Part shown: positions 1 to 64,000 of the stretch, piece by piece
Layout: the number at the start of each line of letters is the position of its first letter
Numbering within the stretch: the first letter of the stretch is position 1
Assembly (NCBI RefSeq): GCF_000196895.1
Contig: NC_014297.1
Location: 62,001-126,000, forward strand
Direction of reading: 5' to 3'
From: Halalkalicoccus jeotgali B3
GTDB lineage: Archaea; Halobacteriota; Halobacteria; Halobacteriales; Halalkalicoccaceae
DNA: 64,000 nucleotides
Made by a program: the position numbers and the translations under genes
Notes under the pieces: model-generated
What the model was told of the DNA's origin: nothing
The model's database searches: none
What the model saw: only the letters and a program-made list of their open reading frames with translations

Positions 1-2091
1 GGCGTCGAGGTCGGTCTCTTCGGGATCGAACCCGTCCATGCGCATATACGGCAGCGGGAACCGGAAGACGTTCCAGAGGATGTTGAGATTACGTTCCATC
101 GTCGCCATCTCGTCCCACGAAAAGCGCATGTCCTCGCCCTGAGGGTTGACCGAGAGCAAGAACAGCCGCATCGCATCGGAGCCGTGGCGCTGGATCGCCT
201 CGTGGGGCTGGACGACGTTGCCGACCGATTTGGACATCTTTTTGCCCTCGCTGTCGTTGGCGAAACCGTGCATCAACACCTCGTCGTAGGGCACCTCCCC
301 GAGCGCGGCGGTACCCATTCCCAACTGTGACCAGAACCACCCGCGGGTCTGGTCGTGAGCCTCCATGATCAGGTCGGCGGGCCACAGCTCGTCGAACTCC
401 TCTTCTTTGCCGGGGTAGTCGAGGGTACCCCACGACGCGACCGAGGAGTCGAGCCAGACGTCGAAGACGTCGGGGACGCGCTCGTAGGTGGTGTCGCCCT
501 CAGTGATCGTCAGCTCGTCGACGGTCGGGCGGTGGAGGTCGACCTCCTCGGGATCGACGTCTCGGTCCACGCGCTCAGCGAGTTCCTCCCGGGAGCCGAT
601 CACGATCACGTCGTCCATCTCGCCCGACCAGTCCTCGGGAACCCAGATCGGGATCGGGATCCCCCAGTAGCGCTGTCGTGAGACGTTCCAATCGGGGGCA
701 TTCTCGACGAAGTCCCTGAACCTGTTGTCCCGTGCCCACTGGGGGTGCCACTCGCTGTCCTCGATGTTGGCGAGCAGCTCGTCCTTGACGTCGGTGATCG
801 TGATGAACCACTGGTCGGTCGCCATCTGCAAAATGGGGGTATCACACCGCCAACAGTGGCCGTACGAGTGCGTCAGCGTTCCGGAGGCGACGAGCAGGCC
901 CTTCTCCTCTAAGTCGGCCGTGATCTCCTCGTCGGCCTCTTTGACGAACTGTCCCTCGTACTTGCCGCCCTCGGAGGTATAAACGCCGTCGCCGGCGATC
1001 GGGCAGAAGACGGGCAGACCGAGTTCGGTACCGCGCTCGAAGTCGACCTCACCGTGGCCGGGCGCGGAATGCACCAGCCCGGTGTCCTCGGCCTCGACGT
1101 AGTCGGCGTGGTACACTTCTCGGGTGCCCTCGCTGTCGGGGTTTGCGGGAACCTCCTCGGCGAGGGGGTGCTCGTACTCCCAGCCGACCATTGTCGCGCC
1201 CGAAAGTTCCTCCTCGACCTCGTAGTCCTCGTAGCGTCCCTTCGAGAGGACGTTCTCGGCACAGTCGGCCGCGACGTAGAGGACGTCCTCCTCGCCGTCT
1301 CGGCGGGCACGAACCCGCTGGTAGGCCAGCTCCTCGTTGACGGCGACGAACTCGTTTGCCGGGATGGTCCAGGGCGTCGTCGTGTAGATGACGAGGCTGC
1401 CCTCGCGCTCCGTGAGGGGGAACTCGACGTAGACCGTGGGGTCCTCGCGGTCCTCGTACTCGACCTCGTTGTTCGCGATGGCGGTCTCACACCGGGGACA
1501 CTGGCTGATCGAGCGTTTCCCCTGATCGACTAATCCCCGGTCTGCGACCTGCGAGAAGCCCCACCAGGCGGCCTCCATATACTCCGGCGAGACCGTCCTG
1601 TAGGGGTTCTCCCAGTCCATCCAGACACCGAAAGACTTGAAGTCGTTCTGGAGACCCTCCAGTTGCTCGTCGGCGAAGGACTTGCACTCGGAAATGAAGT
1701 TCTCCATCCCGAACTCCTCGATGTCCTTCTTGTTCTCGAAGCCAAGGCGCTCTTCGACCTTCGTCTCGATGGGCAACCCGTGCATGTCATAGCCCGGCCG
1801 GTCGGTCACGTCGTGGCCACGCATTCGGATCTGGCGGATGTAGGCGTCCTTCAGGCTCTTGTTCCACGTCGTCCCCATGTGGGCCGCTCCCGACGTGTAC
1901 GGCGGGCCGTCGACGAAGAAGAAGGGCTCCTCGTCGGCGAACGCTTCTTTCGTTTTCTCGTAGGCGTCGACCGCCTCCCAGTAGTCGAACACCCGCTTTT
2001 CGAGTGCCTCGGGGTCGTACTGGTCGGGGACCTCCCCGAACCGCGCGCCCTCCGAGGGGTGGTCCTCCTCGTCCATATCGGACCTGCTCAT
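1..2091 (-). CDS. ileS: Isoleucyl-tRNA synthetase, partial (C-terminus beyond left edge)
   Basis: Class I aminoacyl-tRNA synthetase that charges tRNA-Ile in the cytoplasm. About 697 codons are visible, starting at ATG 2091 (MSRSDMDEEDHPSEG); family members are about 1,050 residues, so the anticodon-binding C-terminus lies outside the window. The HIGH-type signature appears as PPYTSGAAHMG near residue 65-75 and the KMSKS loop as KKMSKSVGN around residue 617-625 (bases 221-245). Between them are the editing-domain region and paired-cysteine metal sites (CPRC near residue 185 and CWRC further on). The gene is transcribed away from a structured gene-free stretch. Assignment is secure. Confidence 0.97.
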   Translation of the reverse strand, partial: MSRSDMDEEDHPSEGARFGEVPDQYDPEALEKRVFDYWEAVDAYEKTKEAFADEEPFFFVDGPPYTSGAAHMGTTWNKSLKDAYIRQIRMRGHDVTDRPGYDMHGLPIETKVEERLGFENKKDIEEFGMENFISECKSFADEQLEGLQNDFKSFGVWMDWENPYRTVSPEYMEAAWWGFSQVADRGLVDQGKRSISQCPRCETAIANNEVEYEDREDPTVYVEFPLTEREGSLVIYTTTPWTIPANEFVAVNEELAYQRVRARRDGEEDVLYVAADCAENVLSKGRYEDYEVEEELSGATMVGWEYEHPLAEEVPANPDSEGTREVYHADYVEAEDTGLVHSAPGHGEVDFERGTELGLPVFCPIAGDGVYTSEGGKYEGQFVKEADEEITADLEEKGLLVASGTLTHSYGHCWRCDTPILQMATDQWFITITDVKDELLANIEDSEWHPQWARDNRFRDFVENAPDWNVSRQRYWGIPIPIWVPEDWSGEMDDVIVIGSREELAERVDRDVDPEEVDLHRPTVDELTITEGDTTYERVPDVFDVWLDSSVASWGTLDYPGKEEEFDELWPADLIMEAHDQTRGWFWSQLGMGTAALGEVPYDEVLMHGFANDSEGKKMSKSVGNVVQPHEAIQRHGSDAMRLFLLSVNPQGEDMRFSWDEMATMERNLNILWNVFRFPLPYMRMDGFDPEETDLDA

Positions 2092-2580
2092 ACCAGTAGG
2101 AATCCGGCGTGGCGGTAAAGAGCGTTCGGTCGAAAGCCCTCGGCACGGCTTGGCAGCCGTGCCTCGCCCTTTTCATGACCACCAGGCCTGCCTAGTCGCG
2201 GCGCGCGATCACGCGCCGCTTCCGGGAACGCCAGCCCTTCCCCGTGCCGCTCGCGTGGCTGCCACTTTCGGCAGCCACGCGTACGCCGGCCACCGGAGGA
2301 CCGCAAGTACCGATCTATTTTTATTCTATAGTCTATATCAAGAAATATTCGAAGTGAAGCGAGGCAGAAGGACGTCCTGCTCATGCTCTTTGCGATACAG
2401 CTCTCGGCCCTCGTAGTCGTGATGCCGGGGCTATTTCCGCTGCTATTCGTTTCGGGATTCATCACGTTGCACGTGCTTGTGGAGGAACTCGTCAGACGGC
2501 TAGACGAATACTCCGAAAGAGAGTTCCGCGACGGACGCCTCTCAACACCGCTTTACGCTCTCACACCTTCCCTGTTAACC
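2092..2580. other. Gene-free stretch between ileS and udg
   Basis: No convincing gene is seen. Bases 2142-2280 hold three hairpins (separate entry). Bases 2311-2352 are AT-rich and, read on the minus strand, include TATA-like sequence, so a promoter for ileS with a leader of about 200 nt is possible. An open frame runs in phase into udg from 2383 and would encode a hydrophobic segment, but it lacks a better start signal than GTG 2581, which has TTTACG about 28 bp upstream. Confidence 0.6.
2142..2280. repeat. Three successive perfect hairpins upstream of ileS
   Basis: Three perfect inverted repeats: 2142-2163 (9-bp stem GGCACGGCT, 4-nt loop), 2198-2219 (8-bp stem GCGGCGCG, 6-nt loop) and 2253-2280 (11-bp stem GCGTGGCTGCC, 6-nt loop). 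None is followed by a clear T tract on either strand. They lie 50-190 nt before the ileS start on its coding strand, so they could form a structured 5' leader or an independent RNA. The pairing is seen directly; the role is inferred. Confidence 0.6.
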
Positions 2581-3258
2581 GTGCCGCAGTACCCCGATTC
2601 ACGCAACGTCCTCGAACCGAACTGCACCCGGTGTCCTCACCTCGCGGAGACCCGCGAGTGCATCTCGTGGGGGACTGGCCCGCTCGATTCCCCCGTTCTG
2701 GTCGTCGGCGAGGCCCCGGGTTCGGGGGCGCCCGAAGCGGATCTGTGGAAGGGCGGCAACTGGACCGGGATGGCCTACACCGCCCGCCACTCCGGGCGAG
2801 TCATTCGGGACCTGATGGAGTCGGTCGGGTATCACGACGCCTACTACACGAACGCGGTGAAGTGCTTTCCTCCGGATGTTCCCGCGAGCGAAGCGAGTGG
2901 GAGCTCGTCGGAACCGGGCTCTGACGGTGGGAAGGTATCGAACCGCGAGCCCACCGACGAGGAGCTTGCGACCTGCCGAACTCACTTGGTGACCGAGGTC
3001 GAGGAGGTCGAACCGGACGCCATCGTCCCGACCGGAAAGCACGCCACCGAAACGCTGCTCACGCTCGACGAAAAGAGTCTGGATGGATTCACGGATCACG
3101 TCCTGACGCCCATCGACTGCGAGGCGCTCTCGACGCCCCTATTACCCGTGCTTCACCCTTCCTATCAGAACATCTGGATCGCGCGGCTTGGCTACGAGTC
3201 CGAGGAGTACCGCGAGCGACTGCGCGAGGAACTCGACGGGCTGTGTGCGGGCGGGTAA
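2581..3258 (+). CDS. Uracil-DNA glycosylase family protein (Fe-S type, family 4/5-like)
   Basis: Probably excises uracil from DNA as the first step of base excision repair. The 225-residue protein has cysteines at 15, 18 and 27 and another in NAVKCFPPD near residue 96, consistent with the 4Fe-4S cluster of family 4/5 enzymes. The active-site motif GEAPGSG (43-49) and the late LHPSYQN motif fit the superfamily. GTG 2581 is chosen because it directly precedes conserved sequence and has TTTACG at about -28. A Ser/Gly/Glu-rich insert (about 101-118, PASEASGSSSEPGSDGGK) interrupts the region after the cluster cysteine. Exact subfamily is uncertain. Confidence 0.85.
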   Translation: MPQYPDSRNVLEPNCTRCPHLAETRECISWGTGPLDSPVLVVGEAPGSGAPEADLWKGGNWTGMAYTARHSGRVIRDLMESVGYHDAYYTNAVKCFPPDVPASEASGSSSEPGSDGGKVSNREPTDEELATCRTHLVTEVEEVEPDAIVPTGKHATETLLTLDEKSLDGFTDHVLTPIDCEALSTPLLPVLHPSYQNIWIARLGYESEEYRERLREELDGLCAGG

Positions 3259-3290
3259 CTTTCTTACTCCGAGCCGCCACACGTCCCCAT

Positions 3291-3716
3291 ATGGCAAGCA
3301 TCTTCAGCCAGATCGTCGACGGTGAGATCCCCGCACGGGTCGTCTACGAGGACGAGACGACGATGGCGTTTCTCGACGCCAACCCGCTCGCGCCGGGCCA
3401 CACGCTCGTGATCCCCAAAGCGGAGCACGAGCGCCTGAACGACCTCCCTGACGACCTCGCAAGCGATCTCTACGATACACTCCACCGGCTGATCCCCGTC
3501 ATCGAGGGGGCCGTCGACGCCCCCGCCTCGAACGTCGCATTCAACAACGGCGAGGCCGCTGGCCAGGAGGTCCCCCACGTCCACGGCCATATCATCCCCC
3601 GGTTCGAGGACGACGGCGGCAACCCGATCCATGCGATCGCCGGCTCCCCACCGAACCTCGACGACGAGGAGTTGGACGATATCGCGGAGAGGATCTCTAC
3701 GGACACCCGGATCTAA
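3291..3716 (+). CDS. HIT family protein (histidine-triad nucleotide hydrolase)
   Basis: Small cytoplasmic nucleotide-binding hydrolase of the HIT superfamily; physiological substrate unknown, probably adenosine phosphoramidates. The 141-residue protein begins at ATG 3291 (MASIFSQIVDGEIPARVVYED), the usual HIT start, and carries the triad VPHVHGHIIPRF near residue 95-106. Length is normal for the family. It lies 32 nt after udg on the same strand. The frame is open further upstream, but that extension overlaps the udg end and has no homology that I can recognise. Confidence 0.95.
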   Translation: MASIFSQIVDGEIPARVVYEDETTMAFLDANPLAPGHTLVIPKAEHERLNDLPDDLASDLYDTLHRLIPVIEGAVDAPASNVAFNNGEAAGQEVPHVHGHIIPRFEDDGGNPIHAIAGSPPNLDDEELDDIAERISTDTRI

Positions 3717-3746
3717 TCCGATATCGTACCGAAAGGATCCGAAAGC

Positions 3747-3768
3747 GGGCCGATCGCAGCGATCGCCC
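3747..3768. terminator. GC-rich inverted repeat after the HIT gene
   Basis: GGGC-C-GATCGC is followed by GCGATC-GCCC, with one bulged C and almost no loop, about 30 nt after the HIT stop codon. There is no T run, so a terminator role is only a guess from position. Confidence 0.25.
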
Positions 3769-3802
3769 GGACAGGACCCGCCATCGGCCGGGGTGTTTGT
3801 TG

Positions 3803-3836
3803 GATAGAACTATCAAAAAGAAATAGTTTTAAATAT
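3803..3836 (+). promoter_or_regulatory. tfb promoter with an upstream palindrome
   Basis: TTTAAATAT at 3828-3836 is centred about 27 bp before ATG 3859, the spacing of a leaderless haloarchaeal promoter. The perfect palindrome GATAG-AA-CTATC (3803-3814) sits just upstream of the TATA/BRE region and could bind a regulator. Sequence is seen; function is inferred. Confidence 0.6.
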
Positions 3837-3858
3837 TAGTCTGATATATTACAACTTG

Positions 3859-4743
3859 ATGGCAACTAAGATACCTTCAAATTGTCCTGAATGTAATGGA
3901 ACGCTGACCACTCGCGGCGGGGAGACGACGTGTTCGGACTGTGGGCTGGTCGTCAGCGAAGAGCGGATCGATCCCGGGCCCGAGTGGCGGTCGTTCGAGG
4001 ACGAGAGGACCGACCGTCGACGAACGGGTGCGCCCCTCTCGCGATCGCGCCACGATTACGGGCTCTCGACGGAGATCGGATACAGCGGATCGAACCGCGC
4101 CAGCGGGCGCAAACGACGGTTATACGCCCGACTTCGCAGACAGCACAAACGCTCGCACTGTCGCAGCAAGGCCGAGAGAAACCGGCGCGACGTGTTCATG
4201 CAGATTCGTCGTCTGACCGCCGCGCTGTCCCTTCCCGACTCGATTCGTGACCAGGCGTGTACGCTGTTTCGTTCCGCACAGGAGGCGAGGATCGTGACGG
4301 GGCGCTCGCTGGAGGGCTTTACCGCCGCAACAGTGTACGCGGCCTGTCGAGTCCACGGCGTCTCGCGGATCCGTGCCGAGGTGCTCGAGGCCTCGCGTGC
4401 CTCCCGATCGGAGCTCGATGCGGCCTACGGCGCGATGGATCGCGAGCTCGGGCTGCCGGTCGGGCCGCTCGACCCCGACGAGTATATCCCGCGATTCGGG
4501 ACCCGTTTGGACCTCTCAGTCGAAGTGCGAAATCGCGGGAGCGAACTGCTCGAATCGGCAGTCGAGAGCGAACTGATCGGCGGGCACAACCCCGCGGGCG
4601 TTGCGGCGGCCTGTCTGTACACCGCCGCCAAGGAACGCGAGGCGGACGTCACCCAGAAGCAGGCCGCCGCCGTCGCCGACGTGAGCCCGCCGACGATCCG
4701 GGTCACCTATCAGGCGCTCCGTGAGGCCGAACTCGTCGGCTAA
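3859..4743 (+). CDS. tfb: Transcription initiation factor IIB (TFB paralog)
   Basis: General archaeal transcription factor that binds TBP-TATA and recruits RNA polymerase. The 294-residue protein has an N-terminal zinc ribbon (CPEC near 9-12, CSDC near 26-29), a B-finger/linker region, and two cyclin-like repeats (about 110-200 and 205-294; the second contains [17 protein letters not shown]). Length is normal. ATG 3859 is preferred over the adjacent in-frame TTG because of the TATA position. Haloarchaea carry many TFB paralogs with partly specialised promoters; which one this is cannot be told. The region between ribbon and core (50-95) is very rich in Arg and Ser. Confidence 0.93.
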
Positions 4744-4781
4744 GCGCAATCGCCATGTGCCCCCGGCGTGTTCGGTCGGCC

Positions 4782-5369
4782 ATGACCGACCGGACGGCGG
4801 AAATCAGTAGAGAAACCGCCGAAACCGAGATCGAGTGCGTACTCGAAATCGACGGCAGTGGCGATTCGGAAGTAGAGACGGGGATCGCCTTCTTCGATCA
4901 CATGCTGACGGCCTTCGCGACCCACGGGCTGTTCGACCTCACCGTCCAGTGTGAGGGCGACCTCGCGGTCGACGACCACCACACCGTCGAGGACGTCGCG
5001 ATCGTTCTGGGCGAGGCGTTCTCGGCGGCCGTGGGCGACAAATCGGGGATGGTCCGCTACGCCGACCGACGGGTCCCCCTCGACGAGGCGGTCGCTTCGG
5101 TCGTCGTCGACGTCAGCGGCCGACCCCGCTTTTACTTCGACGGCGAGTTCTCCCAGGACACGGTAGGGGAGATGACCAGCGACATGGCCCGCCATTTCGC
5201 CGAGTCGCTCGCGATGAACGCCGGGCTGACGCTCCACCTGGACGTCGAGGGCGAGAACGCCCACCACGAGATCGAGGCGTCGTTCAAATGCCTCGCCCGC
5301 GCGCTCGACGACGCGACGCGGCTCGACGAGCGCCGGGGTGGGACCCCGAGTACGAAGGGTAAGCTGTGA
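4782..5369 (+). CDS. hisB: Imidazoleglycerol-phosphate dehydratase
   Basis: Dehydrates imidazole glycerol phosphate to imidazole acetol phosphate in histidine biosynthesis. The 195-residue protein has the metal-binding signatures [13 protein letters not shown] and [10 protein letters not shown] in the first half and [12 protein letters not shown] near the C-terminus, all intact. ATG 4782 ([19 protein letters not shown]) matches the usual start; an upstream in-frame ATG would add nine atypical residues. It overlaps the next gene by one base (TGATG), so the two are probably co-transcribed and translationally coupled. Other his genes are not in the window. Confidence 0.96.
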
Positions 5370-5872
5370 TGTTCGACGAGATCATGGCCAAGTTCGAGGG
5401 CTCGCCCAGCCAGCAGGCGGTCATCCGCCTGTTGCTCGAACGTGGCTTTTCGGTCAGCGACGAGGGTCGAGTCGTCTCGGGTGGGATCGAGATCCCCAAC
5501 ACGCAGGTCGCCCGCGAGATCGGCGTCGACCGCCGTGTGGTGGACTCGACGACGGACGCCATCCTCGCCGACGAGGACCTCCGGCTCGTCTTCCAGAACA
5601 TCTCACAGATCCCCAGCCTGATGGATCTGGCGCCCGTCATCGACCTCTCGACGCTGACGATCGCGGTTCGTGATGCGGGCCAGGAGGGGATCGTCGCCGC
5701 CGTCACCGGTTTGCTCGCTGACAACGGCATCTCGATCCGCCAAACAGTAAGTGAAGACCCGGAGTTCACCGACGAACCCCGGCTCTACATCGTCACCGAC
5801 GAGCCGGTGCCGGGCGACGTGCTCAACGAGCTCCGGGAACTGCCGTTCGTCCGAAAACTCGAACTCCAGTGA
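5369..5872 (+). CDS. ACT-domain regulator of amino-acid metabolism (COG2150-like)
   Basis: Likely ligand-responsive regulator: an N-terminal winged-helix-like part (IPNTQVAREIGVDRRVVDST, about 44-64) followed by an ACT domain (about 92-165, beginning VIDLSTLTIAV) of the kind that binds amino acids. The 167-residue protein starts at ATG 5369, one base into the hisB stop codon. Location after hisB suggests a link to histidine or general amino-acid control, but the ligand and DNA target are unknown. It is convergent with gdh, whose stop codon abuts it directly. Confidence 0.85.
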   Translation: MFDEIMAKFEGSPSQQAVIRLLLERGFSVSDEGRVVSGGIEIPNTQVAREIGVDRRVVDSTTDAILADEDLRLVFQNISQIPSLMDLAPVIDLSTLTIAVRDAGQEGIVAAVTGLLADNGISIRQTVSEDPEFTDEPRLYIVTDEPVPGDVLNELRELPFVRKLELQ

Positions 5873-7144
5873 TCAAGGCCAGAGCCCGCGCGCGTCGTGG
5901 GCGGCTCCGAGCCGTTCGAGCGCGAGGACGTAGGCCGCATCCCGCCACGCCAGCCCCCGCTCGTCGACGCGATCCGCGACCGCGCTCCACGCGCGGAGCA
6001 TCTCCGTCTCCAACTCTTCGTTGACGCGCTCGTGGCTCCACGATCGCCGGTTGATGTCTTGAAGCCACTCGAAGTAGCTCACGGTGACGCCCCCGGCGTT
6101 CGCGAGGATATCCGGGATAACGGGGATCCCGCGCTCGCGCAGAATGGAGTCGGCGGTAGCGGTGGTGGGGCCGTTCGCCCCCTCGACGACCAGATTCGCG
6201 GCGATCGCGTCGGCGTTCGCCGCCGTGATGACGTTGCCGACGGCCGCCGGGACCAGCACGTCGACGTCGAGTTCCAGCAGCTCCTCGTTCTCGATGGTCC
6301 GCTCTGCGACCCGCGTGACCGCCTCGGGTTCCTCCTCGTGAGAGGGGATCGACGCGGTGTCGAGCCCGTCGGGGTCGTAGGCTGCGCCGTTGACGTCGCT
6401 GACGGCGACGACCGTCGCGCCCCACGAGTCGAGCAGGCGCGCGGCGTTCGCGCCGACACTGCCGTAGCCCTGGACCGCGACCGTCGCCCCTTCTATCGGG
6501 ATGTCGTGATAGTCGCAGGCCTCGCGGGCGACGATCGCCACGCTCCGGCCGGGGGCCTCCTCGCGACCGTGGCTCCCGCCGATCACCGGCGGCTTTCCCG
6601 TCACGACGCCGGGCGTGGTCTCGCCCTGGAGCACGCTGTAGGCGTCCATGAACCAGCCCATCGTTTCGGCGTCCGTGCCCATGTCCGGCGCCGGAATGTC
6701 GTGCATCGGACCGACCGTGTCGCGCAGTTCCTGGGCGAACCGGCGGGTCAGCCGCTCGGTTTCGGCCTCGCTCAACTCCTTGGGATCGACCACGACGCCG
6801 CCCTTCGCGCCGCCGAAGGGCAGGTCCATCACCGCGGTCTTCCAGGTCATCCACATCGAGAGGCCGATGCACTCCTCCTCGGTGACGCCGGGGTGATAGC
6901 GCATCCCGCCCTTGAACGGGCCTCGGACGCTGTCGTGCTGGGCGCGATAGCCCGTAAAGACCTCGAGGCTCCCGTCGTCGCGCTCGACCGGCAGCGAGAC
7001 GCGCTGGACGCGTGCGGGGTGTTTCAGCCGCTCGACGACCGCGGGATCGATCTCGACGTGAGCGGCCGCCCGGTCGAGTTGGCGCCGCGCCGTCGCGAGC
7101 GCCGTCTCGGGTTCCGCTCGCTCCTCGGTAACGGGAACACTCAT
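5873..7144 (-). CDS. gdhB: Glutamate dehydrogenase (Glu/Leu/Phe/Val dehydrogenase family)
   Basis: Reversible oxidative deamination of glutamate to 2-oxoglutarate, linking nitrogen and carbon metabolism. The 423-residue protein has the substrate/catalytic region [13 protein letters not shown] and [12 protein letters not shown] in the first third and the nucleotide-binding motif [10 protein letters not shown] near residue 210. ATG 7144 ([11 protein letters not shown]) is chosen; a GTG six bases earlier would add two residues. Two bases separate it from the upstream small zinc-ribbon gene, so the two are likely coupled. Coenzyme preference (NAD or NADP) cannot be assigned from inspection. Confidence 0.93.
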
Positions 7145-7146
7145 GG

Positions 7147-7311
7147 TCACTCGATCGAGGTCGCGCAGTTTCGAAGCGGCGCCTCACACTCGGGGCACGA
7201 CCCGGGATGGGACGTGGCGCTCACGCGGGCGCCACAGGCCAGACACTCGTAGATCGATTCGGTCTCCGGGTCGGACGCCACGTCCCACGTCAGGGTACTG
7301 TTCGCTGCCAT
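7147..7311 (-). CDS. Small zinc-ribbon (rubrerythrin-like domain) protein upstream of gdh
   Basis: A 54-residue protein read from ATG 7311 ([19 protein letters not shown]). It has two cysteine pairs, CLAC (23-26) and CPEC (39-42), plus Cys49, the pattern of a single rubredoxin- or rubrerythrin-type metal ribbon. The first 20 residues are acidic. The stop codon is two bases before the gdh ATG, which strongly suggests co-transcription and translational coupling. Haloarchaea often carry such short rubrerythrin-like proteins; the function is unknown. A role in redox sensing or as a gdh partner would be a guess. It is short enough to be missed by automated calling. Confidence 0.8.
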
Positions 7312-7377
7312 CGACGTGCAATATTTGCCGCTCAGCCATGGGCGTGTGGGTTCAATAGAGAAGATTGTGACGATACC

Positions 7378-10116
7378 TCATGCTTCAACTGTGAAGCTAC
7401 CGTCGAACAGCGACCCGAAGAGCGCCCGCTGGGCGGCCCGGTTGAGCTGGTAGAACGCCGAGGGGGAGATCCCCAGCGCGTCGGCGACCGCCTCGCCCGA
7501 ACAGTTCCGCGGCGACTCGAAGAAGCCGCTGTGGTAGGCCGTCCGGACGGCCTCGCGTTGGCGGTCGGTGAGCCGATCGAGGAGGTTCGAGCGGTCCTCG
7601 GGGCCCGAGCGGGCCTGTTCACGCTGGGACAGGAGCGTCGCCTCGGGGTAGAGTTCGGTGATTGCGCCGTCGACCGCCCGGACGTCCGTCGGGTTCGAGA
7701 CGTCGACGATCAGCCGAGCGGTCGCGTCCTCCGCGCTCGCTCGGAACGCCCGCAGGGTCGCACCGCGGTCGGCCAACCGGGTCGCGACGAACGGCGAGGC
7801 GAGACGAAGCCGGAGGACGCCACCGTCCTCGCGCTCGGCAATGGGGCGCGCCGCCTCGATGGCGGCGACGTCATCCGCGGCCTCGCGAACCGCCTCAAGC
7901 GGCGCACCCTCGACGGCGACGAACGCCAGCACGCCGTCCTCGACGCGACGGACGCCACCCTCGAGGGTGATCTCGCAGTCAGCTGCCTGTGCGAGCGCCA
8001 ACAGCGGGGCGTCCGTCGAGTCGACCTCGTAGACCAGTTCGGTGACCGTCTCGCGCAGCAGGGCGTTTCGCTGTTTGACCGCCGTGAGCGCCGCCGCGAT
8101 GGTGTCTGCGAGTTCGAGGAACACCGCCCGGGTCATCTCGTCGAAGGCGTCGGGCCGGTCGGCGTAGACCGACAGCACGCCGTAGAAGAGCCCCTCGTGG
8201 GCGAGCGGGACGCTGAGGACCGACTGGTAGCCGTACTCCAGCGCCGCCGCCCGCCACGGTGCCTCGCGAAAGTCCGCCGCGACGTTGTCGACTGCGACAG
8301 CCTCGTCCGATCGGGCCGCCCGGACGGCGGGTTCGTCGCCGGCGGGGTCGACGCGGTCGAGGTACTCACGGCCCTCGCCGGCCCACGCGCCGGGCGCGAG
8401 GCCGTCGTCGTCGGGCGAGCCGATCCACGCGAAGCGGTAGCGGTCGTCGCTCGCGAGGCGTTCGGTCACCGCCCGCTCGATGCCCTCGCAGGTCTCGGCG
8501 CCGACCAGCGCCCCGTCGATCCCGCGGATCACGTCGTTGATCCGGTTGAGCCGCGAGAGGTCGTCGTTTCGCTCGCGCAGTTCCCGGTCGCGCTCGCGGA
8601 GGGCGGCCTCGCGCTCGATGCGATCCAGCGCCGCCTCCGCCGTCGCCGCCAGCAGGTCCGCGAGCTCCTCCGCGAGCGCGTCGAACCCGTCCTCGAAGGC
8701 GGCCGCCAGCACGCCGTGATCGCCAAGCGGGACCGCGAGGCGCTCGCCGTCCACGACGACCTCGCCATCGATGAACGCCCGCCAGACGGGCCCCTCGCCG
8801 GGTCGTATCGGCTCGACCGCCCGCCCCGCGGCGAAGGCGTCGGTCGTCGCCGCCGGCCGCAGCGCGTTGGCCTCGGCGTCGAACAGGTAACAGCCGATTT
8901 CAGGGGTGTCGAGAACGTCGGCGGCGTCGGTAGCGACGAACCCGGCGACCTCCCCGCGGCCCTCGGCGTACAGCAGTTCGCGGGCAGTTCCATGTAACGT
9001 CGAGAGGGCGCGTTCGCGCTGCTTGCGGGTGGTGACGTCCCGACAGCTGTACAGGGTGGTGCCGCCCTGAATCGAGACGCGCTTTGCGTTGACCAGCAGC
9101 GTGTGTTTCTCGCCAGCGCGGTCGGTCGCCGTACACTCGATGTTCGTCAGCACGCCCTTCTCGCGGAGTTCGGCGGGGTCGAACAGCTCCGGGCCGAGCA
9201 GTTCCTCGATGGTCCCCAACTCGCGGATCTCGGAGACGGTGTAGCCGAAGATGAAGTGGACGTTGGGGCAGACGTAGGTAAACCGGCCCTCGTCGTCGGT
9301 GACCAGTACCGTGTCGGTCATGTTGTTGAGCGTCACGCGGTGGAGTTGCTCCGAGCGCGTGAGTTCCTCGGCGAGTTCGACCCGCTCGCTGACGTCGAGG
9401 GCCGTCACCACCAGCGAGTCGCTCCCCTCGATAGGCTCGACGGACAGCTCGACGGTGTCGGGAGCGCGTTCGTCACCCGCACACGCAAGGGTCAGCGACC
9501 GGGAGTCGCCGCCGCCGGCGCGCTCGACGGCTTCCCGAAGCCGGGGTCGGCCCTCCAGTGCGATCCAGGGGCGCTCCCACAGCGGGTCGCCGATCGCGTC
9601 CGCGTCGGGGGCGAACGCTCGGGCGGCGTCGTTGACCCGCTCGACGCGGCCCGTCGAGTCGAGGACCCACGTCGCCGACAGTGACCCGGCGAACAGCGCC
9701 TCGAACTGTCGGGCCCGCCGGTCGCGCTCCTCGCGGGTCCGCCCGATCTCGGTTGCCCGGGCCGCCCGGTCGCGAAGTTCGGCCGGCGAAGTCGAATCGG
9801 CGGGGAGGTAGTCGGTCGCGCCCGCCCCGATCGCCGCGCTCGCGCACTCCTCGTCGCCCGACCGGGCGTAGATGACGACTGGGAGGTGCGGGCGGTCCTC
9901 CCGAATCGACCGGAGCAGGTCGATTGCGCTCCCGTCGGGAGGCGAGAGCGCACTGATCACGCAGTCGACCGGCACGTTGTCGAGGCGGGACCGGGCCTCC
10001 CCGATGTCGGAGGCGACCGACGTTCGGGGGGAGTCGAGCGCGGCACTGACCGTTGAGAGCCACCCGTCGTCGCCGACCAGCAGGAGTCGCGGCGGAGCGG
10101 TGTCGGACGCTGCCAT
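7378..10116 (-). CDS. Multi-domain sensor-regulator: pseudo-receiver, PAS, GAF, bacterioopsin-activator, HTH_10
   Basis: A 912-residue predicted one-component regulator. Order seen: receiver-like domain (about 10-115), PAS (about 135-245) and a second PAS (about 255-365, with FTYVCPNVHFIFGYTVSEI), two GAF-like segments (about 375-500 and 520-670), a bacterioopsin-activator region (about 680-830), and a C-terminal HTH_10 (LTDRQREAVRTAYHSGFFE, then DALGISPSAFYQLNRAAQ). The receiver has Ala56 (VISALSPPDG) where the phospho-accepting Asp normally stands, so phosphorelay input is unlikely and PAS/GAF ligands are the more probable signal. The target is unknown; neighbouring gdh and IMPACT genes give no clear hint. 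Confidence 0.88.
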   Translation of the reverse strand: MAASDTAPPRLLLVGDDGWLSTVSAALDSPRTSVASDIGEARSRLDNVPVDCVISALSPPDGSAIDLLRSIREDRPHLPVVIYARSGDEECASAAIGAGATDYLPADSTSPAELRDRAARATEIGRTREERDRRARQFEALFAGSLSATWVLDSTGRVERVNDAARAFAPDADAIGDPLWERPWIALEGRPRLREAVERAGGGDSRSLTLACAGDERAPDTVELSVEPIEGSDSLVVTALDVSERVELAEELTRSEQLHRVTLNNMTDTVLVTDDEGRFTYVCPNVHFIFGYTVSEIRELGTIEELLGPELFDPAELREKGVLTNIECTATDRAGEKHTLLVNAKRVSIQGGTTLYSCRDVTTRKQRERALSTLHGTARELLYAEGRGEVAGFVATDAADVLDTPEIGCYLFDAEANALRPAATTDAFAAGRAVEPIRPGEGPVWRAFIDGEVVVDGERLAVPLGDHGVLAAAFEDGFDALAEELADLLAATAEAALDRIEREAALRERDRELRERNDDLSRLNRINDVIRGIDGALVGAETCEGIERAVTERLASDDRYRFAWIGSPDDDGLAPGAWAGEGREYLDRVDPAGDEPAVRAARSDEAVAVDNVAADFREAPWRAAALEYGYQSVLSVPLAHEGLFYGVLSVYADRPDAFDEMTRAVFLELADTIAAALTAVKQRNALLRETVTELVYEVDSTDAPLLALAQAADCEITLEGGVRRVEDGVLAFVAVEGAPLEAVREAADDVAAIEAARPIAEREDGGVLRLRLASPFVATRLADRGATLRAFRASAEDATARLIVDVSNPTDVRAVDGAITELYPEATLLSQREQARSGPEDRSNLLDRLTDRQREAVRTAYHSGFFESPRNCSGEAVADALGISPSAFYQLNRAAQRALFGSLFDGSFTVEA

Positions 10117-10136
10117 CGCCGTCCGTAGCCGGCCGA

Positions 10137-10150
10137 GGCGTATAAACGCC
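10137..10150 (-). promoter_or_regulatory. Palindromic TATA box of the sensor-regulator gene
   Basis: GGCGTATAAACGCC consists of 5-bp arms around a TATA core, centred about 27 bp before ATG 10116, as expected for a leaderless transcript. The palindrome over the TATA element could also be an operator, possibly autoregulatory. Confidence 0.55.
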
Positions 10151-10274
10151 GCTCCCGGTCCGGTGTCCGCTGTTGCGCGGTGGTGCTCCGTGTCACAGAC
10201 CGCCTTCGATGCGGGTGTGACCCGTTCCCGCGGACCGGTACCGTATTCCCGACCGGGATCGTGCTCCCGACTGA

Positions 10275-10871
10275 GTGAGCGACACCTATCGAACCGTCGC
10301 GGGCCGGGCGAGCGCCGCCTTCGAAGTACGGGGCTCCGAGTTCCTCGGCCACGTCGCGCCCGTCGAAACCGTCGAGGCGGCCGAGTCGTTCGTCGCCGAG
10401 GTCGAGGTGGAACACGCCGACGCCACCCACAACGTGCCCGCCTACCGGGTCCGGGCCGACCCCTTCCGCGAGTACGCCACCGACGACGGCGAACCCTCGG
10501 GATCGGCGGGCAAGCCCGCGTTGAACGTTCTCCAGGGCGAGGAGATCGAGAACATCGCCTGCGTCGTCACGCGCTACTACGGCGGGACGCACCTCGGCTA
10601 CGGCGGGTTGGTCCGGGCGTACTCGCGGGCGGTGAGCGAGGCCCTCGACGCCGCCGGGGCCCTCACCGAACGTCCCCACACCCGTCTGTCGATCACCGCC
10701 GAGTACGACGATTCCGGTTCCGTGCGGGGGATCATCGAGAGCACGGGGGTCGGGTTTGAGGCCGACTACGGCGAACGGGTCACGTTCGACGTGCGCGTCC
10801 CGAGCGAGGAGCGCGACGAACTGTGCGACAGGCTCCGGAGCGCGACGGGCGGGCGGGTCGGGATCGAGTAG
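10275..10871 (+). CDS. IMPACT (YigZ/UPF0029) family protein
   Basis: Conserved cytoplasmic protein of 198 residues. The N-terminal UPF0029 domain (about 1-120) shows YATDDGEPSGSAGKPALNVL and RYYGGTHLGYGGLVRAYS, the family hallmarks; a short second domain follows (about 135-198). GTG 10275 (MSDTYRTVAGRA) is the evident start. Eukaryotic IMPACT inhibits the GCN2 kinase; prokaryotic members have no settled role, with translation or nucleic-acid binding proposed. It is followed by an S9 peptidase on the same strand after 44 nt. Confidence 0.9.
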   Translation: MSDTYRTVAGRASAAFEVRGSEFLGHVAPVETVEAAESFVAEVEVEHADATHNVPAYRVRADPFREYATDDGEPSGSAGKPALNVLQGEEIENIACVVTRYYGGTHLGYGGLVRAYSRAVSEALDAAGALTERPHTRLSITAEYDDSGSVRGIIESTGVGFEADYGERVTFDVRVPSEERDELCDRLRSATGGRVGIE

Positions 10872-10915
10872 TTTCGAACCGAAACCCTATTCGCGCCGGC
10901 TTGCGAGACCCGAGC

Positions 10916-12916
10916 ATGCAGACGATCAGCGCCAACGATTATCACGATCTCGTCCGGGTGAGCGATCCCCAACTGTCGCCCGACGGCGAGCGCGTGGCGT
11001 TCGTCCGGACGACGCCGAGGGACGCCGAGGAGAGCGAGGCGACGATCCACATCGCCTCGCTGGGCGGCGAGGGATCGCGACGCTTCACCCTCACAGCGGG
11101 AATCGACAGCGAGCCACGCTGGAGCCCCTCGGGCGACCACCTCTCGTTCGTGAGTACGCGCGGCGATGACGACCGACCCCAACTCTGGGTCGCCCCCGCG
11201 GACGGCGGCGAGGCCCGGCGAATCACTGAGGGAGTCGGCGGCGTGTCGAACATCGCATGGCGTCCCGACGGCGAAGGGATCGCGTTCGTCCAGTCGAGCA
11301 CCGGGGAGGACCGCGAGGAGGGGCGTGACATCGAGCAGAGGGATCCCGATTACGAGCCCGAAACACCCGATCCCCGCGTGATCGACCGGCTGATCTACCG
11401 AGCGGGCGCGCGCTACTTCGACGGCGGGCACAGCCACGTCTACGTAGCCGACGTAGACGGCGGGGTAACCCGACTCACCGACGGCGAGTACGATTACGTC
11501 ACACCCGAGTGGGGCGACTCGGAGACGCTGTATTACGCCGCGAAACGCACCGACGACCCCGACGACAACGCCGTCCACGACGTGATCGCATACGACGTCG
11601 AAAGCGGGACCGAGGAGGTCCTCACGGAGACGACCGGCTGGGCGGTCGGACTCGCCGCGACCGCCGACGGGCGGGTCGCGTACCACTACACGCCCGACGG
11701 GGGCTCGACGCTCCGCCAGACCGATCTCCGGGTGTTCGACCGCGGAACGGAAACGGAGACCACCCTCACCGAGACGCTGGATCGGACCGTCGAGGGCACG
11801 CCGAAGTGGGACCCCCACGGCGAGTATCTCTACTTCCTCGCGCCCGACGAGGGCGACGTTTCCCTGCGGCGGGTTCGCGAGGACGGTGAGGTCGAAACCG
11901 TCGCTCGCGACGGCCACATCGACGGGTTCGACCCCGGACGGGACGCCGTGGCGATGACCAAAAGCGAGTGGGATCACCCCGGCGACGTCTTCGTCTCGAC
12001 GCCCGCCGGCGCCGAGACCAACCGACTCACGCGGGTCAACAGCGAGTACCTGACCGACCGGGCGGTCCCCCAGCCCGAGGAAGTGTGGTTCGAAAGCGAC
12101 GAGGGAACGGAAGTACAGGGCTGGGTGCTGACCCCGCCCGATATGGCCGAGGGCGAGCGCTACCCGCTGGTCGTCGAGATCCACGGCGGCCCCCACGCGA
12201 TGTGGAGCACGTCGGGGACGATGTGGCACGAGTTTCAAACCCTCGCGGCGCGGGGCTACGTCGTCTTCTGGTGTAACCCGCGGGGCTCGACGGGCTACGG
12301 CGAGGAGCACATGGGTGCGATCGAGCGCGACTGGGGGGCGGTGACCGCGCGGGACGTGCTCGCGGGCACTGACGCGGTCTGCGAACGCGAGTACGTCGAC
12401 GAGGGCCAGCAGTTCCTCACGGGCGGGAGCTTCGGCGGGTTCATGACCGGGTGGCTCGTCGGCCACACGGAGCGCTTTTCCGGAGCCGTTGCCCAGCGAG
12501 GCGTCTACGATCTACCGAGCTTTTACGGCTCGACGGACGCGTTCAAACTCGTCGAGTGGGACTTCGGGACCGAGCCGTGGGACGACCCCGAGTTCCTCTG
12601 GGCCCAGTCGCCGGTCGCCTCGGCGGGGGAGGTCGAGACCCCGACGCTCGTGATCCACGCCGACGAGGACTTTCGAGTGCCCGTCAACAACGGCGAGATG
12701 TTCTACCTCTTCTTGAAGAAGAACGGGGTCGAGACCCGCCTCGTGCGCTACCCTCGCGAGGGTCACGAACTCTCGCGGTCGGGCGAGCCCGGCCACGTCG
12801 TCGACCGAATCGAGCGCCTCGCCCGCTGGTTCGACGGCTACTCCGAGCACCACGACGCGCCAAAGGCACTAGAGCGGGGCGAGGACGGGCTGTCGGGAAC
12901 CGGGAAGGGGAACTGA
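10916..12916 (+). CDS. S9 family serine peptidase (acylaminoacyl/prolyl oligopeptidase-like)
   Basis: Predicted cytoplasmic oligopeptidase of 666 residues. The N-terminal beta-propeller (about 1-400) shows repeated WD40-like PD40 segments such as PRWSPSGDHLSFVST and IAWRPDGEGIAFVQS. The C-terminal alpha/beta-hydrolase domain has the nucleophile elbow GGSFGGFMTG (about 503-512), Asp in HADEDFRVPVNNGE, and His in YPREGHELSRSG. No signal peptide is seen. ATG 10916 (MQTISANDYHDLVRVSDPQ) gives the standard start. Substrate range (N-acylated peptides or short peptides) is inferred from the family. Confidence 0.93.
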   Translation: MQTISANDYHDLVRVSDPQLSPDGERVAFVRTTPRDAEESEATIHIASLGGEGSRRFTLTAGIDSEPRWSPSGDHLSFVSTRGDDDRPQLWVAPADGGEARRITEGVGGVSNIAWRPDGEGIAFVQSSTGEDREEGRDIEQRDPDYEPETPDPRVIDRLIYRAGARYFDGGHSHVYVADVDGGVTRLTDGEYDYVTPEWGDSETLYYAAKRTDDPDDNAVHDVIAYDVESGTEEVLTETTGWAVGLAATADGRVAYHYTPDGGSTLRQTDLRVFDRGTETETTLTETLDRTVEGTPKWDPHGEYLYFLAPDEGDVSLRRVREDGEVETVARDGHIDGFDPGRDAVAMTKSEWDHPGDVFVSTPAGAETNRLTRVNSEYLTDRAVPQPEEVWFESDEGTEVQGWVLTPPDMAEGERYPLVVEIHGGPHAMWSTSGTMWHEFQTLAARGYVVFWCNPRGSTGYGEEHMGAIERDWGAVTARDVLAGTDAVCEREYVDEGQQFLTGGSFGGFMTGWLVGHTERFSGAVAQRGVYDLPSFYGSTDAFKLVEWDFGTEPWDDPEFLWAQSPVASAGEVETPTLVIHADEDFRVPVNNGEMFYLFLKKNGVETRLVRYPREGHELSRSGEPGHVVDRIERLARWFDGYSEHHDAPKALERGEDGLSGTGKGN

Positions 12917-12960
12917 GCGGTCGGCTGAAGGTTCAAGCGTGGGCGCGACCTACGGGAGGT

Positions 12961-13179
12961 ATGGAGAAGAACGTCTGCGGCATCGACAGACGGGTCCGGA
13001 TACTCGGTGGGATCGGGCTGCTCGCGGCCGCGCTGCGGACACGGGGGATCCGGCGAGTGGGCGCGCTGCTTGCGGGGGCGGTCCTCCTCGGTACCGCGGC
13101 GACCCAGCGGTGTCCGCTGAACGCGCTGGTGGGAATCGACAGCTGTCGCGTTGGGGAGCGCTCGGAACCCGAACGGTGA
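12961..13179 (+). CDS. DUF2892 (YgaP-like) small membrane protein
   Basis: A 72-residue protein starting MEKNVCGIDRRVRILGG, with two short hydrophobic segments (about 14-27 and 32-48) and the typical CPLNALVGIDSC end. This matches the inner-membrane DUF2892 family, which is often fused to or placed near rhodanese domains; none is seen here. Function unknown. It is 44 nt after the S9 peptidase and may share its transcript. Confidence 0.8.
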   Translation: MEKNVCGIDRRVRILGGIGLLAAALRTRGIRRVGALLAGAVLLGTAATQRCPLNALVGIDSCRVGERSEPER

Positions 13180-13270
13180 GGTATATAGCGCTCCAAGGGT
13201 GCGTTTCGCCTCAAGCGTATCACAACAGACAATACTCCAGTCCCCCGGTTTCGACCCGAAGGGAAGGGGT

Positions 13271-13471
13271 TCACTCGACGAAGTCGATCCCCTCGACGGA
13301 GGGGGCGGGGTCGGGCTGCATCCGCCGTTCGTAGCGCTCGATCCAGTCGGCGAAGCAACCGGGACAGAGCGTCTGTGAGTCGACGTCAGAACCATCGACC
13401 GCAAGGGAAACGGTCCGCGAAAGGGCCGTCCGGACCTCCTCGCTACAGCCGTCACAGGAAACGTCGGTCAT
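13271..13471 (-). CDS. Small cysteine-rich (putative zinc-binding) protein
   Basis: A 66-residue protein from ATG 13471 (MTDVSCDGCSEEVRTALSR). It has CDGC (6-9) and CPGC (about 36-39), suggesting a treble-clef or zinc-ribbon fold, followed by DWIERYERR. Haloarchaeal hypothetical; function unknown. It is on the same strand as upp downstream of it, but the 40-nt spacing and separate start leave co-transcription open. An in-frame ATG 24 codons upstream exists, but that extension is Arg-rich and atypical. Confidence 0.7.
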   Translation of the reverse strand: MTDVSCDGCSEEVRTALSRTVSLAVDGSDVDSQTLCPGCFADWIERYERRMQPDPAPSVEGIDFVE

Positions 13472-13511
13472 AGGATGGCTCACACGGGCGGACGAATAGC
13501 CCTTGTCCCTT

Positions 13512-14186
13512 CTACGTCGTGCGGAACGCCCGGTCGCCCGCATCGCCCAGCCCGGGAACGATAAAGCCGTCGTCGTTCAGGCGGTCGTCGATCGAGACGG
13601 TGAGGAGTTCGGCCTCGGGGAACGCCTCGCCGACGCGGATCAGACCGTCGGGAGCGCTCACCGCAGAGAGGACGAACAGGTGTTCGGGATCGGGGGCGTT
13701 CTCGAGGATCTGCTCTAAGACCGCACACATCGTCGAGCCGGTCGCGAGCATCGGGTCGGCGACGATCACGGTGTCGTCCTCGTGGATCTCGGGCAGTTTG
13801 ACGTAATCGATGGTGATGGGGAACTCGCCTTCGGCCATCCCCGCTTCCTCGTCGCGGCCCGCCGAGATGACACCCTGTTTCGCCCGCGGGAACGCCTTCA
13901 GAAGCCCCTCGACGAAGGGTGTCGCGGCCCGCAGGACGTTGATGATTACGACGTCATCCAGTCCCTTGACGCGCTCGCCCATCGTCGTCTCCAGTGGGGT
14001 CTGGATCTCGACGTACTCGGTCTCCATGCTGCCGTCGATGATCTCGTAGCCACAGATCCGCCCGAGCTTGACGAGCCCCTTGCGAAAGCCGACCTGCTCG
14101 GTCTCGACGTCGCGCAGCCGCGAGAGGGTATCTCGCGCCAGCGCGTGCGTGATGACGTGTGCGGTGTCCCTGTCTTCGATGGTCAT
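13512..14186 (-). CDS. upp: Uracil phosphoribosyltransferase
   Basis: Pyrimidine salvage enzyme: uracil plus PRPP gives UMP. The 224-residue protein has the PRPP-binding loop [14 protein letters not shown] near 139-152 and the C-terminal uracil-binding [11 protein letters not shown], both intact. Length is normal. ATG 14186 ([20 protein letters not shown]) is supported by family alignment. It is transcribed from a region that also starts towards a 60-residue membrane protein on the same strand. Confidence 0.96.
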
Positions 14187-14250
14187 ACCCGCCCGTTTCC
14201 ATGCTCAACTCTTATCTCTACTGCATCGGCCCTCTCCGGGGGCTCGGCGA

Positions 14251-14433
14251 TCAGAACCGATCGAGCGAGTACGCGAGGACGGCAAAGACGGCCGAGACGA
14301 CGATCGCGGTCAGGACCGCCTCGATCAGGAACTCCCCGCCGAGGAGGAGCCGCTCGAGAGCGATCGCGAGACCGACGGCGAGGATGGCGAAGACGATCGC
14401 GACCCCGGTCGCCGGCGTCGTCGTTCCTTCCAT
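14251..14433 (-). CDS. Small two-helix membrane protein
   Basis: A 60-residue protein (MEGTTTPATGVAIVFAILAV) with two hydrophobic helices (about 8-27 and 36-56). I do not recognise a family beyond its resemblance to short haloarchaeal membrane proteins. Its stop is 64 bases before upp on the same strand, so a shared transcript is possible. The frame is open upstream, but ATG 14433 starts immediately before the hydrophobic segment and is the most economical choice. Confidence 0.6.
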   Translation of the reverse strand: MEGTTTPATGVAIVFAILAVGLAIALERLLLGGEFLIEAVLTAIVVSAVFAVLAYSLDRF

Positions 14434-14550
14434 GGCCGTAGTGTCAACGTCCGTGATGATAACTCCTCCCCGGGGCCCTAAACGAGTGCACCTCGGGAGG
14501 ACCGGACGACGAAGCGAACGACTTTCGGTCCCCGCGAGCCGAGCCGCCCC

Positions 14551-14958
14551 ATGCGCGAGGTCAGCGTCTCGCGGTTCGTCCGCGCGACACCGAGACAGGT
14601 CGGGCGGGTCCTCTCGCCGGCGGCGCTCGTCGAATACGAGGGGAGTTTCGAGCCCCGCGAGACGGTCGAACTGGCGGACGGAACCCGCGTGGTCGCCGGC
14701 GCGAGCGGGCTGGAGATGGGACTGTTCTTCGAGGAGTTCGAAAACGGCTATCGCTACGAGCAAGAGGGCGACGCCGGCCCCTTCGAGCGCATGGAGACGA
14801 CGATCACCTACGCGCCCGAAAACGAGGGGACGCGAATCGGGATGGACTCGGCCGTGACGCTCGGTCTGTTTCCCCGCGCGCTCACCGACCGCGTGGCGGT
14901 CTGGAAGCGCGAGGCCGAACTCGAACGCGCCCTCGGCGCGATCGAAAGGGCGCTATGA
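14551..14958 (+). CDS. SRPBCC/polyketide-cyclase-like family protein
   Basis: A 135-residue protein (MREVSVSRFVRATPRQVGRV) whose alternating pattern, with an N-terminal strand followed by a short helix and a C-terminal amphipathic helix (ALTDRVAVWKREAELERALGAI), resembles the START/SRPBCC ligand-binding fold. No catalytic residues are evident. The last six bases overlap the end of the convergent CobW gene. Ligand unknown. Confidence 0.7.
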   Translation: MREVSVSRFVRATPRQVGRVLSPAALVEYEGSFEPRETVELADGTRVVAGASGLEMGLFFEEFENGYRYEQEGDAGPFERMETTITYAPENEGTRIGMDSAVTLGLFPRALTDRVAVWKREAELERALGAIERAL

Positions 14959-16086
14959 GACGAACTCGACCGCCTCGTTCCCGGTCGGGAAGGGCTCACC
15001 GTCGCCCCCGTCGTCGTCGGTCAGACAGGCGTCCAGTCGCTCGATCAGCGCCTCGTGATCTAGCCCGCGCCCGATGAACACGAGCGCCTGCTCGCGGTCG
15101 CCCCACCGCTCGTGCCACTCCAAGTCGGGGCGGTTCTCCCGGTAGAGGTCGCGTTCGATCTCGGGGCGGGCGGCGATCCAGGGCTCGCCCGCCGTCACTC
15201 GGGCGATCCGCCCCGCATAGCCAAGGCGCAGTTTCGCGTCCCGCCCGGCAACCCAGAACGTTCCCTTCGCGCGAACGAGTTCGTCAGGAAGCGATTCGAG
15301 GAGCTCCGAAAGCGCCCCGGGGGAAAAGGGTCGCCGCCGCCGGTAGGTAACGGAGGTGACGCCGTACTCCTCGTCGGGGTGGCGGTGGTCGTGGTCGACG
15401 TGGTCGTGATCGTCCGACAGCCCCGCATCGGGGTCGAACAGGCCAGTATGAAGGATCTCGGCGGGGTCGAGTTCGCCGAACTCCGTGCGGAGGAGTCGGG
15501 CATCGGGTGCGAGACGGTCGAGGATTGCCGCGACCGCATCGAGCTCGTCGTCACCGAGCAGATCGCATTTGTTCAGAACGAGCACGTCACAGTATTCGAT
15601 CTGCTCGATCAGGAGGTCCGAGAGGGGGCGACTCTCGCCGTCGTCGAGTTCGGCGCGTTCGGGTTCGGTCTCACCCGAAAACAGGTCGTGGAAGGCGACG
15701 GCGTCGACGACGGTGACCAGCGTGTCCACATCATAGACGGCGGCGGCCTTCGAACGCGCCGTGAACAGTCGGGCGACGGGTGCGGGTTCGGAGATACCCG
15801 AGGACTCGACGACGAGGTGGTCGAACTTCCGGGAGCGAGCCAGGCGCATCACGGCCGTCTCCAGATCGTCCTGCAGTTCACAGCAGATACACCCATTGGA
15901 GAGTTCGGCGATCCCTTCGGCCGAACCCCCTTCGGCGATCAGCTCGGCGTCGACGTTCAGCTCGCCCATGTCGTTGACGAGGACGGCGACCCGTTCTTCG
16001 GCGGTCGTGAGGAGGTGATTCAATAGGGTGGTCTTGCCCGCACCCAGCGCCCCCGAGAGGATCGTGACGGGAATCGCGTCGGCCAT
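14953..16086 (-). CDS. CobW/COG0523 family GTPase (putative metallochaperone)
   Basis: Predicted GTP-dependent metal chaperone of 377 residues. The N-terminal G domain has the P-loop GALGAGKTT (about 12-20), the metal-binding CxCC motif as NGCICCELQ (about 64-72) and NKCD (about 172). A His/Asp-rich linker (DDHDHVDHDHRHPDEE, about 225-241) separates it from the C-terminal CobW domain. The His-rich loop suggests zinc or a related divalent metal; cobalt delivery for B12 is less likely because no cobaltochelatase is nearby. A VOC dioxygenase-like gene lies 26 nt upstream on the same strand, and VOC enzymes are metal-dependent. Confidence 0.92.
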   Translation of the reverse strand: MADAIPVTILSGALGAGKTTLLNHLLTTAEERVAVLVNDMGELNVDAELIAEGGSAEGIAELSNGCICCELQDDLETAVMRLARSRKFDHLVVESSGISEPAPVARLFTARSKAAAVYDVDTLVTVVDAVAFHDLFSGETEPERAELDDGESRPLSDLLIEQIEYCDVLVLNKCDLLGDDELDAVAAILDRLAPDARLLRTEFGELDPAEILHTGLFDPDAGLSDDHDHVDHDHRHPDEEYGVTSVTYRRRRPFSPGALSELLESLPDELVRAKGTFWVAGRDAKLRLGYAGRIARVTAGEPWIAARPEIERDLYRENRPDLEWHERWGDREQALVFIGRGLDHEALIERLDACLTDDDGGDGEPFPTGNEAVEFVS

Positions 16087-16111
16087 GCCCCCGCTGGGGG
16101 CGGACGGGGCT

Positions 16112-17014
16112 TCAACGCACCGCCAGCGACGGGAGCTGCGATTCGATCAGCTCGCGGTCCTCCTCGAACCACGGCGGGAGCGAGAGGCGTTCGCCGCCGT
16201 CCTCGGCTACGAGACCGACGGGTTCGGTCGCGAGTTCGAAGAGGATCCCGCCGGCATCCCTGACGTACAGCGACCGGAAGTAGTGGCGGTCGCGCACCCG
16301 CGAGACGTGGTAGTCGCACTCGCGAAACAGGTCGTGCCACTCGAACAGCTCCGCTTCGCTTTCGACCCCCAGTGCGACGTGGTGGATCGTCCCCGGTCCC
16401 TCGCGGCCGAACTCGCCACCGCGATCGAGGATGTCGACGGGATGAGAACCCTCGCCCGGCGCCCGGTAGCGCACCCGGTCGCCCTCCTGACCCGCGGGCT
16501 CGAACCCGAGCGTTTCGAGGGTCGCGGCGGTCGCATACGCGTTCGTGGGCCACAGGGTGACGCCGTCGATTCCGCGGATCGCCGCGTTCTCCGGGACGTG
16601 CTCGGTCCAGGGCTCGCCCGCCGCCCTGCCCGCGATCAGTTCGAGACTGGTTCCGTCGGGATCGCTCAGTCGAAGCCCGTGTTCGTCGAAGCGCTCGACC
16701 CGCTCGGGGTCGTGGGCCGCAAGGCGGTCGGTCCAGTAGTCGAGCGATCCCCCCGGGACCGAGAGCGCCACCGCGCTGGGTTGTGGGCGGCCGATCCGGC
16801 CGGGATCCCCGTGTGGATAGGGAAAGAAGGTCAGGACGCTGCCCGGCGAGCCCGAGGCGTCGCCGTAGTAGCAGTGATATGCGAACCGGTCCTCGTGGTT
16901 CACCGTTCGACGGAGGAATCGCAGGCCGAGCAGGCCGACGTAGAAGCCGACGTTCGCCCGTGGATCGCCCGCGAGGGCGGTGACGTGATGCAGTCCGGTC
17001 GCGTCGCTCAGCAT
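16112..17014 (-). CDS. VOC family ring-cleaving dioxygenase-like protein (LinE/PcpA type)
   Basis: A 300-residue protein with two glyoxalase-like halves: LHHVTALAGDP (about 8-18) with RRTVNHED, then IHHVALGV (near 210) and GILFELATEP (near 264). His and Glu of these motifs would form the metal site. The pattern fits hydroquinone-cleaving dioxygenase-like VOC proteins, but the substrate is unknown. The start at ATG 17014 (MLSDATG) overlaps the previous gene's stop by seven bases (ATGCTGA), so the two VOC genes are tightly coupled. Confidence 0.82.
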   Translation of the reverse strand: MLSDATGLHHVTALAGDPRANVGFYVGLLGLRFLRRTVNHEDRFAYHCYYGDASGSPGSVLTFFPYPHGDPGRIGRPQPSAVALSVPGGSLDYWTDRLAAHDPERVERFDEHGLRLSDPDGTSLELIAGRAAGEPWTEHVPENAAIRGIDGVTLWPTNAYATAATLETLGFEPAGQEGDRVRYRAPGEGSHPVDILDRGGEFGREGPGTIHHVALGVESEAELFEWHDLFRECDYHVSRVRDRHYFRSLYVRDAGGILFELATEPVGLVAEDGGERLSLPPWFEEDRELIESQLPSLAVR

Positions 17015-17847
17015 GTTCCCTCTACTCGCACTCGCAGTTCGATCCCGTCCGGGTCCGAAAGCGAGAGCGTGTCGGTTCCCTCGGACTGTTCGGCTCTTCC
17101 GATCCGATCGCGAACCGCACCGAGCGCCTCGCGATCGGGGACGAGCAGTTCGACCCACGCGAGCCCGCGCCCACTCGCGGGAGCCGTCCGCCCGTTCCAC
17201 GTGTTCAGCCCGACGTGGTGGTGATAATCGCCGGCGGCGAGAAACAGCGCCGCGTCGCTCCACTCCTGTCTGACGGTCAGTCCGAGCCCCTCGACGTAGA
17301 ACTCGCGGACACGCGGGAGGTCGGTGACTTCGAGGTGGACGTGTCCGACGGTCGTTTCGTCGGGCACCCCGGCCTCGCCGCGGCGCCGGTCCCCGAGAGC
17401 GTCCAGATCCAGCGGAAGGGTGGCCATCTCGATGCGTCCCTCGTTGGTCGGCCACTCCTCGCGGGGGCGGTCGCGGTAGATCTCGATCCCGTTTCCCTCC
17501 GGGTCCGAGAGGTACAGCGCCTCGCTCACGCGGTGATCCGAGGCCCCGTCGAGGTGCCAGCGTTCGTGGATCCGTGAGAGGGCATCGCCAAGCGCGGCCC
17601 GCGAGGGGACCAGAAATGCCACGTGAAACAGCCCCGCCTCCTCAGTCCCTCGTTCGGGCGCCTCGGGGGCCGCGAGCAGTTCGAGCAGCGAGTCGTCGCC
17701 CGCACCGAGCGTCGCGCGGTCGGCTTCGCGCTCCAGCACGGTCAGCCCGAGCACGTCCCGATAGAACACGACGAGCCGGTCGAGGTTGTTCGCGCGGAGC
17801 GCGACGCGGCCGACGTGGGTTCGGTCAGGGAGCACCGAGTCGATCAT
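17008..17847 (-). CDS. VOC family protein, catechol-2,3-dioxygenase-like (CatE type)
   Basis: A 279-residue protein with two VOC modules: HVGRVALRANNLDRLVVFYR (about 11-30) with LFHVAFLVPS and GNGIEIYRDRPREEW, then TVGHVHLEVTDLPRVREFYV with DYHHHVGLNTW. Metal-ligating His and Glu residues are visible. This matches the CatE group of putative extradiol dioxygenases; the actual substrate is unknown. It overlaps the LinE-like gene by seven bases. ATG 17847 (MIDSVLPDRTHVGRV) is preferred to longer in-frame starts, which add atypical sequence. Confidence 0.82.
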   Translation of the reverse strand: MIDSVLPDRTHVGRVALRANNLDRLVVFYRDVLGLTVLEREADRATLGAGDDSLLELLAAPEAPERGTEEAGLFHVAFLVPSRAALGDALSRIHERWHLDGASDHRVSEALYLSDPEGNGIEIYRDRPREEWPTNEGRIEMATLPLDLDALGDRRRGEAGVPDETTVGHVHLEVTDLPRVREFYVEGLGLTVRQEWSDAALFLAAGDYHHHVGLNTWNGRTAPASGRGLAWVELLVPDREALGAVRDRIGRAEQSEGTDTLSLSDPDGIELRVRVEGTC

Positions 17848-17925
17848 GCGGATGGAAGGTGGCGTACGGACATAACCCATCGCCCGAGCGACACCGTTTT
17901 GCACGGGCAACTGGGATCGAGTAGC

Positions 17926-18222
17926 ATGGATCTCGCCGCGCGGATCGCCCGCTTCCGGGCCGTCGCCGAGGAGTGGCTCCGGGGGCTCTATCACGGGATG
18001 TTTACCCATCCGGCCTACGAGACGATCGAAAAGGAGGCCGAGGACTTAGAAGACGAGTTCATGCTCGCGTGTTTCCCCGACGCCTTCGGCATCCCCTCGC
18101 CGATTTCCTATTACACCGCCGAGTTGCTCCCCCACCTCACCGACGAGTACGAGGCGTGGCAACGGCGAATGTGGGATCGTGACTCGCTGGTCGAGCGAAA
18201 GGGCCAACAGTATCACTTCTAG
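17926..18222 (+). CDS. Conserved haloarchaeal hypothetical upstream of arsA
   Basis: A 98-residue protein (MDLAARIARFRAVAEEWLRG) that is mostly helical and acidic, with FPDAFGIPSPISYYTAELLP in the middle. No motif of known function is seen and no membrane segment. Its TAG stop is directly followed by the ArsA-family ATG with no spacer, so the two are surely co-transcribed and perhaps functionally linked, for example as a client or adaptor of the ATPase. The start is the first ATG after the divergent VOC gene. Confidence 0.75.
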   Translation: MDLAARIARFRAVAEEWLRGLYHGMFTHPAYETIEKEAEDLEDEFMLACFPDAFGIPSPISYYTAELLPHLTDEYEAWQRRMWDRDSLVERKGQQYHF

Positions 18223-19167
18223 ATGGTCGAGTTCGTCTTCTTCGGCGGCAAAGGCGGCGTCGGAAAAACGACGGTCGCGAGTGCCTACGCACTGAAATGT
18301 GCGCGTGCGGGTCTCGATACGCTCGTCGTCTCGACGGATCCGGCCCACAGCACCGCCGACGTCTTCGACCAGGAGTTCGGGGACGACCCCCGCCCTGTCG
18401 AGGGCGTCGAGAACCTCCGGGCGATGGAGATCGATCCCGAGACCGAGGTGCAGGAGCACCTCCAGGAGACCAAGCGCGCGCTGGGCGAGCAGCTCAGCTC
18501 CTCGATGGTCGGGGAGATCGACCTCCAGATCGAGATGGCCCATCGCACCCCGGGCGCCTACGAGGCGGCGCTACTCGACCGCTTTATCGACGTGATGCGC
18601 ACTGCGGAGTGCGATCGCGTGGTCTTCGACACCTCGCCGACGGGCTCGACGCTGCGGCTGCTGTCGCTGCCCGACTTGCTCGAGAAGTGGATCGACCGCC
18701 TGGCGTACAAGCGAGAGAAAAGCATCGATTACTTCGAGATGGCCGCCGTCGGAAAGCAGGAGCCACGACGAGTCCGTGAGGGCGACCCGATCCTCGCGCG
18801 CCTCCGGGGACGAAAGGAGCGCTTTGCCTTCGCGGGCGAGGCGCTGGAGGAGGCTACCTTCTACCTGGTCTGTACGCCCGACGACCTCTCCGTGCGCGAA
18901 ACCGAGCGCTCGCTCGCTACTCACCGCGAGTACGACCTCTCGGTCGGCGGGGTCGTGATCAACAAGCGCACCCCAGAACCCGATCCCGACGAGGAGGGGC
19001 GCGGGGCCCGGTTCCTGCGCGGGAAGGTCGAAACCGAGCGCGAGCGGATCGCGGAGATGCACGAGCGCTTCGACGCGCCGATCGTCGGGGAGATCGAAAC
19101 CCGTATCCGGGAGATCAAGGGCGACCTCCTCGAGGAGGTCGCGGCCGAACTCGCCGTCGACGGCTGA
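18223..19167 (+). CDS. ArsA/Get3 family ATPase
   Basis: P-loop ATPase of 314 residues with the deviant Walker A GGKGGVGKTTVAS (about 7-19), the A' segment VSTDPAHSTADVFD (about 40-53), and FDTSPTGSTLRLL near 135. It is a single-domain member, closer to archaeal Get3-like proteins than to the duplicated bacterial ArsA. The arsenite-coordinating cysteines of bacterial ArsA are not evident, so arsenite export is unlikely and a role in tail-anchored membrane-protein targeting is more plausible. No ars genes are nearby. Confidence 0.88.
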   Translation: MVEFVFFGGKGGVGKTTVASAYALKCARAGLDTLVVSTDPAHSTADVFDQEFGDDPRPVEGVENLRAMEIDPETEVQEHLQETKRALGEQLSSSMVGEIDLQIEMAHRTPGAYEAALLDRFIDVMRTAECDRVVFDTSPTGSTLRLLSLPDLLEKWIDRLAYKREKSIDYFEMAAVGKQEPRRVREGDPILARLRGRKERFAFAGEALEEATFYLVCTPDDLSVRETERSLATHREYDLSVGGVVINKRTPEPDPDEEGRGARFLRGKVETERERIAEMHERFDAPIVGEIETRIREIKGDLLEEVAAELAVDG

Positions 19168-19260
19168 TAAGTCAACTAAGTATTATAACAGCGAGAGTAG
19201 GTCCTATATTTCGTGGGTAGAGAACGAGGAACCGAACGACGTATCGCTGCAAGTATGAGT

Positions 19261-19270
19261 TATATTTATA
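19261..19270 (+). promoter_or_regulatory. cstA promoter TATA element
   Basis: TATATTTATA lies about 38 bp before ATG 19304 in an AT-rich block (19253-19275) that contrasts with the surrounding GC-rich sequence. Transcription would begin near 19292, giving a short leader of about a dozen bases. Confidence 0.55.
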
Positions 19271-19303
19271 TCAATCCTGAACGATTCGGCGCTAGAGCTA
19301 CGC

Positions 19304-21133
19304 ATGGCAGGAGTTATCTGGATCGTCGCGATCGTACTCGTGACGTTCACGGTCGCGTACATCGGCTACGGGCGCTATCTCTCGCGGTTCGTCGGCCTCG
19401 ACGACGCTCGGGAGACGCCCGCACACAAATACGAGGACGGACAGGAGTACGTCCCGGCGACGAAACCCGTCCTGCTGGGACATCACTATTCGAGCATCGC
19501 GGGCGGGGCACCGATCGTCGGCCCGATCACGGCGGCGTTGACGTGGGGTTGGCTGCCCGCCGTGTTGTGGGTCGCCATCGGCAACCCGCTGATGGGGGCG
19601 GTCCACGACTTCACCTCGCTGTCGGCGAGTCTCCGTCACGAGGGCAAATCGATCGGCTACATCATCGGCGAGTACGTCGGCGAGCGCGGCAAGGACATGC
19701 TGTTGTGGTTCGCGTTCCTGCTCATCATCCTCGTGGTGGCGGTGTTCGCGCTGGTCATCGGCGTCGTCTTCAACGCCTATCCGCAGGCCGCGACCGCGAG
19801 CGTGCTGTACGTCGGGCTGGCAGTCCTCTTCGGTATCTGGCTCTACCAGCTGGGACTTCCCTTCTCGGTCGGAACGGTGATCTTCGTCGCGGGCGTGTTC
19901 GCCTCGGTCTGGGTCGGCATCCAGTATCCCGTTGCGCTCGTCCCGGGCGATTACCCCGCGGGGACGCTCGTCCTCTTTGGCGGGTTCCCGATCGCCTTGC
20001 TCGACAGCCCGAACATCGCCGCGTGGGTCGTCACGATGCTGATCTACGGTGCGGCCGCGAGTATCCTCCCGGTGTGGACGCTGCTCCAGCCCCGCGATTA
20101 CCTCTCGTCGTTCCTGTTGTACGCGGGCGTGGGCGGCTCGCTGCTGGCGGTGATCGCCGGGACCTTCCTCACGTCGACCGCCCAGCCCCTCGAGATCCAG
20201 ATCGGTGCATGGTACGGCTTCTTCGGACAGGGCAGCCCGCTCGCGGAGTTCCTCCCGGCGATGATGCCGCTGTTTCCGCTGTTGTTCATCACCATCGCCT
20301 GCGGGACGATCAGTGGCTTTCACTCGCTGGTCTCCTCGGGCACGACCGCAAAACAGCTCAACAAGGAAAGCGACGCCCGGTTGATCGGCTACGGGGGAAT
20401 GCTCGCGGAGGGCCTGCTCGCGGCGGTCGCGCTGTGTGCGGTCGCGCTGATCGCCATTCCGGCCGGGTCGGGCGGGATCGGGCTGGCGCTGCCGAACTTC
20501 GCCGAGGGCGGCGGGATCATCCTGACCGCCCTCGGCGTGCCGCTTCTGACCGGCGAGGTCTTCATGGCGCTCGTCCTCGCGAGTTTCCTGCTGACGAGCA
20601 TGGACACCGCCGTGCGTCTGGGTCGCTATATGATGGAAGAGATCGTCGGCACCCCCGAGACCGCTGTCGAAAGCTACGCCGCCAACAAGTACGTCAACAC
20701 GGGCGTCATCGGCGTTGTGGCCTTCTTCCTGCTCGGGAGCGGGCGCTGGGAGGACCTCTGGACGCTCTTTGGCGGGGCGAACCAGCTGCTCGCGGCGCTG
20801 GCGCTTTTGACCGGGACCGTCTGGTTGGCCAACTGGGACCAGTCCAAACAGCTGCTCAGTACCGGCGCGCCGATGGCGATCATGACGTTCATCACGATCG
20901 CTGGGTTGGCGTGGGTCGGGGGCTACCAGATCGTCGGCGGCAGACTGTTGGGGATCACTGCCGAGGCCGAGACGACCTTGTTGGGGCAGGTCTCGGCGGT
21001 CGCACAGGTGCTCATCATCATCACGCTGATCGGGCTCGCCCTGTCGCTGCTCAAACTCGGCTACGAGAACCTCCAGACGGTGCGCGGACCGGGCGAGGCG
21101 GTGGCGGCCGACGGGGGGACGGAAGACGACTGA
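19304..21133 (+). CDS. cstA: Carbon starvation protein CstA family transporter
   Basis: Integral membrane protein of 609 residues with about 16 hydrophobic segments. The N-terminal signature GRYLSRFVGLDDARETPAHK and LLGHHYSSIAGGAPIVGPI (about 55-75) are diagnostic of the CstA family, as is LLTSMDTAVRLGRYMMEEI near 425-445. Family members import peptides or pyruvate in bacteria; the haloarchaeal substrate is unknown. The convergent downstream gene encodes a 41-residue membrane peptide. Confidence 0.93.
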   Translation: MAGVIWIVAIVLVTFTVAYIGYGRYLSRFVGLDDARETPAHKYEDGQEYVPATKPVLLGHHYSSIAGGAPIVGPITAALTWGWLPAVLWVAIGNPLMGAVHDFTSLSASLRHEGKSIGYIIGEYVGERGKDMLLWFAFLLIILVVAVFALVIGVVFNAYPQAATASVLYVGLAVLFGIWLYQLGLPFSVGTVIFVAGVFASVWVGIQYPVALVPGDYPAGTLVLFGGFPIALLDSPNIAAWVVTMLIYGAAASILPVWTLLQPRDYLSSFLLYAGVGGSLLAVIAGTFLTSTAQPLEIQIGAWYGFFGQGSPLAEFLPAMMPLFPLLFITIACGTISGFHSLVSSGTTAKQLNKESDARLIGYGGMLAEGLLAAVALCAVALIAIPAGSGGIGLALPNFAEGGGIILTALGVPLLTGEVFMALVLASFLLTSMDTAVRLGRYMMEEIVGTPETAVESYAANKYVNTGVIGVVAFFLLGSGRWEDLWTLFGGANQLLAALALLTGTVWLANWDQSKQLLSTGAPMAIMTFITIAGLAWVGGYQIVGGRLLGITAEAETTLLGQVSAVAQVLIIITLIGLALSLLKLGYENLQTVRGPGEAVAADGGTEDD

Positions 21134-21203
21134 ACGGGCTCGGATCGACAGCCAGCCTGAAAGGCGAGCGTGATCGGCGGTTTTCGAGCCGGTTCGGGAC
21201 CCC

Positions 21204-21329
21204 CTACTCGCGATCGGGTCGGAATCCACCCACGAACTGCTGAACCGTATACGCGAGAGCGAACAGCACGAACGCGAACAGTGCGATTACCCCGAGTTCC
21301 TGTCCACCGGGGAGTTGTAGCAGCCACAT
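21204..21329 (-). CDS. 41-residue single-helix membrane peptide
   Basis: Read from ATG 21329 (MWLLQLPGGQELGVIALFAF), with one clear transmembrane helix (about 12-33) and a basic/acidic tail (FRPDRE) ending at TAG 21204. It is convergent to cstA and 87 bases downstream of the gene ending at 21417. The hydrophobic pattern and clean termini make it a plausible real gene of the size automated callers skip; no family is recognised. Confidence 0.5.
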   Translation of the reverse strand: MWLLQLPGGQELGVIALFAFVLFALAYTVQQFVGGFRPDRE

Positions 21330-21416
21330 AGAGTGTAATTTATCCGGTAGGATGTAGTCGCTCCGGCCGAACGAGTCGGTCCCCGAGCGGCCACCAGAGA
21401 TCGAACGCGATGAGCG

Positions 21417-21986
21417 CTATCGCAATCGATTTGCGAGCCGACTCAGCAACCCCGATTTCTCGCGCTCGATCGGGTCCCACGTGGCGAAGGCCGCCGCGAC
21501 GTCGGCGTTTTCGCTCGCGACGAGTTGCTCCTCGCTCGGGACGACGACAAGCAGATTGATCTCGTAGTGACCGTGATAGCCGAACTTCAACAGGGTGCGA
21601 TCCGAAAAACCGGAAACGTACTCGCGGACGCCCTCCCCGAGCGCGTCGGCCACCAGCGCGAAGGTGAAGTCGGTGCTGAAGTGCTCGTCGGCGGGGACGA
21701 TCCACTCGTCGGCCAGTTCGTGGCCCAACTCGACCAGCCCATCGAGATCGGCCTCCCGGACGGTCCCGACCCGACGCGCGAGGAGGTGTTCGGTCGAGTC
21801 GTGGCGCGCAAAGGAGATCGACGGGTGGAGGAACTGCTTCTGGTTGCGAATCGAGAGTTCGCCATGGAGGTCGAAGCGCTCGCCCCGAACCCGGACGTCC
21901 CGGTCGAGGTCGTAGTTGGTCGCGAGGCGACGGGCGACCCGGTCGAGGAAGGGATCGTCGTACTCGGGGACGGCCTCGGGGCTCAT
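21417..21986 (-). CDS. Conserved haloarchaeal hypothetical protein
   Basis: A 189-residue soluble, acidic protein (MSPEAVPEYDDPFLDRVARR). Features include RHDSTEHLLARRV and FKFGYHGHYEINLLVVVPSE-like strands (about 137-153), but no motif that fixes a function. Its ATG overlaps the cupin stop as ATGA, so the cupin gene and this gene are translationally coupled. A link to cupin-type ligand binding is possible but unsupported. Confidence 0.75.
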   Translation of the reverse strand: MSPEAVPEYDDPFLDRVARRLATNYDLDRDVRVRGERFDLHGELSIRNQKQFLHPSISFARHDSTEHLLARRVGTVREADLDGLVELGHELADEWIVPADEHFSTDFTFALVADALGEGVREYVSGFSDRTLLKFGYHGHYEINLLVVVPSEEQLVASENADVAAAFATWDPIEREKSGLLSRLANRLR

Positions 21987-22360
21987 CGCTCGGGCTCGTA
22001 GGGGTGGGCGTCGTCCGCGGCCGGCGGCGCGCCGATCGCGAGGACGCGAACCGGCTCCCCGGATTCCGCGGCGTTGTAGGCCCGATGCGGGCTGTCGGGG
22101 TCGGCCACGAAGACCTCGTCGGGCCCGACCGCGTACTCGCCCTCAGGGGTCTCGACCGAGAGCGTCCCCGAAAGGACGTAGAAGACCTCTTCCTGTCGGT
22201 CGTGGTAGTGATAGACGAGCGGGAGCTGCTGGCCGGGGTCGGCCTCGTAGACGTTCATCGCGAGTTCCGAGAGATCGGCGGCGTCGCCGACCGACCGGTG
22301 CGTACACGGCCTGTCCGGGGTCGGGTCGATATCCGCGGGGTCGATGACGTGATAGCCCAT
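21983..22360 (-). CDS. Cupin domain protein
   Basis: A 125-residue single cupin. The metal motif is visible as YHYHDRQEEVFYVLSG (about 46-61, His and Glu ligands) and later SPHRAYN (about 93-99). Cupins of this size may be enzymes, storage-type binding proteins or sensors; substrate unknown. ATG 22360 (MGYHVIDPADIDPTPDRP) is chosen over an upstream in-frame ATG because conserved sequence begins here. It is coupled to the next gene by an ATGA overlap. Confidence 0.88.
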   Translation of the reverse strand: MGYHVIDPADIDPTPDRPCTHRSVGDAADLSELAMNVYEADPGQQLPLVYHYHDRQEEVFYVLSGTLSVETPEGEYAVGPDEVFVADPDSPHRAYNAAESGEPVRVLAIGAPPAADDAHPYEPER

Positions 22361-22449
22361 ACCGTCGGATGGGGGGCGGCGATCAAATACGTTGGGCAAA
22401 CGGACCGATCCGGCAAGCTATAACCCGCTGGACCGCGTACTCACGGACA

Positions 22450-22656
22450 ATGAACGAGAAGGACACCGAGGCCTGCGGTCGGTGTGCCATCACGACCGTG
22501 GTCGACGCGACCGAAAGCGGTCGGGACGTTCTCGGCGAGGAGCGCATCGAGATCGCGGAACGCGAGATGCGTCGGACGTCGCCCCACCACGTCGCCGCGA
22601 GTCGATTGAAGTCGTGGTTCGACTCGCTGGGCACTCGACTGATCTACGGCCGATAG
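22450..22656 (+). CDS. Small CxxC-containing hypothetical protein
   Basis: A 68-residue protein (MNEKDTEACGRCAITTVVDA) with a single CGRC pair at residues 9-12 and a basic C-terminal part ending LGTRLIYGR. CTATAACC near 22416-22423 lies about 30 bp before ATG 22450, supporting a leaderless start. Function unknown; one CxxC could bind metal in a dimer or act as a redox pair. Confidence 0.65.
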   Translation: MNEKDTEACGRCAITTVVDATESGRDVLGEERIEIAEREMRRTSPHHVAASRLKSWFDSLGTRLIYGR

Positions 22657-22701
22657 TACGCAAGGTCAAACTATGTATTCACCGACGGAGAACGGACACT
22701 G

Positions 22702-23511
22702 ATGGAAGAGAGCATCGCCGGGTTCAAACAGCGCGGGCAGTGGGCCGATATCGTCGAACACGGCGAGCGGATCACGCGCGCGCTACGGGAGGCGGGCGTT
22801 TCGGGGCCTGCCTTCGAGGAGTGGGACGAGTGGCGACCCAAATCCCACGAGCGCATCGAGACGGACGTCAGCGAGAAGACCGCCGCACAGGCAAGCGTCG
22901 GCGAGGGCGAGGGCGAACGCGAGGGAAAGGAGCCCGACGAGGACCTCCAGTCGGCGGGGAAGAGCCTCACGGAGTCCTACGAGAGCCTCGAGGAGGACGA
23001 CACCGAGGGTGCGATCGACAAGTGGGAAGAATCGGTCGGCTACGTCGCCCGCGCGGCGGATTCGGCGAGCCGGAAGGCGATCCGGGCCGTCGAGGACACC
23101 GTCTATCGGAAGGTGATGACCCAGCTCGCGCCCTACTACTTCGACAACGAACTCGTGAGCGCGAACCTCCAGCGCACCACGAGGGGCGAGGTCCCCGAGT
23201 TCGTCTTCGAGGTCAACATCAACGACGACCGCCGGAAGGAGGAGGTCTCCGAACGCCTCGTAGAGTACGAGGAGGAGATCGACCGCTGGCACGTCGAGAG
23301 CGAAAAGGAGGTCGCGACCGTCGAGGCCGCCGAGGGCGTCGAGCCGACCGACGCCGAAATCGAGGCGACGACCGCGATCCCCGAGGGTGAGAAAAACCCT
23401 GCCGAGGAGCTGATCGAACACATCGAGTCGGCCGAACTCGCCGAAGGGGTCGAGACCACCGAGAGTGAACGCGAGACGGCAACGGCCGTCACCGAAGAGG
23501 ACGACCGGTAG
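22702..23511 (+). CDS. DUF5828 family haloarchaeal protein
   Basis: A 269-residue, strongly acidic protein (MEESIAGFKQRGQWADIVEH). It has an N-terminal helical part, a low-complexity Glu/Gly stretch (about 73-85), a conserved core (AIDKWEESVGYVARAADSAS to FVFEVNINDD, about 112-178), and an acidic tail. I recognise it as the haloarchaeal DUF5828 group; no function is known. It is followed 32 bp later by a phosphate transporter on the same strand with its own TATA-like sequence. Confidence 0.78.
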   Translation: MEESIAGFKQRGQWADIVEHGERITRALREAGVSGPAFEEWDEWRPKSHERIETDVSEKTAAQASVGEGEGEREGKEPDEDLQSAGKSLTESYESLEEDDTEGAIDKWEESVGYVARAADSASRKAIRAVEDTVYRKVMTQLAPYYFDNELVSANLQRTTRGEVPEFVFEVNINDDRRKEEVSERLVEYEEEIDRWHVESEKEVATVEAAEGVEPTDAEIEATTAIPEGEKNPAEELIEHIESAELAEGVETTESERETATAVTEEDDR

Positions 23512-23543
23512 GCCTTAATGGCGGAACCGCCGACTGACCGTTG

Positions 23544-24737
23544 ATGGTCGACGCCGCAACCCTTCTCACCGTTCTCGTCGCCGCGCTCGCGAGTCTCTTC
23601 ATGGCATGGGCGATCGGCGCGGGCTCCAGCGGCTCGACACCGTTTGCCCCCGCCGTCGGTGCGAACGCCATCTCGGTGATGCGCGCCGGCTTTCTGGTCG
23701 GCCTGCTGGGCTTCGCGGGGGCGGTGTTGCAGGGCGCGAACGTCTCTGAGGCCGTCGGACGCGAACTCATCTCGGGGGTCACCCTCTCGGGGGAGGCCGC
23801 GACAGTCGGCCTACTGACCGCCGCGACGCTGGTCGCGATCGGCGTCTTCACGGGCTACCCGATCGCCACCGCCTTCACCGTCACGGGCGCGATCGTCGGG
23901 GTCGGCCTCGCGCTCGGTGGCGCCCCCGCGTGGGCGAAGTACGCCGAGATCGCCACTCTCTGGGTTCTGACGCCCTTTATCGGCGGCGGGATCGCCTACG
24001 GCACGGCCCGCCTGCTGCGTGCGGAGGGGGTTCCCGAACGCTACACCGTCCCCGTCCTTGCCGGGTTGATCGGCGCGCTGCTTGCGAACATCGAGTTCGT
24101 TCTCCTGGGGCCGCCCGGCGGGAGTCGCTCGGTCGCCAGAAGCGTCTCGGTCGCGCTCGGGTCGCCGGCGATCGGCGAGGTTGCCGTCGGCGCGATCGGA
24201 GCCACCGTGGCGTTCGCGCTCCTCGTCATGCTGGCTGTCGGTCGGGACATGGAACGGGACGCAGACGGCGCTCAGCGCCGATTCTTGCTCGTGTTGGGCG
24301 GGCTGGTCGCGTTCTCGGCCGGCGGCAGCCAAGTCGGGCTCGCGATCGGGCCGTTGCTGCCGCTTCTCGACCCGTTCGACCTCTCGGTGACCGCGGTGTT
24401 GGTCGGCGGCGGGATCGGGTTGCTCGCCGGGTCGTGGACCGGCGCGCCACGCATGATCAAGGCGATCGCACAGGACTACTCCTCGCTGGGGCCACGCCGG
24501 TCGATCGCCGCGCTCATCCCTTCGTTCGCGATCGCGCAGGCCGCTGTGCTGTTTGGCATCCCGGTCTCGTTTAACGAGATCATCGTCAGCGCGGTCGTCG
24601 GCGCAGGGTACGCCGCGGGCGGGGGCGGGGTGAGCAAGGCCAAGATGGGATATACCGTCCTCGCGTGGATCGGTTCGCTCGTGCTCTCGATCGTGCTCGG
24701 CTACGGGATCTTCACGCTCGTCTTCTCGGTGCTGTGA
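23544..24737 (+). CDS. pitA: PiT family inorganic phosphate transporter
   Basis: Secondary membrane transporter that imports phosphate with a cation. The 397-residue protein has about ten transmembrane segments and two inverted PiT repeats, with AVGANAISVMRAGFLVG (about 36-53) near the N-terminus and the second-repeat region SFNEIIVSAVVGAGYAAGGG near 345-365. TTAATG at 23517-23522 lies about 25 bp before ATG 23544. No PhoU-like regulator adjoins it. The gene ends directly against the convergent CNNM gene with no spacer. Confidence 0.9.
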   Translation: MVDAATLLTVLVAALASLFMAWAIGAGSSGSTPFAPAVGANAISVMRAGFLVGLLGFAGAVLQGANVSEAVGRELISGVTLSGEAATVGLLTAATLVAIGVFTGYPIATAFTVTGAIVGVGLALGGAPAWAKYAEIATLWVLTPFIGGGIAYGTARLLRAEGVPERYTVPVLAGLIGALLANIEFVLLGPPGGSRSVARSVSVALGSPAIGEVAVGAIGATVAFALLVMLAVGRDMERDADGAQRRFLLVLGGLVAFSAGGSQVGLAIGPLLPLLDPFDLSVTAVLVGGGIGLLAGSWTGAPRMIKAIAQDYSSLGPRRSIAALIPSFAIAQAAVLFGIPVSFNEIIVSAVVGAGYAAGGGGVSKAKMGYTVLAWIGSLVLSIVLGYGIFTLVFSVL

Positions 24738-26096
24738 TCAGGCCTCCTGATCGATCTCGGTGGCGTCCTCGTCCTCGTCCTCGTCGTTGGTCGGGTGTTT
24801 CTGAATCCGGGCTTTCATGATTCGGGTGTTCTCGACGCTCTCGACCGTAATCTCGACCGAATCGTAGGTGATGGACTCGCCTTCCTCGACGAGGCGACCC
24901 GCCCGGTTGAAGATAAAGCCCGCGATGGTCTCGAACTCCTCACCCTCGGGGAGTTCGATCTCCAGCGCCTCGTTGACCTCGTCGATGTTGACCTCGCCGC
25001 GAACGACGACCGTGGTCTCGTCGACGTGTTCGACGGGTTCGTCCTCGCCGCCTTCGAGGATCTCGCCGACGACCTCCTCGACGAGGTCCTCCATCGTGAC
25101 CAGTCCCTCGGTGGTGCCGAACTCGTCGATGACGATCACCATCTTCAGGCGGTCCTCGCGCATCTCGGTGAGCAGTTCGTCGACGTTCTTCGATTCGGGG
25201 ACGTGCAGCGTCGGGGTGGTGAGATCCGACAGCGGGAGTTTGCCCTCGCCGTACTGCGAGTGGCGTACCAGGTCCCGGATGGTGACGATCCCGATGACGT
25301 TGTCGAGGTTGCCCTCGTAAACGGGCAGGCGCTCGTGACCGCTCTGGACGCAGGTCTCGATCGCCTCGTTGACCGACGTCTCGGTGTCGACGGCGGTCAT
25401 ATCGAGACGGGGAGTCATCACCTCCTTTGCGATGGTGTCGGTAAACCGGAAGATGCGCTGGAGCATCTCGTGTTCGTCCTCCTCGATTACCCCTTCACGC
25501 TCGCCGGTTTCGAGCATGTCCTGGATCTCGTCGCGGGTGACGTAGGGCGTCTCGATCGCCCCGCCGGTACTGCCGGTGAGGCGGTTGATCTGGCGGGTGA
25601 GGTAGTCGAAGAGGACGACCAACGGATACATCAGGTACTCCGCGATCTTCAGCGGGCGGGCGACCCGCCGGGCCCACGACTCGGTGTGTTCGACCGCGTA
25701 GGATTTGGGGCCGCTCTCGCCGAACAACAGGACTAGCGCGGTGATGCCGAACGTCGAGAGGACCGCGGCGGTCGCCCCGCCGAGATACAGGCTCAGCAGA
25801 CTCGTCGAGATTGCCGTCATGGCAATGTTGACGAGGTTGTTGCCTACGAGGATCGTCACCAGCAGGCGGTGAGGGTCCTCCTTGAGCGCCTGGACCATCT
25901 CCGCACCCGAGAGGTCCTCCTCGACCATCGCCTCGACGCGGTGTTGGGCCAGCGAGAACATCGCGATCTCCGAGGAGGAGAAGAAGGCGGACAGAGCGAC
26001 CAGCAACAGGATCGTCGCGACTCCGAGGGCCGTCACCGTTCCGGTGGTGAGTTCGACACCGAGGACGTCGGTCTGGACGAGAAGCGAGAACTCCAT
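24738..26096 (-). CDS. CNNM/CorC-type membrane protein with CBS domains
   Basis: A 452-residue hemolysin-family protein: a DUF21/CNNM membrane domain (about 1-190, four helices, with SSSEIAMFSLAQHRVEAM), two CBS domains (about 215-335, with MTPRLDMTAVDTE at the start), and a C-terminal CorC_HlyC domain (about 350-430). Related proteins take part in magnesium or cobalt efflux and homeostasis; the older name hemolysin is misleading. ATG 26096 is supported by GGAGGT five bases upstream, an unusual clear Shine-Dalgarno site here, and by GTTTAAT about 30 bp upstream. The acidic C-terminal tail (EDEDEDATEID) is typical of halophiles. Confidence 0.9.
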   Translation of the reverse strand: MEFSLLVQTDVLGVELTTGTVTALGVATILLLVALSAFFSSSEIAMFSLAQHRVEAMVEEDLSGAEMVQALKEDPHRLLVTILVGNNLVNIAMTAISTSLLSLYLGGATAAVLSTFGITALVLLFGESGPKSYAVEHTESWARRVARPLKIAEYLMYPLVVLFDYLTRQINRLTGSTGGAIETPYVTRDEIQDMLETGEREGVIEEDEHEMLQRIFRFTDTIAKEVMTPRLDMTAVDTETSVNEAIETCVQSGHERLPVYEGNLDNVIGIVTIRDLVRHSQYGEGKLPLSDLTTPTLHVPESKNVDELLTEMREDRLKMVIVIDEFGTTEGLVTMEDLVEEVVGEILEGGEDEPVEHVDETTVVVRGEVNIDEVNEALEIELPEGEEFETIAGFIFNRAGRLVEEGESITYDSVEITVESVENTRIMKARIQKHPTNDEDEDEDATEIDQEA

Positions 26097-26218
26097 TCGG
26101 TACCTCCCCTTCAAAGGCGGCGGGATTAAACGTTTCCGCCCCCACGGCCGGGGATCCCGCAGACGCAAGTGCAAGCGGGACCGAACCGTTATAACTGCCC
26201 GCCGGCCCAGAACCGGGC

Positions 26219-26797
26219 ATGGAACTGGACCGGGCGGTACGTGCAATCCGGGCGGGCGAACTCGTCGTCTACCCCACGGAAACGGTCTACGGACTGGGCG
26301 CGGACGCGCTCGATCCCGCCGCCGTCGAACGCGTCTACGAGGCGAAGGGCAGAGCGCGCTCGAAACCGCTGTCGATGGCCGTCCCCGACGTCGAGGCCGC
26401 CGCCCGCCACACGAGCCTCACCGATCACGAGCGGGCGTTCATGCGCGAATTCCTCCCTGGGCCGGTGACGGTGGTCGTCGCCGCCGGCCCCGAGGTGCCA
26501 GAGGCACTCACCGCCGGACGGGACCGGGTGGGGATCAGGATCCCGGATCAGGACCTCGCGCTTTCGTTGCTAGAGGAGGTCGCGCCGATCACCGCTACGA
26601 GCGCGAACGCCAGCGGACAGTCGAGCGCCCGGCGGGTCGCGGATCTCGATGCGGGAGTCCGGCGGGCCGCCGCCTGCGTGCTCGACGGGGGCGAGACGGG
26701 CGGCACCGAGAGCACCGTCGTCGACGTCGAGCGCGGCCGGCTCCACCGCCGGGGCGCGCTCGCAGAGGAGATCGAGGCGTGGTTAGAGGCCCAGTAG
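26219..26797 (+). CDS. L-threonylcarbamoyladenylate synthase (YrdC/Sua5)
   Basis: Makes threonylcarbamoyl-AMP for the t6A modification of ANN-decoding tRNAs. The 192-residue single-domain protein has PTETVYGLGADALDP (about 19-33), KGRARSKPLSM (about 43-53) and TATSANASGQSS (about 123-134), the YrdC signatures. It lacks the C-terminal Sua5 extension. TTATAACT near 26189-26196 fits a leaderless start at ATG 26219. The end overlaps the convergent Cas4-like gene by 15 bases. Confidence 0.93.
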   Translation: MELDRAVRAIRAGELVVYPTETVYGLGADALDPAAVERVYEAKGRARSKPLSMAVPDVEAAARHTSLTDHERAFMREFLPGPVTVVVAAGPEVPEALTAGRDRVGIRIPDQDLALSLLEEVAPITATSANASGQSSARRVADLDAGVRRAAACVLDGGETGGTESTVVDVERGRLHRRGALAEEIEAWLEAQ

Positions 26798-27433
26798 CGA
26801 GCGCAGCGACCGGGTGCGGGTTCCACAGCGATCGCGGTACTCGCAGGACCCGCATTTGGCGCTGTTCTTCAGCCGGGCGGGCGGCCCGTTCATCGACTCG
26901 ACGGCGCGGATCGCCTCGCGGTAGGCGGCCTTGCGGCGGGTGGTGAGCGAGATTTTCCGGATCACGCCGTACGCAGGGTACTCGACGAAGGCCGTCTCGA
27001 CTGGCTCCTCGCGTTCCCACGCCAACCCCTTCGCGAGCGCGACCGCCCGCACGGAGTGGGGTTCCCAGACGCCCTGCTCGGGCGGCGAGCCGGGCGAGAC
27101 GAACGATGGTGCGAGCGGGTCTTCGAGGACTTTGCTCGCGATCCCGCGACACTCCCGACCCGAGAGCAGGACCTCCCTGTGCGGGGGATCGGCGAGGTCG
27201 TCCCAACAGTCGAGGCGCTCGCGGGCCCGCCCGAGCGCCTCGCGGTACTCGGTGGGCGGGCGCTCGATCGGTCGCTCCTCAAGAATGGCGTCGCCGGCGA
27301 GCAGCGCGTCGTACTCGAAGGCCAGTTCGCGCCGGGCGGCGACCGACGGCGGGATCTCCCGGTCGTCGTCGCGCCGATAGTAGAGCTGGCGGGGACAGTA
27401 GGCAGCAGTCGAGAGGTCGCTTACGGCGTACAC
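26783..27433 (-). CDS. Orphan Cas4/Dna2-like Fe-S protein
   Basis: A 216-residue protein with the Cas4-type cysteine frame: Cys13 (TAAYCPRQLYY) and a C-terminal trio at 194, 197 and 203 (CGSCEYRDRCG), expected to hold a 4Fe-4S cluster. The RecB nuclease motifs of active Cas4 (a G-x-x-D followed by E-x-K) are not apparent; the central part reads VEYPAYGVIRKISLTTRR. No cas genes or repeats are in the window. GTG 27433 is chosen because TTTTTATC lies about 28 bp upstream. Probably a DNA-repair-related or non-catalytic homolog. Confidence 0.8.
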   Translation of the reverse strand: MYAVSDLSTAAYCPRQLYYRRDDDREIPPSVAARRELAFEYDALLAGDAILEERPIERPPTEYREALGRARERLDCWDDLADPPHREVLLSGRECRGIASKVLEDPLAPSFVSPGSPPEQGVWEPHSVRAVALAKGLAWEREEPVETAFVEYPAYGVIRKISLTTRRKAAYREAIRAVESMNGPPARLKNSAKCGSCEYRDRCGTRTRSLRSLLGL

Positions 27434-27471
27434 GGGGCTGTTGGCCGCCTCACCCGATAAAAACCCTCACC

Positions 27472-28065
27472 TCACATCGAGAGGTCGTTTTCCATCCCCT
27501 CGGTCGCCTCCTCGAGACCGTCCTCGCGGGCGTCGCGGGCGAGTTGCGTGGAGAGGTCCCCGTCGGTGACGATCTCCTCGAACTCGTCGCGAAACCGGTC
27601 GTTTGCGGTCCGGGCCTCGTCCTGGGTCTCGATCACGCAGATCGCCCGGTCGAGGGTCGCCTCGTCGGCGTCGAGTTCCTCGGCCGGCTCGGCGTCGGTC
27701 TCCTTGGTTCGCAGTCGGCGCAGCTCGCGCAGCTCGAAGGGAAAGTCCGTATCGCTCTCGCGAAGCAGATGCAGATCCATCCGCGCACGGACGACCGACG
27801 CCTCGTCGACGTCGAGTTCCTCGGCGAGCTCCGCGTCGGAGTCCTCCTCGAAGAACCCCCGCACGAGCCGTCGGTACGAGCCGTGATCCCAGTCGGTTTC
27901 GAACGCGTAACGCTCCTCCATCCGTCCGATGACGTCGTCGAGACGTTCGTCTTCGGGCTGCTCGTCGGTCAGGGAGCCGGGGGTCTCCTCTTGGGTTTCG
28001 GTGACGGTGCCGTCCTCGGAGACGTCGAGGAAGAGATCCCGCAGTTCCTCCGTTTTCTCGTCCAT
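27472..28065 (-). CDS. Conditioned-medium-induced protein 4-like (haloarchaeal conserved protein)
   Basis: A 197-residue, very acidic, helical protein (MDEKTEELRDLFLDVSEDGT). Its start strongly resembles the haloarchaeal group annotated as conditioned-medium-induced protein 4. Two similar segments, ELAEELDVDEASVVRARMDL and AEELDADEATLDRAI, look like a repeated helix-turn-helix-like unit. Function unknown; induction by cell-density signals is only family annotation recalled from memory. The start ATG 28065 lies about 30 bp from a TATA element shared with the divergent bioY. Confidence 0.75.
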   Translation of the reverse strand: MDEKTEELRDLFLDVSEDGTVTETQEETPGSLTDEQPEDERLDDVIGRMEERYAFETDWDHGSYRRLVRGFFEEDSDAELAEELDVDEASVVRARMDLHLLRESDTDFPFELRELRRLRTKETDAEPAEELDADEATLDRAICVIETQDEARTANDRFRDEFEEIVTDGDLSTQLARDAREDGLEEATEGMENDLSM

Positions 28066-28092
28066 CGTGAACCCCCTCTCATACGTGTATCG

Positions 28093-28098
28093 TATAAA
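28093..28098. promoter_or_regulatory. Shared bidirectional TATA element
   Basis: TATAAA on the plus strand reads TTTATA on the minus strand. It is centred 30 bp from ATG 28065 of the minus-strand gene, giving a leaderless start, and about 45 bp from ATG 28140 of bioY, giving a leader of about 20 nt. One short element may therefore serve both divergent genes. Confidence 0.5.
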
Positions 28099-28139
28099 GC
28101 TTGTCGGCGGCGTTCGCAGGTTCGTCAACCGAAGATTCA

Positions 28140-28754
28140 ATGCAGTTGACGGAGAGACCCGGATGTGATTCGATCGTGAGCACGGAAACGGAGTCGGTCG
28201 ATCTCGTCGACGATACGACGGTGAAGAACATCGCCCGAGCGGCACTCTTTGCCGCGCTGGCCGGGGCCTTCGCCTACGTCTCGTTCCCCTACCCGCTGTC
28301 GCCCGCGCCGGTGACCCTGCAGGTACTGGGGGTCTTTCTCGCCGGGGTCTTTCTGGGTCCGGTCTGGGGCGGGGCGGCGATGGTCCTGTATCTCGTCGCG
28401 GGCGCGGTCGGCGCGCCCGTCTTCGCGGGTGGGGAGGCCGGACTCGGGTCGCTGGTCGGGCCGAACGCGGGCTACCTCTGGTCGTACCCGCCCGCGGCGG
28501 CCGCGGTCGGCGCGCTCGCGCACGGGCGGGCCGTAGAATCCCCGGCGTCGGTCGGCACCCCGCGGCTGGTCGGGGCGATGGCCCTCGGGGTGTGCGTGAT
28601 CTACGCGATGGGGGTCGCGGGGTTGATGGCGGTACTTGGCCTCTCGTTGCCGAACGCGCTCCTGACGGGTGCGGTCGTCTTCCTGCCCGCCGAGGCGCTG
28701 AAGATGGCCGCGGCCGTCGGGATCGTCCGTAGCGACCGGTTGCGCGCCGCATGA
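28140..28754 (+). CDS. bioY: Biotin ECF transporter S component
   Basis: Substrate-binding membrane subunit of an energy-coupling-factor biotin importer. About 204 residues with six hydrophobic segments; APVTLQVLGVFLAGVFLGPVWGG (in part, about 51-70) and GPNAGYLWSYPPAAAAVG are typical of BioY. ATG 28140 is adopted, though GTG 28176 (VSTETESVDLV) would also give a full membrane domain. It overlaps the ATPase gene by four bases, and the EcfT gene follows, so bioY, ATPase and T component form one operon. Biotin synthesis genes are not nearby. Confidence 0.93.
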   Translation: MQLTERPGCDSIVSTETESVDLVDDTTVKNIARAALFAALAGAFAYVSFPYPLSPAPVTLQVLGVFLAGVFLGPVWGGAAMVLYLVAGAVGAPVFAGGEAGLGSLVGPNAGYLWSYPPAAAAVGALAHGRAVESPASVGTPRLVGAMALGVCVIYAMGVAGLMAVLGLSLPNALLTGAVVFLPAEALKMAAAVGIVRSDRLRAA

Positions 28755-29446
28755 TCGAGACGCGCGATCTGACACACGAGTACGACGGCACGCGGGCGCT
28801 CGATCGCGTCTCGCTTTCGGTCGCCGACGGCGAGTTCCTCGTACTCGCGGGGCCCAACGGGTCGGGAAAGAGTACGTTAGTACGTCACTGGAACGGACTC
28901 ATCGAGCCCGACAGGGGCGAGGTGCTGGTCGATGGGCGGCGGGTGGACGAGGACCTCGTGGCCGCCCGGACGAAGGTAGGGATGGTGTTCCAGAACCCCC
29001 GAGACGGGTTCGTCGCCGCGACCGTCGGTGCGGACGTCGCCTTCGGCCCGGAGAACCTCGGGCTCGCTCGAAGCGAGATCGAACGCCGGGTCGACGAGGC
29101 CCTGGAGGCGGTCGGCCTCGGCGGACGGGGCGACGACCGGATCGAGACGCTCTCGGGGGGCGAACAGGAGCGACTCGCCATCGCGGGCGCGCTGGCGATG
29201 GCACCCGCCCATCTAGTGCTCGACGAGCCGTTTACGGGACTCGACGAACCCGCGAGACGAGCGGTCCTCGGTCGACTCGAAGCGCTCTCCGTGGCGGGGA
29301 CGAGCGTGATCGTCGTCACTCACGACCTGCGGGACGTTCGCGACCTCGCCGACAGGTTGGTCGTCCTCTCGGCGGGTCGGGTGGTTCGGGACGGACCCCC
29401 GGAGTCGGTGGACCTCGCGGGGCTTGGCGTCCGGTCCCCATGCTGA
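28751..29446 (+). CDS. bioM: ECF transporter ATPase subunit (BioM-like)
   Basis: ATP-binding subunit energising the biotin importer from the cytoplasmic side. The 231-residue protein has Walker A GPNGSGKST (about 37-45), the Q-loop in MVFQNPRDG, ABC signature LSGGEQERLAIA (about 135-146), and Walker B HLVLDEPFTGLD (about 154-165), followed by the H-loop VTHD. All motifs are intact. The end overlaps the T-component start by seven bases, so stoichiometric expression is likely. A single ATPase serves this importer locally. Confidence 0.92.
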   Translation: MIETRDLTHEYDGTRALDRVSLSVADGEFLVLAGPNGSGKSTLVRHWNGLIEPDRGEVLVDGRRVDEDLVAARTKVGMVFQNPRDGFVAATVGADVAFGPENLGLARSEIERRVDEALEAVGLGGRGDDRIETLSGGEQERLAIAGALAMAPAHLVLDEPFTGLDEPARRAVLGRLEALSVAGTSVIVVTHDLRDVRDLADRLVVLSAGRVVRDGPPESVDLAGLGVRSPC

Positions 29447-30138
29447 GTTACTCTCCAGGGAACTCGCTCGCCCACCGGCTGGATCCGCGGACGAAACTCG
29501 CCGTCCAGATCGCCTTTGTCGCCGCGGCGTTCGCCCACACCACGCCCGCCGGGCTGACGGTCCTGAGCCTCCTCGCGCTCTGCGTTCTCGCGAGCGCACG
29601 CCTCTCGCCGTTCTCGGCGATCTACGCCTATCGCTTCGCCCTCCCCGTGTTGCTCGTCGGTCCGTTGATCGAGGGCGTGGGGCTCTCAGGGTTCGCTTTC
29701 GAGAGAGCGTTCGAGACGAGCCTCGCGAGCTATCGCGTGTTGCTGGTCCTGCTAGTTTCGGCGGCGTACGTCCGCTCGACTCCGGTGAGGGAATCGCGGG
29801 CGGCGATCCAGTGGGCCGTTCCCGGCCGGGCGGGCGCCTTCCTGGGGATGGGGACGGCGTTCGTCTTCCGCCTGTTGCCTCTGCTTGTCGTGGACCTGAA
29901 ACGGACCCGCGAGGCGATGGCCGCCCGACTTTCGAGCGAGCGACCCGTCCACGAACGCATGGCGCTGCTCGCGGTCACAGGTGTAAACCGGGCGCTCGCG
30001 CGGGCGGATGGCTTCTCGCTGGCGCTTCGAGCGCGGTGTTTCGCGTGGAACCCGACTCTCCCGCGACTCGCGTTCTCACGCGCGGATTTGCCCGCGCTCG
30101 CGCTTGCGTGCGGACTCGCGTTCGCGGCGCTCTACTAA
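29440..30138 (+). CDS. bioN: ECF transporter T component (BioN-like)
   Basis: Transmembrane coupling subunit of the biotin importer. The 232-residue protein has an N-terminal HRLDPRTKLAVQIAF (about 12-26), several hydrophobic helices, and a cytoplasmic coupling region (about 150-185, MAARLSSERPVHERMALLA) in which Ala-Arg-type motifs contact the ATPases. The gene is co-directional and overlapping with bioM. As T components are often shared among S components, it could also serve other vitamins. Confidence 0.9.
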   Translation: MLSYSPGNSLAHRLDPRTKLAVQIAFVAAAFAHTTPAGLTVLSLLALCVLASARLSPFSAIYAYRFALPVLLVGPLIEGVGLSGFAFERAFETSLASYRVLLVLLVSAAYVRSTPVRESRAAIQWAVPGRAGAFLGMGTAFVFRLLPLLVVDLKRTREAMAARLSSERPVHERMALLAVTGVNRALARADGFSLALRARCFAWNPTLPRLAFSRADLPALALACGLAFAALY

Positions 30139-30141
30139 CTG

Positions 30142-30351
30142 CTAACTGCTCCCGACGAGGAGAATCGCTCCGTCGGTGACCTCGGCGATGTCGTCGGCGT
30201 GAATCTGCTGTTGGCGCTCCTTTTTCATCTCCGTCCCGGTGAAGTTCACGTAAAACTGCTCACCCTCGATGGCGGTCACGGTGCCGACCTGCCGACCGTC
30301 GTTGGCCTCGACCTCCTTTCCGATCAGATCGTCGGTGAGTTCGGTAGTCAT
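30142..30351 (-). CDS. PRC-barrel-like small protein
   Basis: A 69-residue protein (MTTELTDDLIGKEVEANDGR) with the beta-barrel pattern of PRC-type domains: IGKEVEANDGRQVGTVTAIEG, then a strand FYVNF and a final DGAILLVGSS. The central KKERQQQIHADDI forms a basic loop. Function unknown; PRC-barrels often mediate RNA or protein contacts. It is convergent to bioN, with three bases between the stop codons. Confidence 0.75.
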   Translation of the reverse strand: MTTELTDDLIGKEVEANDGRQVGTVTAIEGEQFYVNFTGTEMKKERQQQIHADDIAEVTDGAILLVGSS

Positions 30352-30406
30352 GACCGTTTGGAGGTCGGGTGCCCGGCCCGTTAGTACCGCTGCGTGCGAT
30401 GGCCGG

Positions 30407-33400
30407 TCACTTGCCGACGGGTTCGCCGGTCGAATCCGGCGTGCCGAGGGGCTCGCGATCCGGGTCCGAGCCCATCGACCGCACCCGAACGCTGGCCATC
30501 TTGTAGTCGGGAATCCGACTGACGGAATCGAGTTCCTCTTGGGTCAGGTTGTTGACCGCCCCCGTGGCGAAGTGCATCGGGATGAACACCTTGCCCGGAG
30601 CGGTGCGATCGGTGACCGTCGCCTTCACGACGATCGAGCCGCGTTCGGACTCGACTTCGACGTACTCGCCGTCGGCGACGCCGATCTGACCAGCGGTCTC
30701 GGGGTGGATCTCGGCGAAGCTCTCGCCGACGTGACCCATCAGGCCCTCGTCGCGCCGGGTGAGCTGGCCGGTATGCCAGTGATAGAGCACCCGCCCGGAG
30801 GTCAGCGCGATGGGGAACTCCTCGCCGGGCATCTCGGTCGGATCGCCGAGATCAGCGGGGACGAACCGGGCCTTGCCGTCCTCGAAGTTGAACTCCTCGG
30901 TGTAGAGGTTCGCCGTCCCGGGGTGATCCTCGTCGGGGCAGGGCCACTGGAGGCCCTCCCCGCGCTCTTCGAGGCGTTCGTGGGTGATCCCGCCGTAGAT
31001 CGGCACCAGCTCGTTGATCTCGTCCATGATCTGAGTCGGGTTCTCGTATCCCCACTCGAAACCGAGGCGCTCTGCGAGTTTCTGGACGATCTCCCAGTCG
31101 GCGTGGGCCTTCCCCGGCGGGTCGGCCACCGGCCGGACCATCTGGACCCGGCGCTCGGTGTTGGTGACGGTGCCGTACTTCTCGGTGATCGCCGCCGCCG
31201 GCAACACGACGTCTGCGTACTCGGCGGTCTCGGTCATGAAGATGTCCTGGACCGCGAGGAAGTCGAGCTTTTCGAGGCTCTCGTGGGCGTTCGTGAGGTC
31301 GGGCTCGGAAATCGCGGGGTTCTCCCCGACGACGTACATCCCCCGCAGGTTACCTTCGTCGACCTCGTCGAACATCTCGGTGATGCGCAGGCCGGGCTCG
31401 TCGGGCGGCCGGACGTCCCACGCGTCTTCGAACTTCTCGAGGACGTCCTCGTCCGAGAGCTCCTGGTAGCCCGGCAGGGTGTCCGGGATCGGCCCCATGT
31501 CGCCGCCTCCGCCTTGGACGTTGTTCTGGCCGCGAAACGGCGAGAGGCCGGCGTTTTCCTTGCCCAGGTGCCCCGTCACCAGCGCGAGATCGGCGAGCGC
31601 CAGCACCGTCTGCGTTCCGTACGTGTGCTGGGAGATGCCCATCGCCCAACCGAACACGCAGGTGTCTGCCTCGGCGATCGTCTCGGCGGCGTTCTTCAAC
31701 TCCTCCGGCGAGACGTTGGTCAGCTCCTCGACCTTCTCAGGGGTGAACTCCCCGACCTTCTCCTTTACCTCCTCGAAGTTCCGGGTGCGCTCCTCGATGA
31801 ACTCGTCGTCCTGGAGGTCGTTCTCGACGATGTGGCGGATCATCCCGTTGATCCACGCGATGTCGTGGCCGCCCTCGGTGCGGGTGTACTGGTCTGCGTG
31901 TTCGGCCAGGTCGATCTTCCGGGGGTCGAAGACGAACAGGTCCGCGCCGTCCCGGACGTTCTGTTTGATGCGGGTCGCGAGCACGGGGTGGCTCTCGGTG
32001 GTGTTCGCGCCCGTGATCAGGTAGCAGTCGGTGTTGCCGATGTCCTCGATCCGGTTGGTCATCGCGCCGTAGCCCACGGTCTGTTTCAGCGCCGCGACCG
32101 TCGAGGAGTGACACAGCCGCGTGCAGTTGTCGATGTTCTTCGTTCCCAGCACTTGGCGGGCGAACTTCTGGACCGCGAAGTTCTCCTCGTTGGTCGTCTT
32201 CGAGGAGGAAAGCACCGAGACCGTGTCGGGGCCGTGCTCGTCTTGGATCTCCGAGAGTCCCTCCGCGACCCGGTCGAGCGCCTCGCCCCAGGTGGCCTCG
32301 CGGAATTCGCCGTTTTCCTTGACGAGGGGCTGATCGAGGCGCTCGTCGCTGTTGACGTAGTCGTAGCCGAACTTCCCCTTCACGCAGGTCGAAAAGTCGT
32401 TGGCGGGCGTCGCCTCGGGGTCGGCGGGCCGGGCCGCGAGCACCTCGTCGTCCTTGCCGTAGAGATCGAACCGACAGCCCACCGCACAGTACCCGCAGGT
32501 CGTTTCGGCTTTATCCATCTGCGAGAGGCGCGCATCGCCGACGGCCTTCCCGATGTCGAACAGTGCGCCCTCGGGCATGCTGTTCGCGGCGGTGAACTCC
32601 GCGGCGTGCTCGGCGTCGGCCATCGCCTCGTCGACGACGGTGCGGGCGCGCTTTCCAGCGGCCTCGCGGGCGGCCGTCGCCTCGTGTTTCGCGTGGGCCA
32701 TAAAGCGCGCGACGCCGGATTTGCCCGCGAGATCGTCGTTCAGGTCCCGTCCCCGAAGGTCGCGGTTGGGCGATTCGGCCGTCTCGATGGTGTCGGCGGG
32801 CGTGCGTTCGATGACCGTACCGATGGAGTTCTTCTGGTCGAATCCCGGGAACGGCAGGGTCGTCGCGTCGACCAACCCCTTCTCGGTGAGCGAGCCGGTC
32901 GGACAGACCGTCGCACAGTGGCCACACGAGACGCACGTCGAGTCGTCCATCGTCTCGGCCCCGCTCTGGAAGCCGATCCGGGTGTCCGGGCCCGACCCCT
33001 CGACCCGGAGGACGCCCTCGACCTGCACGTCGTTGCAGGCCTCGACACACCGGTTACAGAGGATGCACTTGTTCCGGTCGATCTGGATAAAGGAGGAAGT
33101 ATCGTCGATTGGCTCGTAGGCGTCGCGGTCGTCGAAGACGCCGTAGCGGGGGTGTTCGACGCCGTTCTCGATCGAGGCGTCCTGCAGTTCACACCGGCCG
33201 TTCTGCGAGCAGGTCGTACACCGGAGGTTGTGGTTCGAAAGCAGGAGGTCGAGGTTCACGTCGCGGGCCTCGCTCGCGTCACCGGTGTCGGTGTCGACGG
33301 TCATGCCGTCCTCGACGGGGTGGCTACAGGCGGGAACGAGCCCCTCCTCGTCCGTTTCGACCACACAGGTGCGACACTCGCTTCGCGGGCCGACCTCGAA

Positions 33401-33673
33401 ACGGCCGTGGTCGCCCGCGTCGCCCTCGTCGCCCCGGTCGTAGTAACAGACCGCCGGAACCGTACCGTCCGTGTCGACGGCCTCGACGGCGTCGAGTAGG
33501 GTCGCGCCCTCCTGGACGGCGACGGACTGGCCGTCGACCGTGAGGTGGGCCATCCCCTCCCCGTAGTCGAGGTTCGGGTCGTTTGCCGTCCCGGTCCGGA
33601 AGTCCTCGGTCAGGGGCGTATTCGACTGTGGATCCTCGATGTCAGGAACGCGCGGTGTGGGATGGGTACTCAT
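30407..33673 (-). CDS. fdhF: Formate dehydrogenase alpha subunit-like (Mo/W-bisPGD oxidoreductase)
   Basis: Predicted cytoplasmic formate dehydrogenase catalytic subunit of 1,088 residues. It has an N-terminal 2Fe-2S ferredoxin domain (Cys 76, 100, 103, 116), a His/Cys NuoG-type segment and two 4Fe-4S centres (NKCILCNRCVEAC near 190; STCVSCGHCATVC near 240). The molybdopterin domain begins with another cluster (TTCGYCAVGC near 390). The active site uses cysteine, CTRLCHSSTV near 515-524, not selenocysteine. A C-terminal molybdopterin dinucleotide-binding domain (GRVLYHWHTGQLTRRD) is present. No Tat signal. The start overlaps the NuoF-like gene by ATGA. An fdhD homolog is not in the window. 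Confidence 0.9.
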   Translation of the reverse strand: MSTHPTPRVPDIEDPQSNTPLTEDFRTGTANDPNLDYGEGMAHLTVDGQSVAVQEGATLLDAVEAVDTDGTVPAVCYYDRGDEGDAGDHGRFEVGPRSECRTCVVETDEEGLVPACSHPVEDGMTVDTDTGDASEARDVNLDLLLSNHNLRCTTCSQNGRCELQDASIENGVEHPRYGVFDDRDAYEPIDDTSSFIQIDRNKCILCNRCVEACNDVQVEGVLRVEGSGPDTRIGFQSGAETMDDSTCVSCGHCATVCPTGSLTEKGLVDATTLPFPGFDQKNSIGTVIERTPADTIETAESPNRDLRGRDLNDDLAGKSGVARFMAHAKHEATAAREAAGKRARTVVDEAMADAEHAAEFTAANSMPEGALFDIGKAVGDARLSQMDKAETTCGYCAVGCRFDLYGKDDEVLAARPADPEATPANDFSTCVKGKFGYDYVNSDERLDQPLVKENGEFREATWGEALDRVAEGLSEIQDEHGPDTVSVLSSSKTTNEENFAVQKFARQVLGTKNIDNCTRLCHSSTVAALKQTVGYGAMTNRIEDIGNTDCYLITGANTTESHPVLATRIKQNVRDGADLFVFDPRKIDLAEHADQYTRTEGGHDIAWINGMIRHIVENDLQDDEFIEERTRNFEEVKEKVGEFTPEKVEELTNVSPEELKNAAETIAEADTCVFGWAMGISQHTYGTQTVLALADLALVTGHLGKENAGLSPFRGQNNVQGGGGDMGPIPDTLPGYQELSDEDVLEKFEDAWDVRPPDEPGLRITEMFDEVDEGNLRGMYVVGENPAISEPDLTNAHESLEKLDFLAVQDIFMTETAEYADVVLPAAAITEKYGTVTNTERRVQMVRPVADPPGKAHADWEIVQKLAERLGFEWGYENPTQIMDEINELVPIYGGITHERLEERGEGLQWPCPDEDHPGTANLYTEEFNFEDGKARFVPADLGDPTEMPGEEFPIALTSGRVLYHWHTGQLTRRDEGLMGHVGESFAEIHPETAGQIGVADGEYVEVESERGSIVVKATVTDRTAPGKVFIPMHFATGAVNNLTQEELDSVSRIPDYKMASVRVRSMGSDPDREPLGTPDSTGEPVGK

Positions 33674-35238
33674 GATTCGACGGTGGATTCGGGGCGTCTG
33701 GTCCGCTGGTCGTCCGTACACTCGCCGGCGAGACATTGCCCGCTGGCGTGGGCGGTGAACTCGGTCTCGAAGGCGTCCATCGCGGTCGTCACGGGCCGGG
33801 AGGCCGCCCGGCCGAAGTAGCAGGTGCTCGTCCGGCGCATCACCCGTGTGAGCTCGCGAATCGAACCGCTGTCGTACTCGCCGTCGTAGACCTCCCGGAG
33901 GAGGGCAACGAGCTGTTTCGAGCCCTCGCGACACGGGACACAGCGCCCGCAGTTCGCCTCGCGGGCGAACCGGGCGCGCTTGCCCGCGAGCGCGACGGTA
34001 CACCGCGTCCCGTCGAACAGTTCGACGGCCCCGTTGGTCCCGAGGTTCGCAGAATCGAGCGACTGGGCGTTCGCGGGAGTATCGAGCGTCCGGGTGAAGC
34101 CGCCAAAGCACCCGCCGACGCAGGCGAGCTTGAAGTCCTCGGCCGGGACGGCTCCCAGTGCCGTTTGGAGCGAGCTCCCGGTCGAAAGCTCGACGGTCGC
34201 GCGGTCGGCGTCGTCGACGACAGTCACGATCCGGGTGCCGGGATCGGCGTCGTCGGCGTCGAAGCTCTCGGGCGAGAGCAGCGCCGTCCGGAGCTGTGCG
34301 AGCGTCCGGGGGGTGTGGATCGCCGTCGGCCGGCCGAACAGCCCGTGTTCCTCCGGGCCGGGCGGGGTCCGGCGGGCCTCGATCCGGTCTGCGCCTTCGA
34401 GCGATTCGAGCGCCATCGTCGGCTCGCCGGCCCGATACTCGTCGGGGCCGCTCGCGATCTGGACGGTCGCCCCGAGCGCGTCGTCGATAGCGTCGGCGGC
34501 CGTCTCGCAGCGTTCGAGCGCGAGGTCGTCGGCCTCGTTGGCGTAGACGACCACGTCCGTGGCGCCGACGGCCGCGGCGACCGTGAGCGCCCCGTCGAGG
34601 ACCGCCACCGGCGCGCTCTTGAGCAACAGCTGATCGGCGTCGGCGGCCGGGTCGGGCTCGTTGCCGTTGACGACGACCACCGGCTCGCCCTCCGCCTCGC
34701 GGGTCGCCTCCCAGGCGGACGCGAGGGGCGCGTCGTGGCGGGCGTCGCCCCGACCGCGCCCGAGCAGGCCCAGCGCGTCGACGTCCTCGCACAATCCGCC
34801 GGGGTCCTCGCGGGCGTCTTCTGCGACCAGCCGCCCGTAGTCCTCGGGGACGGTCGGCGCGACCCAGCCACAAGGCGCGAGCGCGCCCCGCCGGCCGACC
34901 GACAGCGATCCCGTTTCGGGGACCGGCAGCGCCCGGGTGTCGGACTCGTGCTCGACGACGTACCGGGCGTCCCGGGTCGGTAGTTCACCCTCGTCGATCC
35001 GCTCGACCAGCGTTCGCGTCTGGGTCGGCGAGCACTCGACGTGATACGCGGTCCAGCCCTCGGCGGTCACCAGAACGACGGGTTCGATCCCGACGGTGCC
35101 GATCGGCCCCACTTCGACGACGGGGACGCTCGACGCGGTCGCGCGCGCCGCGTCGAGGACCGCCGCGTGGCGGTCGTCCTCGGCGCTGCAGACGCGCACG
35201 ACCGGTGATTCGCCGACCGCTCCCCTGTCCACTGTCAT
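33670..35238 (-). CDS. NuoF-like formate dehydrogenase beta subunit with altered NADH/FMN motifs
   Basis: A 522-residue partner of the formate dehydrogenase. It has a thioredoxin-like N-terminus (about 35-100), a NuoF-like core (about 150-320), a SLBB-type region, and the C-terminal 4Fe-4S motif (Cys 430, 433, 436, 473: NCGRCVPCREGSKQL). The family motif GRGGAGFPTG is replaced by GRGRGDARHD (160-169), and the FMN segment VNGDEGEPGTFKDR by VNGNEPDPAADAD (190-202). The Fe-S part is intact, so electron transfer is likely but use of NAD is doubtful. The last four bases overlap fdhF. Confidence 0.8.
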   Translation of the reverse strand: MTVDRGAVGESPVVRVCSAEDDRHAAVLDAARATASSVPVVEVGPIGTVGIEPVVLVTAEGWTAYHVECSPTQTRTLVERIDEGELPTRDARYVVEHESDTRALPVPETGSLSVGRRGALAPCGWVAPTVPEDYGRLVAEDAREDPGGLCEDVDALGLLGRGRGDARHDAPLASAWEATREAEGEPVVVVNGNEPDPAADADQLLLKSAPVAVLDGALTVAAAVGATDVVVYANEADDLALERCETAADAIDDALGATVQIASGPDEYRAGEPTMALESLEGADRIEARRTPPGPEEHGLFGRPTAIHTPRTLAQLRTALLSPESFDADDADPGTRIVTVVDDADRATVELSTGSSLQTALGAVPAEDFKLACVGGCFGGFTRTLDTPANAQSLDSANLGTNGAVELFDGTRCTVALAGKRARFAREANCGRCVPCREGSKQLVALLREVYDGEYDSGSIRELTRVMRRTSTCYFGRAASRPVTTAMDAFETEFTAHASGQCLAGECTDDQRTRRPESTVES

Positions 35239-35411
35239 ACGAAACCCCAGTCGTGACGAGGGCGAAAAAGGTCACGGGCTGCAGGCGCAAACGGGATCGC
35301 GGGCCGGATCGACACCCGCGGACGGATTCTTCGAATCGGGCCTGCCAGCGGTCGCGTCGACCGGCGTTTCGCTGACGGTGGTTTCCGAATCACGGTTGTA
35401 GTTCACTATTG

Positions 35412-35431
35412 GTAAAGAAATGACTGTTTAC
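35412..35431. repeat. Inverted repeat between FDH and Hdr-like genes
   Basis: GTAAA, a 10-nt spacer, then TTTAC, in the 271-nt divergent intergenic region, in a locally AT-rich block. The Hdr-like gene TATA (CTTATG, about 35481-35486) lies downstream, about 27 bp before ATG 35510. The repeat could be an operator acting on either gene, but this rests on position only. Confidence 0.35.
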
Positions 35432-35509
35432 AGTAGTACCAGGTAACTGGCTCCAGAGGGGAGACATTTGGTGGTAAGACTTATGGAGGCGCTACTCCGG
35501 TGAACGATT

Positions 35510-37651
35510 ATGCACGTCGCCCAAACGGGTGGGGAGATCACCCGCGAGACGTTCTGGGAGATCGGCCCCCTCGGCAAGGGGATGTTCTACTTCCTCTCGG
35601 TCGTCGCCCTCCTCGTGTTCGTCTACGGCGTCTACGAGCGCTTTGCCCGCTACACCGACGGCGAGAGCGATCCCCGCGACCGCCTGAACGATCTCGGTTC
35701 CCGGATCGTAAGCGCCGCGCGGATCGTCGGCTCGAACGAGAAGCAGTTCAACCGCGACCTCTACGGCGGGCTGATGCACGCCTTCGTCATGTGGGGGTTT
35801 CTCGTGCTCCTGATCGGGACGACGATTCTCTTCGTCGACATGGACTTCTACCGGCCGCTTACAGGCGAGTCGTTCTGGGTCGGGGAGTTCTACCTGGCCT
35901 ACGCGATCGTGCTCGACGCCTTCGGCCTGCTGTTCGTCGTCGGCCTCGGGATGGCAATGTACCGGCGGTACGTCGTGCGCAACGAACGGTTGTGGGGGAG
36001 ACACACCGGGTTGGAGGACGACGCGTTCGTCTGGACGCTCTTTCTCCTCGGTGTGGGCGGCTTTCTGGTCCAAGGGGTCGGAATGGTCGGCCAGGAGATC
36101 CGCGCCGGCGAAACCGTGAGCTTCGTCGGCGTCTTCACCGCCACGCTACTCGAAGCGGGCGGGCTCACCCCCGAGGGGGCGGCGGCGATCTACCCCGTCG
36201 TCTGGTGGCACCACTCGATCCTCGCCTTGGTGTTCGTCGCGTGGGTCCCCTACGCGAAACCGTTTCACATGCTCTCGTCCTTCGCGAACGTCGTCACCCG
36301 CGACGAACAGGCCGGCAGAGTACTGCCCAACATCCCGGCGGATCTCGACGCGACCAACGCCGAGTCCATCGACGATTTCACCTGGAAGGAACTGCTCGAT
36401 CAGGACGCCTGTACCAAGTGTGGCCGGTGTTCGTCGGTCTGTCCCGCGAAAGCCTCCGGGAGGCCGCTCGACCCACGGGACGTGATCCTCGACCTCAAGA
36501 GCTACCGCGAGGAGGTCGACGCCGGAGCTGAGGACACGCCCATCATCGCTGATGGGGGCAGTAGCGTCATCGACGCCGAGACGATGGAGTCGTGTATGGC
36601 CTGCATGGCCTGCATGGACGCCTGTCCCGTCGAGATCGAGCATCTGAACTCCTTTACCAGGATGAACCGCCAGCTCACCGATCAGGGCGACGTCGATTCG
36701 AACATTCAGGGGGTCTTCCAGGACGTGATGCAGAAGGGCAACACGTTCGGCGAGCCCCAGCGCAAACGGGCAACGTGGGCCGAGGAGTTGGAGTTCGACC
36801 TGATCGACGCCCGCGAGGAGGAGGTAGAGTACCTCTGGTACGTCGGGGACTACCCGAGCTTCGACGACCGCAACAAAAAGGTGGCGCGCTCCCTTGCGAA
36901 ACTGTTCGAGCACGCCGACGTCTCCTTTGGCATCCTCTTCGACGACGAGAAATACGACGGCAACGACGTGCGCCGGGTCGGCGAGGAGTTCCTGTATCTC
37001 GAACTCGCCGGCCACCACGTCGAGACCTTCGAAGAGTGTGCGTTCGAGAAGATCGTCTGTACGGACCCTCACTCGTACAACACGATGAAAAACGAGTATC
37101 CCGAAGTCGACTTCGCGGAGTTCGCCGACGACCCGATGATGCCCTTCGAGTACGACGAGCAGTGGAACGTCGAGGGGGAGATCGAGGTGCTTCACTGGAC
37201 CCAAGCAATCGAAGACCTCGTTCGCGAGGGACGACTCGGCCTCTCGGGGAGCGAACTCGAGTACACGGTCACGTACCACGACCCCTGTCACCTCGGGCGG
37301 TACAACGACGAGTACGAGGCGCCACGGGATCTGGTGCGCGCGACGGGCTGTGACCTCTACGAGATGCCGCGCAACCGGTCGGATTCCTTTTGTTGTGGCG
37401 GCGGCGGGGGCGGTCTCTGGATGGAGTTCGACGAGGACCCCAAGCCAAGCGAGGAACGCCTGCGAGAGGCGCTAGAGGACACCGACGCCGGCTCGGGGAT
37501 CGAGAAGTTCGTCGTCGCCTGCCCGATGTGCATGACGATGTACGAGGACGGCCGGAAGACCGGCGGCTACGAGGAGGACATCGAGATTGTCGACGTGGCC
37601 GAACTGCTGATCGAAGCCGTCGAGGCAAAGCGGACGGTCGCAGCGGACTAA
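35510..37651 (+). CDS. Membrane heterodisulfide-reductase-like Fe-S oxidoreductase
   Basis: Predicted quinone-linked electron carrier of 713 residues. The N-terminal NarI/cytochrome-b-like part has about five helices (about 20-40, 90-110, 122-148, 165-183, 225-245). Two 4Fe-4S motifs follow: CTKCGRCSSVCP (near 301-312) and CMACMACMDACP (near 362-373). A CCG domain has YHDPCHLGRYN, FCCGGGGGGLW and ACPMCMTMYED near 590-680. The first CCG copy has lost its cysteines (CTDPHSYNTMKNEYP), which I believe is usual for this family. It is divergent from the formate dehydrogenase genes. The physiological donor is unknown. Confidence 0.85.
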   Translation: MHVAQTGGEITRETFWEIGPLGKGMFYFLSVVALLVFVYGVYERFARYTDGESDPRDRLNDLGSRIVSAARIVGSNEKQFNRDLYGGLMHAFVMWGFLVLLIGTTILFVDMDFYRPLTGESFWVGEFYLAYAIVLDAFGLLFVVGLGMAMYRRYVVRNERLWGRHTGLEDDAFVWTLFLLGVGGFLVQGVGMVGQEIRAGETVSFVGVFTATLLEAGGLTPEGAAAIYPVVWWHHSILALVFVAWVPYAKPFHMLSSFANVVTRDEQAGRVLPNIPADLDATNAESIDDFTWKELLDQDACTKCGRCSSVCPAKASGRPLDPRDVILDLKSYREEVDAGAEDTPIIADGGSSVIDAETMESCMACMACMDACPVEIEHLNSFTRMNRQLTDQGDVDSNIQGVFQDVMQKGNTFGEPQRKRATWAEELEFDLIDAREEEVEYLWYVGDYPSFDDRNKKVARSLAKLFEHADVSFGILFDDEKYDGNDVRRVGEEFLYLELAGHHVETFEECAFEKIVCTDPHSYNTMKNEYPEVDFAEFADDPMMPFEYDEQWNVEGEIEVLHWTQAIEDLVREGRLGLSGSELEYTVTYHDPCHLGRYNDEYEAPRDLVRATGCDLYEMPRNRSDSFCCGGGGGGLWMEFDEDPKPSEERLREALEDTDAGSGIEKFVVACPMCMTMYEDGRKTGGYEEDIEIVDVAELLIEAVEAKRTVAAD

Positions 37652-38085
37652 GCCGTCTCGACGTATTCGACGGCCGCGTCCGGGGTCTCGACGGTCTCGA
37701 CACCCGCCACGTCGTGACTCGCGATGCCGGCGACGGGCCGGCCGAAGTCGAGGGCATGAGCGATCTCCGAGAGGGTCCCATAGGAACCGCCGATGGCGAT
37801 GGCGCCCTCGCCGTTGAGCGCGACGAGGACGTTGCGAGCGTTCCCGATGCCGGTGGCGATCGGGACGTCGACGTAGTCGTTGGCCTCGTTCGGGTCCGTA
37901 CTCGGCAGGATACCGATCGTGTCCCCTCCGGCCTCCGTCGCGCCGCGACAGGCCGCCTCCATCACGCCCGTCCGGCCGCCACAGACCAGCGTGTGGCCGC
38001 GCTCGCCGAGCAGTTCGCCCACCCTCCGAGCGACCGCCGTCTCCTCGTCGCCGACCGTCCCGCCGCCGATGACGCTGACGCGCAT
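37648..38085 (-). CDS. SLOG/LOG-like (TIGR00725) nucleotide-binding protein
   Basis: A 145-residue Rossmann-like protein beginning MRVSVIGGGTVGDEETAVAR, with CGGRTGVMEAACRGATEAGG (about 34-53) and the loop IAIGGSYGTLSEIAHAL (about 95-111), which corresponds to the PGGxGTxxE motif of LOG-type phosphoribohydrolases but is altered. Function unclear: it may hydrolyse or bind nucleotide-like molecules. It converges on the Hdr-like gene with a four-base overlap and diverges from hemB. Confidence 0.85.
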   Translation of the reverse strand: MRVSVIGGGTVGDEETAVARRVGELLGERGHTLVCGGRTGVMEAACRGATEAGGDTIGILPSTDPNEANDYVDVPIATGIGNARNVLVALNGEGAIAIGGSYGTLSEIAHALDFGRPVAGIASHDVAGVETVETPDAAVEYVETA

Positions 38086-38155
38086 ACCGGGCGGTCGGCG
38101 GGCACAGCCAAAGACCTCCCGACACGCCTTTGGCCGCGACGTGCCCAGATCGAGT

Positions 38156-39154
38156 ATGGACATCACGAAGCGCCCGCGCCGCCTTCGGAGCGACGGGGTC
38201 CGGCCACTGATCAGCGAGACCGCGCTCTCCCCGGCGGACCTGATCGCGCCGGTTTTCGTCGACGCCACCGCCGACGAGCGCGTCCCCATCGAGTCGATGC
38301 CCGGCCACGAGCGCGTGCCCGTCGATGGGATCGTCGAGCGGGTACAGGAGGTACGAGAGACAGGCGTCGAGGCCGTCATGCTCTTTGGCATCCCCGCGGA
38401 GAAAGACGAGCAGGGCACTCAAGCGTGGGTCGACGACGGCGTCGTCCAGCGCGCACTCCGGCGGATCTCCGAGGAGACCGACGCCTACGCGATCGCCGAC
38501 CTCTGTTTCTGTGAATACACCACGCATGGGCACTGCGGAGTGGTGGAAGAGGATGCGAAGGAGGACCCGCGCCAGACGGTTGACAACGACGCGACTCTCG
38601 AGCTGATCGAGCGCACGGCACTCTCACAGGCGCGGGCGGGCGCAGACATGATCGCTCCGAGTGGCATGATGGACGGCATGGTCGGCACCATCCGGGACGC
38701 GCTAGATCGCGAGGGCTTTACCGAGGTCCCGATCATGAGCTACGCCGTCAAATACGAGTCGGCGTTCTACGGCCCCTTCCGGGACGCCGCCGACGGCGCA
38801 CCCGCCTTCGGCGACCGGCGACACTACCAGATGGACCCCGCGAACAGGCAAGAGGCGGTTCGCGAAGCCCGCCTCGACATCGAGCAGGGTGCGGACGTCC
38901 TCATGGTCAAGCCCGCGTTGCCCTACCTCGACATCGTCCGGGACGTCCGCGAGACGACCGACCTGCCGGTCGCCGCCTACAACGTCTCCGGGGAGTACGC
39001 GATGTTGCACGCCGCAAGCGAGAAGGGCTGGCTCGATCTGGAGGAGGTCGCACGGGAGTCGTTGCTCTCGATCAAACGGGCGGGTGCGGACCTGATCCTG
39101 ACGTATTTCGCCGAAAGCATCGCGAGCGAGTGTTCCGCGGGCCGCCGGACGTAG
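38156..39154 (+). CDS. hemB: Delta-aminolevulinic acid dehydratase (porphobilinogen synthase)
   Basis: Condenses two 5-aminolevulinate molecules into porphobilinogen for heme, siroheme and cobalamin. The 332-residue protein has the zinc-site cysteines in DLCFCEYTTHGHCGVV (about 117-132), the two Schiff-base lysine motifs MSYAVKYESAFYGPFRDA (about 195-212) and VLMVKPALPYLDIV (about 245-258). All catalytic residues are intact. ATG 38156 (MDITKRPRRLRSD) is the standard start. Transcribed alone; hemL follows about 5.5 kb on. Confidence 0.96.
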   Translation: MDITKRPRRLRSDGVRPLISETALSPADLIAPVFVDATADERVPIESMPGHERVPVDGIVERVQEVRETGVEAVMLFGIPAEKDEQGTQAWVDDGVVQRALRRISEETDAYAIADLCFCEYTTHGHCGVVEEDAKEDPRQTVDNDATLELIERTALSQARAGADMIAPSGMMDGMVGTIRDALDREGFTEVPIMSYAVKYESAFYGPFRDAADGAPAFGDRRHYQMDPANRQEAVREARLDIEQGADVLMVKPALPYLDIVRDVRETTDLPVAAYNVSGEYAMLHAASEKGWLDLEEVARESLLSIKRAGADLILTYFAESIASECSAGRRT

Positions 39155-39598
39155 GCCGACGACCGTACCGAGCGGATCGCTCGCGACCCGGTGGGCTGAC
39201 AGCCGGACGGGCCCGCCGATTCCGGTAGCGGTGCCTCGGGGTGTTTCAACACGGCGCTGAAATCCCGCCGGCCACCGGAGAGCCCCCCGGAACCCCGCGG
39301 TGATCGCCCCCGTGGTCGCCGAGCGCGCGCGAGGCCGAGGGGCCCGAGCGGCCGGATCGCCGGCGGACGTTCGTCAGGTTCCATGGCGATGAATGCCCGG
39401 AAATCCCGACGAAGAACGACCTTATATTGCTATTATCCCATTGTGTATCGTACGTTCGTCTACCGCAGACGTTGTAAAATTCGTATCACGAACCCAATAT
39501 ATATGTAGTTCCGATTCCATCGAATCAGCCGTGAACTGGAACACATCCATAATCGAAATCGGATCGAACACTGACGAACGTCCACCCGAGGTGGTTGG
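39155..39598 (+). promoter_or_regulatory. Regulatory region upstream of the Amt-PII gene
   Basis: A 444-bp gene-free stretch. The first 240 bases are GC-rich with nothing recognisable. From 39410 it becomes AT-rich. AATATATAT (39497-39505) is the best TATA candidate, giving a leader of roughly 70 nt. Immediately after it is GATTC-N4-GAATC (39513-39526), placed between TATA and the expected start, like a repressor operator. GAGGTG at 39588-39593, five bases before ATG 39599, is a good Shine-Dalgarno site, which is unusual for this window and supports a leadered mRNA. Confidence 0.5.
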
Positions 39599-41251
39599 AT
39601 GCAAGTAGACCCCTCGGTGCTCGCGGAGGGGGTCAACATGATGTGGGTGCTGGTGGTGACGTTCCTCATCTTCTTCATGCACGCCGGTTTCGCGATGCTC
39701 GAAGCGGGCCAGGTGCGCTCGAAGAACGTCGCGAACCAGCTCACGAAGAACCTGCTGACGTGGGCGGTCGGCGTCGTGATGTTCTTCTTCGTCGGCGCGG
39801 CGATCAGCACGATCGTCGGCGCGATCACCGGCGGGGGAAGCTACACGCTGGCCGACGCCTTCTCCTCGACGATCGGCGGCGATTCGGCCGCCTGGGTCGA
39901 TTGGCTGTTCGGCGCGGTCTTCGCGATGACCGCAGCGACCATCGTCTCCGGGGCCGTCGCCGGCCGCGCGAAGCTCCGTGCGTACGTCGGCTTTACCGTC
40001 CTCCTCGCGGCCGTGATCTATCCCGTCGTGACCGGCCTGACGTGGGCCGGGGGCTTCCTCGATGCGCTGGGCTTTCACGACTTCGCGGGCGGCATGATCG
40101 TCCACGCGGTCGGTGGGATCGCCGGGCTGACTGCGGCCTGGATCCTCGGCCCGCGGATGGACCGCTACAACGCCGACGGTACCGTCAACGTCATCCCCGG
40201 CCACTCGATGACCTTCGCGGTACTCGGCACGCTCGTGTTGGCCTTCGGCTGGTACGGCTTCAACGTCGGCACCGCCGCGACCGTCTTCACCGCCGAGGGC
40301 GGCGAACTCGCGCTGGGTGCCTTCGAGTACGTCGGGCGGGTCGCCCTCGCGACGACGCTCGGGATGGCGCTGGGCGCGCTCGGCGCGAGCGTCGTCTCGC
40401 TGGCGCTCACCAAGAAGGTCGACACGCTCTACGTCGCCAACGGCCTGCTCGCAGGCCTGGTCGGCGTGACCGGCATCGCCGACATCGTCACCTGGTGGGG
40501 TGCGGTGCTGGTCGCGTTCATCGCCGGCGCACAGCTCCCCCTGGTGTTCCGTTTCGTCGAGCGCAACCTGAAGATCGACGACGTCTGTGCGGTCTTTCCT
40601 GTCCACGGGTCGGCCGGGGTCATCGGCGCGCTTGCGATCCCCTTCGTCGCGATCCCCGGTGAGGGCCCGACGGTGGTCGCACAGGTCGTGGGCGTCGCCG
40701 TGATCGCCGCCTGGACGATCGGCGCGACCGCGCTCGTCTGGGGCGCGTTCAAGGCCCTCGGCCAGGCCCGGGTCACCCCCGACCACGAGCGCGACGGCCT
40801 GGACGTCTCCGAACACGGCGTCGACACCTACCCCGAGTTCGGCGGTCCCGACATCGCCACCGACGGCGGTCCCGACGTCGTTCGCACGGACGGTGGCGTC
40901 GCGGACTCGGGGATCAAGATGATCACCGCGATCGTTCGTCCCGACCGGCTGGGTGCGGTCAAACGCGAACTCGCGAACGTCGGCGCGCCCTCCCTGACGG
41001 TCACGAACGTCTCGGGCCGCGGCTCACAGCCCGCCAAAAAGGGCCAGTGGCGCGGCGAGGAGTACACCGTCGACCTGCATCAGAAGGTGAAAGTCGAATG
41101 CGTCATCGCGGACATCCCCGTCGACGAGGTCGTCGAGGCGATCCGCGAGGGTGCCAACACCGGCGAGCCCGGCGACGGCAAGATCTTCGTCATGCCCGTC
41201 GAGGACGCCCTGCAGGTCCGCACTGGCAACCGCGGCCCCGAAGCAGTCTGA
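39599..41251 (+). CDS. amt: Ammonium transporter fused to a P-II signalling protein
   Basis: A single 550-residue frame. Residues about 1-395 form an Amt channel with about eleven helices; [18 protein letters not shown] near the start and the twin histidines in [13 protein letters not shown] and [12 protein letters not shown] are intact. A hydrophilic linker (about 396-437, with a repeated TDGGPDVV-like unit) leads to a complete P-II/GlnK domain (about 438-550): [14 protein letters not shown]-loop [20 protein letters not shown] with the conserved Tyr, and [17 protein letters not shown]. No stop codon separates them. In most organisms amt and glnK are adjacent separate genes; here the regulator is tethered. 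Confidence 0.93.
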
Positions 41252-41300
41252 ACTGCAGGTAATCGACCGCGGTTTCGGTACAGACGATACTCCCTATTCT

Positions 41301-41348
41301 CGTCCGATTCGTAACCACTCGTAATTACTCCAGATGAGCAAACCATAA
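41301..41348 (+). promoter_or_regulatory. tupA promoter with tandem decamer
   Basis: CCATAAGTG (41342-41350) is centred about 28 bp before ATG 41374. Just upstream are two tandem 10-mers, GTAACCACTC (41311-41320) and GTAATTACTC (41321-41330), matching at eight of ten positions and one helical turn apart. These could bind a dimeric regulator such as the ModE-like protein encoded downstream; this is inference. Confidence 0.45.
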
Positions 41349-41373
41349 GTGCCTGTGCGCCGGCGTTGTTTCT

Positions 41374-42348
41374 ATGGCGATACAACGGCGGGGTTTTCTG
41401 GCGCTGGCGGGTGGCACGGCTGCGGCCGGCCTTGCCGGCTGTACCGGGACGTTCTCGGGTGGCGAGGAAAGCGAGGGAGGAAACGAGAGCACGAGCGGCG
41501 GCGGCTCGATCGCCGACCAGGAACTGGTGCTCGCGACGACGACGAGCACCTACGACACCGGCCTGCTCGACGAGGTCAACGCGGCCTTCGAGGAGAACTT
41601 CGGCACGCCGGTCCAGGCGATCTCGCAGGGAACCGGTGCGGCACTCGAAACCGCACGGGCCGGCGATTGTGACATCGTGATGGTCCACGCCCGGAGCCAG
41701 GAGGACGAGTTCATGCGAAACGGCTACGGGATCAACCGCCGGGACCTGATGTACAACGACTTCGTGATCGTCGGGCCGAGCGACGATCCCGCCGGGATCG
41801 GGGGCAGCGGGGACGCGGTCGGGGCCTTTCAGGCGATCGCCGAGAGTCAGTCGCTGTTCGCCTCCCGTGGGGACAACTCGGGGACCAACACGGCCGAGCT
41901 CCAGATCTGGGAGGCCGCGGGCGTCGAACCCGGCGGCGAGTGGTACCTCGAGACCGGTCAGGGGATGGGCGATACGCTCAATCAGGCCAGCCAGCAAGGT
42001 GGCTACACCCTCTCGGATCGCGGAACGTTCATCTCCCAACAGGATGAGATCGAACTGGAGATCCTCGTCCAGGGACCCGTCGAGGGCGGTCCCGAGATTC
42101 TCGCGAACCCCTACGGGGTACTGGCGATCAACCCCGCGGTCCACGATAACGTCAACTACCAGCTCGCGATGTCCTACATCGGCTTCCTGACGAGCCAGGA
42201 GGGCCAGGACGTCATCGAGAACTACGAACTCGACGGCGAGCAACTGTTCTTCCCGCAGGCGCTCTCGGAGGACCCGAACTTCCAGCAGTACGTCCCGGAG
42301 GGCTGGCAGCCCGAGGGTACCGACGGGGGCAACGCCACAGGGGAGTGA
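41374..42348 (+). CDS. tupA: Tungstate/molybdate-type ABC transporter substrate-binding lipoprotein
   Basis: Extracytoplasmic oxyanion-binding protein of 324 residues. The signal [22 protein letters not shown] with twin Arg and lipobox LAGC (Cys23) marks a Tat lipoprotein. A Gly/Ser/Glu spacer precedes the mature domain, which begins [18 protein letters not shown], the TTTST segment being typical of Tup[21 protein letters not shown] is further family sequence. Tungstate is more likely than molybdate by family, but selectivity cannot be settled by eye. It overlaps tupB by one base. Confidence 0.9.
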
Positions 42349-43049
42349 TGGCCCTCGAGGCGCTCCAGCCGATCGTCGAGTTACCCTTCGAGAGCCACTA
42401 CATCCGGAGCATCGTTCGCGTCTCGTTGACGGTGAGTCTCACCGCCGTTGCGCTCTCGACGCTCGTCAGCATTCCCGTCGCCCTTACGGTCGGCTTCAAG
42501 GAGTTCCCCGGGAAGGGGCTCGTGACCGCCGTGATCAACACCGGGATGGGGTTTCCGAGCGTCGTCGTCGGCCTCGTGGTGCTCTTTGCGGTGTCGAACG
42601 AGGGGCCACTCGGCGCGCTGGACCTCGTTTTCACCCCCCAGGCGATGGTTATCTCCCAGTTCGTACTCGCCACGCCGGTGATCACGGGGGTGAGTCTCGC
42701 GGCGATCACGGGCGTCGATGACGCCGTCCGGAACGCCGCCTACGCGATGGGCGGGACCCGACTCGACGTCGCGCTCGTCGTCATCAAGGAGGCGCGCTTC
42801 GGGATCGCGACCGCGGTGCTCGCGGGCTTTGGCCGGGCGATCAGCGAGGTCGGGTCGGTGCTGATCGTCGGCGGGAACATCGCCTACGCCGACGGCACCG
42901 CCTACACCCGCAACCTCACGACGGCGATCACGCTGGAGGCCCGCCAGGGACGCTACGAGACGGCGATGTTCCTCGGGGCGATCCTCGTCGCGCTCGTCTT
43001 GCTGGTCAACGCCATCGTCGGGCGTCTCGGCGGGGGTGGGCGACGATGA
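42348..43049 (+). CDS. tupB: Tungstate-type ABC transporter permease
   Basis: Integral membrane permease of 233 residues with five or six helices. The cytoplasmic EAA-like coupling loop is visible as [21 protein letters not shown] (in part, about 128-148), and [20 protein letters not shown] lies near 65-84. ATG 42348 overlaps the tupA stop; an in-frame GTG three bases earlier is possible. It overlaps tupC by four bases, so tupABC is one operon. Confidence 0.9.
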
Positions 43050-43819
43050 GTGGTCTCCTGTCGGTCGAAGGCCTCGGCCACGCCTACGACGAACCGGTCT
43101 TTACCGACGTCTCACTGTCGGTCGACCGGGGCGAGGTACTGGCGATCATCGGCCCCTCAGGGGTGGGCAAATCCACGTTACTCAGGCTGCTCGCGCTGTT
43201 CGAACGTCCGGACGATGGGACCATCAGCTACGAGGGAACCGACGTCTGGGCGATCCCCGAAAACCGGCGCCTCGCGTTGCGCCGGAACGTCGGCATGGTG
43301 TTCCAGGAACCCAGCCTGTTCGACGCCTCCGCCCGGGAGAACGCCGAGTACGGCCTCCGGGTACGCCAGTCGTGGGCCGATCGCCTGAAGCGAAACGCGG
43401 CCCAACTCGTCGGGCGGAAAAACGGAACGAACGAGGCCGCACAGGAGGCGCTCTCGGTGGTCGGGCTCGACGGGAAAGGAGACCAGAACGCCCGCTCGCT
43501 GTCGGGCGGGGAGGCCCAGCGGGTCGCGTTCGCTCGCGCGCTCGCGTACGACCCTGCGGTACTGTTGCTCGATGAACCCACGTCGGATCTGGATCCCCGA
43601 AACACGGCCGTCCTAGAGACGGCGATCGGACAGGCCCGCGAGCGCGGGATCGGCGTCGTCGTCGCGACCCACGACATGCACCAGGCCGAACGGATCGCCG
43701 ACAGGGTGGCGGTGGTACTTGGCGACGGGATCGTCGAGGTCGGGCCCACCGAGCGGGTCTTCGAGGACCCCCACGATGAGCGCGTTCGGAAGTTCGTCGA
43801 AGGGGAACTGATCTACTGA
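43046..43819 (+). CDS. tupC: Tungstate-type ABC transporter ATP-binding protein
   Basis: ATPase subunit of 257 residues. Walker [10 protein letters not shown] (about 36-44), Q-loop [14 protein letters not shown] signature [15 protein letters not shown] (about 152-166), Walker [13 protein letters not shown] (about 172-183) and the H-loop ATHDMHQ are intact. A linker insertion with [12 protein letters not shown] lies between Q-loop and signature. There is no C-terminal TOBE domain, unlike ModC; the TOBE domain instead lies in the regulator 157 bases downstream. Confidence 0.9.
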
Positions 43820-43976
43820 ACGCCCCGACGAACCCACGGCGCCGAGGGCAGTCCCGCTGGCCGTCCCGAGGGAGGAGGATAGTCGACGCTGCCCGAGGTA
43901 TCGCTCTCGGGGTCCGCCGAGATCCCGGCACCACCGCTGGATTGATTTCCTCGCCCGTCCTCGACGGTCGTATCGA

Positions 43977-44681
43977 ATGGACGAGCAGGACGTTCGCGGT
44001 TCGGTCGAGGCTGGACTGATCGTCGGCGAGGAGACCATCACCGACCGGGACGTCGAGTTGCTGCGTGCGATCGCCGAACACGGCTCGATCCACGCGGCCA
44101 CGAACGCGCTGGAACGGTCCTACGCACACGCCCAACGCCGGGTCGTCGAACTGGAGGAGGCGCTCGGTCCGCTGGTCGAGCGCCAGCGGGGCGGCTCGGA
44201 CGGCGGCGGGAGTTCGCTCACCGACGGGGCCCACGCGCTGCTCGAACGCTTCGAACGCCTCGATACCGCAGCCGAGGGGTTGGTCGCCGTCGAGCAGACG
44301 GTGCTTTCGGGGCGGGTGATCGAGCGCGACGGGGAACTGGGCGTCGTCGAGTGCGCGCCGGGGCGGGTTCGTGCGCTCGTCCCGCCCGAGGAGGGGCCGG
44401 TCGCGGTGGCGATCCGCTCGGACGCCGTGACGCTCACGCCACCGGCGAAGACGCCCGATCCCACCGAGACGAGCGCTCGCAATCGGTTTGCGGGCGTCGT
44501 CAGGGCCGTCGAGCGCGGCGAGACGGTCGCGCGCGTCCGTCTGGATATCGGGGGCGAGACGCGGCTCGTGGCGCTCGTGACGCATGCAAGCGTCGAGCGC
44601 CTCGGCCTCGAACCCGGCCGGGAGGTCGTCGCCTCGTTCAAGGCCACGGCGACCCGAGCGACTCCGACACACCCCGATTAA
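43977..44681 (+). CDS. ModE-like regulator with TOBE domain
   Basis: Predicted oxyanion-responsive transcription regulator of 234 residues. The N-terminal LysR-like winged helix (about 18-90, with DVELLRAIAEHGSIHAATNA and SYAHAQRRVVELEEALG) matches ModE. The C-terminal TOBE domain (about 165-230, ARNRFAGVVRAVERGETVARV) would bind molybdate or tungstate. Located downstream of tupABC on the same strand, it is the likely regulator of that operon, perhaps at the tandem decamer before tupA. It ends 24 bases before hemL. Confidence 0.87.
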   Translation: MDEQDVRGSVEAGLIVGEETITDRDVELLRAIAEHGSIHAATNALERSYAHAQRRVVELEEALGPLVERQRGGSDGGGSSLTDGAHALLERFERLDTAAEGLVAVEQTVLSGRVIERDGELGVVECAPGRVRALVPPEEGPVAVAIRSDAVTLTPPAKTPDPTETSARNRFAGVVRAVERGETVARVRLDIGGETRLVALVTHASVERLGLEPGREVVASFKATATRATPTHPD

Positions 44682-44705
44682 GTACTCCGACCCGCAAGCA
44701 CCGGT

Positions 44706-46046
44706 ATGAACCTCGAGAACTCCCGCGAGTTGTACGACCGGGCGCTGTCGGTCCTGCCCGGCGGGGTGAACTCGCCGGTGCGCGCGTCGATCCAGCCCTA
44801 TCCCTTCTTCGTCGAACGGGGCGACGGCGGGCACGTCATCGACGCCGACGGCAACCGGTATATCGACTGGGTGATGGGGCTGGGTCCCCTGTTGCTGGGT
44901 CACGATCTGCCCCAGTCGGTCGAGTCGGCGGTCCAAAAGCAGGCAAGCGCCGGCCCGATGTACGGCGCGCCCACGGAGATCGAGGTCGAACTCGCGGAGT
45001 TCGTCGCCCGTCACGTCCCCAGCGTCGAGACGGTCCGCTTCGTCAACAGCGGGACCGAGGCGACCGTCTCGGCCGTGCGCCTCGCACGGGGCTACACCGG
45101 CCGCGAGAAGATCGTCGTCATGCAGGGGGGCTATCACGGCGCCCAGGAGTCGACGCTCGTCGAGGGCGATCCCGACGATCCGTCCCCGAGTTCGAAGGGC
45201 GTGCCCGACTCTTTCGCCGAGCACACCATCCCAGTGCCGTTCAACGATACGGAGGCCGCAGAGCGCGTCTTCGAGGAGCACGGCGAGGAGATCGCGGGCG
45301 TGCTCGTCGAGCCGATCCTCGCGAACAAGGGGATCGTTACTCCTGTTGATGGCTATCACGAAACGCTGCGAAAGCTCACCCGCGAGCACGGCTCCCTGCT
45401 GATCTTCGACGAGGTCATCACCGGCTTCCGGGTCGGCGGGCTAGCGTGTGCACAGGGGAAGTTCGACGTCACCCCGGACGTGACGACCTTCGGCAAGATC
45501 GTCGGCGGCGGCTTTCCCGTCGGCGCGATCGGTGGGCGCTCGGAGGTCGTCGAGTCCTTTACCCCCTCGGGCGACGTCTTCCAAGCGGGGACCTTCTCGG
45601 GCCATCCGGTGACGATGGCCGCCGGACTGGAGACGCTGAAGTACGCCGCCGAAAACGACGTCTACGATCACGTAAACGCGCTCGGCGAGCGCCTCCGGTC
45701 GGGACTGACCGACATCTGTGCGGATCAGGCCCCCGAGTACACCGTCGCGGGAACCGACAGCATCTTCAAGGTGCTCTTGACGCGCGATGCACCCGTCGAA
45801 AGCGAAAGCCATTGTGAGAGCGGCTGTGAGCAACGCACCGAGTGTGCGCGATATACGCACTGTCCGAAGACGGGCGCGGACGTCGCCGGCACGGAGATCG
45901 AACGCTGGAACCGGCTTCTGTGGCCCGCCATGTTCGATCAGGGGGTCTTCCTGAGCCAGAACGGGTTCGAATCACAGTTCGTGAGCGACGCCCACACCAC
46001 GGAAGACGTCGAGGAGACGCTCGAAGCCTACAAGGACGTCCTGTAA
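44706..46046 (+). CDS. hemL: Glutamate-1-semialdehyde 2,1-aminomutase
   Basis: PLP enzyme making 5-aminolevulinate from glutamate-1-semialdehyde in the C5 heme pathway. The 446-residue protein has [19 protein letters not shown] (about 15-33), [14 protein letters not shown] (about 234-247) and the PLP lysine in [18 protein letters not shown] (about 260-277). A cysteine-rich insertion before the C-terminus (Cys 370, 374, 380, 386: CESGC then CARYTHC) is absent from bacterial enzymes; similar inserts occur in haloarchaeal HemL. It might bind metal. ATG 44706 is the family start. Confidence 0.95.
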
Positions 46047-46048
46047 GG

Positions 46049-48805
46049 TCAGTCGGTGGTCGGCTCGGCGGTCGTGGCCGTCCCGGGTCGGTTCTCACCG
46101 GCACGCCGATTTTTCAGCGCGAGCGCAACGAACAGGACCGCGCCGGCCGCACGCAGCACGGGCCCGACGGCCAGCGGCGCGGTCAGGGTGTAGGGACTGA
46201 CCAGCGCCATCAGGTCGGCGACCGTGGTAAACAGCGTCAGCGGCGTCATCAGCAACACTGCCGAGACCGCAAACAGCGCCCGTTCGACCCGCGGGACGCT
46301 CGCATAGAGGTAGCCGATGATCGTCGGTCCCAGCGCCACCACCCCGAGGAACGTCCCGACGATCGGGACGATCACTTCGGGGACGAAAAAGCCGATATCC
46401 AGCACGTCGGCGAGGCCGATGACGCGGGCGTCACCGTTGCCGGTCGAGCGAAGCAGGACGATCCCGGGGGTAAAGGCGAAGGCGAAGGGCACGATCGCCT
46501 TGTTCAGCGACAGCGTAAAGGCCTCGACGCCGGTCGGGAACGGGTCGGATTTGGCGACGCCGGCCGCGGCGTAGGCGGCGACGGCAACCGGCGGCGTGAT
46601 GTCCGCGATCACGCCGAAATAGAGGATGAACAGGTGGGCGGCCAGCACCGGGATCTCCCCGCTCTGGACGATCGCCGGCGCGAGCACCGACGCCAACAGG
46701 ATGTACGTCGCCGTCGTCGGCACACCCATCCCGAGGATGATCGCCGCGATCGCCGTGATGAGCAACAGTAGGGCCGTCGACCCGCCCGCAAGCGACGTGA
46801 TGAACGTCGTGAGGTTCGGGGCGAGCCCGGTCGCGCTCAGGACGCCCGGGATGATGCCGACCGCAGCGACCGCGACGACGATCGGGGTCGCGGTCCGCGC
46901 GCCGGCCTCCAGCGAGCGCAACACGAACGTGCCGAACCCGAAGGGTGCGTTGCGAGCCAGCGACGGGCGACCGAGGGCGTTGGCGGTCGTCTCTGCGGTT
47001 TCGTCGACCGACGGATCGTAGTCCAGAAACGGCGCGTCGAGGTCGGGACGGGCCACCAGGACGAGGACACTCACCAGGAGGGCGATCCAGACGAGGTTCC
47101 CGGCCGCCGCCGAGAGCGCGGCCTCGACCCCCAGACCCCCGGTCGCGCCGCCGGTCAGAACGCCCAGCAGACCGGTGCCCGCGAACAGATACGCGAACGT
47201 TTCAAGCGCGAAGAGACCCACGATCGCGCCGAGCAACGGCCCGCGCGTGCGTTCGCTGTAGGCGGCGACGATCGCGATCGTTGCGATGATCGCGAGAATC
47301 GAGAACCACGCCGACCGGGCGACCGACAGCCGGGCGATGACCAGATAGTACAACAACAGAGCGATCGGCACGAGGTAGAACCACCCCTTCCGGAGGTGGG
47401 GGCGGATCGGGATGGTGTCTGCCTTGTCGATGCGCTCGATGTTCGTCCGCGAGGCCTCGAGGTGGACCATCACCCAGACGCCGAAGAAAAAGGCCACCGC
47501 GGGCACCGCGGCGGCGATGATGACGTCGGAGTAGGGCGTTGCGGTGTACTCGACGATCAGGAACGCTGCGGCGCCCATCACCGGCGGGAGGATCTGCCCG
47601 CCCGAGGACGCCGAGGCCTCGACCGCGCCCGCGAACTCCGAGCGGTAGCCCGAACGCTTCATCAGCGGGATCGTAAACGCGCCCGTCGTGACGGTGTTGG
47701 CGATCGACGAGCCCGAGATCGTCCCCATGAAGCCCGAGGCGAGGACGCTCGCCTTCGCCGGACCGCCCTTTCGGTGCCCGGTAACGGCGTAGGCCAGATC
47801 AATGAACCACTGGCCGGCACCCGACATCTCGAGGATCGCCCCGAAGAGGATGAAGATGTAGATGAACTGGACCGAGACGGTGACGGGGATACCGAAGACC
47901 CCGTTTTCGGTGTTGTACCAGAAGTTCTGAATGATCGTCGCCCAGTCGCCCGGCGGGATCGAGAAGATCTCGATGTAGGGCAGGCCGATCCCGAACCCGA
48001 AGGGCGTCGAGACGACGCCGTCACCCGGGATGAGATAACCATAGCGCGCATAGAGGACGAAGGCGAGGACGATCAGCGTGAGATAGATCCCCAGCGAGCG
48101 CCGTGTCGCCTCGAGGACGAGGATCACGCCCGCGGCCCCGAGCAGGAACGCGACCGAGGTCGAATCCAGCGGGATCCCGAGCGCCGAGATCGCCGCGACG
48201 AGGGGTTCGAGAGGGGGGACGATCTCGCCGATCGTCCGGCCCGTGCCGAGCCCGAAGACCCGCATACGCTGGACTTCCGAGAAGGACGTCAGCATGTAAA
48301 GCGCCGCGAGCACCGCGATCACGATACAGACGACGTCGGCGGGCGTCACCCGCTCGCGGCGCGCGTCGACGAACGCCCAGCGAACCCCGCTGCGAAGACC
48401 GCGGGCCCCACGGGTGACGGGGCTGTCGGCGCCGAAGCGATCGGAAAGCGCCGGGACGATCCGGGCGAGGCGACCCGCGAGGGGACCGTCGCCGGTCGTC
48501 GGCGGGTACAGGAGGAAGGCCAACACCAGCGCGAAGACGACGTGGACGGCGTTGACCTGTAGCAACTGGAGGGCGGCGAGTTCGACCTCGCCGACGATCG
48601 GCAGCGTGAGTCCGAACTCGAAGCCATGGGCGGCGATCCAGACCTGATAGAGCGAGAACGCGATACCGACGACCGCGACGAGCACCGCGGCGATCCCGCG
48701 GGGATCCCGCCGGCGTTCGAGCTCGTCGATCAGCTCCTGTTGTTCCTCCTCGGAGAGTTCGGGTTCGTCAGCCTCCCCAGTCGCATCCCCGGATGACGTA
48801 CTCAT
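46049..48805 (-). CDS. TRAP transporter fused permease (4TM/12TM)
   Basis: Membrane subunit of a TAXI-type TRAP importer, 918 residues. An acidic N-terminus (about 1-35) precedes about 18-20 helices in which the small DctQ-like and large DctM-like subunits are fused. Family segments include FMGTISGSSIANTVTTGAFTIPLMK (in part) and ASASSGGQILPPVMGAAAFL near 405-424, and ITPPVAVAAYAAAGVAKSDP near 750. It acts with the DUF1850 protein and the TAXI binding protein encoded just upstream on the same strand. The substrate is not predictable. Confidence 0.92.
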   Translation of the reverse strand: MSTSSGDATGEADEPELSEEEQQELIDELERRRDPRGIAAVLVAVVGIAFSLYQVWIAAHGFEFGLTLPIVGEVELAALQLLQVNAVHVVFALVLAFLLYPPTTGDGPLAGRLARIVPALSDRFGADSPVTRGARGLRSGVRWAFVDARRERVTPADVVCIVIAVLAALYMLTSFSEVQRMRVFGLGTGRTIGEIVPPLEPLVAAISALGIPLDSTSVAFLLGAAGVILVLEATRRSLGIYLTLIVLAFVLYARYGYLIPGDGVVSTPFGFGIGLPYIEIFSIPPGDWATIIQNFWYNTENGVFGIPVTVSVQFIYIFILFGAILEMSGAGQWFIDLAYAVTGHRKGGPAKASVLASGFMGTISGSSIANTVTTGAFTIPLMKRSGYRSEFAGAVEASASSGGQILPPVMGAAAFLIVEYTATPYSDVIIAAAVPAVAFFFGVWVMVHLEASRTNIERIDKADTIPIRPHLRKGWFYLVPIALLLYYLVIARLSVARSAWFSILAIIATIAIVAAYSERTRGPLLGAIVGLFALETFAYLFAGTGLLGVLTGGATGGLGVEAALSAAAGNLVWIALLVSVLVLVARPDLDAPFLDYDPSVDETAETTANALGRPSLARNAPFGFGTFVLRSLEAGARTATPIVVAVAAVGIIPGVLSATGLAPNLTTFITSLAGGSTALLLLITAIAAIILGMGVPTTATYILLASVLAPAIVQSGEIPVLAAHLFILYFGVIADITPPVAVAAYAAAGVAKSDPFPTGVEAFTLSLNKAIVPFAFAFTPGIVLLRSTGNGDARVIGLADVLDIGFFVPEVIVPIVGTFLGVVALGPTIIGYLYASVPRVERALFAVSAVLLMTPLTLFTTVADLMALVSPYTLTAPLAVGPVLRAAGAVLFVALALKNRRAGENRPGTATTAEPTTD

Positions 48806-48815
48806 GGCAAGTAGG

Positions 48816-49337
48816 TCACGCCCCAGCCCCTATATAGGGTGCGCTCCGGTCGAGGGTAGCATCCAGAACCGACCGGCGCTCGATCGAGAGCCGGACCGCA
48901 CGGGCGTCCGAGCGCTCGACGAGGTCGTACGTTTGGGAGTCGACGTGAAGCCGGTGGCCGGCGGTTCGGCCGGGCTTGACCACCAACTCCTCGCTCGCAT
49001 ATGAGGGGTCGAACGAGAACGTGCCGTTCTCCCGGGTGACCTCCGCGCCCGCGGGCAGCCCCCAGCCGTAGGACTCAAACTCCATGCGCGTCATGACGAG
49101 CTCGTCGCCACGAACGGTGAAGGCGTCGAGCACCCGCGTCTTCTCGACGCTGTGGGTGTACTCGAGCGCGACGACGGTGCCGTTCTCGACGGGCGTCTCG
49201 ATGAGGCGCTCGCCCGTGGCGGCGTCCTCGACCACGAGGACCCTATCTGCGGGCGTCGCCGCGGCACCGGCGACGGCGAGGGTCCCCAGAAGACAGACGA
49301 CCGCGACGAACGCTAGTACGCGACGACGGCCCCTCAC
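48816..49337 (-). CDS. DUF1850 protein of the TAXI-TRAP cluster
   Basis: A 173-residue, probably secreted or membrane-anchored protein. The N-terminal hydrophobic segment (about 8-27) looks like a signal or anchor. The rest is beta-rich, with ALEYTHSVEKTRVLDAFTVR (about 57-76), the DUF1850 signature. The family sits next to TAXI-type TRAP transporters in many prokaryotes; its role is unknown. The GTG start at 49337 overlaps the stop of a tiny open frame upstream, and the permease follows after 10 bases. Confidence 0.87.
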   Translation of the reverse strand: MRGRRRVLAFVAVVCLLGTLAVAGAAATPADRVLVVEDAATGERLIETPVENGTVVALEYTHSVEKTRVLDAFTVRGDELVMTRMEFESYGWGLPAGAEVTRENGTFSFDPSYASEELVVKPGRTAGHRLHVDSQTYDLVERSDARAVRLSIERRSVLDATLDRSAPYIGAGA

Positions 49338-49442
49338 GACGTCCCCCCGCCCGAGGAGGGTCGCCGGGGCGACCGGAAGGCGGACGGACCGAGCGACGCG
49401 TTCGCACGTCGGCGGTCCGGATCAGGGACGCCGGCCATCGGC

Positions 49443-50528
49443 TCAGGCCGAGCTGTTGGTGTCGTTGCCGCCGGTGGCGTTCTCGGCGCTGTCGTTGCCG
49501 CTCGTGTTGCCCCCGCTCTCGTTTGTGCTCCCGCCGCCCGACCCGAAGTACGATTCGGCACCGGGGTGCAGCGGGATGGACATCCCCTCCTGGGCGGTAT
49601 CGCGGCTGATGAAGTCCTGTTTGATGCTGAGCTGGTCGACGTTGTCGAAGATCGTGGTCAGGATCTCCTCGACGATGGCCTCGTCCTGCTCCTCGGTGGT
49701 GGCGATCATCGCCTGGACGGCCACGGTCGGGACGGCTTCCTCGACCCCCGAATAGGTGCCCGCGGGGATCTCGTCCTCGGCGAAGTAGTCGCCCGAATCG
49801 AGGATCTGCTGGCGGGCCTGTCCTTCGATCGAGACGATCGTGATGTCCGTGCTCGTCGCGAGGTTCTCGATCGCGCCGACCGGCCAGCCGCCGACGATGA
49901 ACGCAGCGTCGATGTCGCCGTTCTGGAGCTGCTCGGCCGCCTGCGAGAAGCCCGTGTTCTGTTCGGAGTAGTCGGTGATCCCGACGGCCTCGAGGATCTG
50001 GACGGCGTCGACCTGCGTCCCGCTACCCAGATCGCCGGTATTGATCGTCGCCCCCGAGAGGTCCTCGACCGAGGAGATGCCGCTCTCGGCGCTGGCGACG
50101 ATGTGGATCGTCTCGGGGTACAGCGTCGCGACCCCGCGAAGCGAGGGCACGGCGTTGCCCTCGAAGTCCTCGATGCCGGTGCCCTCGTAGGCGAAAAACG
50201 CCGTGTCGTTCTGGACCAACGCGAAGTCCGCATTGCCGCCCGCGAGGTTGCCGATGTTCTCGACGCTCGCCCCGGTCGAGCGCACCTGCAGCGAGTAGTC
50301 CGTGTTCCCGTCGACGATCTGCTTGAACTGGTTCGAGAGCGGGTAGTACGTCCCGCCCTGCCCGCCGGCGTCCCAGGTGAGTTCGGTGCCGCCACCGCCG
50401 CCGCCACCGTTCCCGCCGCCACCGTTGCCCCCGTTGCCGCCGTCGTCGCTCGTGATACAGCCGGCGAGCCCGGCGATACCTGCGAGACCGATTCCCTCCA
50501 ACACCCTCCGTCTATCTATCGAACGCAT
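49443..50528 (-). CDS. TAXI family TRAP transporter solute-binding lipoprotein
   Basis: Extracytoplasmic binding protein of 361 residues. The start MRSIDRRRVLEGIGLAGIAG with lipobox LAGC (Cys24) is a Tat lipoprotein signal, followed by a Gly/Asn spacer. The TAXI domain is shown by AGGQGGTYYPLSNQFKQIVD (about 54-73) and LVQNDTAFFAYEGTG (about 103-117). A Gly/Asn/Ser/Thr-rich tail (about 328-361) is unusual for a binding protein and may be a flexible extension. CATATTTATC lies about 29 bp before ATG 50528. The substrate may be glutamate-like by family, but this is unproven. Confidence 0.92.
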   Translation of the reverse strand: MRSIDRRRVLEGIGLAGIAGLAGCITSDDGGNGGNGGGGNGGGGGGGTELTWDAGGQGGTYYPLSNQFKQIVDGNTDYSLQVRSTGASVENIGNLAGGNADFALVQNDTAFFAYEGTGIEDFEGNAVPSLRGVATLYPETIHIVASAESGISSVEDLSGATINTGDLGSGTQVDAVQILEAVGITDYSEQNTGFSQAAEQLQNGDIDAAFIVGGWPVGAIENLATSTDITIVSIEGQARQQILDSGDYFAEDEIPAGTYSGVEEAVPTVAVQAMIATTEEQDEAIVEEILTTIFDNVDQLSIKQDFISRDTAQEGMSIPLHPGAESYFGSGGGSTNESGGNTSGNDSAENATGGNDTNSSA

Positions 50529-50552
50529 ACCTCCCCATAGACCTCACTCGGT

Positions 50553-50562
50553 GATAAATATG
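50553..50562 (-). promoter_or_regulatory. TATA element of the TAXI-TRAP operon
   Basis: Minus-strand CATATTTATC, centred about 29 bp before ATG 50528, in an AT-rich block within the divergent region. It fits leaderless transcription of the binding protein, DUF1850 and permease genes. Confidence 0.55.
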
Positions 50563-50664
50563 TATGTTTACCGATAATCGGGTCGTGAACGGCCCGTCGG
50601 TGATAAGTAACCTGCACCAGCAGGGTCGGTTGGCAAGTTTCCACCCGGAGTAGGGGGTTGTGCG

Positions 50665-51039
50665 ATGGCACACAACTTCACCGAGGACGACGAGGGCAAG
50701 ATAGTCGTCAACGACCAGGGCGATGAGGTCGGCATCATCGCGGACGTCGAACACGGCACCGCCTACGTCGATCCGAACCCCGGATTGACGGACAAGATCA
50801 AGTCGAAACTCGGTTGGGACGACCGCGACGAGGACACCTACCCGTTGCAGTCGGAGGCCGTCGCGTCAGTAGACAACGACGCGGTTCGGCTCGGTTCGGC
50901 GGCCGCGACCGGGACCGGAGCGACCGGGACCGCAAGCGAAACCACGACCGGATCGGGTGCCAACACGCCGCCGGGCAACACCGGCACCCGGGACGACGAC
51001 GACGGACTGCTGGACGACGACGACGACACCCGTCGGTAG
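50665..51039 (+). CDS. PRC-barrel-like protein with acidic low-complexity tail
   Basis: A 124-residue protein (MAHNFTEDDEGKIVVNDQGD). Residues about 1-75 form a PRC-barrel-like module: KIVVNDQGDEVGIIADVEHG, then LTDKIKSKLGWDDRDEDTYP and VASVDNDAVRL. Residues about 80-124 are a Gly/Thr/Ala stretch followed by an Asp-rich end (DDDDGLLDDDDDTRR). Function unknown; haloarchaea encode many such proteins. It is divergent from the TAXI-TRAP operon. Confidence 0.8.
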   Translation: MAHNFTEDDEGKIVVNDQGDEVGIIADVEHGTAYVDPNPGLTDKIKSKLGWDDRDEDTYPLQSEAVASVDNDAVRLGSAAATGTGATGTASETTTGSGANTPPGNTGTRDDDDGLLDDDDDTRR

Positions 51040-51057
51040 ACCCCCACCGCGTTTTCG

Positions 51058-51711
51058 TTATTCTTCGACCGGGCCGGTGATCAGCGCCGACTCGATGAGG
51101 TTGCGGTGACCCCGACGCAGTCGCTCGGAGAGCGCCTGGTGTGAGATGTCGAGGCCCGCGGCGAACTCCCCGAGCGTGAGGTCCCGCGGGACGTTGTAGT
51201 AGCCACGTTCGACGCCTTGGACGAGGGTGTCGTGTTGTTCTTTGGTGAGGCTGTATTGGCCGCGGCGATCACCCTCGAGGTCGTAGATGCTGGTGACGTC
51301 GAAGTCGACGCCGGCGCGCTGACAGTGGTCGTAGGCCGCCGAGAGCGACTCGCGGTCGGGAAAGAGGATCCGCAGGCGCCACGTCCCGTCGCTGCCGGTC
51401 GCAGAGAGGACCGTCGAGTCGGTTTCGAGGACCGTTTGGACCGGATGGATCGAATCGACCCAGTCCATCCGATAGAGTCGCTCGGAATCCAGTTCCGAGA
51501 GGCACTCGACCCCGTTTACGGTCGGGTCCTCGGCCAGCGCCTCCTCGAAGCGATCGAACTCCTCGGTACGGACCCAGACGAAGGGGATGAGTCGTCCCTC
51601 GCTGTGGGCCGCGACGCGCTCGATCTCGAACTGGACGGTGGGCACGGCGGCCAGCGTGTCCCGGAGCGCGAACTCCGCGGCGGGGACGGTGAGTTCAGCG
51701 ATCGTTCCCAT
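51058..51711 (-). CDS. HTH_10 (bacterioopsin-activator-like) transcription regulator, copy 1
   Basis: A 217-residue regulator. An N-terminal sensory domain (about 1-150, with LIPFVWVRTEEFDRFEEALAE) is followed by the HTH_10 DNA-binding domain (about 155-212: LTKEQHDTLVQGVERGYYNV and LTLGEFAAGLDISHQALSE). ATG 51711 (MGTIAELTVPAAEFALRD) aligns with the start of its paralog at 57695-58351; longer forms add atypical residues. CTTATCC lies about 26 bp upstream. Signal and targets unknown; adjacent genes are hemC and a PRC protein. Confidence 0.87.
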   Translation of the reverse strand: MGTIAELTVPAAEFALRDTLAAVPTVQFEIERVAAHSEGRLIPFVWVRTEEFDRFEEALAEDPTVNGVECLSELDSERLYRMDWVDSIHPVQTVLETDSTVLSATGSDGTWRLRILFPDRESLSAAYDHCQRAGVDFDVTSIYDLEGDRRGQYSLTKEQHDTLVQGVERGYYNVPRDLTLGEFAAGLDISHQALSERLRRGHRNLIESALITGPVEE

Positions 51712-51825
51712 GCGTTGTCCAAAACTGCTGACGGGATAAGGGTGTGTAAATGCCAATCCCCCAAGAGGTACGAGAGAAGGGGCGACAACAGGCAGTATAT
51801 GTGCGTCGGGGCCTCACCCCCGGGC

Positions 51826-52965
51826 ATGACCACGCGATCGGACCCGATCCGGCTGGCGACGCGCGGATCGGACCTCGCGCTCGCCCAGGCCGAATCGGTC
51901 AAGCGGGCGCTCTCGGGGCGTCGCCGTGAGGTCGAGCTCGTGACGGTGGAGACGACCGGCGACCGGATCGACGACGAACTCATCCACCGGCTGGGCAAGA
52001 CCGGCGCGTTCGTCCACAGCCTCGACGAGAAAGTACTCGCGGGGGACGTCGAGGGCGCGATCCACTCGATGAAGGACATGCCCACTGAGGAGTCCCAACT
52101 CGTCGTCGCGGCCGTCCCCGAACGCGCCACCGCGGGCGACCGCCTCGTGACCCCCGACGGAAAACCCCTCGCGGAGCTTCCCGAGGGCGCGACGGTCGGC
52201 ACCGGCAGCCTCCGACGGGGGGCCCAGTTGCTCGCACAGCGCCCGGATCTGACGGTCGAGCCGCTGCGAGGCAACGTCGATACCCGGGTCGAGAAGCTGC
52301 TCTCGAAGTCGCTCAACGAGGAGTACGACCGGCGGGTCGCCGCCGACGAGCAGCGAAAGGCGAACACCGACGACGACTTCGAGCCGGAGTTCGACCGCCG
52401 TCCCGAAGAGTGGATCGAGGGACTCTCAGAACGCGAGCGCCAGGCGTTCGAGCGCAGCGAGTCGTTCGACGCGATCGTGCTCGCCGCGGCCGGACTGGAG
52501 CGCTCGGGGCTAGATCGTGAGATCCCCACGTCGGACCTGCCCACGGAGTCGTTCGTGCCCGCGGCGGGCCAGGGGGCGCTGGCGGTGACGATGGCCGACG
52601 GCGACCTCGCCCGCGAGGTCAACGAGGCGCTCGACCACCCCCGGAGTCGCGTCGAGACGACCGTCGAGCGCACGGTCCTGGCGACGCTTGGCGGGGGCTG
52701 TGTCGCCCCGATCGGGATCCACGCCGTGATCCAGGGCGAACACGTCCGTACGCGGGTGCAGGTGCTCGCTCGCGGTGGCGAGCCGACGATCTCGGTGACG
52801 CGTGACCTGCCCGTCAAGCGCCACGCCGAGGCCGCCCGCGAACTGGCCGAGGAGCTCGCAGACCGGGGTGCCAGCGAGTTGATCGAGGAGGCCAAACGCG
52901 AAGCGACCGAAGAGGAGATCGACACCGAACGAACTGACGGCGAGGAGACGGGAGACGGAAAATGA
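51826..52965 (+). CDS. hemC: Hydroxymethylbilane synthase (porphobilinogen deaminase)
   Basis: Polymerises four porphobilinogens into hydroxymethylbilane. The 379-residue protein is longer than the usual 300-320 because of a charged insert (about 168-210, EYDRRVAADEQRKANTDDD onwards) typical of halophilic forms. RLATRGSDLALAQAESV (about 9-25), the HSMKDMPTE loop (about 83-91), GSLRRGAQL, and the cofactor cysteine in LGGGCVAPIG (about 288-297) are intact. It overlaps cobA by ATGA, starting the hemC-cobA-hemD operon. Confidence 0.95.
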   Translation: MTTRSDPIRLATRGSDLALAQAESVKRALSGRRREVELVTVETTGDRIDDELIHRLGKTGAFVHSLDEKVLAGDVEGAIHSMKDMPTEESQLVVAAVPERATAGDRLVTPDGKPLAELPEGATVGTGSLRRGAQLLAQRPDLTVEPLRGNVDTRVEKLLSKSLNEEYDRRVAADEQRKANTDDDFEPEFDRRPEEWIEGLSERERQAFERSESFDAIVLAAAGLERSGLDREIPTSDLPTESFVPAAGQGALAVTMADGDLAREVNEALDHPRSRVETTVERTVLATLGGGCVAPIGIHAVIQGEHVRTRVQVLARGGEPTISVTRDLPVKRHAEAARELAEELADRGASELIEEAKREATEEEIDTERTDGEETGDGK

Positions 52966-53702
52966 CGGGCACGGTCTATTTGGTCGGGAGCGGCCCCGGC
53001 GATCCCGAACTCCTGACGGTGAAGGCCCGACGGCTGATCGAAGAGGCCGATATCGTTCTCCACGATAAGCTCCCCGGCCCGGAGATCATCGAGTCGATCC
53101 CCGAGGGAAAGCGCGAGGACGTCGGCAAGCGCGCGGGCGGGGAGCGTACGAGTCAGGAGGAGATCAACGAACGGCTCGCCGAGCTCGCACGCGAAGGGAA
53201 GCGGGTCGTGCGCCTGAAAGGCGGGGACCCGTTCGTCTTCGGCCGGGGCGGCGAGGAACTCGAGTACCTCCACGAGCGCGGGATCGCCGTGGACGTGGTC
53301 CCCGGGATCACCTCCGCGATCGCCGCGCCCGCGGTCTTCGGAATTCCGGTTACGCACCGCGATCACGCCTCCTCGGTTTCGTTCGTCACCGGCCACGAGG
53401 ACCCCACGAAGGCGGAGTCGGCGGTCGACTGGGAGGCACTCGCGGCGACCGGCGGGACCATCGTCGTACTGATGGGCGTGGGCAAGCTGCCGGAGTACAC
53501 TCGGGCACTTCGCGAGGCCGGGATGGACCCCGGGACGCCGGTCGCGCTGGTCGAACGGGGCACCTGGCCCGACGGCCGAGCGGTCGCGGGCACGCTCGAC
53601 ACCATCGTCTCGGTGCGCGACGAGGCGGGGATCGAACCGCCAGCGGTGACGGTCATCGGTGGGGTCGCGGGGCTCTATGAGAGCCCGGAGGGACAGGAAT
53701 GA
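52962..53702 (+). CDS. cobA: Uroporphyrinogen-III C-methyltransferase
   Basis: Methylates uroporphyrinogen III twice with SAM to give precorrin-2, the branch point to siroheme, cobalamin and, in archaea, siroheme-derived heme. The 246-residue protein has VYLVGSGPGDPELLTVKA (about 4-21), the VRLKGGDPFVFGRGGEE motif (about 84-100) and the VVPGITSAIAAPA segment (about 112-124). All SUMT landmarks are present and there is no fused CysG domain. It overlaps hemC and hemD by four bases each. Confidence 0.95.
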   Translation: MTGTVYLVGSGPGDPELLTVKARRLIEEADIVLHDKLPGPEIIESIPEGKREDVGKRAGGERTSQEEINERLAELAREGKRVVRLKGGDPFVFGRGGEELEYLHERGIAVDVVPGITSAIAAPAVFGIPVTHRDHASSVSFVTGHEDPTKAESAVDWEALAATGGTIVVLMGVGKLPEYTRALREAGMDPGTPVALVERGTWPDGRAVAGTLDTIVSVRDEAGIEPPAVTVIGGVAGLYESPEGQE

Positions 53703-54442
53703 CCCAAGAGACGCGGATCGCGGTCTTTCGGCCGGACGATGAGCGTCTCTCCGAGGCGGTCGACCTGCTCGAATCGCTCGGGGCCGATGCGGTCCCGGAC
53801 CCGATGCTCGCGGTCGAGCCGACGGGCGCACGCCCGCGAGAGGACGCCGATTTCACGGTCCTGACGAGCAAGACCGGCGTCGAACTCGCTCGGGAGGCGG
53901 GCTGGCACCCTTCGGGAACGGTCTGTGCGATCGGCGACAGAACCGGTAGAGCGCTCCGGGAGGCGGGCTACGAGGTCGATCTGATCCCCGAGGAGTTCTC
54001 CTCTTCGGGGCTCGTTCGCGCCCTCGAAGGTGAAGTGGCTGGCGCGTGCGTCGAGGTCGCCCGCTCGGATCACGGCAGTCCCGTCCTCACCGACGGGCTG
54101 AACGAGGCGGGCGCGTACGTCCACGAGACGGTGCTGTACGAGCTGGTCCGCCCGCCGGAATCGGGCGTCTCGGTCGAGCGGGCCGCCGCCGGCGAACTCG
54201 AGGGTGCGCTGTTTACCTCCTCGTTGACCGTCGAGCACTTCCTCGCGGCCGCCGACGAGCGCGGGCTACGCGAGGAGGCGGTCGACGGGCTTTCAACTTC
54301 GATCGTCGGCGCGATCGGCGCGCCGACCCGCGAGACGGCCGCGCGCAAGGGGATTGCGGTCGACGTCGTTCCCGACGCGGCGAGCTTCGAGGAGCTGGCC
54401 TGTGCCGTCGTCGAGCGGGCCGCCCCGAGCTATCGGGACTGA
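53699..54442 (+). CDS. hemD: Uroporphyrinogen-III synthase
   Basis: Cyclises hydroxymethylbilane with D-ring inversion. The 247-residue protein shows the two-domain, poorly conserved HemD pattern: IAVFRPDDERLSEAVDLLES at the start, FTVLTSKTGVELAREAGW (about 52-69), and the second-domain ALFTSSLTVEHFLAA and IVGAIGAPTRETAARKGI (about 201-218). Its place at the end of a hemC-cobA-hemD operon is strong support. The last 13 bases overlap the convergent S66 peptidase gene. Confidence 0.9.
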   Translation: MTQETRIAVFRPDDERLSEAVDLLESLGADAVPDPMLAVEPTGARPREDADFTVLTSKTGVELAREAGWHPSGTVCAIGDRTGRALREAGYEVDLIPEEFSSSGLVRALEGEVAGACVEVARSDHGSPVLTDGLNEAGAYVHETVLYELVRPPESGVSVERAAAGELEGALFTSSLTVEHFLAAADERGLREEAVDGLSTSIVGAIGAPTRETAARKGIAVDVVPDAASFEELACAVVERAAPSYRD

Positions 54443-55446
54443 GCGAACCGGATCGCCCGCGTGGGGGCGTCGACCGTCATCGGCGCGCCCATCGGCAGGG
54501 GCAGGTCGGGGCCGGGATGGCCGAAGTCCAGATCGAAGACAATCGGGAGGTCGGCGTACTCCGATACGGTCGCCGCGATGGTGCGGCGTTGGCGGCGGCG
54601 ATACCGTTCGCGCTCGTCGTCTCCGGGTGTCTCTGGTTTGCCGACGACGAGCGCCTCGCAGGCCTCGAGGATCCCCCGCTCGCCAAGCGCCGTGAAAAAG
54701 CGCTCGATCAGCGCGGGCGTGGGGGTTTCTCCGGAGGTCTCGACCGCGAGGATCCGCCCCTCGCAGGTCTCGCGGGTGAAGTAGGGCGTGTCGGTCAGGA
54801 GCTGGGATTCGAGCATCGCGAGACAGCCCCCGACCACGGGCGCGGTGACGGTGCGGCCTGCGGGGGCGTGCCAGCGCCACCCCTCGCTCTCGAACCACGT
54901 TCTCGGCAGGTCGCTCTCGATGTCGTAGTATTCGTCGGTCCACTCCCCAGCCGGCGAAAGCACGCCGAAGGGCGTCTCGCGCAGCGCACGCTTGACCCAC
55001 TCTCGGGTGGCGGGGTGCATCCGCGGGTCGGCGACGAGGTCGGGAAACAGCTGGGCACCGTAAAACGAGACGAGGCCGAGGGAGTCGAGAAACAGGTGCA
55101 GGTGGGTGTTGTCGCTCGCGCCGAAAAACCGCGTGGGGTTCTCCCGGAGGGTCTCGGGATCGAGATGTGGGAGCATCTGGAGCTGGCAGTTGCCCCCGAA
55201 CGCGGCGATCACCCCCCGAACGTCCTCGCGCTCGAACGCGCGGTGGACGTCCTGGGCGCGCGCTTCGGGGTTGGCCCGAAGCCACTCGGTGGTGCGGGTC
55301 GCGGTGTCGAACAGTTCGACGTCGAGATCGAGCGAGCGAAGCCGCTCGACGCCGCGCGAGAGGGCACCCCGCGGGGCGGCGTGCGAGGGTGCGATCACGG
55401 CGACCGTATCGCCGCGTTCGACCGGCGGCGGGTAGGCGGCGTCCAT
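54430..55446 (-). CDS. S66 family peptidase (LD-carboxypeptidase/MccF-like)
   Basis: A 338-residue serine peptidase homolog. Family landmarks are IAAFGGNCQLQMLPHLD (about 80-96), the nucleophile in FFGASDNTHLHLF (about 107-119, Ser in GxSD), Glu in ILAVETSGETPTP and His in DFGHPGPDLPLPMGA near the C-terminus, so the Ser-Glu-His triad seems complete. Bacterial relatives trim murein peptides or inactivate microcin C. Archaea lack murein, so another substrate, such as a peptide-nucleotide, is likely. No signal peptide is seen. Confidence 0.88.
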   Translation of the reverse strand: MDAAYPPPVERGDTVAVIAPSHAAPRGALSRGVERLRSLDLDVELFDTATRTTEWLRANPEARAQDVHRAFEREDVRGVIAAFGGNCQLQMLPHLDPETLRENPTRFFGASDNTHLHLFLDSLGLVSFYGAQLFPDLVADPRMHPATREWVKRALRETPFGVLSPAGEWTDEYYDIESDLPRTWFESEGWRWHAPAGRTVTAPVVGGCLAMLESQLLTDTPYFTRETCEGRILAVETSGETPTPALIERFFTALGERGILEACEALVVGKPETPGDDERERYRRRQRRTIAATVSEYADLPIVFDLDFGHPGPDLPLPMGAPMTVDAPTRAIRFAQSR

Positions 55447-55485
55447 ACCGGGGCCACGCCCGGCGGGCGTTTTTCGGTTTCGCCT

Positions 55486-55812
55486 TCACGTGAGTTCGCG
55501 GCCCTTCGTCCCCAGCCAGAACAGGCCGACGACCACGAACAGGGCGCCGACGAGGGCGCTCTCGGTGACGTACATCGAAACCCCGACCATCACGATGCCG
55601 AACGCGAACGCGACCTGAAAGCGCGGGTCGAGCAGGCTCGTGGCGAAGACGCCGACCGCCAGCGTGAGCGTGATGTAGACGCCGATCAGACTCGGGAGCG
55701 CAGCGACGGGGCCGGACCGACGACTGATCAGATACGCCGAGACGAGCGAAACCGCGAGCAGCCCGACGACCAGCAGTTTCGTGAGGAGCGTCACCCTCGA
55801 ATCCGAGAGCAT
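55486..55812 (-). CDS. Small membrane protein (four hydrophobic segments)
   Basis: A 108-residue protein (MLSDSRVTLLTKLLVVGLLA) with about four hydrophobic helices (about 8-27, 37-58, 65-84, 86-101) and almost no loops. No family is recognised. It is on the same strand as the S66 gene, 39 bases upstream of its start, so the two may be co-transcribed. ATG 55812 is chosen because the in-frame upstream sequence runs through the promoter region of the divergent DHH gene. Confidence 0.7.
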   Translation of the reverse strand: MLSDSRVTLLTKLLVVGLLAVSLVSAYLISRRSGPVAALPSLIGVYITLTLAVGVFATSLLDPRFQVAFAFGIVMVGVSMYVTESALVGALFVVVGLFWLGTKGRELT

Positions 55813-55895
55813 GGTGAGGGATACGGGATGGCGGGGATAAACGCTCGGTGGGCGACTCCGGAAGTTTATGCCCGGTGATGGGTAAAGGAGCACTA

Positions 55896-57305
55896 ATGGC
55901 CGGCCCGGTCCCCGAACTCGACGCCCGCGCGAGCGCCTGTGCGAACCGCCTCCGCGAGGCCGAGGCGGTGTTGCTCGCCTCCCACATCGACGCCGACGGA
56001 CTGACGAGCGCGGGGATCGCCGCCAGCGCGCTCGAACGCGCCGGAATCAGCTTCGAGGCGACGTTCGCCAAACAGCTCGATTCGGAGGAGCTGGAACGGA
56101 TCGCCGCGAGCGACTTCGAGACGGTCCTCTTTACGGACTTCGGCAGCGGCCAACTGGACCTGATCGCCGCCCACGAAAATCGGGGCGCGTTCACGCCCGT
56201 GATCTGCGATCACCACCAGCCCGCAGACGCGGGGACCGACTTTCACTGTAACCCGCTGCTCGAAGGGCTGAACGGGGCAACGGAGCTGTCGGGTGCGGGG
56301 ACGGCGTATCTCCTCGCACGCGCGCTGGAAGACGGTACCGACAACCGGGATCTGGCGGCGCTGGCGGTCGTCGGGGCGGTCGGGGACATGCAATCGAGCG
56401 AGGGCGAACTCGTCGGGGCGAACGCGGCGATCGTCGAGGAGGGGTGCGAGGCGGGCATACTGAATACCGGCACGGATCTGGCGATCTACGGCACGCAGAC
56501 CCGTCCACTCCCGAAGCTGCTCGAGTACGCGAGCGACGTGGCGATTCCGGGGATCTCTGGCGACACCAACGGGACCCTACGGTTTCTCGACGACCTCGAC
56601 GTCGACCTGCGCGAGGGCGGCGAGTGGCGCCGGTGGGTCGATCTCGACGACACCGAACAGCGAACGGTCGCGAGCGCGTTGGTCCGGCGGGCGGTCGCAA
56701 GCGGCGTCCCGAGCGAGCGGATCGACGGGCTGATCGGGACGACTTACACGCTCGTGGGAGAGCAACCGGGCACCGAACTCCGTGACGCGAGCGAGTTTTC
56801 CACGCTCTTGAACTCGACGGCGCGCTACGAGCGCGCGGACGTCGGCCTCGCAGTCTGTCTCGGGGATCGTGGACGGGCACTCGAGGAAGCCCGAGGGCTG
56901 TTGGGAAACCACCGACGCAACCTCTCGGCGGGGCTGCGATGGGTCGAGGAGATCGGCGTCACCCGCGAGACGAACCTCCAGTGGTTCGACGCCGGGGACC
57001 GGATCCCCGAGACGATCGTCGGCATCGTCGCAGGAATGGCGCTCGGGTCCGACGGGGTCGATCCCGAGGTGCCGATCGTCGCCTTCGCCGAGAAGGACGA
57101 GGGGACGCTGAAGGTCTCGACCCGGGGAACCCACGCCCTCGTAGGTCGGGGACTCGACCTCTCTGCGGTGGTGGGCGCGGCCGCGAGCGCGGTCGGCGGC
57201 GACGGTGGCGGCCACGACGTGGCGGCCGGAGCGACGATCCCCGAGGACGAGCGCGAGGCGTTCGTCGCTCGCGCGGATCGCCTCGTCGGCGAACAACTGT
57301 CGTGA
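55896..57305 (+). CDS. DHH family phosphoesterase (RecJ-like)
   Basis: Predicted manganese-dependent phosphoesterase or single-strand exonuclease of about 469 residues. The N-terminal DHH domain has SHIDADGLTSAGIAASAL (about 28-45), LFTDFGSGQLDL and VICDHHQPADAGTD (about 99-112), the DHH motif. A DHHA1-like domain at the C-terminus has FAEKDEGTLKVSTRGTHAL near 392-410 and GGGHDVAAGATIP. ATG 55896 has GGAG about six bases before it; ATG 55878 is an alternative. Archaeal relatives associate with GINS or RNA processing; which applies is open. Confidence 0.88.
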   Translation: MAGPVPELDARASACANRLREAEAVLLASHIDADGLTSAGIAASALERAGISFEATFAKQLDSEELERIAASDFETVLFTDFGSGQLDLIAAHENRGAFTPVICDHHQPADAGTDFHCNPLLEGLNGATELSGAGTAYLLARALEDGTDNRDLAALAVVGAVGDMQSSEGELVGANAAIVEEGCEAGILNTGTDLAIYGTQTRPLPKLLEYASDVAIPGISGDTNGTLRFLDDLDVDLREGGEWRRWVDLDDTEQRTVASALVRRAVASGVPSERIDGLIGTTYTLVGEQPGTELRDASEFSTLLNSTARYERADVGLAVCLGDRGRALEEARGLLGNHRRNLSAGLRWVEEIGVTRETNLQWFDAGDRIPETIVGIVAGMALGSDGVDPEVPIVAFAEKDEGTLKVSTRGTHALVGRGLDLSAVVGAAASAVGGDGGGHDVAAGATIPEDEREAFVARADRLVGEQLS

Positions 57306-57336
57306 CAGGGAAGTACATGGCAGTCGTACGAGGGGT

Positions 57337-57693
57337 ATGGTACGTTTCGAAACGAGTTCGCTGACCCCGATCCACTGGCTTGCTATCGCGCTCGCGGCGA
57401 TAAGCGGGCTGATCCACCTGCTGTTGGCCGTGATCTTTCCCGTTCTCCCGTTCCAGGTGAGCTTCGTGCTCGCGGGGCTGGGCTTTTTCGGTGGAATCGC
57501 CCTCGTACTCGTGGGATATCGACGGCGATTGATCTACGCCATCGGGGTACCGTTTACTGCGGTCCAGATCGTGCTCTGGTATCTCGTGGTCGGGCCGACC
57601 CTCGGGAGCCTCGATACGATCGACGCGATAGACAAACTCGCACAAGCGCTGTTGATCGTCCTGCTCGTCGCTCTGTACGCCCGCGGTCGGTGA
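57337..57693 (+). CDS. Haloarchaeal small membrane protein (four helices)
   Basis: A 118-residue protein (MVRFETSSLTPIHWLAIALA) with four hydrophobic helices (about 12-33, 38-60, 63-85, 96-115). The first has GLIHLLLAV with a His typical of haloarchaeal membrane proteins of this size. Function unknown. It is 31 bases after the DHH gene and ends one base before the convergent regulator's stop codon. Confidence 0.75.
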   Translation: MVRFETSSLTPIHWLAIALAAISGLIHLLLAVIFPVLPFQVSFVLAGLGFFGGIALVLVGYRRRLIYAIGVPFTAVQIVLWYLVVGPTLGSLDTIDAIDKLAQALLIVLLVALYARGR

Positions 57694-57694
57694 G

Positions 57695-58351
57695 TCAGTC
57701 CTCGGCACCGACGATGACGGTGTTTTTGAGCACGCTCTTTTCGCCACGTCGGAGGCGCTCGGAGAGCGCCTGGTGTGAGATGCCGAGCTCCTCGCCGAGA
57801 TCCGTCAGCGTGATCTTCCGCGGGACGTCGAAGTACCCGCGCTCGTAGGCGGCGACGAGGGTGTCCTGTTGCTCGTCGGTGAGCCCGAAGCGACCCTCGC
57901 GCCCGTCGTCGAGCTGGTAGATGCTGCGAATGTCGACCGTAAGCCCGGCGTCCCGGCAGTAGTCGTAGGTCCGCGAGAGCCCGTCGCGGTCGGCAAAGAG
58001 CACGCGGATCTGCCAGCCCGACTCGTCGCCGAACGCGGCGAGGATCGATCCCTCCTCTTTGACGAGGATGTGGATCAGCGTCTCGATGTGATCGACCCAT
58101 TCCATTCGGAAGAGCCACTCGCCGTCGAGTTCCGAGACGAGTTCGATGTTCTCGACCGACTCGTCGGCCTCTAGTTCCGTCCGGATCCGATCGCCGTCCC
58201 CGTCGCTGACCCAAACGAAGGGCATGACGTGATCATCGTCGTGGGCGACGAACCGCTCGACCTCGAACTCGACGTCCTCGACCCTCGAAAGCGTCTGGGA
58301 GAGGGCGAACTCCTCGCTCGGAAGTTCCATCTCGACTATCGTAGCGCTCAT
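57695..58351 (-). CDS. HTH_10 (bacterioopsin-activator-like) transcription regulator, copy 2
   Basis: A 218-residue regulator, clearly paralogous to the one at 51058-51711: both have an acidic sensory half with MPFVWVSDGDGDR-like sequence and the same HTH_10 region (LTDEQQDTLVAAYERGYFDV, then LGEELGISHQALSERLRRGE). ATG 58351 (MSATIVEMELPSEEFALSQ) is the natural start. GTATTACC about 27 bp upstream overlaps a short palindrome. Signal and targets unknown. Confidence 0.87.
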   Translation of the reverse strand: MSATIVEMELPSEEFALSQTLSRVEDVEFEVERFVAHDDDHVMPFVWVSDGDGDRIRTELEADESVENIELVSELDGEWLFRMEWVDHIETLIHILVKEEGSILAAFGDESGWQIRVLFADRDGLSRTYDYCRDAGLTVDIRSIYQLDDGREGRFGLTDEQQDTLVAAYERGYFDVPRKITLTDLGEELGISHQALSERLRRGEKSVLKNTVIVGAED

Positions 58352-58370
58352 GGGCCGTCGTATGGTCGCA

Positions 58371-58385
58371 GGGGTAATACACCCC
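58371..58385. promoter_or_regulatory. Palindrome over the regulator promoter
   Basis: GGGGT-AATAC-ACCCC lies 20-34 bp before ATG 58351 and covers its TATA-like GTATTA on the minus strand. Such a site could allow self-repression. The rest of the 287-bp divergent region to 58638 holds no gene; TTTTACCC near 58612-58619 is the likely TATA for the gene at 58639. Confidence 0.45.
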
Positions 58386-58638
58386 TTGAAACGACGTCCC
58401 CCGAACGGGTAGTTTCGTATCGTCGGAGAGGATTTATCAGGGAGAGATCCAGCCGAAGACCGATACGGAGTACCGGACGTGGTAGAAGAGAGGTTCGGTT
58501 CCGTCAGTCCGCTCGGTCACCACCCCGTCCTCGACCCGAACTCCGACGCGACGAGCGGTGATAAATCAATAGCGACGATAGAGAACCATTCGGTCGCGAC
58601 ACCGTCCCGCTTTTACCCGGGCCGACCGAGAGGCGGGT

Positions 58639-58956
58639 ATGAGCGAGTTCGACCCCGAGAAGTTCGAGGAGAAGTACGTCCACTACTTCAACGAGCTCCA
58701 GCGAGCCTACAAGAACGCCTTCGAGTACATGAACGAGCGCTACGACTCCGAACTGGTCCACGGAATCGACCAGCAGGTACTCAACGAGAGCGAACCCCAG
58801 TACGAAAACGGCGAATTCTCGGTCGATCTCCCCGAAAACCCCTACGGCCGATTGGGGGGAGTGATCGTCGAGCGCGAGCGCTTCGAGGAGGTGCTCGAGA
58901 TCTATGTCGAGCGGATCGAGGCGGAGCTTCACCGTGTCCTCGGCGTCGAGCGCTGA
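58639..58956 (+). CDS. DUF5783 family protein
   Basis: A 105-residue, acidic, mostly helical protein (MSEFDPEKFEEKYVHYFNEL). Other segments are EYMNERYDSELVHGIDQQVL (about 30-49) and the C-terminal helix RFEEVLEIYVERIEAELHRV. It matches the haloarchaeal DUF5783 group; function unknown. ATG 58639 has a TATA-like element about 25 bp upstream. The NifU-like gene follows after 43 bases on the same strand. Confidence 0.82.
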   Translation: MSEFDPEKFEEKYVHYFNELQRAYKNAFEYMNERYDSELVHGIDQQVLNESEPQYENGEFSVDLPENPYGRLGGVIVERERFEEVLEIYVERIEAELHRVLGVER

Positions 58957-58999
58957 GACAGTCCAAAGGTCTATCAACGTTCGCTTCCTACCCGAGAAC

Positions 59000-59362
59000 A
59001 TGAGTACCGAGACGCAGGAAGCGGACGACCTCAACGATCGCGTCATGAACTTCCTGCGGCGCAACTTCCCGCAGATCCAGATGCACGGCGGCAGCGCCGC
59101 CATCCAGAACCTCGACCGTGAGAGCGGCGAGGTGACGATCCAGCTCGGCGGGGCCTGCAGCGGCTGTGGTATCTCCCCGATGACGATCCAGGCGATCAAG
59201 AGCCGAATGGTCAAGGAGATCCCCGAGATCAACCAGGTCCACGCCGAGACCGGCATGGGCGACGACGGCGGGATGGGTGGCGGTGGCGGCATGAGCCCCT
59301 CGTTCCCCGGCGAAACCACCGACGACGAGTCGACGGACGAAGGCCCGCAGGCGCCGTTCTAA
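59000..59362 (+). CDS. NifU C-terminal domain protein (Fe-S cluster scaffold/carrier)
   Basis: A 120-residue protein that probably holds and delivers Fe-S clusters. The NifU domain (about 10-80) has MHGGSAAIQNLD and the cluster motif GGACSGCGISPMTIQAIKS (about 51-69) with the CxxC pair. A Gly/Met-rich and acidic tail (about 90-120) is disordered. Members of this class serve many Fe-S enzymes; the formate dehydrogenase and Hdr-like proteins in the window would be clients. ATG 59000 follows family alignment. Confidence 0.9.
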   Translation: MSTETQEADDLNDRVMNFLRRNFPQIQMHGGSAAIQNLDRESGEVTIQLGGACSGCGISPMTIQAIKSRMVKEIPEINQVHAETGMGDDGGMGGGGGMSPSFPGETTDDESTDEGPQAPF

Positions 59363-60249
59363 CCCGATCCGTGCGAGTTCTCCCACGTTTTTACCAGACC
59401 GGTTAGCAGTGCGTTCGTCGGGACCGACCCCTCGGCTTGCTGGGCCACGTAGCCGTTGATGGCGTCGATCTCGGTTCGCCGTCCTTTCCGGAGGTCCTGA
59501 GCCATCGAGGAGGTGTTTCCGCGAGTGGCGCTCGCGACCCGTTCGAGCGCATCAACGACCATCTCTTCGGAGAGGTCGACACCGCTTTCGCGGGCGACGC
59601 GGGCGGTCTCGTGGGCCGCTTCGCGGGCGATCGGCCACGCCGGCTCGTCGAGAACGACGCCGTTTTTCGTTCCGGTAAGCGCCGTCAACGGGTTAATCGC
59701 AGTGTTGACCGCACATTTCACCCAGAGCCGTCGGGGCATGTCGTCGGCGACCGTCGTCTCGAGCCCACTTTCAGCGAACGCCTCACCTATCATTGTTGCG
59801 AGCGTACTTTCACCACCCTCGGGTGGGCCGAGAACCACTCGCCCGAGTCCGGTACATTCGACCGCGCCCGGTTCGATCAGACGCGCCCCGTAGCTCGCGG
59901 TGCCGGCGAGTACTGGGCAGTCAAGCTCGGCCGCGAGGCGCTCCTCGTTTCCCAGTCCGTTCTGCAGCGAGAGCGCAGTTCCGAACTCGCCGGTCGAAAG
60001 GGTTCGGGCGGCCTCATCGGTGTCGTAGCTCTTGACGGTGACCAACGCGAGAGCCGCCGTGAGACCGGTCCCGTCGGTCGTCACCTCGGGATCGATACGA
60101 TAGTCGAACTCGCCGCCGACTCGGAGACCGTCCTCACGGATCGCCGCGACGTGCGGGTCGCGTCCCACGAGGACGACGTCGTGTTCGCGCGCGAGCAGTC
60201 CGCCGAGCAGGCTCCCCAAACTCCCCGCGCCGAAGAGGACGATCCTCAC
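59359..60249 (-). CDS. panE: 2-dehydropantoate 2-reductase (ketopantoate reductase)
   Basis: NADPH-dependent reduction of ketopantoate to pantoate for coenzyme A. The 296-residue protein has the Rossmann motif LFGAGSLGSLLGGLLA (about 5-20), QNGLGNEERLA (about 95-105) and the catalytic KCAVNTAINPLTALTG (about 177-192, with the Lys and Asn). GTG 60249 is the start. It is four bases after the rubredoxin-like gene on the same strand. It could instead be a related 2-hydroxyacid-type reductase, but length and motifs favour PanE. Confidence 0.88.
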   Translation of the reverse strand: MRIVLFGAGSLGSLLGGLLAREHDVVLVGRDPHVAAIREDGLRVGGEFDYRIDPEVTTDGTGLTAALALVTVKSYDTDEAARTLSTGEFGTALSLQNGLGNEERLAAELDCPVLAGTASYGARLIEPGAVECTGLGRVVLGPPEGGESTLATMIGEAFAESGLETTVADDMPRRLWVKCAVNTAINPLTALTGTKNGVVLDEPAWPIAREAAHETARVARESGVDLSEEMVVDALERVASATRGNTSSMAQDLRKGRRTEIDAINGYVAQQAEGSVPTNALLTGLVKTWENSHGSG

Positions 60250-60253
60250 GCCG

Positions 60254-60577
60254 CTAGTCTTCGGTCCAGTACATCAGCGACTCGCGCGGTTCGCCACAGT
60301 TGGGACACTCCCCGGGGAGTCCCTCGTCGATACGGCCCATCTCGCCACACTCCATGCAGCGCCACATGAGCTCTGCCTCCCCGAACTCCCCGCCCGAGCG
60401 GGCGTGCTCGACGCTCATGGACTCGTAGCCCTCGCGCATCGTGACGTAAAAGCCAGCGTTGTCGAACCCGCGGACCTTCCCGAGGCGATTGCCCTCGCCG
60501 TCGAAGACCGACTGCCCGAAGTCGATCCGATCGATCTCTTCCTCGCTGACGTCGTCGGGTATTTCGCCGTCGTTCAT
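60254..60577 (-). CDS. Rubredoxin-like/zinc-ribbon protein (DUF7130-like)
   Basis: A 107-residue protein. The first part (about 15-60) is a PRC-barrel-like module (GQSVFDGEGNRLGKVRGFDN). The C-terminal part has two cysteine pairs, CMEC (about 74-77) and CPNC (about 91-94), in a rubredoxin-like ribbon ending ESLMYWTED. Fusion of a barrel with a metal ribbon is recognised in haloarchaea; the role is unknown. TTTATG about 27 bp before ATG 60577 supports a leaderless start. Probably co-transcribed with panE. Confidence 0.8.
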   Translation of the reverse strand: MNDGEIPDDVSEEEIDRIDFGQSVFDGEGNRLGKVRGFDNAGFYVTMREGYESMSVEHARSGGEFGEAELMWRCMECGEMGRIDEGLPGECPNCGEPRESLMYWTED

Positions 60578-60615
60578 AGGGAACGGATGAACGCCAGACG
60601 GCATAAAGCTCCGCT

Positions 60616-61839
60616 TCAGACCGAGTATCGCAGGGGCAGCGACTCGACGCCGTAGATGAACGAGCTGCGGGTCGGTTGGAGCCTCGCGTCGGCGAACTCG
60701 ACGCCTGCGAGCCGGTCGAACAGCTCCGAGAGGGCGACCTCGGCCTCCAAGCGAGCGAGCGGCGCGCCGAGACAGTAGTGGGTGCCGTGGCCGAACCCGA
60801 GGTGCTGATTGGGCGAGCGATCGGGAACGAAGGAGTCGCCCTCGGGGAACTGCCGGTCGTCGCGGTTGGCCGAGCCCATCCAAGCGATGACCCGATCGCC
60901 CGCCCCGATGGTCTCACCGCCGACGGTCACGTCCTCGGTCGCGATGCGAGTCATCGCCTGTACGGGCGCCCGATAGCGAAGCGTCTCCTCGATGGCCGGC
61001 GTCGGGACCGCACCCGCATCGGTGTAGGTCCCGAACAGGTCGTTCTCGCCGAAACAGCGGACGGCGTTGGTGATCAGGTTCGTCGTCGTGATGTTGCCCG
61101 CGACGAGCAACAGTATGCAGGTTCCAAGCACCTCCTCGCGGGGCAGGGGCTCGCCGTCGATCTCGGCGGTCGCGATCGTCGAGATCAGGTCATCACGGGG
61201 GTTCTCGCGGCGTTCCTCGATGAGCTGGAGGAAATAAAAGCCCATCTCGCGCTGGACTTCCTGCTGGCGTTCTGCGAACTCCGCGCCGCCCTCGTCGTCG
61301 CTCGCCGAGGAGACGATGGCGTCGGACCACTCCTTGAACCGGTCGCGGTCCTCGACGGGCACGCCCAGCAACTCGGCGATCACCACGACCGGTAGCGGGT
61401 AGGCGAACTCCGAGACCAGATCCATCTCGCCCTCGCCTTCGAGTGCGTCGTCGAGGATCTCCCGGGTCAGCTCCCGGATCCGGGGTTCGAGCTCGCGGAT
61501 CGCCCGCGGACGAAACGAGTCCTCGACGACCCCGCGTAGGTCGTCGTGGCGCGGCGGGTCCTCGAAGAGCATCGTATCGAGGATCAGTCCCTCGCCCTCG
61601 CCCTCGGGTTCGACGAAGTCCGTGGCCTTCTCGGGATCGACCGAGAAGGTCGCGTCGTCGTTGAGGATCCGCTTGACGTCGGCGTAGCGAAAGACGTCCC
61701 ACGAGTTGCGCCCGGGGTCGTAGCGCACCGGTTCGTTCTCGCGCATCTCGCGGTACCACCCGTACGGTTCAAGCCACGCCTCGCGCGTCGAGAGTTCCTC
61801 GGGAAACGCCTGCAGGCCCTGGGGTTCGGCTGAACTCAT
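60616..61839 (-). CDS. Cytochrome P450
   Basis: Soluble heme monooxygenase of 407 residues. The heme loop FGHGTHYCLGAPLAR (about 344-358) has the Cys ligand; the ExxR motif is ETLR near residue 285; the I helix reads LLVAGNITTTNLI, with Asn in place of the usual acidic residue before Thr. No ferredoxin or reductase gene is adjacent. Substrate unknown. ATG 61839 is used; an in-frame ATG 19 codons upstream would pass through a palindrome (61863-61881) that looks like an operator. Bacterial-type P450s are sporadic in haloarchaea. Confidence 0.93.
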   Translation of the reverse strand: MSSAEPQGLQAFPEELSTREAWLEPYGWYREMRENEPVRYDPGRNSWDVFRYADVKRILNDDATFSVDPEKATDFVEPEGEGEGLILDTMLFEDPPRHDDLRGVVEDSFRPRAIRELEPRIRELTREILDDALEGEGEMDLVSEFAYPLPVVVIAELLGVPVEDRDRFKEWSDAIVSSASDDEGGAEFAERQQEVQREMGFYFLQLIEERRENPRDDLISTIATAEIDGEPLPREEVLGTCILLLVAGNITTTNLITNAVRCFGENDLFGTYTDAGAVPTPAIEETLRYRAPVQAMTRIATEDVTVGGETIGAGDRVIAWMGSANRDDRQFPEGDSFVPDRSPNQHLGFGHGTHYCLGAPLARLEAEVALSELFDRLAGVEFADARLQPTRSSFIYGVESLPLRYSV

Positions 61840-61862
61840 ACTGTCAGTAGGATAAGTACACG

Positions 61863-61881
61863 CATCAACTTTTTGTTGATG
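61863..61881. repeat. Perfect palindrome upstream of the P450 gene
   Basis: CATCAAC, five T, GTTGATG: 7-bp arms. On the minus strand it lies just downstream of a TATA-like CTATAC (61886-61891), where a repressor would block initiation. No regulator gene adjoins it. Confidence 0.5.
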
Positions 61882-61986
61882 TGAGTATAGGGCCATTCTA
61901 TAACAGAGCCCTAATGAGAGAGTAGATATCTTTTGTTTAGAGGATGTGAAAAGATATTACGATGAATGTACTAAGAGAGATTTTTA

Positions 61987-62353
61987 ATGGTATCTGATGT
62001 CGAACTTGCGATGAGTATTGTACAACTGACTAGTGTTCTTATCCCGATTTTACTTGGAATTACTCGTTACTATATTAGTAGTCAAGTATAGACTATATTC
62101 ATATTTCTAATAGAGAGCTTGAAATGTATACTGGTCTCTTATTTTTACCTCTTCTTGTTGCCTATTTACAATCTGCTAGAATTATTGTCTCGTATGGCAA
62201 TCACTATCTTACCACGTCTGTAGTCGCCTATGGTTCATTTCTCACGCTCTTGTACGCAGCAATTCCGTACACTCTAGGTCAGAAAAAACGGCATTTGTAT
62301 TTAGTGCCTTAGGAACACTATTGCTCTTAATAAGCTATAATCTACTTATCTAA
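61987..62353 (+). pseudogene. Frameshifted AT-rich membrane protein gene
   Basis: Three consecutive frames give one plausible protein of about 120 residues. Frame A: ATG 61987, MVSDVELAMSIVQLTSVLIP, to TAG 62089-62091. Frame B, open from about 62076, contains ATG 62124 (MYTGLLFLPLLVAYLQSARI) and two hydrophobic helices, ending at TAG after LGQKKRHLYLVP. Frame C resumes at about 62279 with a last helix (FSALGTLLLLISYNLLI) and stops at TAA 62351. Each step is consistent with a 1-bp deletion, the second at an A6 run (62283-62288). Together they would make a four-helix protein. The surrounding 61900-62390 is far richer in AT than the rest of the window, suggesting transfer. Sequencing error is an alternative. 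Confidence 0.5.
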
Positions 62354-62384
62354 ATACGACAGTACCCTATATATTTATATCATA

Positions 62385-64000
62385 TTACATGAAGTCCGCA
62401 ATTCCCGACTGCTTGTTCTTGTCGTTCTCGAAGACGCTTTCGAGCGAGCGATCCAGAATCGCGAGGCGCTGTTTGGTGTACTCCCGACAGCCGTACTCCT
62501 CGGCGACGCGCGTTGCGGTGTCCATGTACTTGCTCACCGACCCCTCGTGGACGGTGAGGTTCACCGTCCCGCCACACTCCCGGCAGTCGCCCGAGAGGGG
62601 CATTCGCCTGTACTTCTTCCCGCAGGAGAGACAGCGCGTCTCCTGACTGGAGAAGGCTCTCAAGTTCCCGATCAGGTCGGGGAGGAAGTGGTACTCGATG
62701 ACGCGCTCTGCGACGTCCGTTTCGTCGACCGCCCGCAGCTTTCTCGCGAGTTCGAGCTGAGCGTCCATCTTGTCCATCATCGATCCCAAGGTCTTGTACG
62801 CCGAGAGGTCCGGCCCGAGCGCGATGTTCGAGGTGTCGTGGGTGTGAGAAAAGCCGCGATACTGGTCGTCGGTTCCGACCGATTCCTCCGCGAGCCTGAT
62901 ATCCACCTCCCCGGGATCGGCCAGTTCAAGCGTCGCCTCGTAGAATTCGAGGGGATAGCGCTCGACGACGTCCATGTTGTGGGCCTCGTCGTCGATCTCG
63001 GCGGGGTCGATCCGCGAGGACATAACTAATGGCGCGTCCATCTGCCCGCCGCGCTTGTCGGGCAGATACTCCTTCGAGAAGTTGAGCAGGCCGTCCATCA
63101 ACAACATTACGCAGTCCTCGTCCCCGTCGCAGTTGCGTCGCTTCGAGGCGTGAAAGTACGGATGGGCATACCCGACGGCAGCGCTCGTAAAGCCGACGAC
63201 CCGCCCGACGACGGCGGCGCTGGTGTGAGGAGCCATCCCGAAGACGAGTTCGCCGACGAGCTCCTCGCGCTCCGAGACCTCGTAGAACGGGTCGAGGCCG
63301 TAGTAGCGCTCTAACAGGTCGTCGACGAAGTCCGCGGTCTTCAGTAAGTGTTCGGCCGCGCCGTCCGAGAGGACGATGTCCTGGACTTTCAGTTCGACGA
63401 GCTGGTCGTCGTGTTCGAGCGGTTCGCCCGCGATATCCTCGTGGTAGCCCAGTCGGCGGAACTCGTCGACCGAGATGTCGAGCTCTTCGGGCCGGACGCT
63501 ACTGACGGGGAGGTCGGTCATGTCGTAGCGGATGGTGCCGTCCTTGAACGCGCTGACGCCGTGTTTCGCGCGTAAGACCCCCTTTTCCATCGGTTCGGGC
63601 GTTTTGTGTGACGAGGTGAGGCCCTTGACCCCTTTCAGCATCTCGAAGGAGCCCTCGCGTTCGTTGATGGCCGAAAGCGCGTCGTGATAGATCCCGTCGA
63701 GGTCGATCACCTGTCGGTCGACGCTGGTTCCCTCGACCTCACAGCGGGGACACTCGACGCGACCCGCCTCGTCGGGTTCGAGTTCGGTCCCACAGTCGGG
63801 ACACTCGTAGTGGGGGAAGGTGTTTCCCCCACAATCCGGACAGTCACCGCGGAAGGTACGGGTTCCACAGTCCGCACACTCCCGGCGGCCGATGGAGACT
63901 TCGACTTCGCCGGGCGTATCGCGCATATCGGGCGCGTGGCGGGCTGCCTTCGCGACGTTGCGCTGGGAGCCCCCGGCCTCGCCGATAGGAAAGAGGGTAT
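62385..64000 (-). CDS. polC: DNA polymerase II (family D) large subunit DP2, partial (N-terminus beyond right edge)
   Basis: Catalytic subunit of the archaeal replicative polymerase D. About 538 C-terminal residues are visible, beginning in TLFPIGEAGGSQRNVAKAAR; the true start lies beyond base 64000, and the ATG at 63926 is internal. Zinc-binding pairs (CADC, CPDC, CPDC, CPRC) follow, then the catalytic region RNCDGDEDCVMLLMDGLLNF and LPDKRGGQMDAPLV, and a further CLSC/CREC zinc site. The end SGIADFM may contact PCNA. No intein interrupts the visible catalytic motif, a common insertion point in haloarchaea. Confidence 0.96.
   Translation of the reverse strand, partial: TLFPIGEAGGSQRNVAKAARHAPDMRDTPGEVEVSIGRRECADCGTRTFRGDCPDCGGNTFPHYECPDCGTELEPDEAGRVECPRCEVEGTSVDRQVIDLDGIYHDALSAINEREGSFEMLKGVKGLTSSHKTPEPMEKGVLRAKHGVSAFKDGTIRYDMTDLPVSSVRPEELDISVDEFRRLGYHEDIAGEPLEHDDQLVELKVQDIVLSDGAAEHLLKTADFVDDLLERYYGLDPFYEVSEREELVGELVFGMAPHTSAAVVGRVVGFTSAAVGYAHPYFHASKRRNCDGDEDCVMLLMDGLLNFSKEYLPDKRGGQMDAPLVMSSRIDPAEIDDEAHNMDVVERYPLEFYEATLELADPGEVDIRLAEESVGTDDQYRGFSHTHDTSNIALGPDLSAYKTLGSMMDKMDAQLELARKLRAVDETDVAERVIEYHFLPDLIGNLRAFSSQETRCLSCGKKYRRMPLSGDCRECGGTVNLTVHEGSVSKYMDTATRVAEEYGCREYTKQRLAILDRSLESVFENDKNKQSGIADFM

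Follow-up and report, generated by a model that had tools for sequence, protein, structure and literature searches.

The window (the whole 64-kb stretch of Halalkalicoccus DNA analysed here) contains an amt-glnK fusion gene, a single stop-free frame on the forward strand (39599-41251, +) whose translation runs to 550 amino acids. A Pfam search assigns residues 15-411 to the ammonium transporter family (PF00909, Ammonium_transp; E 6.6e-92), covering that profile in full (positions 1-399 of 399), and residues 440-543 to the P-II family (PF00543; E 1.4e-26). A preliminary description of this DNA had reported one uninterrupted frame for Amt and P-II, which the translation and the two Pfam domains bear out. 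Because the P-II shares its frame with an integral membrane protein and is not made as a separate soluble protein, it is treated here as a P-II domain rather than a stand-alone GlnK.

The Amt channel module (residues 1-411; 39599-40831, +) has the Amt fold, with Foldseek matches to 6eu6, 2b2f and 2nuu. Alignment with E. coli AmtB recovers the twin pore histidines His169 (AmtB His168; 40103-40105, +) and His336 (AmtB His318; 40604-40606, +), both invariant in an alignment of relatives, as well as Phe104/Phe108, Phe221, Trp149 and Asp161, which cover the Phe gate and the entry site; AmtB Ser219 corresponds to Thr225. With PF00909 matched over its whole length and the AmtB pore residues aligned, the full Amt channel claimed earlier stands. 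The alignment runs on through the C-terminal region to Tyr411 (AmtB counterpart RVPEEQEREGLDVNSHGENAY), and residues 391-411 (40769-40831, +), with many invariant columns in the alignment of relatives, are the conserved cytoplasmic C-terminal region of Amt, not linker.

Between the conserved domains lies a linker of about 27 residues (412-438; 40832-40912, +; PEF...TDGG...RTDGG...) that is predicted to be flexible, since an AlphaFold2 monomer (57 sequences, mean pLDDT 76.7) recovers both folds and gives a pLDDT below 50 over residues 405-434; docking is outside a monomer's reach. Thus, of the 40-residue linker proposed previously, the tether survives and the length does not, the remainder being the Amt C-terminal region.

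The P-II domain (residues 439-550; 40913-41248, +) has a free C-terminus, and its nearest solved chain is 4ozj (E 9e-51), which I take to be a GlnK of Haloferax mediterranei and whose T-loop is nearly identical. The T-loop (P-II residues 37-55; 41021-41077, +) lies in a region of the monomer model with pLDDT below 50 (residues 472-494), as expected of a flexible segment, and carries Arg47 (41051-41053, +) and Tyr51 (41063-41065, +). The ligand residues Gln39, Lys58, GDGK and Arg103 are also present, in agreement with the earlier account of a full P-II with intact T-loop and conserved Tyr. Column counts over 108 fused and 45 separate haloarchaeal P-IIs show Gln39, Arg47, Lys58, Gly87-Lys90 (GDGK) and Arg103 to be invariant in both sets; Arg101 is replaced by Gln, in the window P-II as in nearly all sampled haloarchaeal P-IIs.

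I found little divergence of the T-loop in fused forms, the clearest case being the change of Tyr51 to Phe in one group: 15 of the 108 fused genes, all from the Halorubrum/Halobellus group (L064, L068, L073, L074, L082, L086, L089, L090, L092, L094, L097, L100, L105, L112 and L119), and none of the 45 separate haloarchaeal P-IIs. Modification of Tyr51 is impossible in those proteins. The window P-II retains Tyr51, the residue that GlnD uridylylates in E. coli GlnK; modification by such an enzyme is a hallmark of the proteobacterial type alone. I was unable to identify a GlnD-type uridylyltransferase (PF08335) in the 98.6%-complete Halalkalicoccus genome. The GlnKs of Hfx. mediterranei are reported to be uridylylated (PMC3831643).

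Could two genes simply have been joined by a sequencing or assembly error, a stop codon having been lost by misreading? The same frame is open in independent assemblies, including Halalkalicoccus paucihalophilus (L042, 97% identity), other congeners and many haloarchaeal genera, which rules such an error out and leaves it a negligible probability. Relatives of the fusion gene were found at 80 haloarchaeal loci, nearly all fused along their entire length, and the search for Amt-PII fusions that had been proposed yielded, in the fetched loci, 108 distinct haloarchaeal genes with both domains in one frame. The fusion in the window is therefore real, and far beyond chance.

Fused and separate forms in haloarchaea and beyond

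The preliminary description held separate amt and glnK genes to be the norm, a statement that fails for haloarchaea, since fused genes are no rarer than separate ones in the lists that were sampled; fusions also exist in bacteria. The fetched loci comprise 108 distinct fused genes versus 74 separate Amt/P-II pairs, 45 of them haloarchaeal. In the separate relatives, amt and glnK are neighbouring genes and the Amt ends in a similar tail; at four loci (L059, L076, L114 and L121) such a pair lies directly upstream of a fused gene, in tandem. Outside Halobacteriales but within the same phylum, no fusion was found among the matches listed; P-II frames there reach at most 172 aa, except at L145, where the P-II frame is 343 aa and Amt and P-II are separate ORFs.

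A quick maximum-likelihood tree of the Amts (139 rows) implies about 12 changes between the fused and separate states, at least seven of which are forced by strong branches. When the two kinds of change cost the same, or fusion costs more than splitting, the tree yields two fusions and 10 splits, and with splitting made twice as expensive as fusion the result is eight fusions and five splits. The first solution is the best reading of this quick tree, and it places one fusion at the root of a large haloarchaeal clade, clade A, and one in the other haloarchaeal clade (L022, L183). Transfers between lineages are likely. Given some 12 switches and the similarity of the adjacent separate pairs, the two forms seem to be functionally exchangeable.

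The linker varies from 18 to 66 aa across the 108 fused haloarchaeal genes, with the frame kept in every one, and among Halalkalicoccus congeners most of the differences within it are third-position changes, although the numbers are small. A similar PEF...DGG tail closes the separate haloarchaeal Amts and is soon followed by the P-II domain; for this reason the linker is probably the old Amt tail read through.

At nine loci (L009, L011, L020, L029, L039, L050, L065, L111 and L181) the linker contains an in-frame DNA insert, about 50 bp long and closely similar from copy to copy, which is also present in other proteins (L197, L199, L205, L206, L208, L209 and L210), for the most part close to their starts. 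Its best copies form two perfect hairpins (GGTGAGCGACTCGACGAGTCGCGATCCTCGTCAGAGCTTCGCTCTGACGG), and all copies are translated in one frame, giving ...ESRSSSELRSDGG or something close to it. The insert appears to be a haloarchaeal palindromic repeat of low copy number that is embedded in proteins; none was found in the 64-kb window.

Outside the archaea, tblastn of plasmid records recovered whole-length relatives in Bacillota, each as a single CDS. All three that were checked (Monoglobus WP_320691151.1, Enterococcus raffinosus WP_222227351.1 and Ruminococcus albus WP_013483901.1) contain both Pfam domains in the same order as the haloarchaeal gene and in one CDS, and are annotated merely as ammonium transporter. 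They are about 31-36% identical to the window protein over the aligned length, a distance large enough that they probably originated independently. In the literature searched, which contains few subscription papers, I found no description of an Amt-PII fusion; one paper credits earlier sightings of Amt modules joined to other domains to Tremblay and Hallenbeck 2009 (PMC5764959).

Transporter, sensor or general nitrogen regulator

Among solved structures, Ks-Amt5 and Sd-Amt1 are nearer in sequence to the window Amt than E. coli AmtB is, which leaves ammonium transport by the protein likely rather than certain. Like the fusion, both combine an Amt with an extra C-terminal domain, an output histidine kinase in Ks-Amt5. 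One may ask whether the Amt part serves mainly as an ammonium sensor, as in Ks-Amt5, with P-II as its output domain. Its best solved relatives, 6eu6 and 8qj3, are indeed sensor Amts, and of the seven residues that make up the second ammonium site of Ks-Amt5 (Q24, E31, N47, D50, T51, T109 and T112; PMC5764959), four are identical or conservatively substituted (Glu, Asn, Thr, Ser). However, these positions read H E N T W T S in 129/129 clade A genes, the window gene included, so two key residues of the site are altered throughout (Gln to His and Asp to Thr). Only one of three bulky pore-closing residues is present (F27, Y30 and F34 of Ks-Amt5 are F, L and Q in the window Amt), and the window gene is the sole Amt of its genome. 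With neither the second site nor the pore closers matched, a sensor of the Ks-Amt5 type was rejected, and a mainly sensory role for this Amt is very unlikely.

The signature itself deserves comment. The Q-E-N-D ammonium-binding signature was reported to be special to the sensor Ks-Amt5 and absent from assimilatory Amts (PMC5764959). I find it across many Amts (at positions equivalent to window Amt residues 28, 35, 51 and 54): the full second-site string is QENDTTT in Ks-Amt5, QENDFTS in Sd-Amt1 and the bacterial fusions, and QENDWTS in the haloarchaeal clade outside clade A. A signature common to so wide an Amt subfamily is by itself no mark of a sensor. A paired H-E-N-T variant takes its place in clade A of the haloarchaea and in no fewer than nine further archaeal Amts; the Bacillota fusions thus have QEND versus HENT in the window Amt, which, judged from these residues, lacks the sensor signature.

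More striking than any point in the preliminary description, and absent from it, is that the 98.6%-complete Halalkalicoccus genome yields one P-II match and one Amt match, both of which are the fusion gene; it also has one glutamine synthetase. A survey of P-IIs across the order (243 genomes; best-scoring matches, listed by score and thus not an unbiased sample) suggests that this is common. Among the matches listed and by hand tally, at least 85 genomes contain a P-II frame of fused length, which is the sole P-II in 76/85, and at least 47 contain only separate P-IIs; that a fused-length frame holds both Amt and P-II is confirmed for the fetched loci only.

If the fused P-II is the only one, it may also act as the general nitrogen regulator, its T-loops, when off the pore, binding, recruiting and activating glutamine synthetase at the inner mouth of the channel. 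This would suit a genome with one P-II and one glutamine synthetase, and the 76/85 fused-length genomes with no other P-II among the matches listed; the separate GlnKs of Hfx. mediterranei activate glutamine synthetase in vitro (PMC3831643), the closest solved chain, 4ozj, has nearly the same T-loop, and in M. mazei it is the T-loop that binds glutamine synthetase (PMC10651883). Against this, M. mazei GlnK1 contacts the enzyme by Ile48/Tyr49, whereas the haloarchaeal P-IIs have Gln/Trp, like the non-binding GlnK2 (PMC10651883; the equivalence of these positions is inferred), and the number of fused P-IIs is limited to the number of channels. Such a second role is rather unlikely. A broader version is unlikely as well: that most fusion-bearing haloarchaea do without soluble P-II and restrict all P-II signalling to the cytoplasmic mouth of the channel, where the T-loops by turns close the pore and hold glutamine synthetase, and so jointly open uptake and activate ammonium assimilation.

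Free P-II might also be produced beside the tethered form, by proteolysis of the linker or from an internal start. The preliminary description had considered a separate glnK transcript starting inside the linker. A candidate translation start lies at 40919-40921 (+), an ATG at P-II residue 3 that is the sole in-frame ATG near the junction. An in-frame start codon occupies this position in 93/108 fused genes, and some genomes have extra stand-alone P-IIs. But Met3 is also found in 30/45 separate P-IIs, whose genes apparently start further upstream, and for that reason looks ancestral rather than kept as a start. It is missing in the congener G004 (L009), 64/108 fused genes have no start codon at all in the linker, and a product begun at 40919 would lack part of strand 1. 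A conserved internal start at the junction is thus unsupported by the codon scan of the 108 fused genes and by Met3 in separate P-IIs, and additional free P-II from the window gene is decidedly unlikely. The extra stand-alone P-IIs, one or two genes following the fusion gene at L021, L025, L075 and L177, keep linker remnants in several cases and look like a secondary release of P-II.

A probable plug on a tether

The preferred reading is that the fusion encodes a self-plugging ammonium channel, probably the AmtB-GlnK plug on a tether. Fused and separate forms hardly differ in the residues of pore, T-loop and ligand binding, and it is therefore likely that the known plug is what has been tethered. 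E. coli AmtB-GlnK (2NUU, 2NS1) shares with the fusion the Amt fold, twin His, C-terminal region and T-loop Arg47, but consists of two genes and two proteins, and its GlnK departs to the cytosol. The amtB-glnK genes of Hfx. mediterranei share the gene order, and in the Haloferax species fetched the Amt tail and P-II domain resemble those of the fusion; unlike the fusion, the Hfx. mediterranei genes are separate, in two pairs, and their GlnK binds the membrane reversibly, associating with AmtB1 there after ammonium shock, and activates glutamine synthetase (PMC3831643).

According to this model, three chains would form the membrane Amt trimer and their three tethered P-II domains one P-II trimer beneath it. 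At low 2-oxoglutarate (the nitrogen-rich, ADP-bound state) the Arg47 T-loops would enter the three pore exits and halt uptake. With Mg-ATP and 2-oxoglutarate bound, the T-loops would shift and the plug swing out while remaining within reach of the channel. The stoichiometry would be fixed at 1:1, and the regulator would never be lost to the cytosol. The open frame, the intact pore, T-loop and ligand residues, the flexible linker, the sole Amt and P-II and the repeated interconversion with separate pairs are observed; the pairing of the trimers, the plugging and a faster re-closure are inferred.

By a rough polymer estimate, the tethered P-II has a local concentration in the millimolar range at the pore, so that dilution could not bring about release and the change in the T-loops would have to. 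In Methanothermococcus, Mg-ATP and 2-oxoglutarate free GlnK from membranes, and ligand binding by GlnK is upset by a C-terminal tag but not by an N-terminal one (PMC8395244), which fits a P-II joined via its N-terminus. Counting against a plain plug, the small protein sP36 is required for the contact of GlnK1 with AmtB1 in Methanosarcina mazei (PMC10714827). The earlier proposal that tethering would alter the speed of gating is plausible.

P-II proteins are diffusible integrators of carbon and nitrogen status. Within one archaeal order, channel and plug have been repeatedly joined and split, and the tethered copy is often the sole P-II. These organisms thus offer a natural test of whether P-II must leave the channel at all, of whether anything depends on covalent modification (the Halorubrum group carries Phe51), and of how tethering alters the response to ATP, ADP and 2-oxoglutarate.
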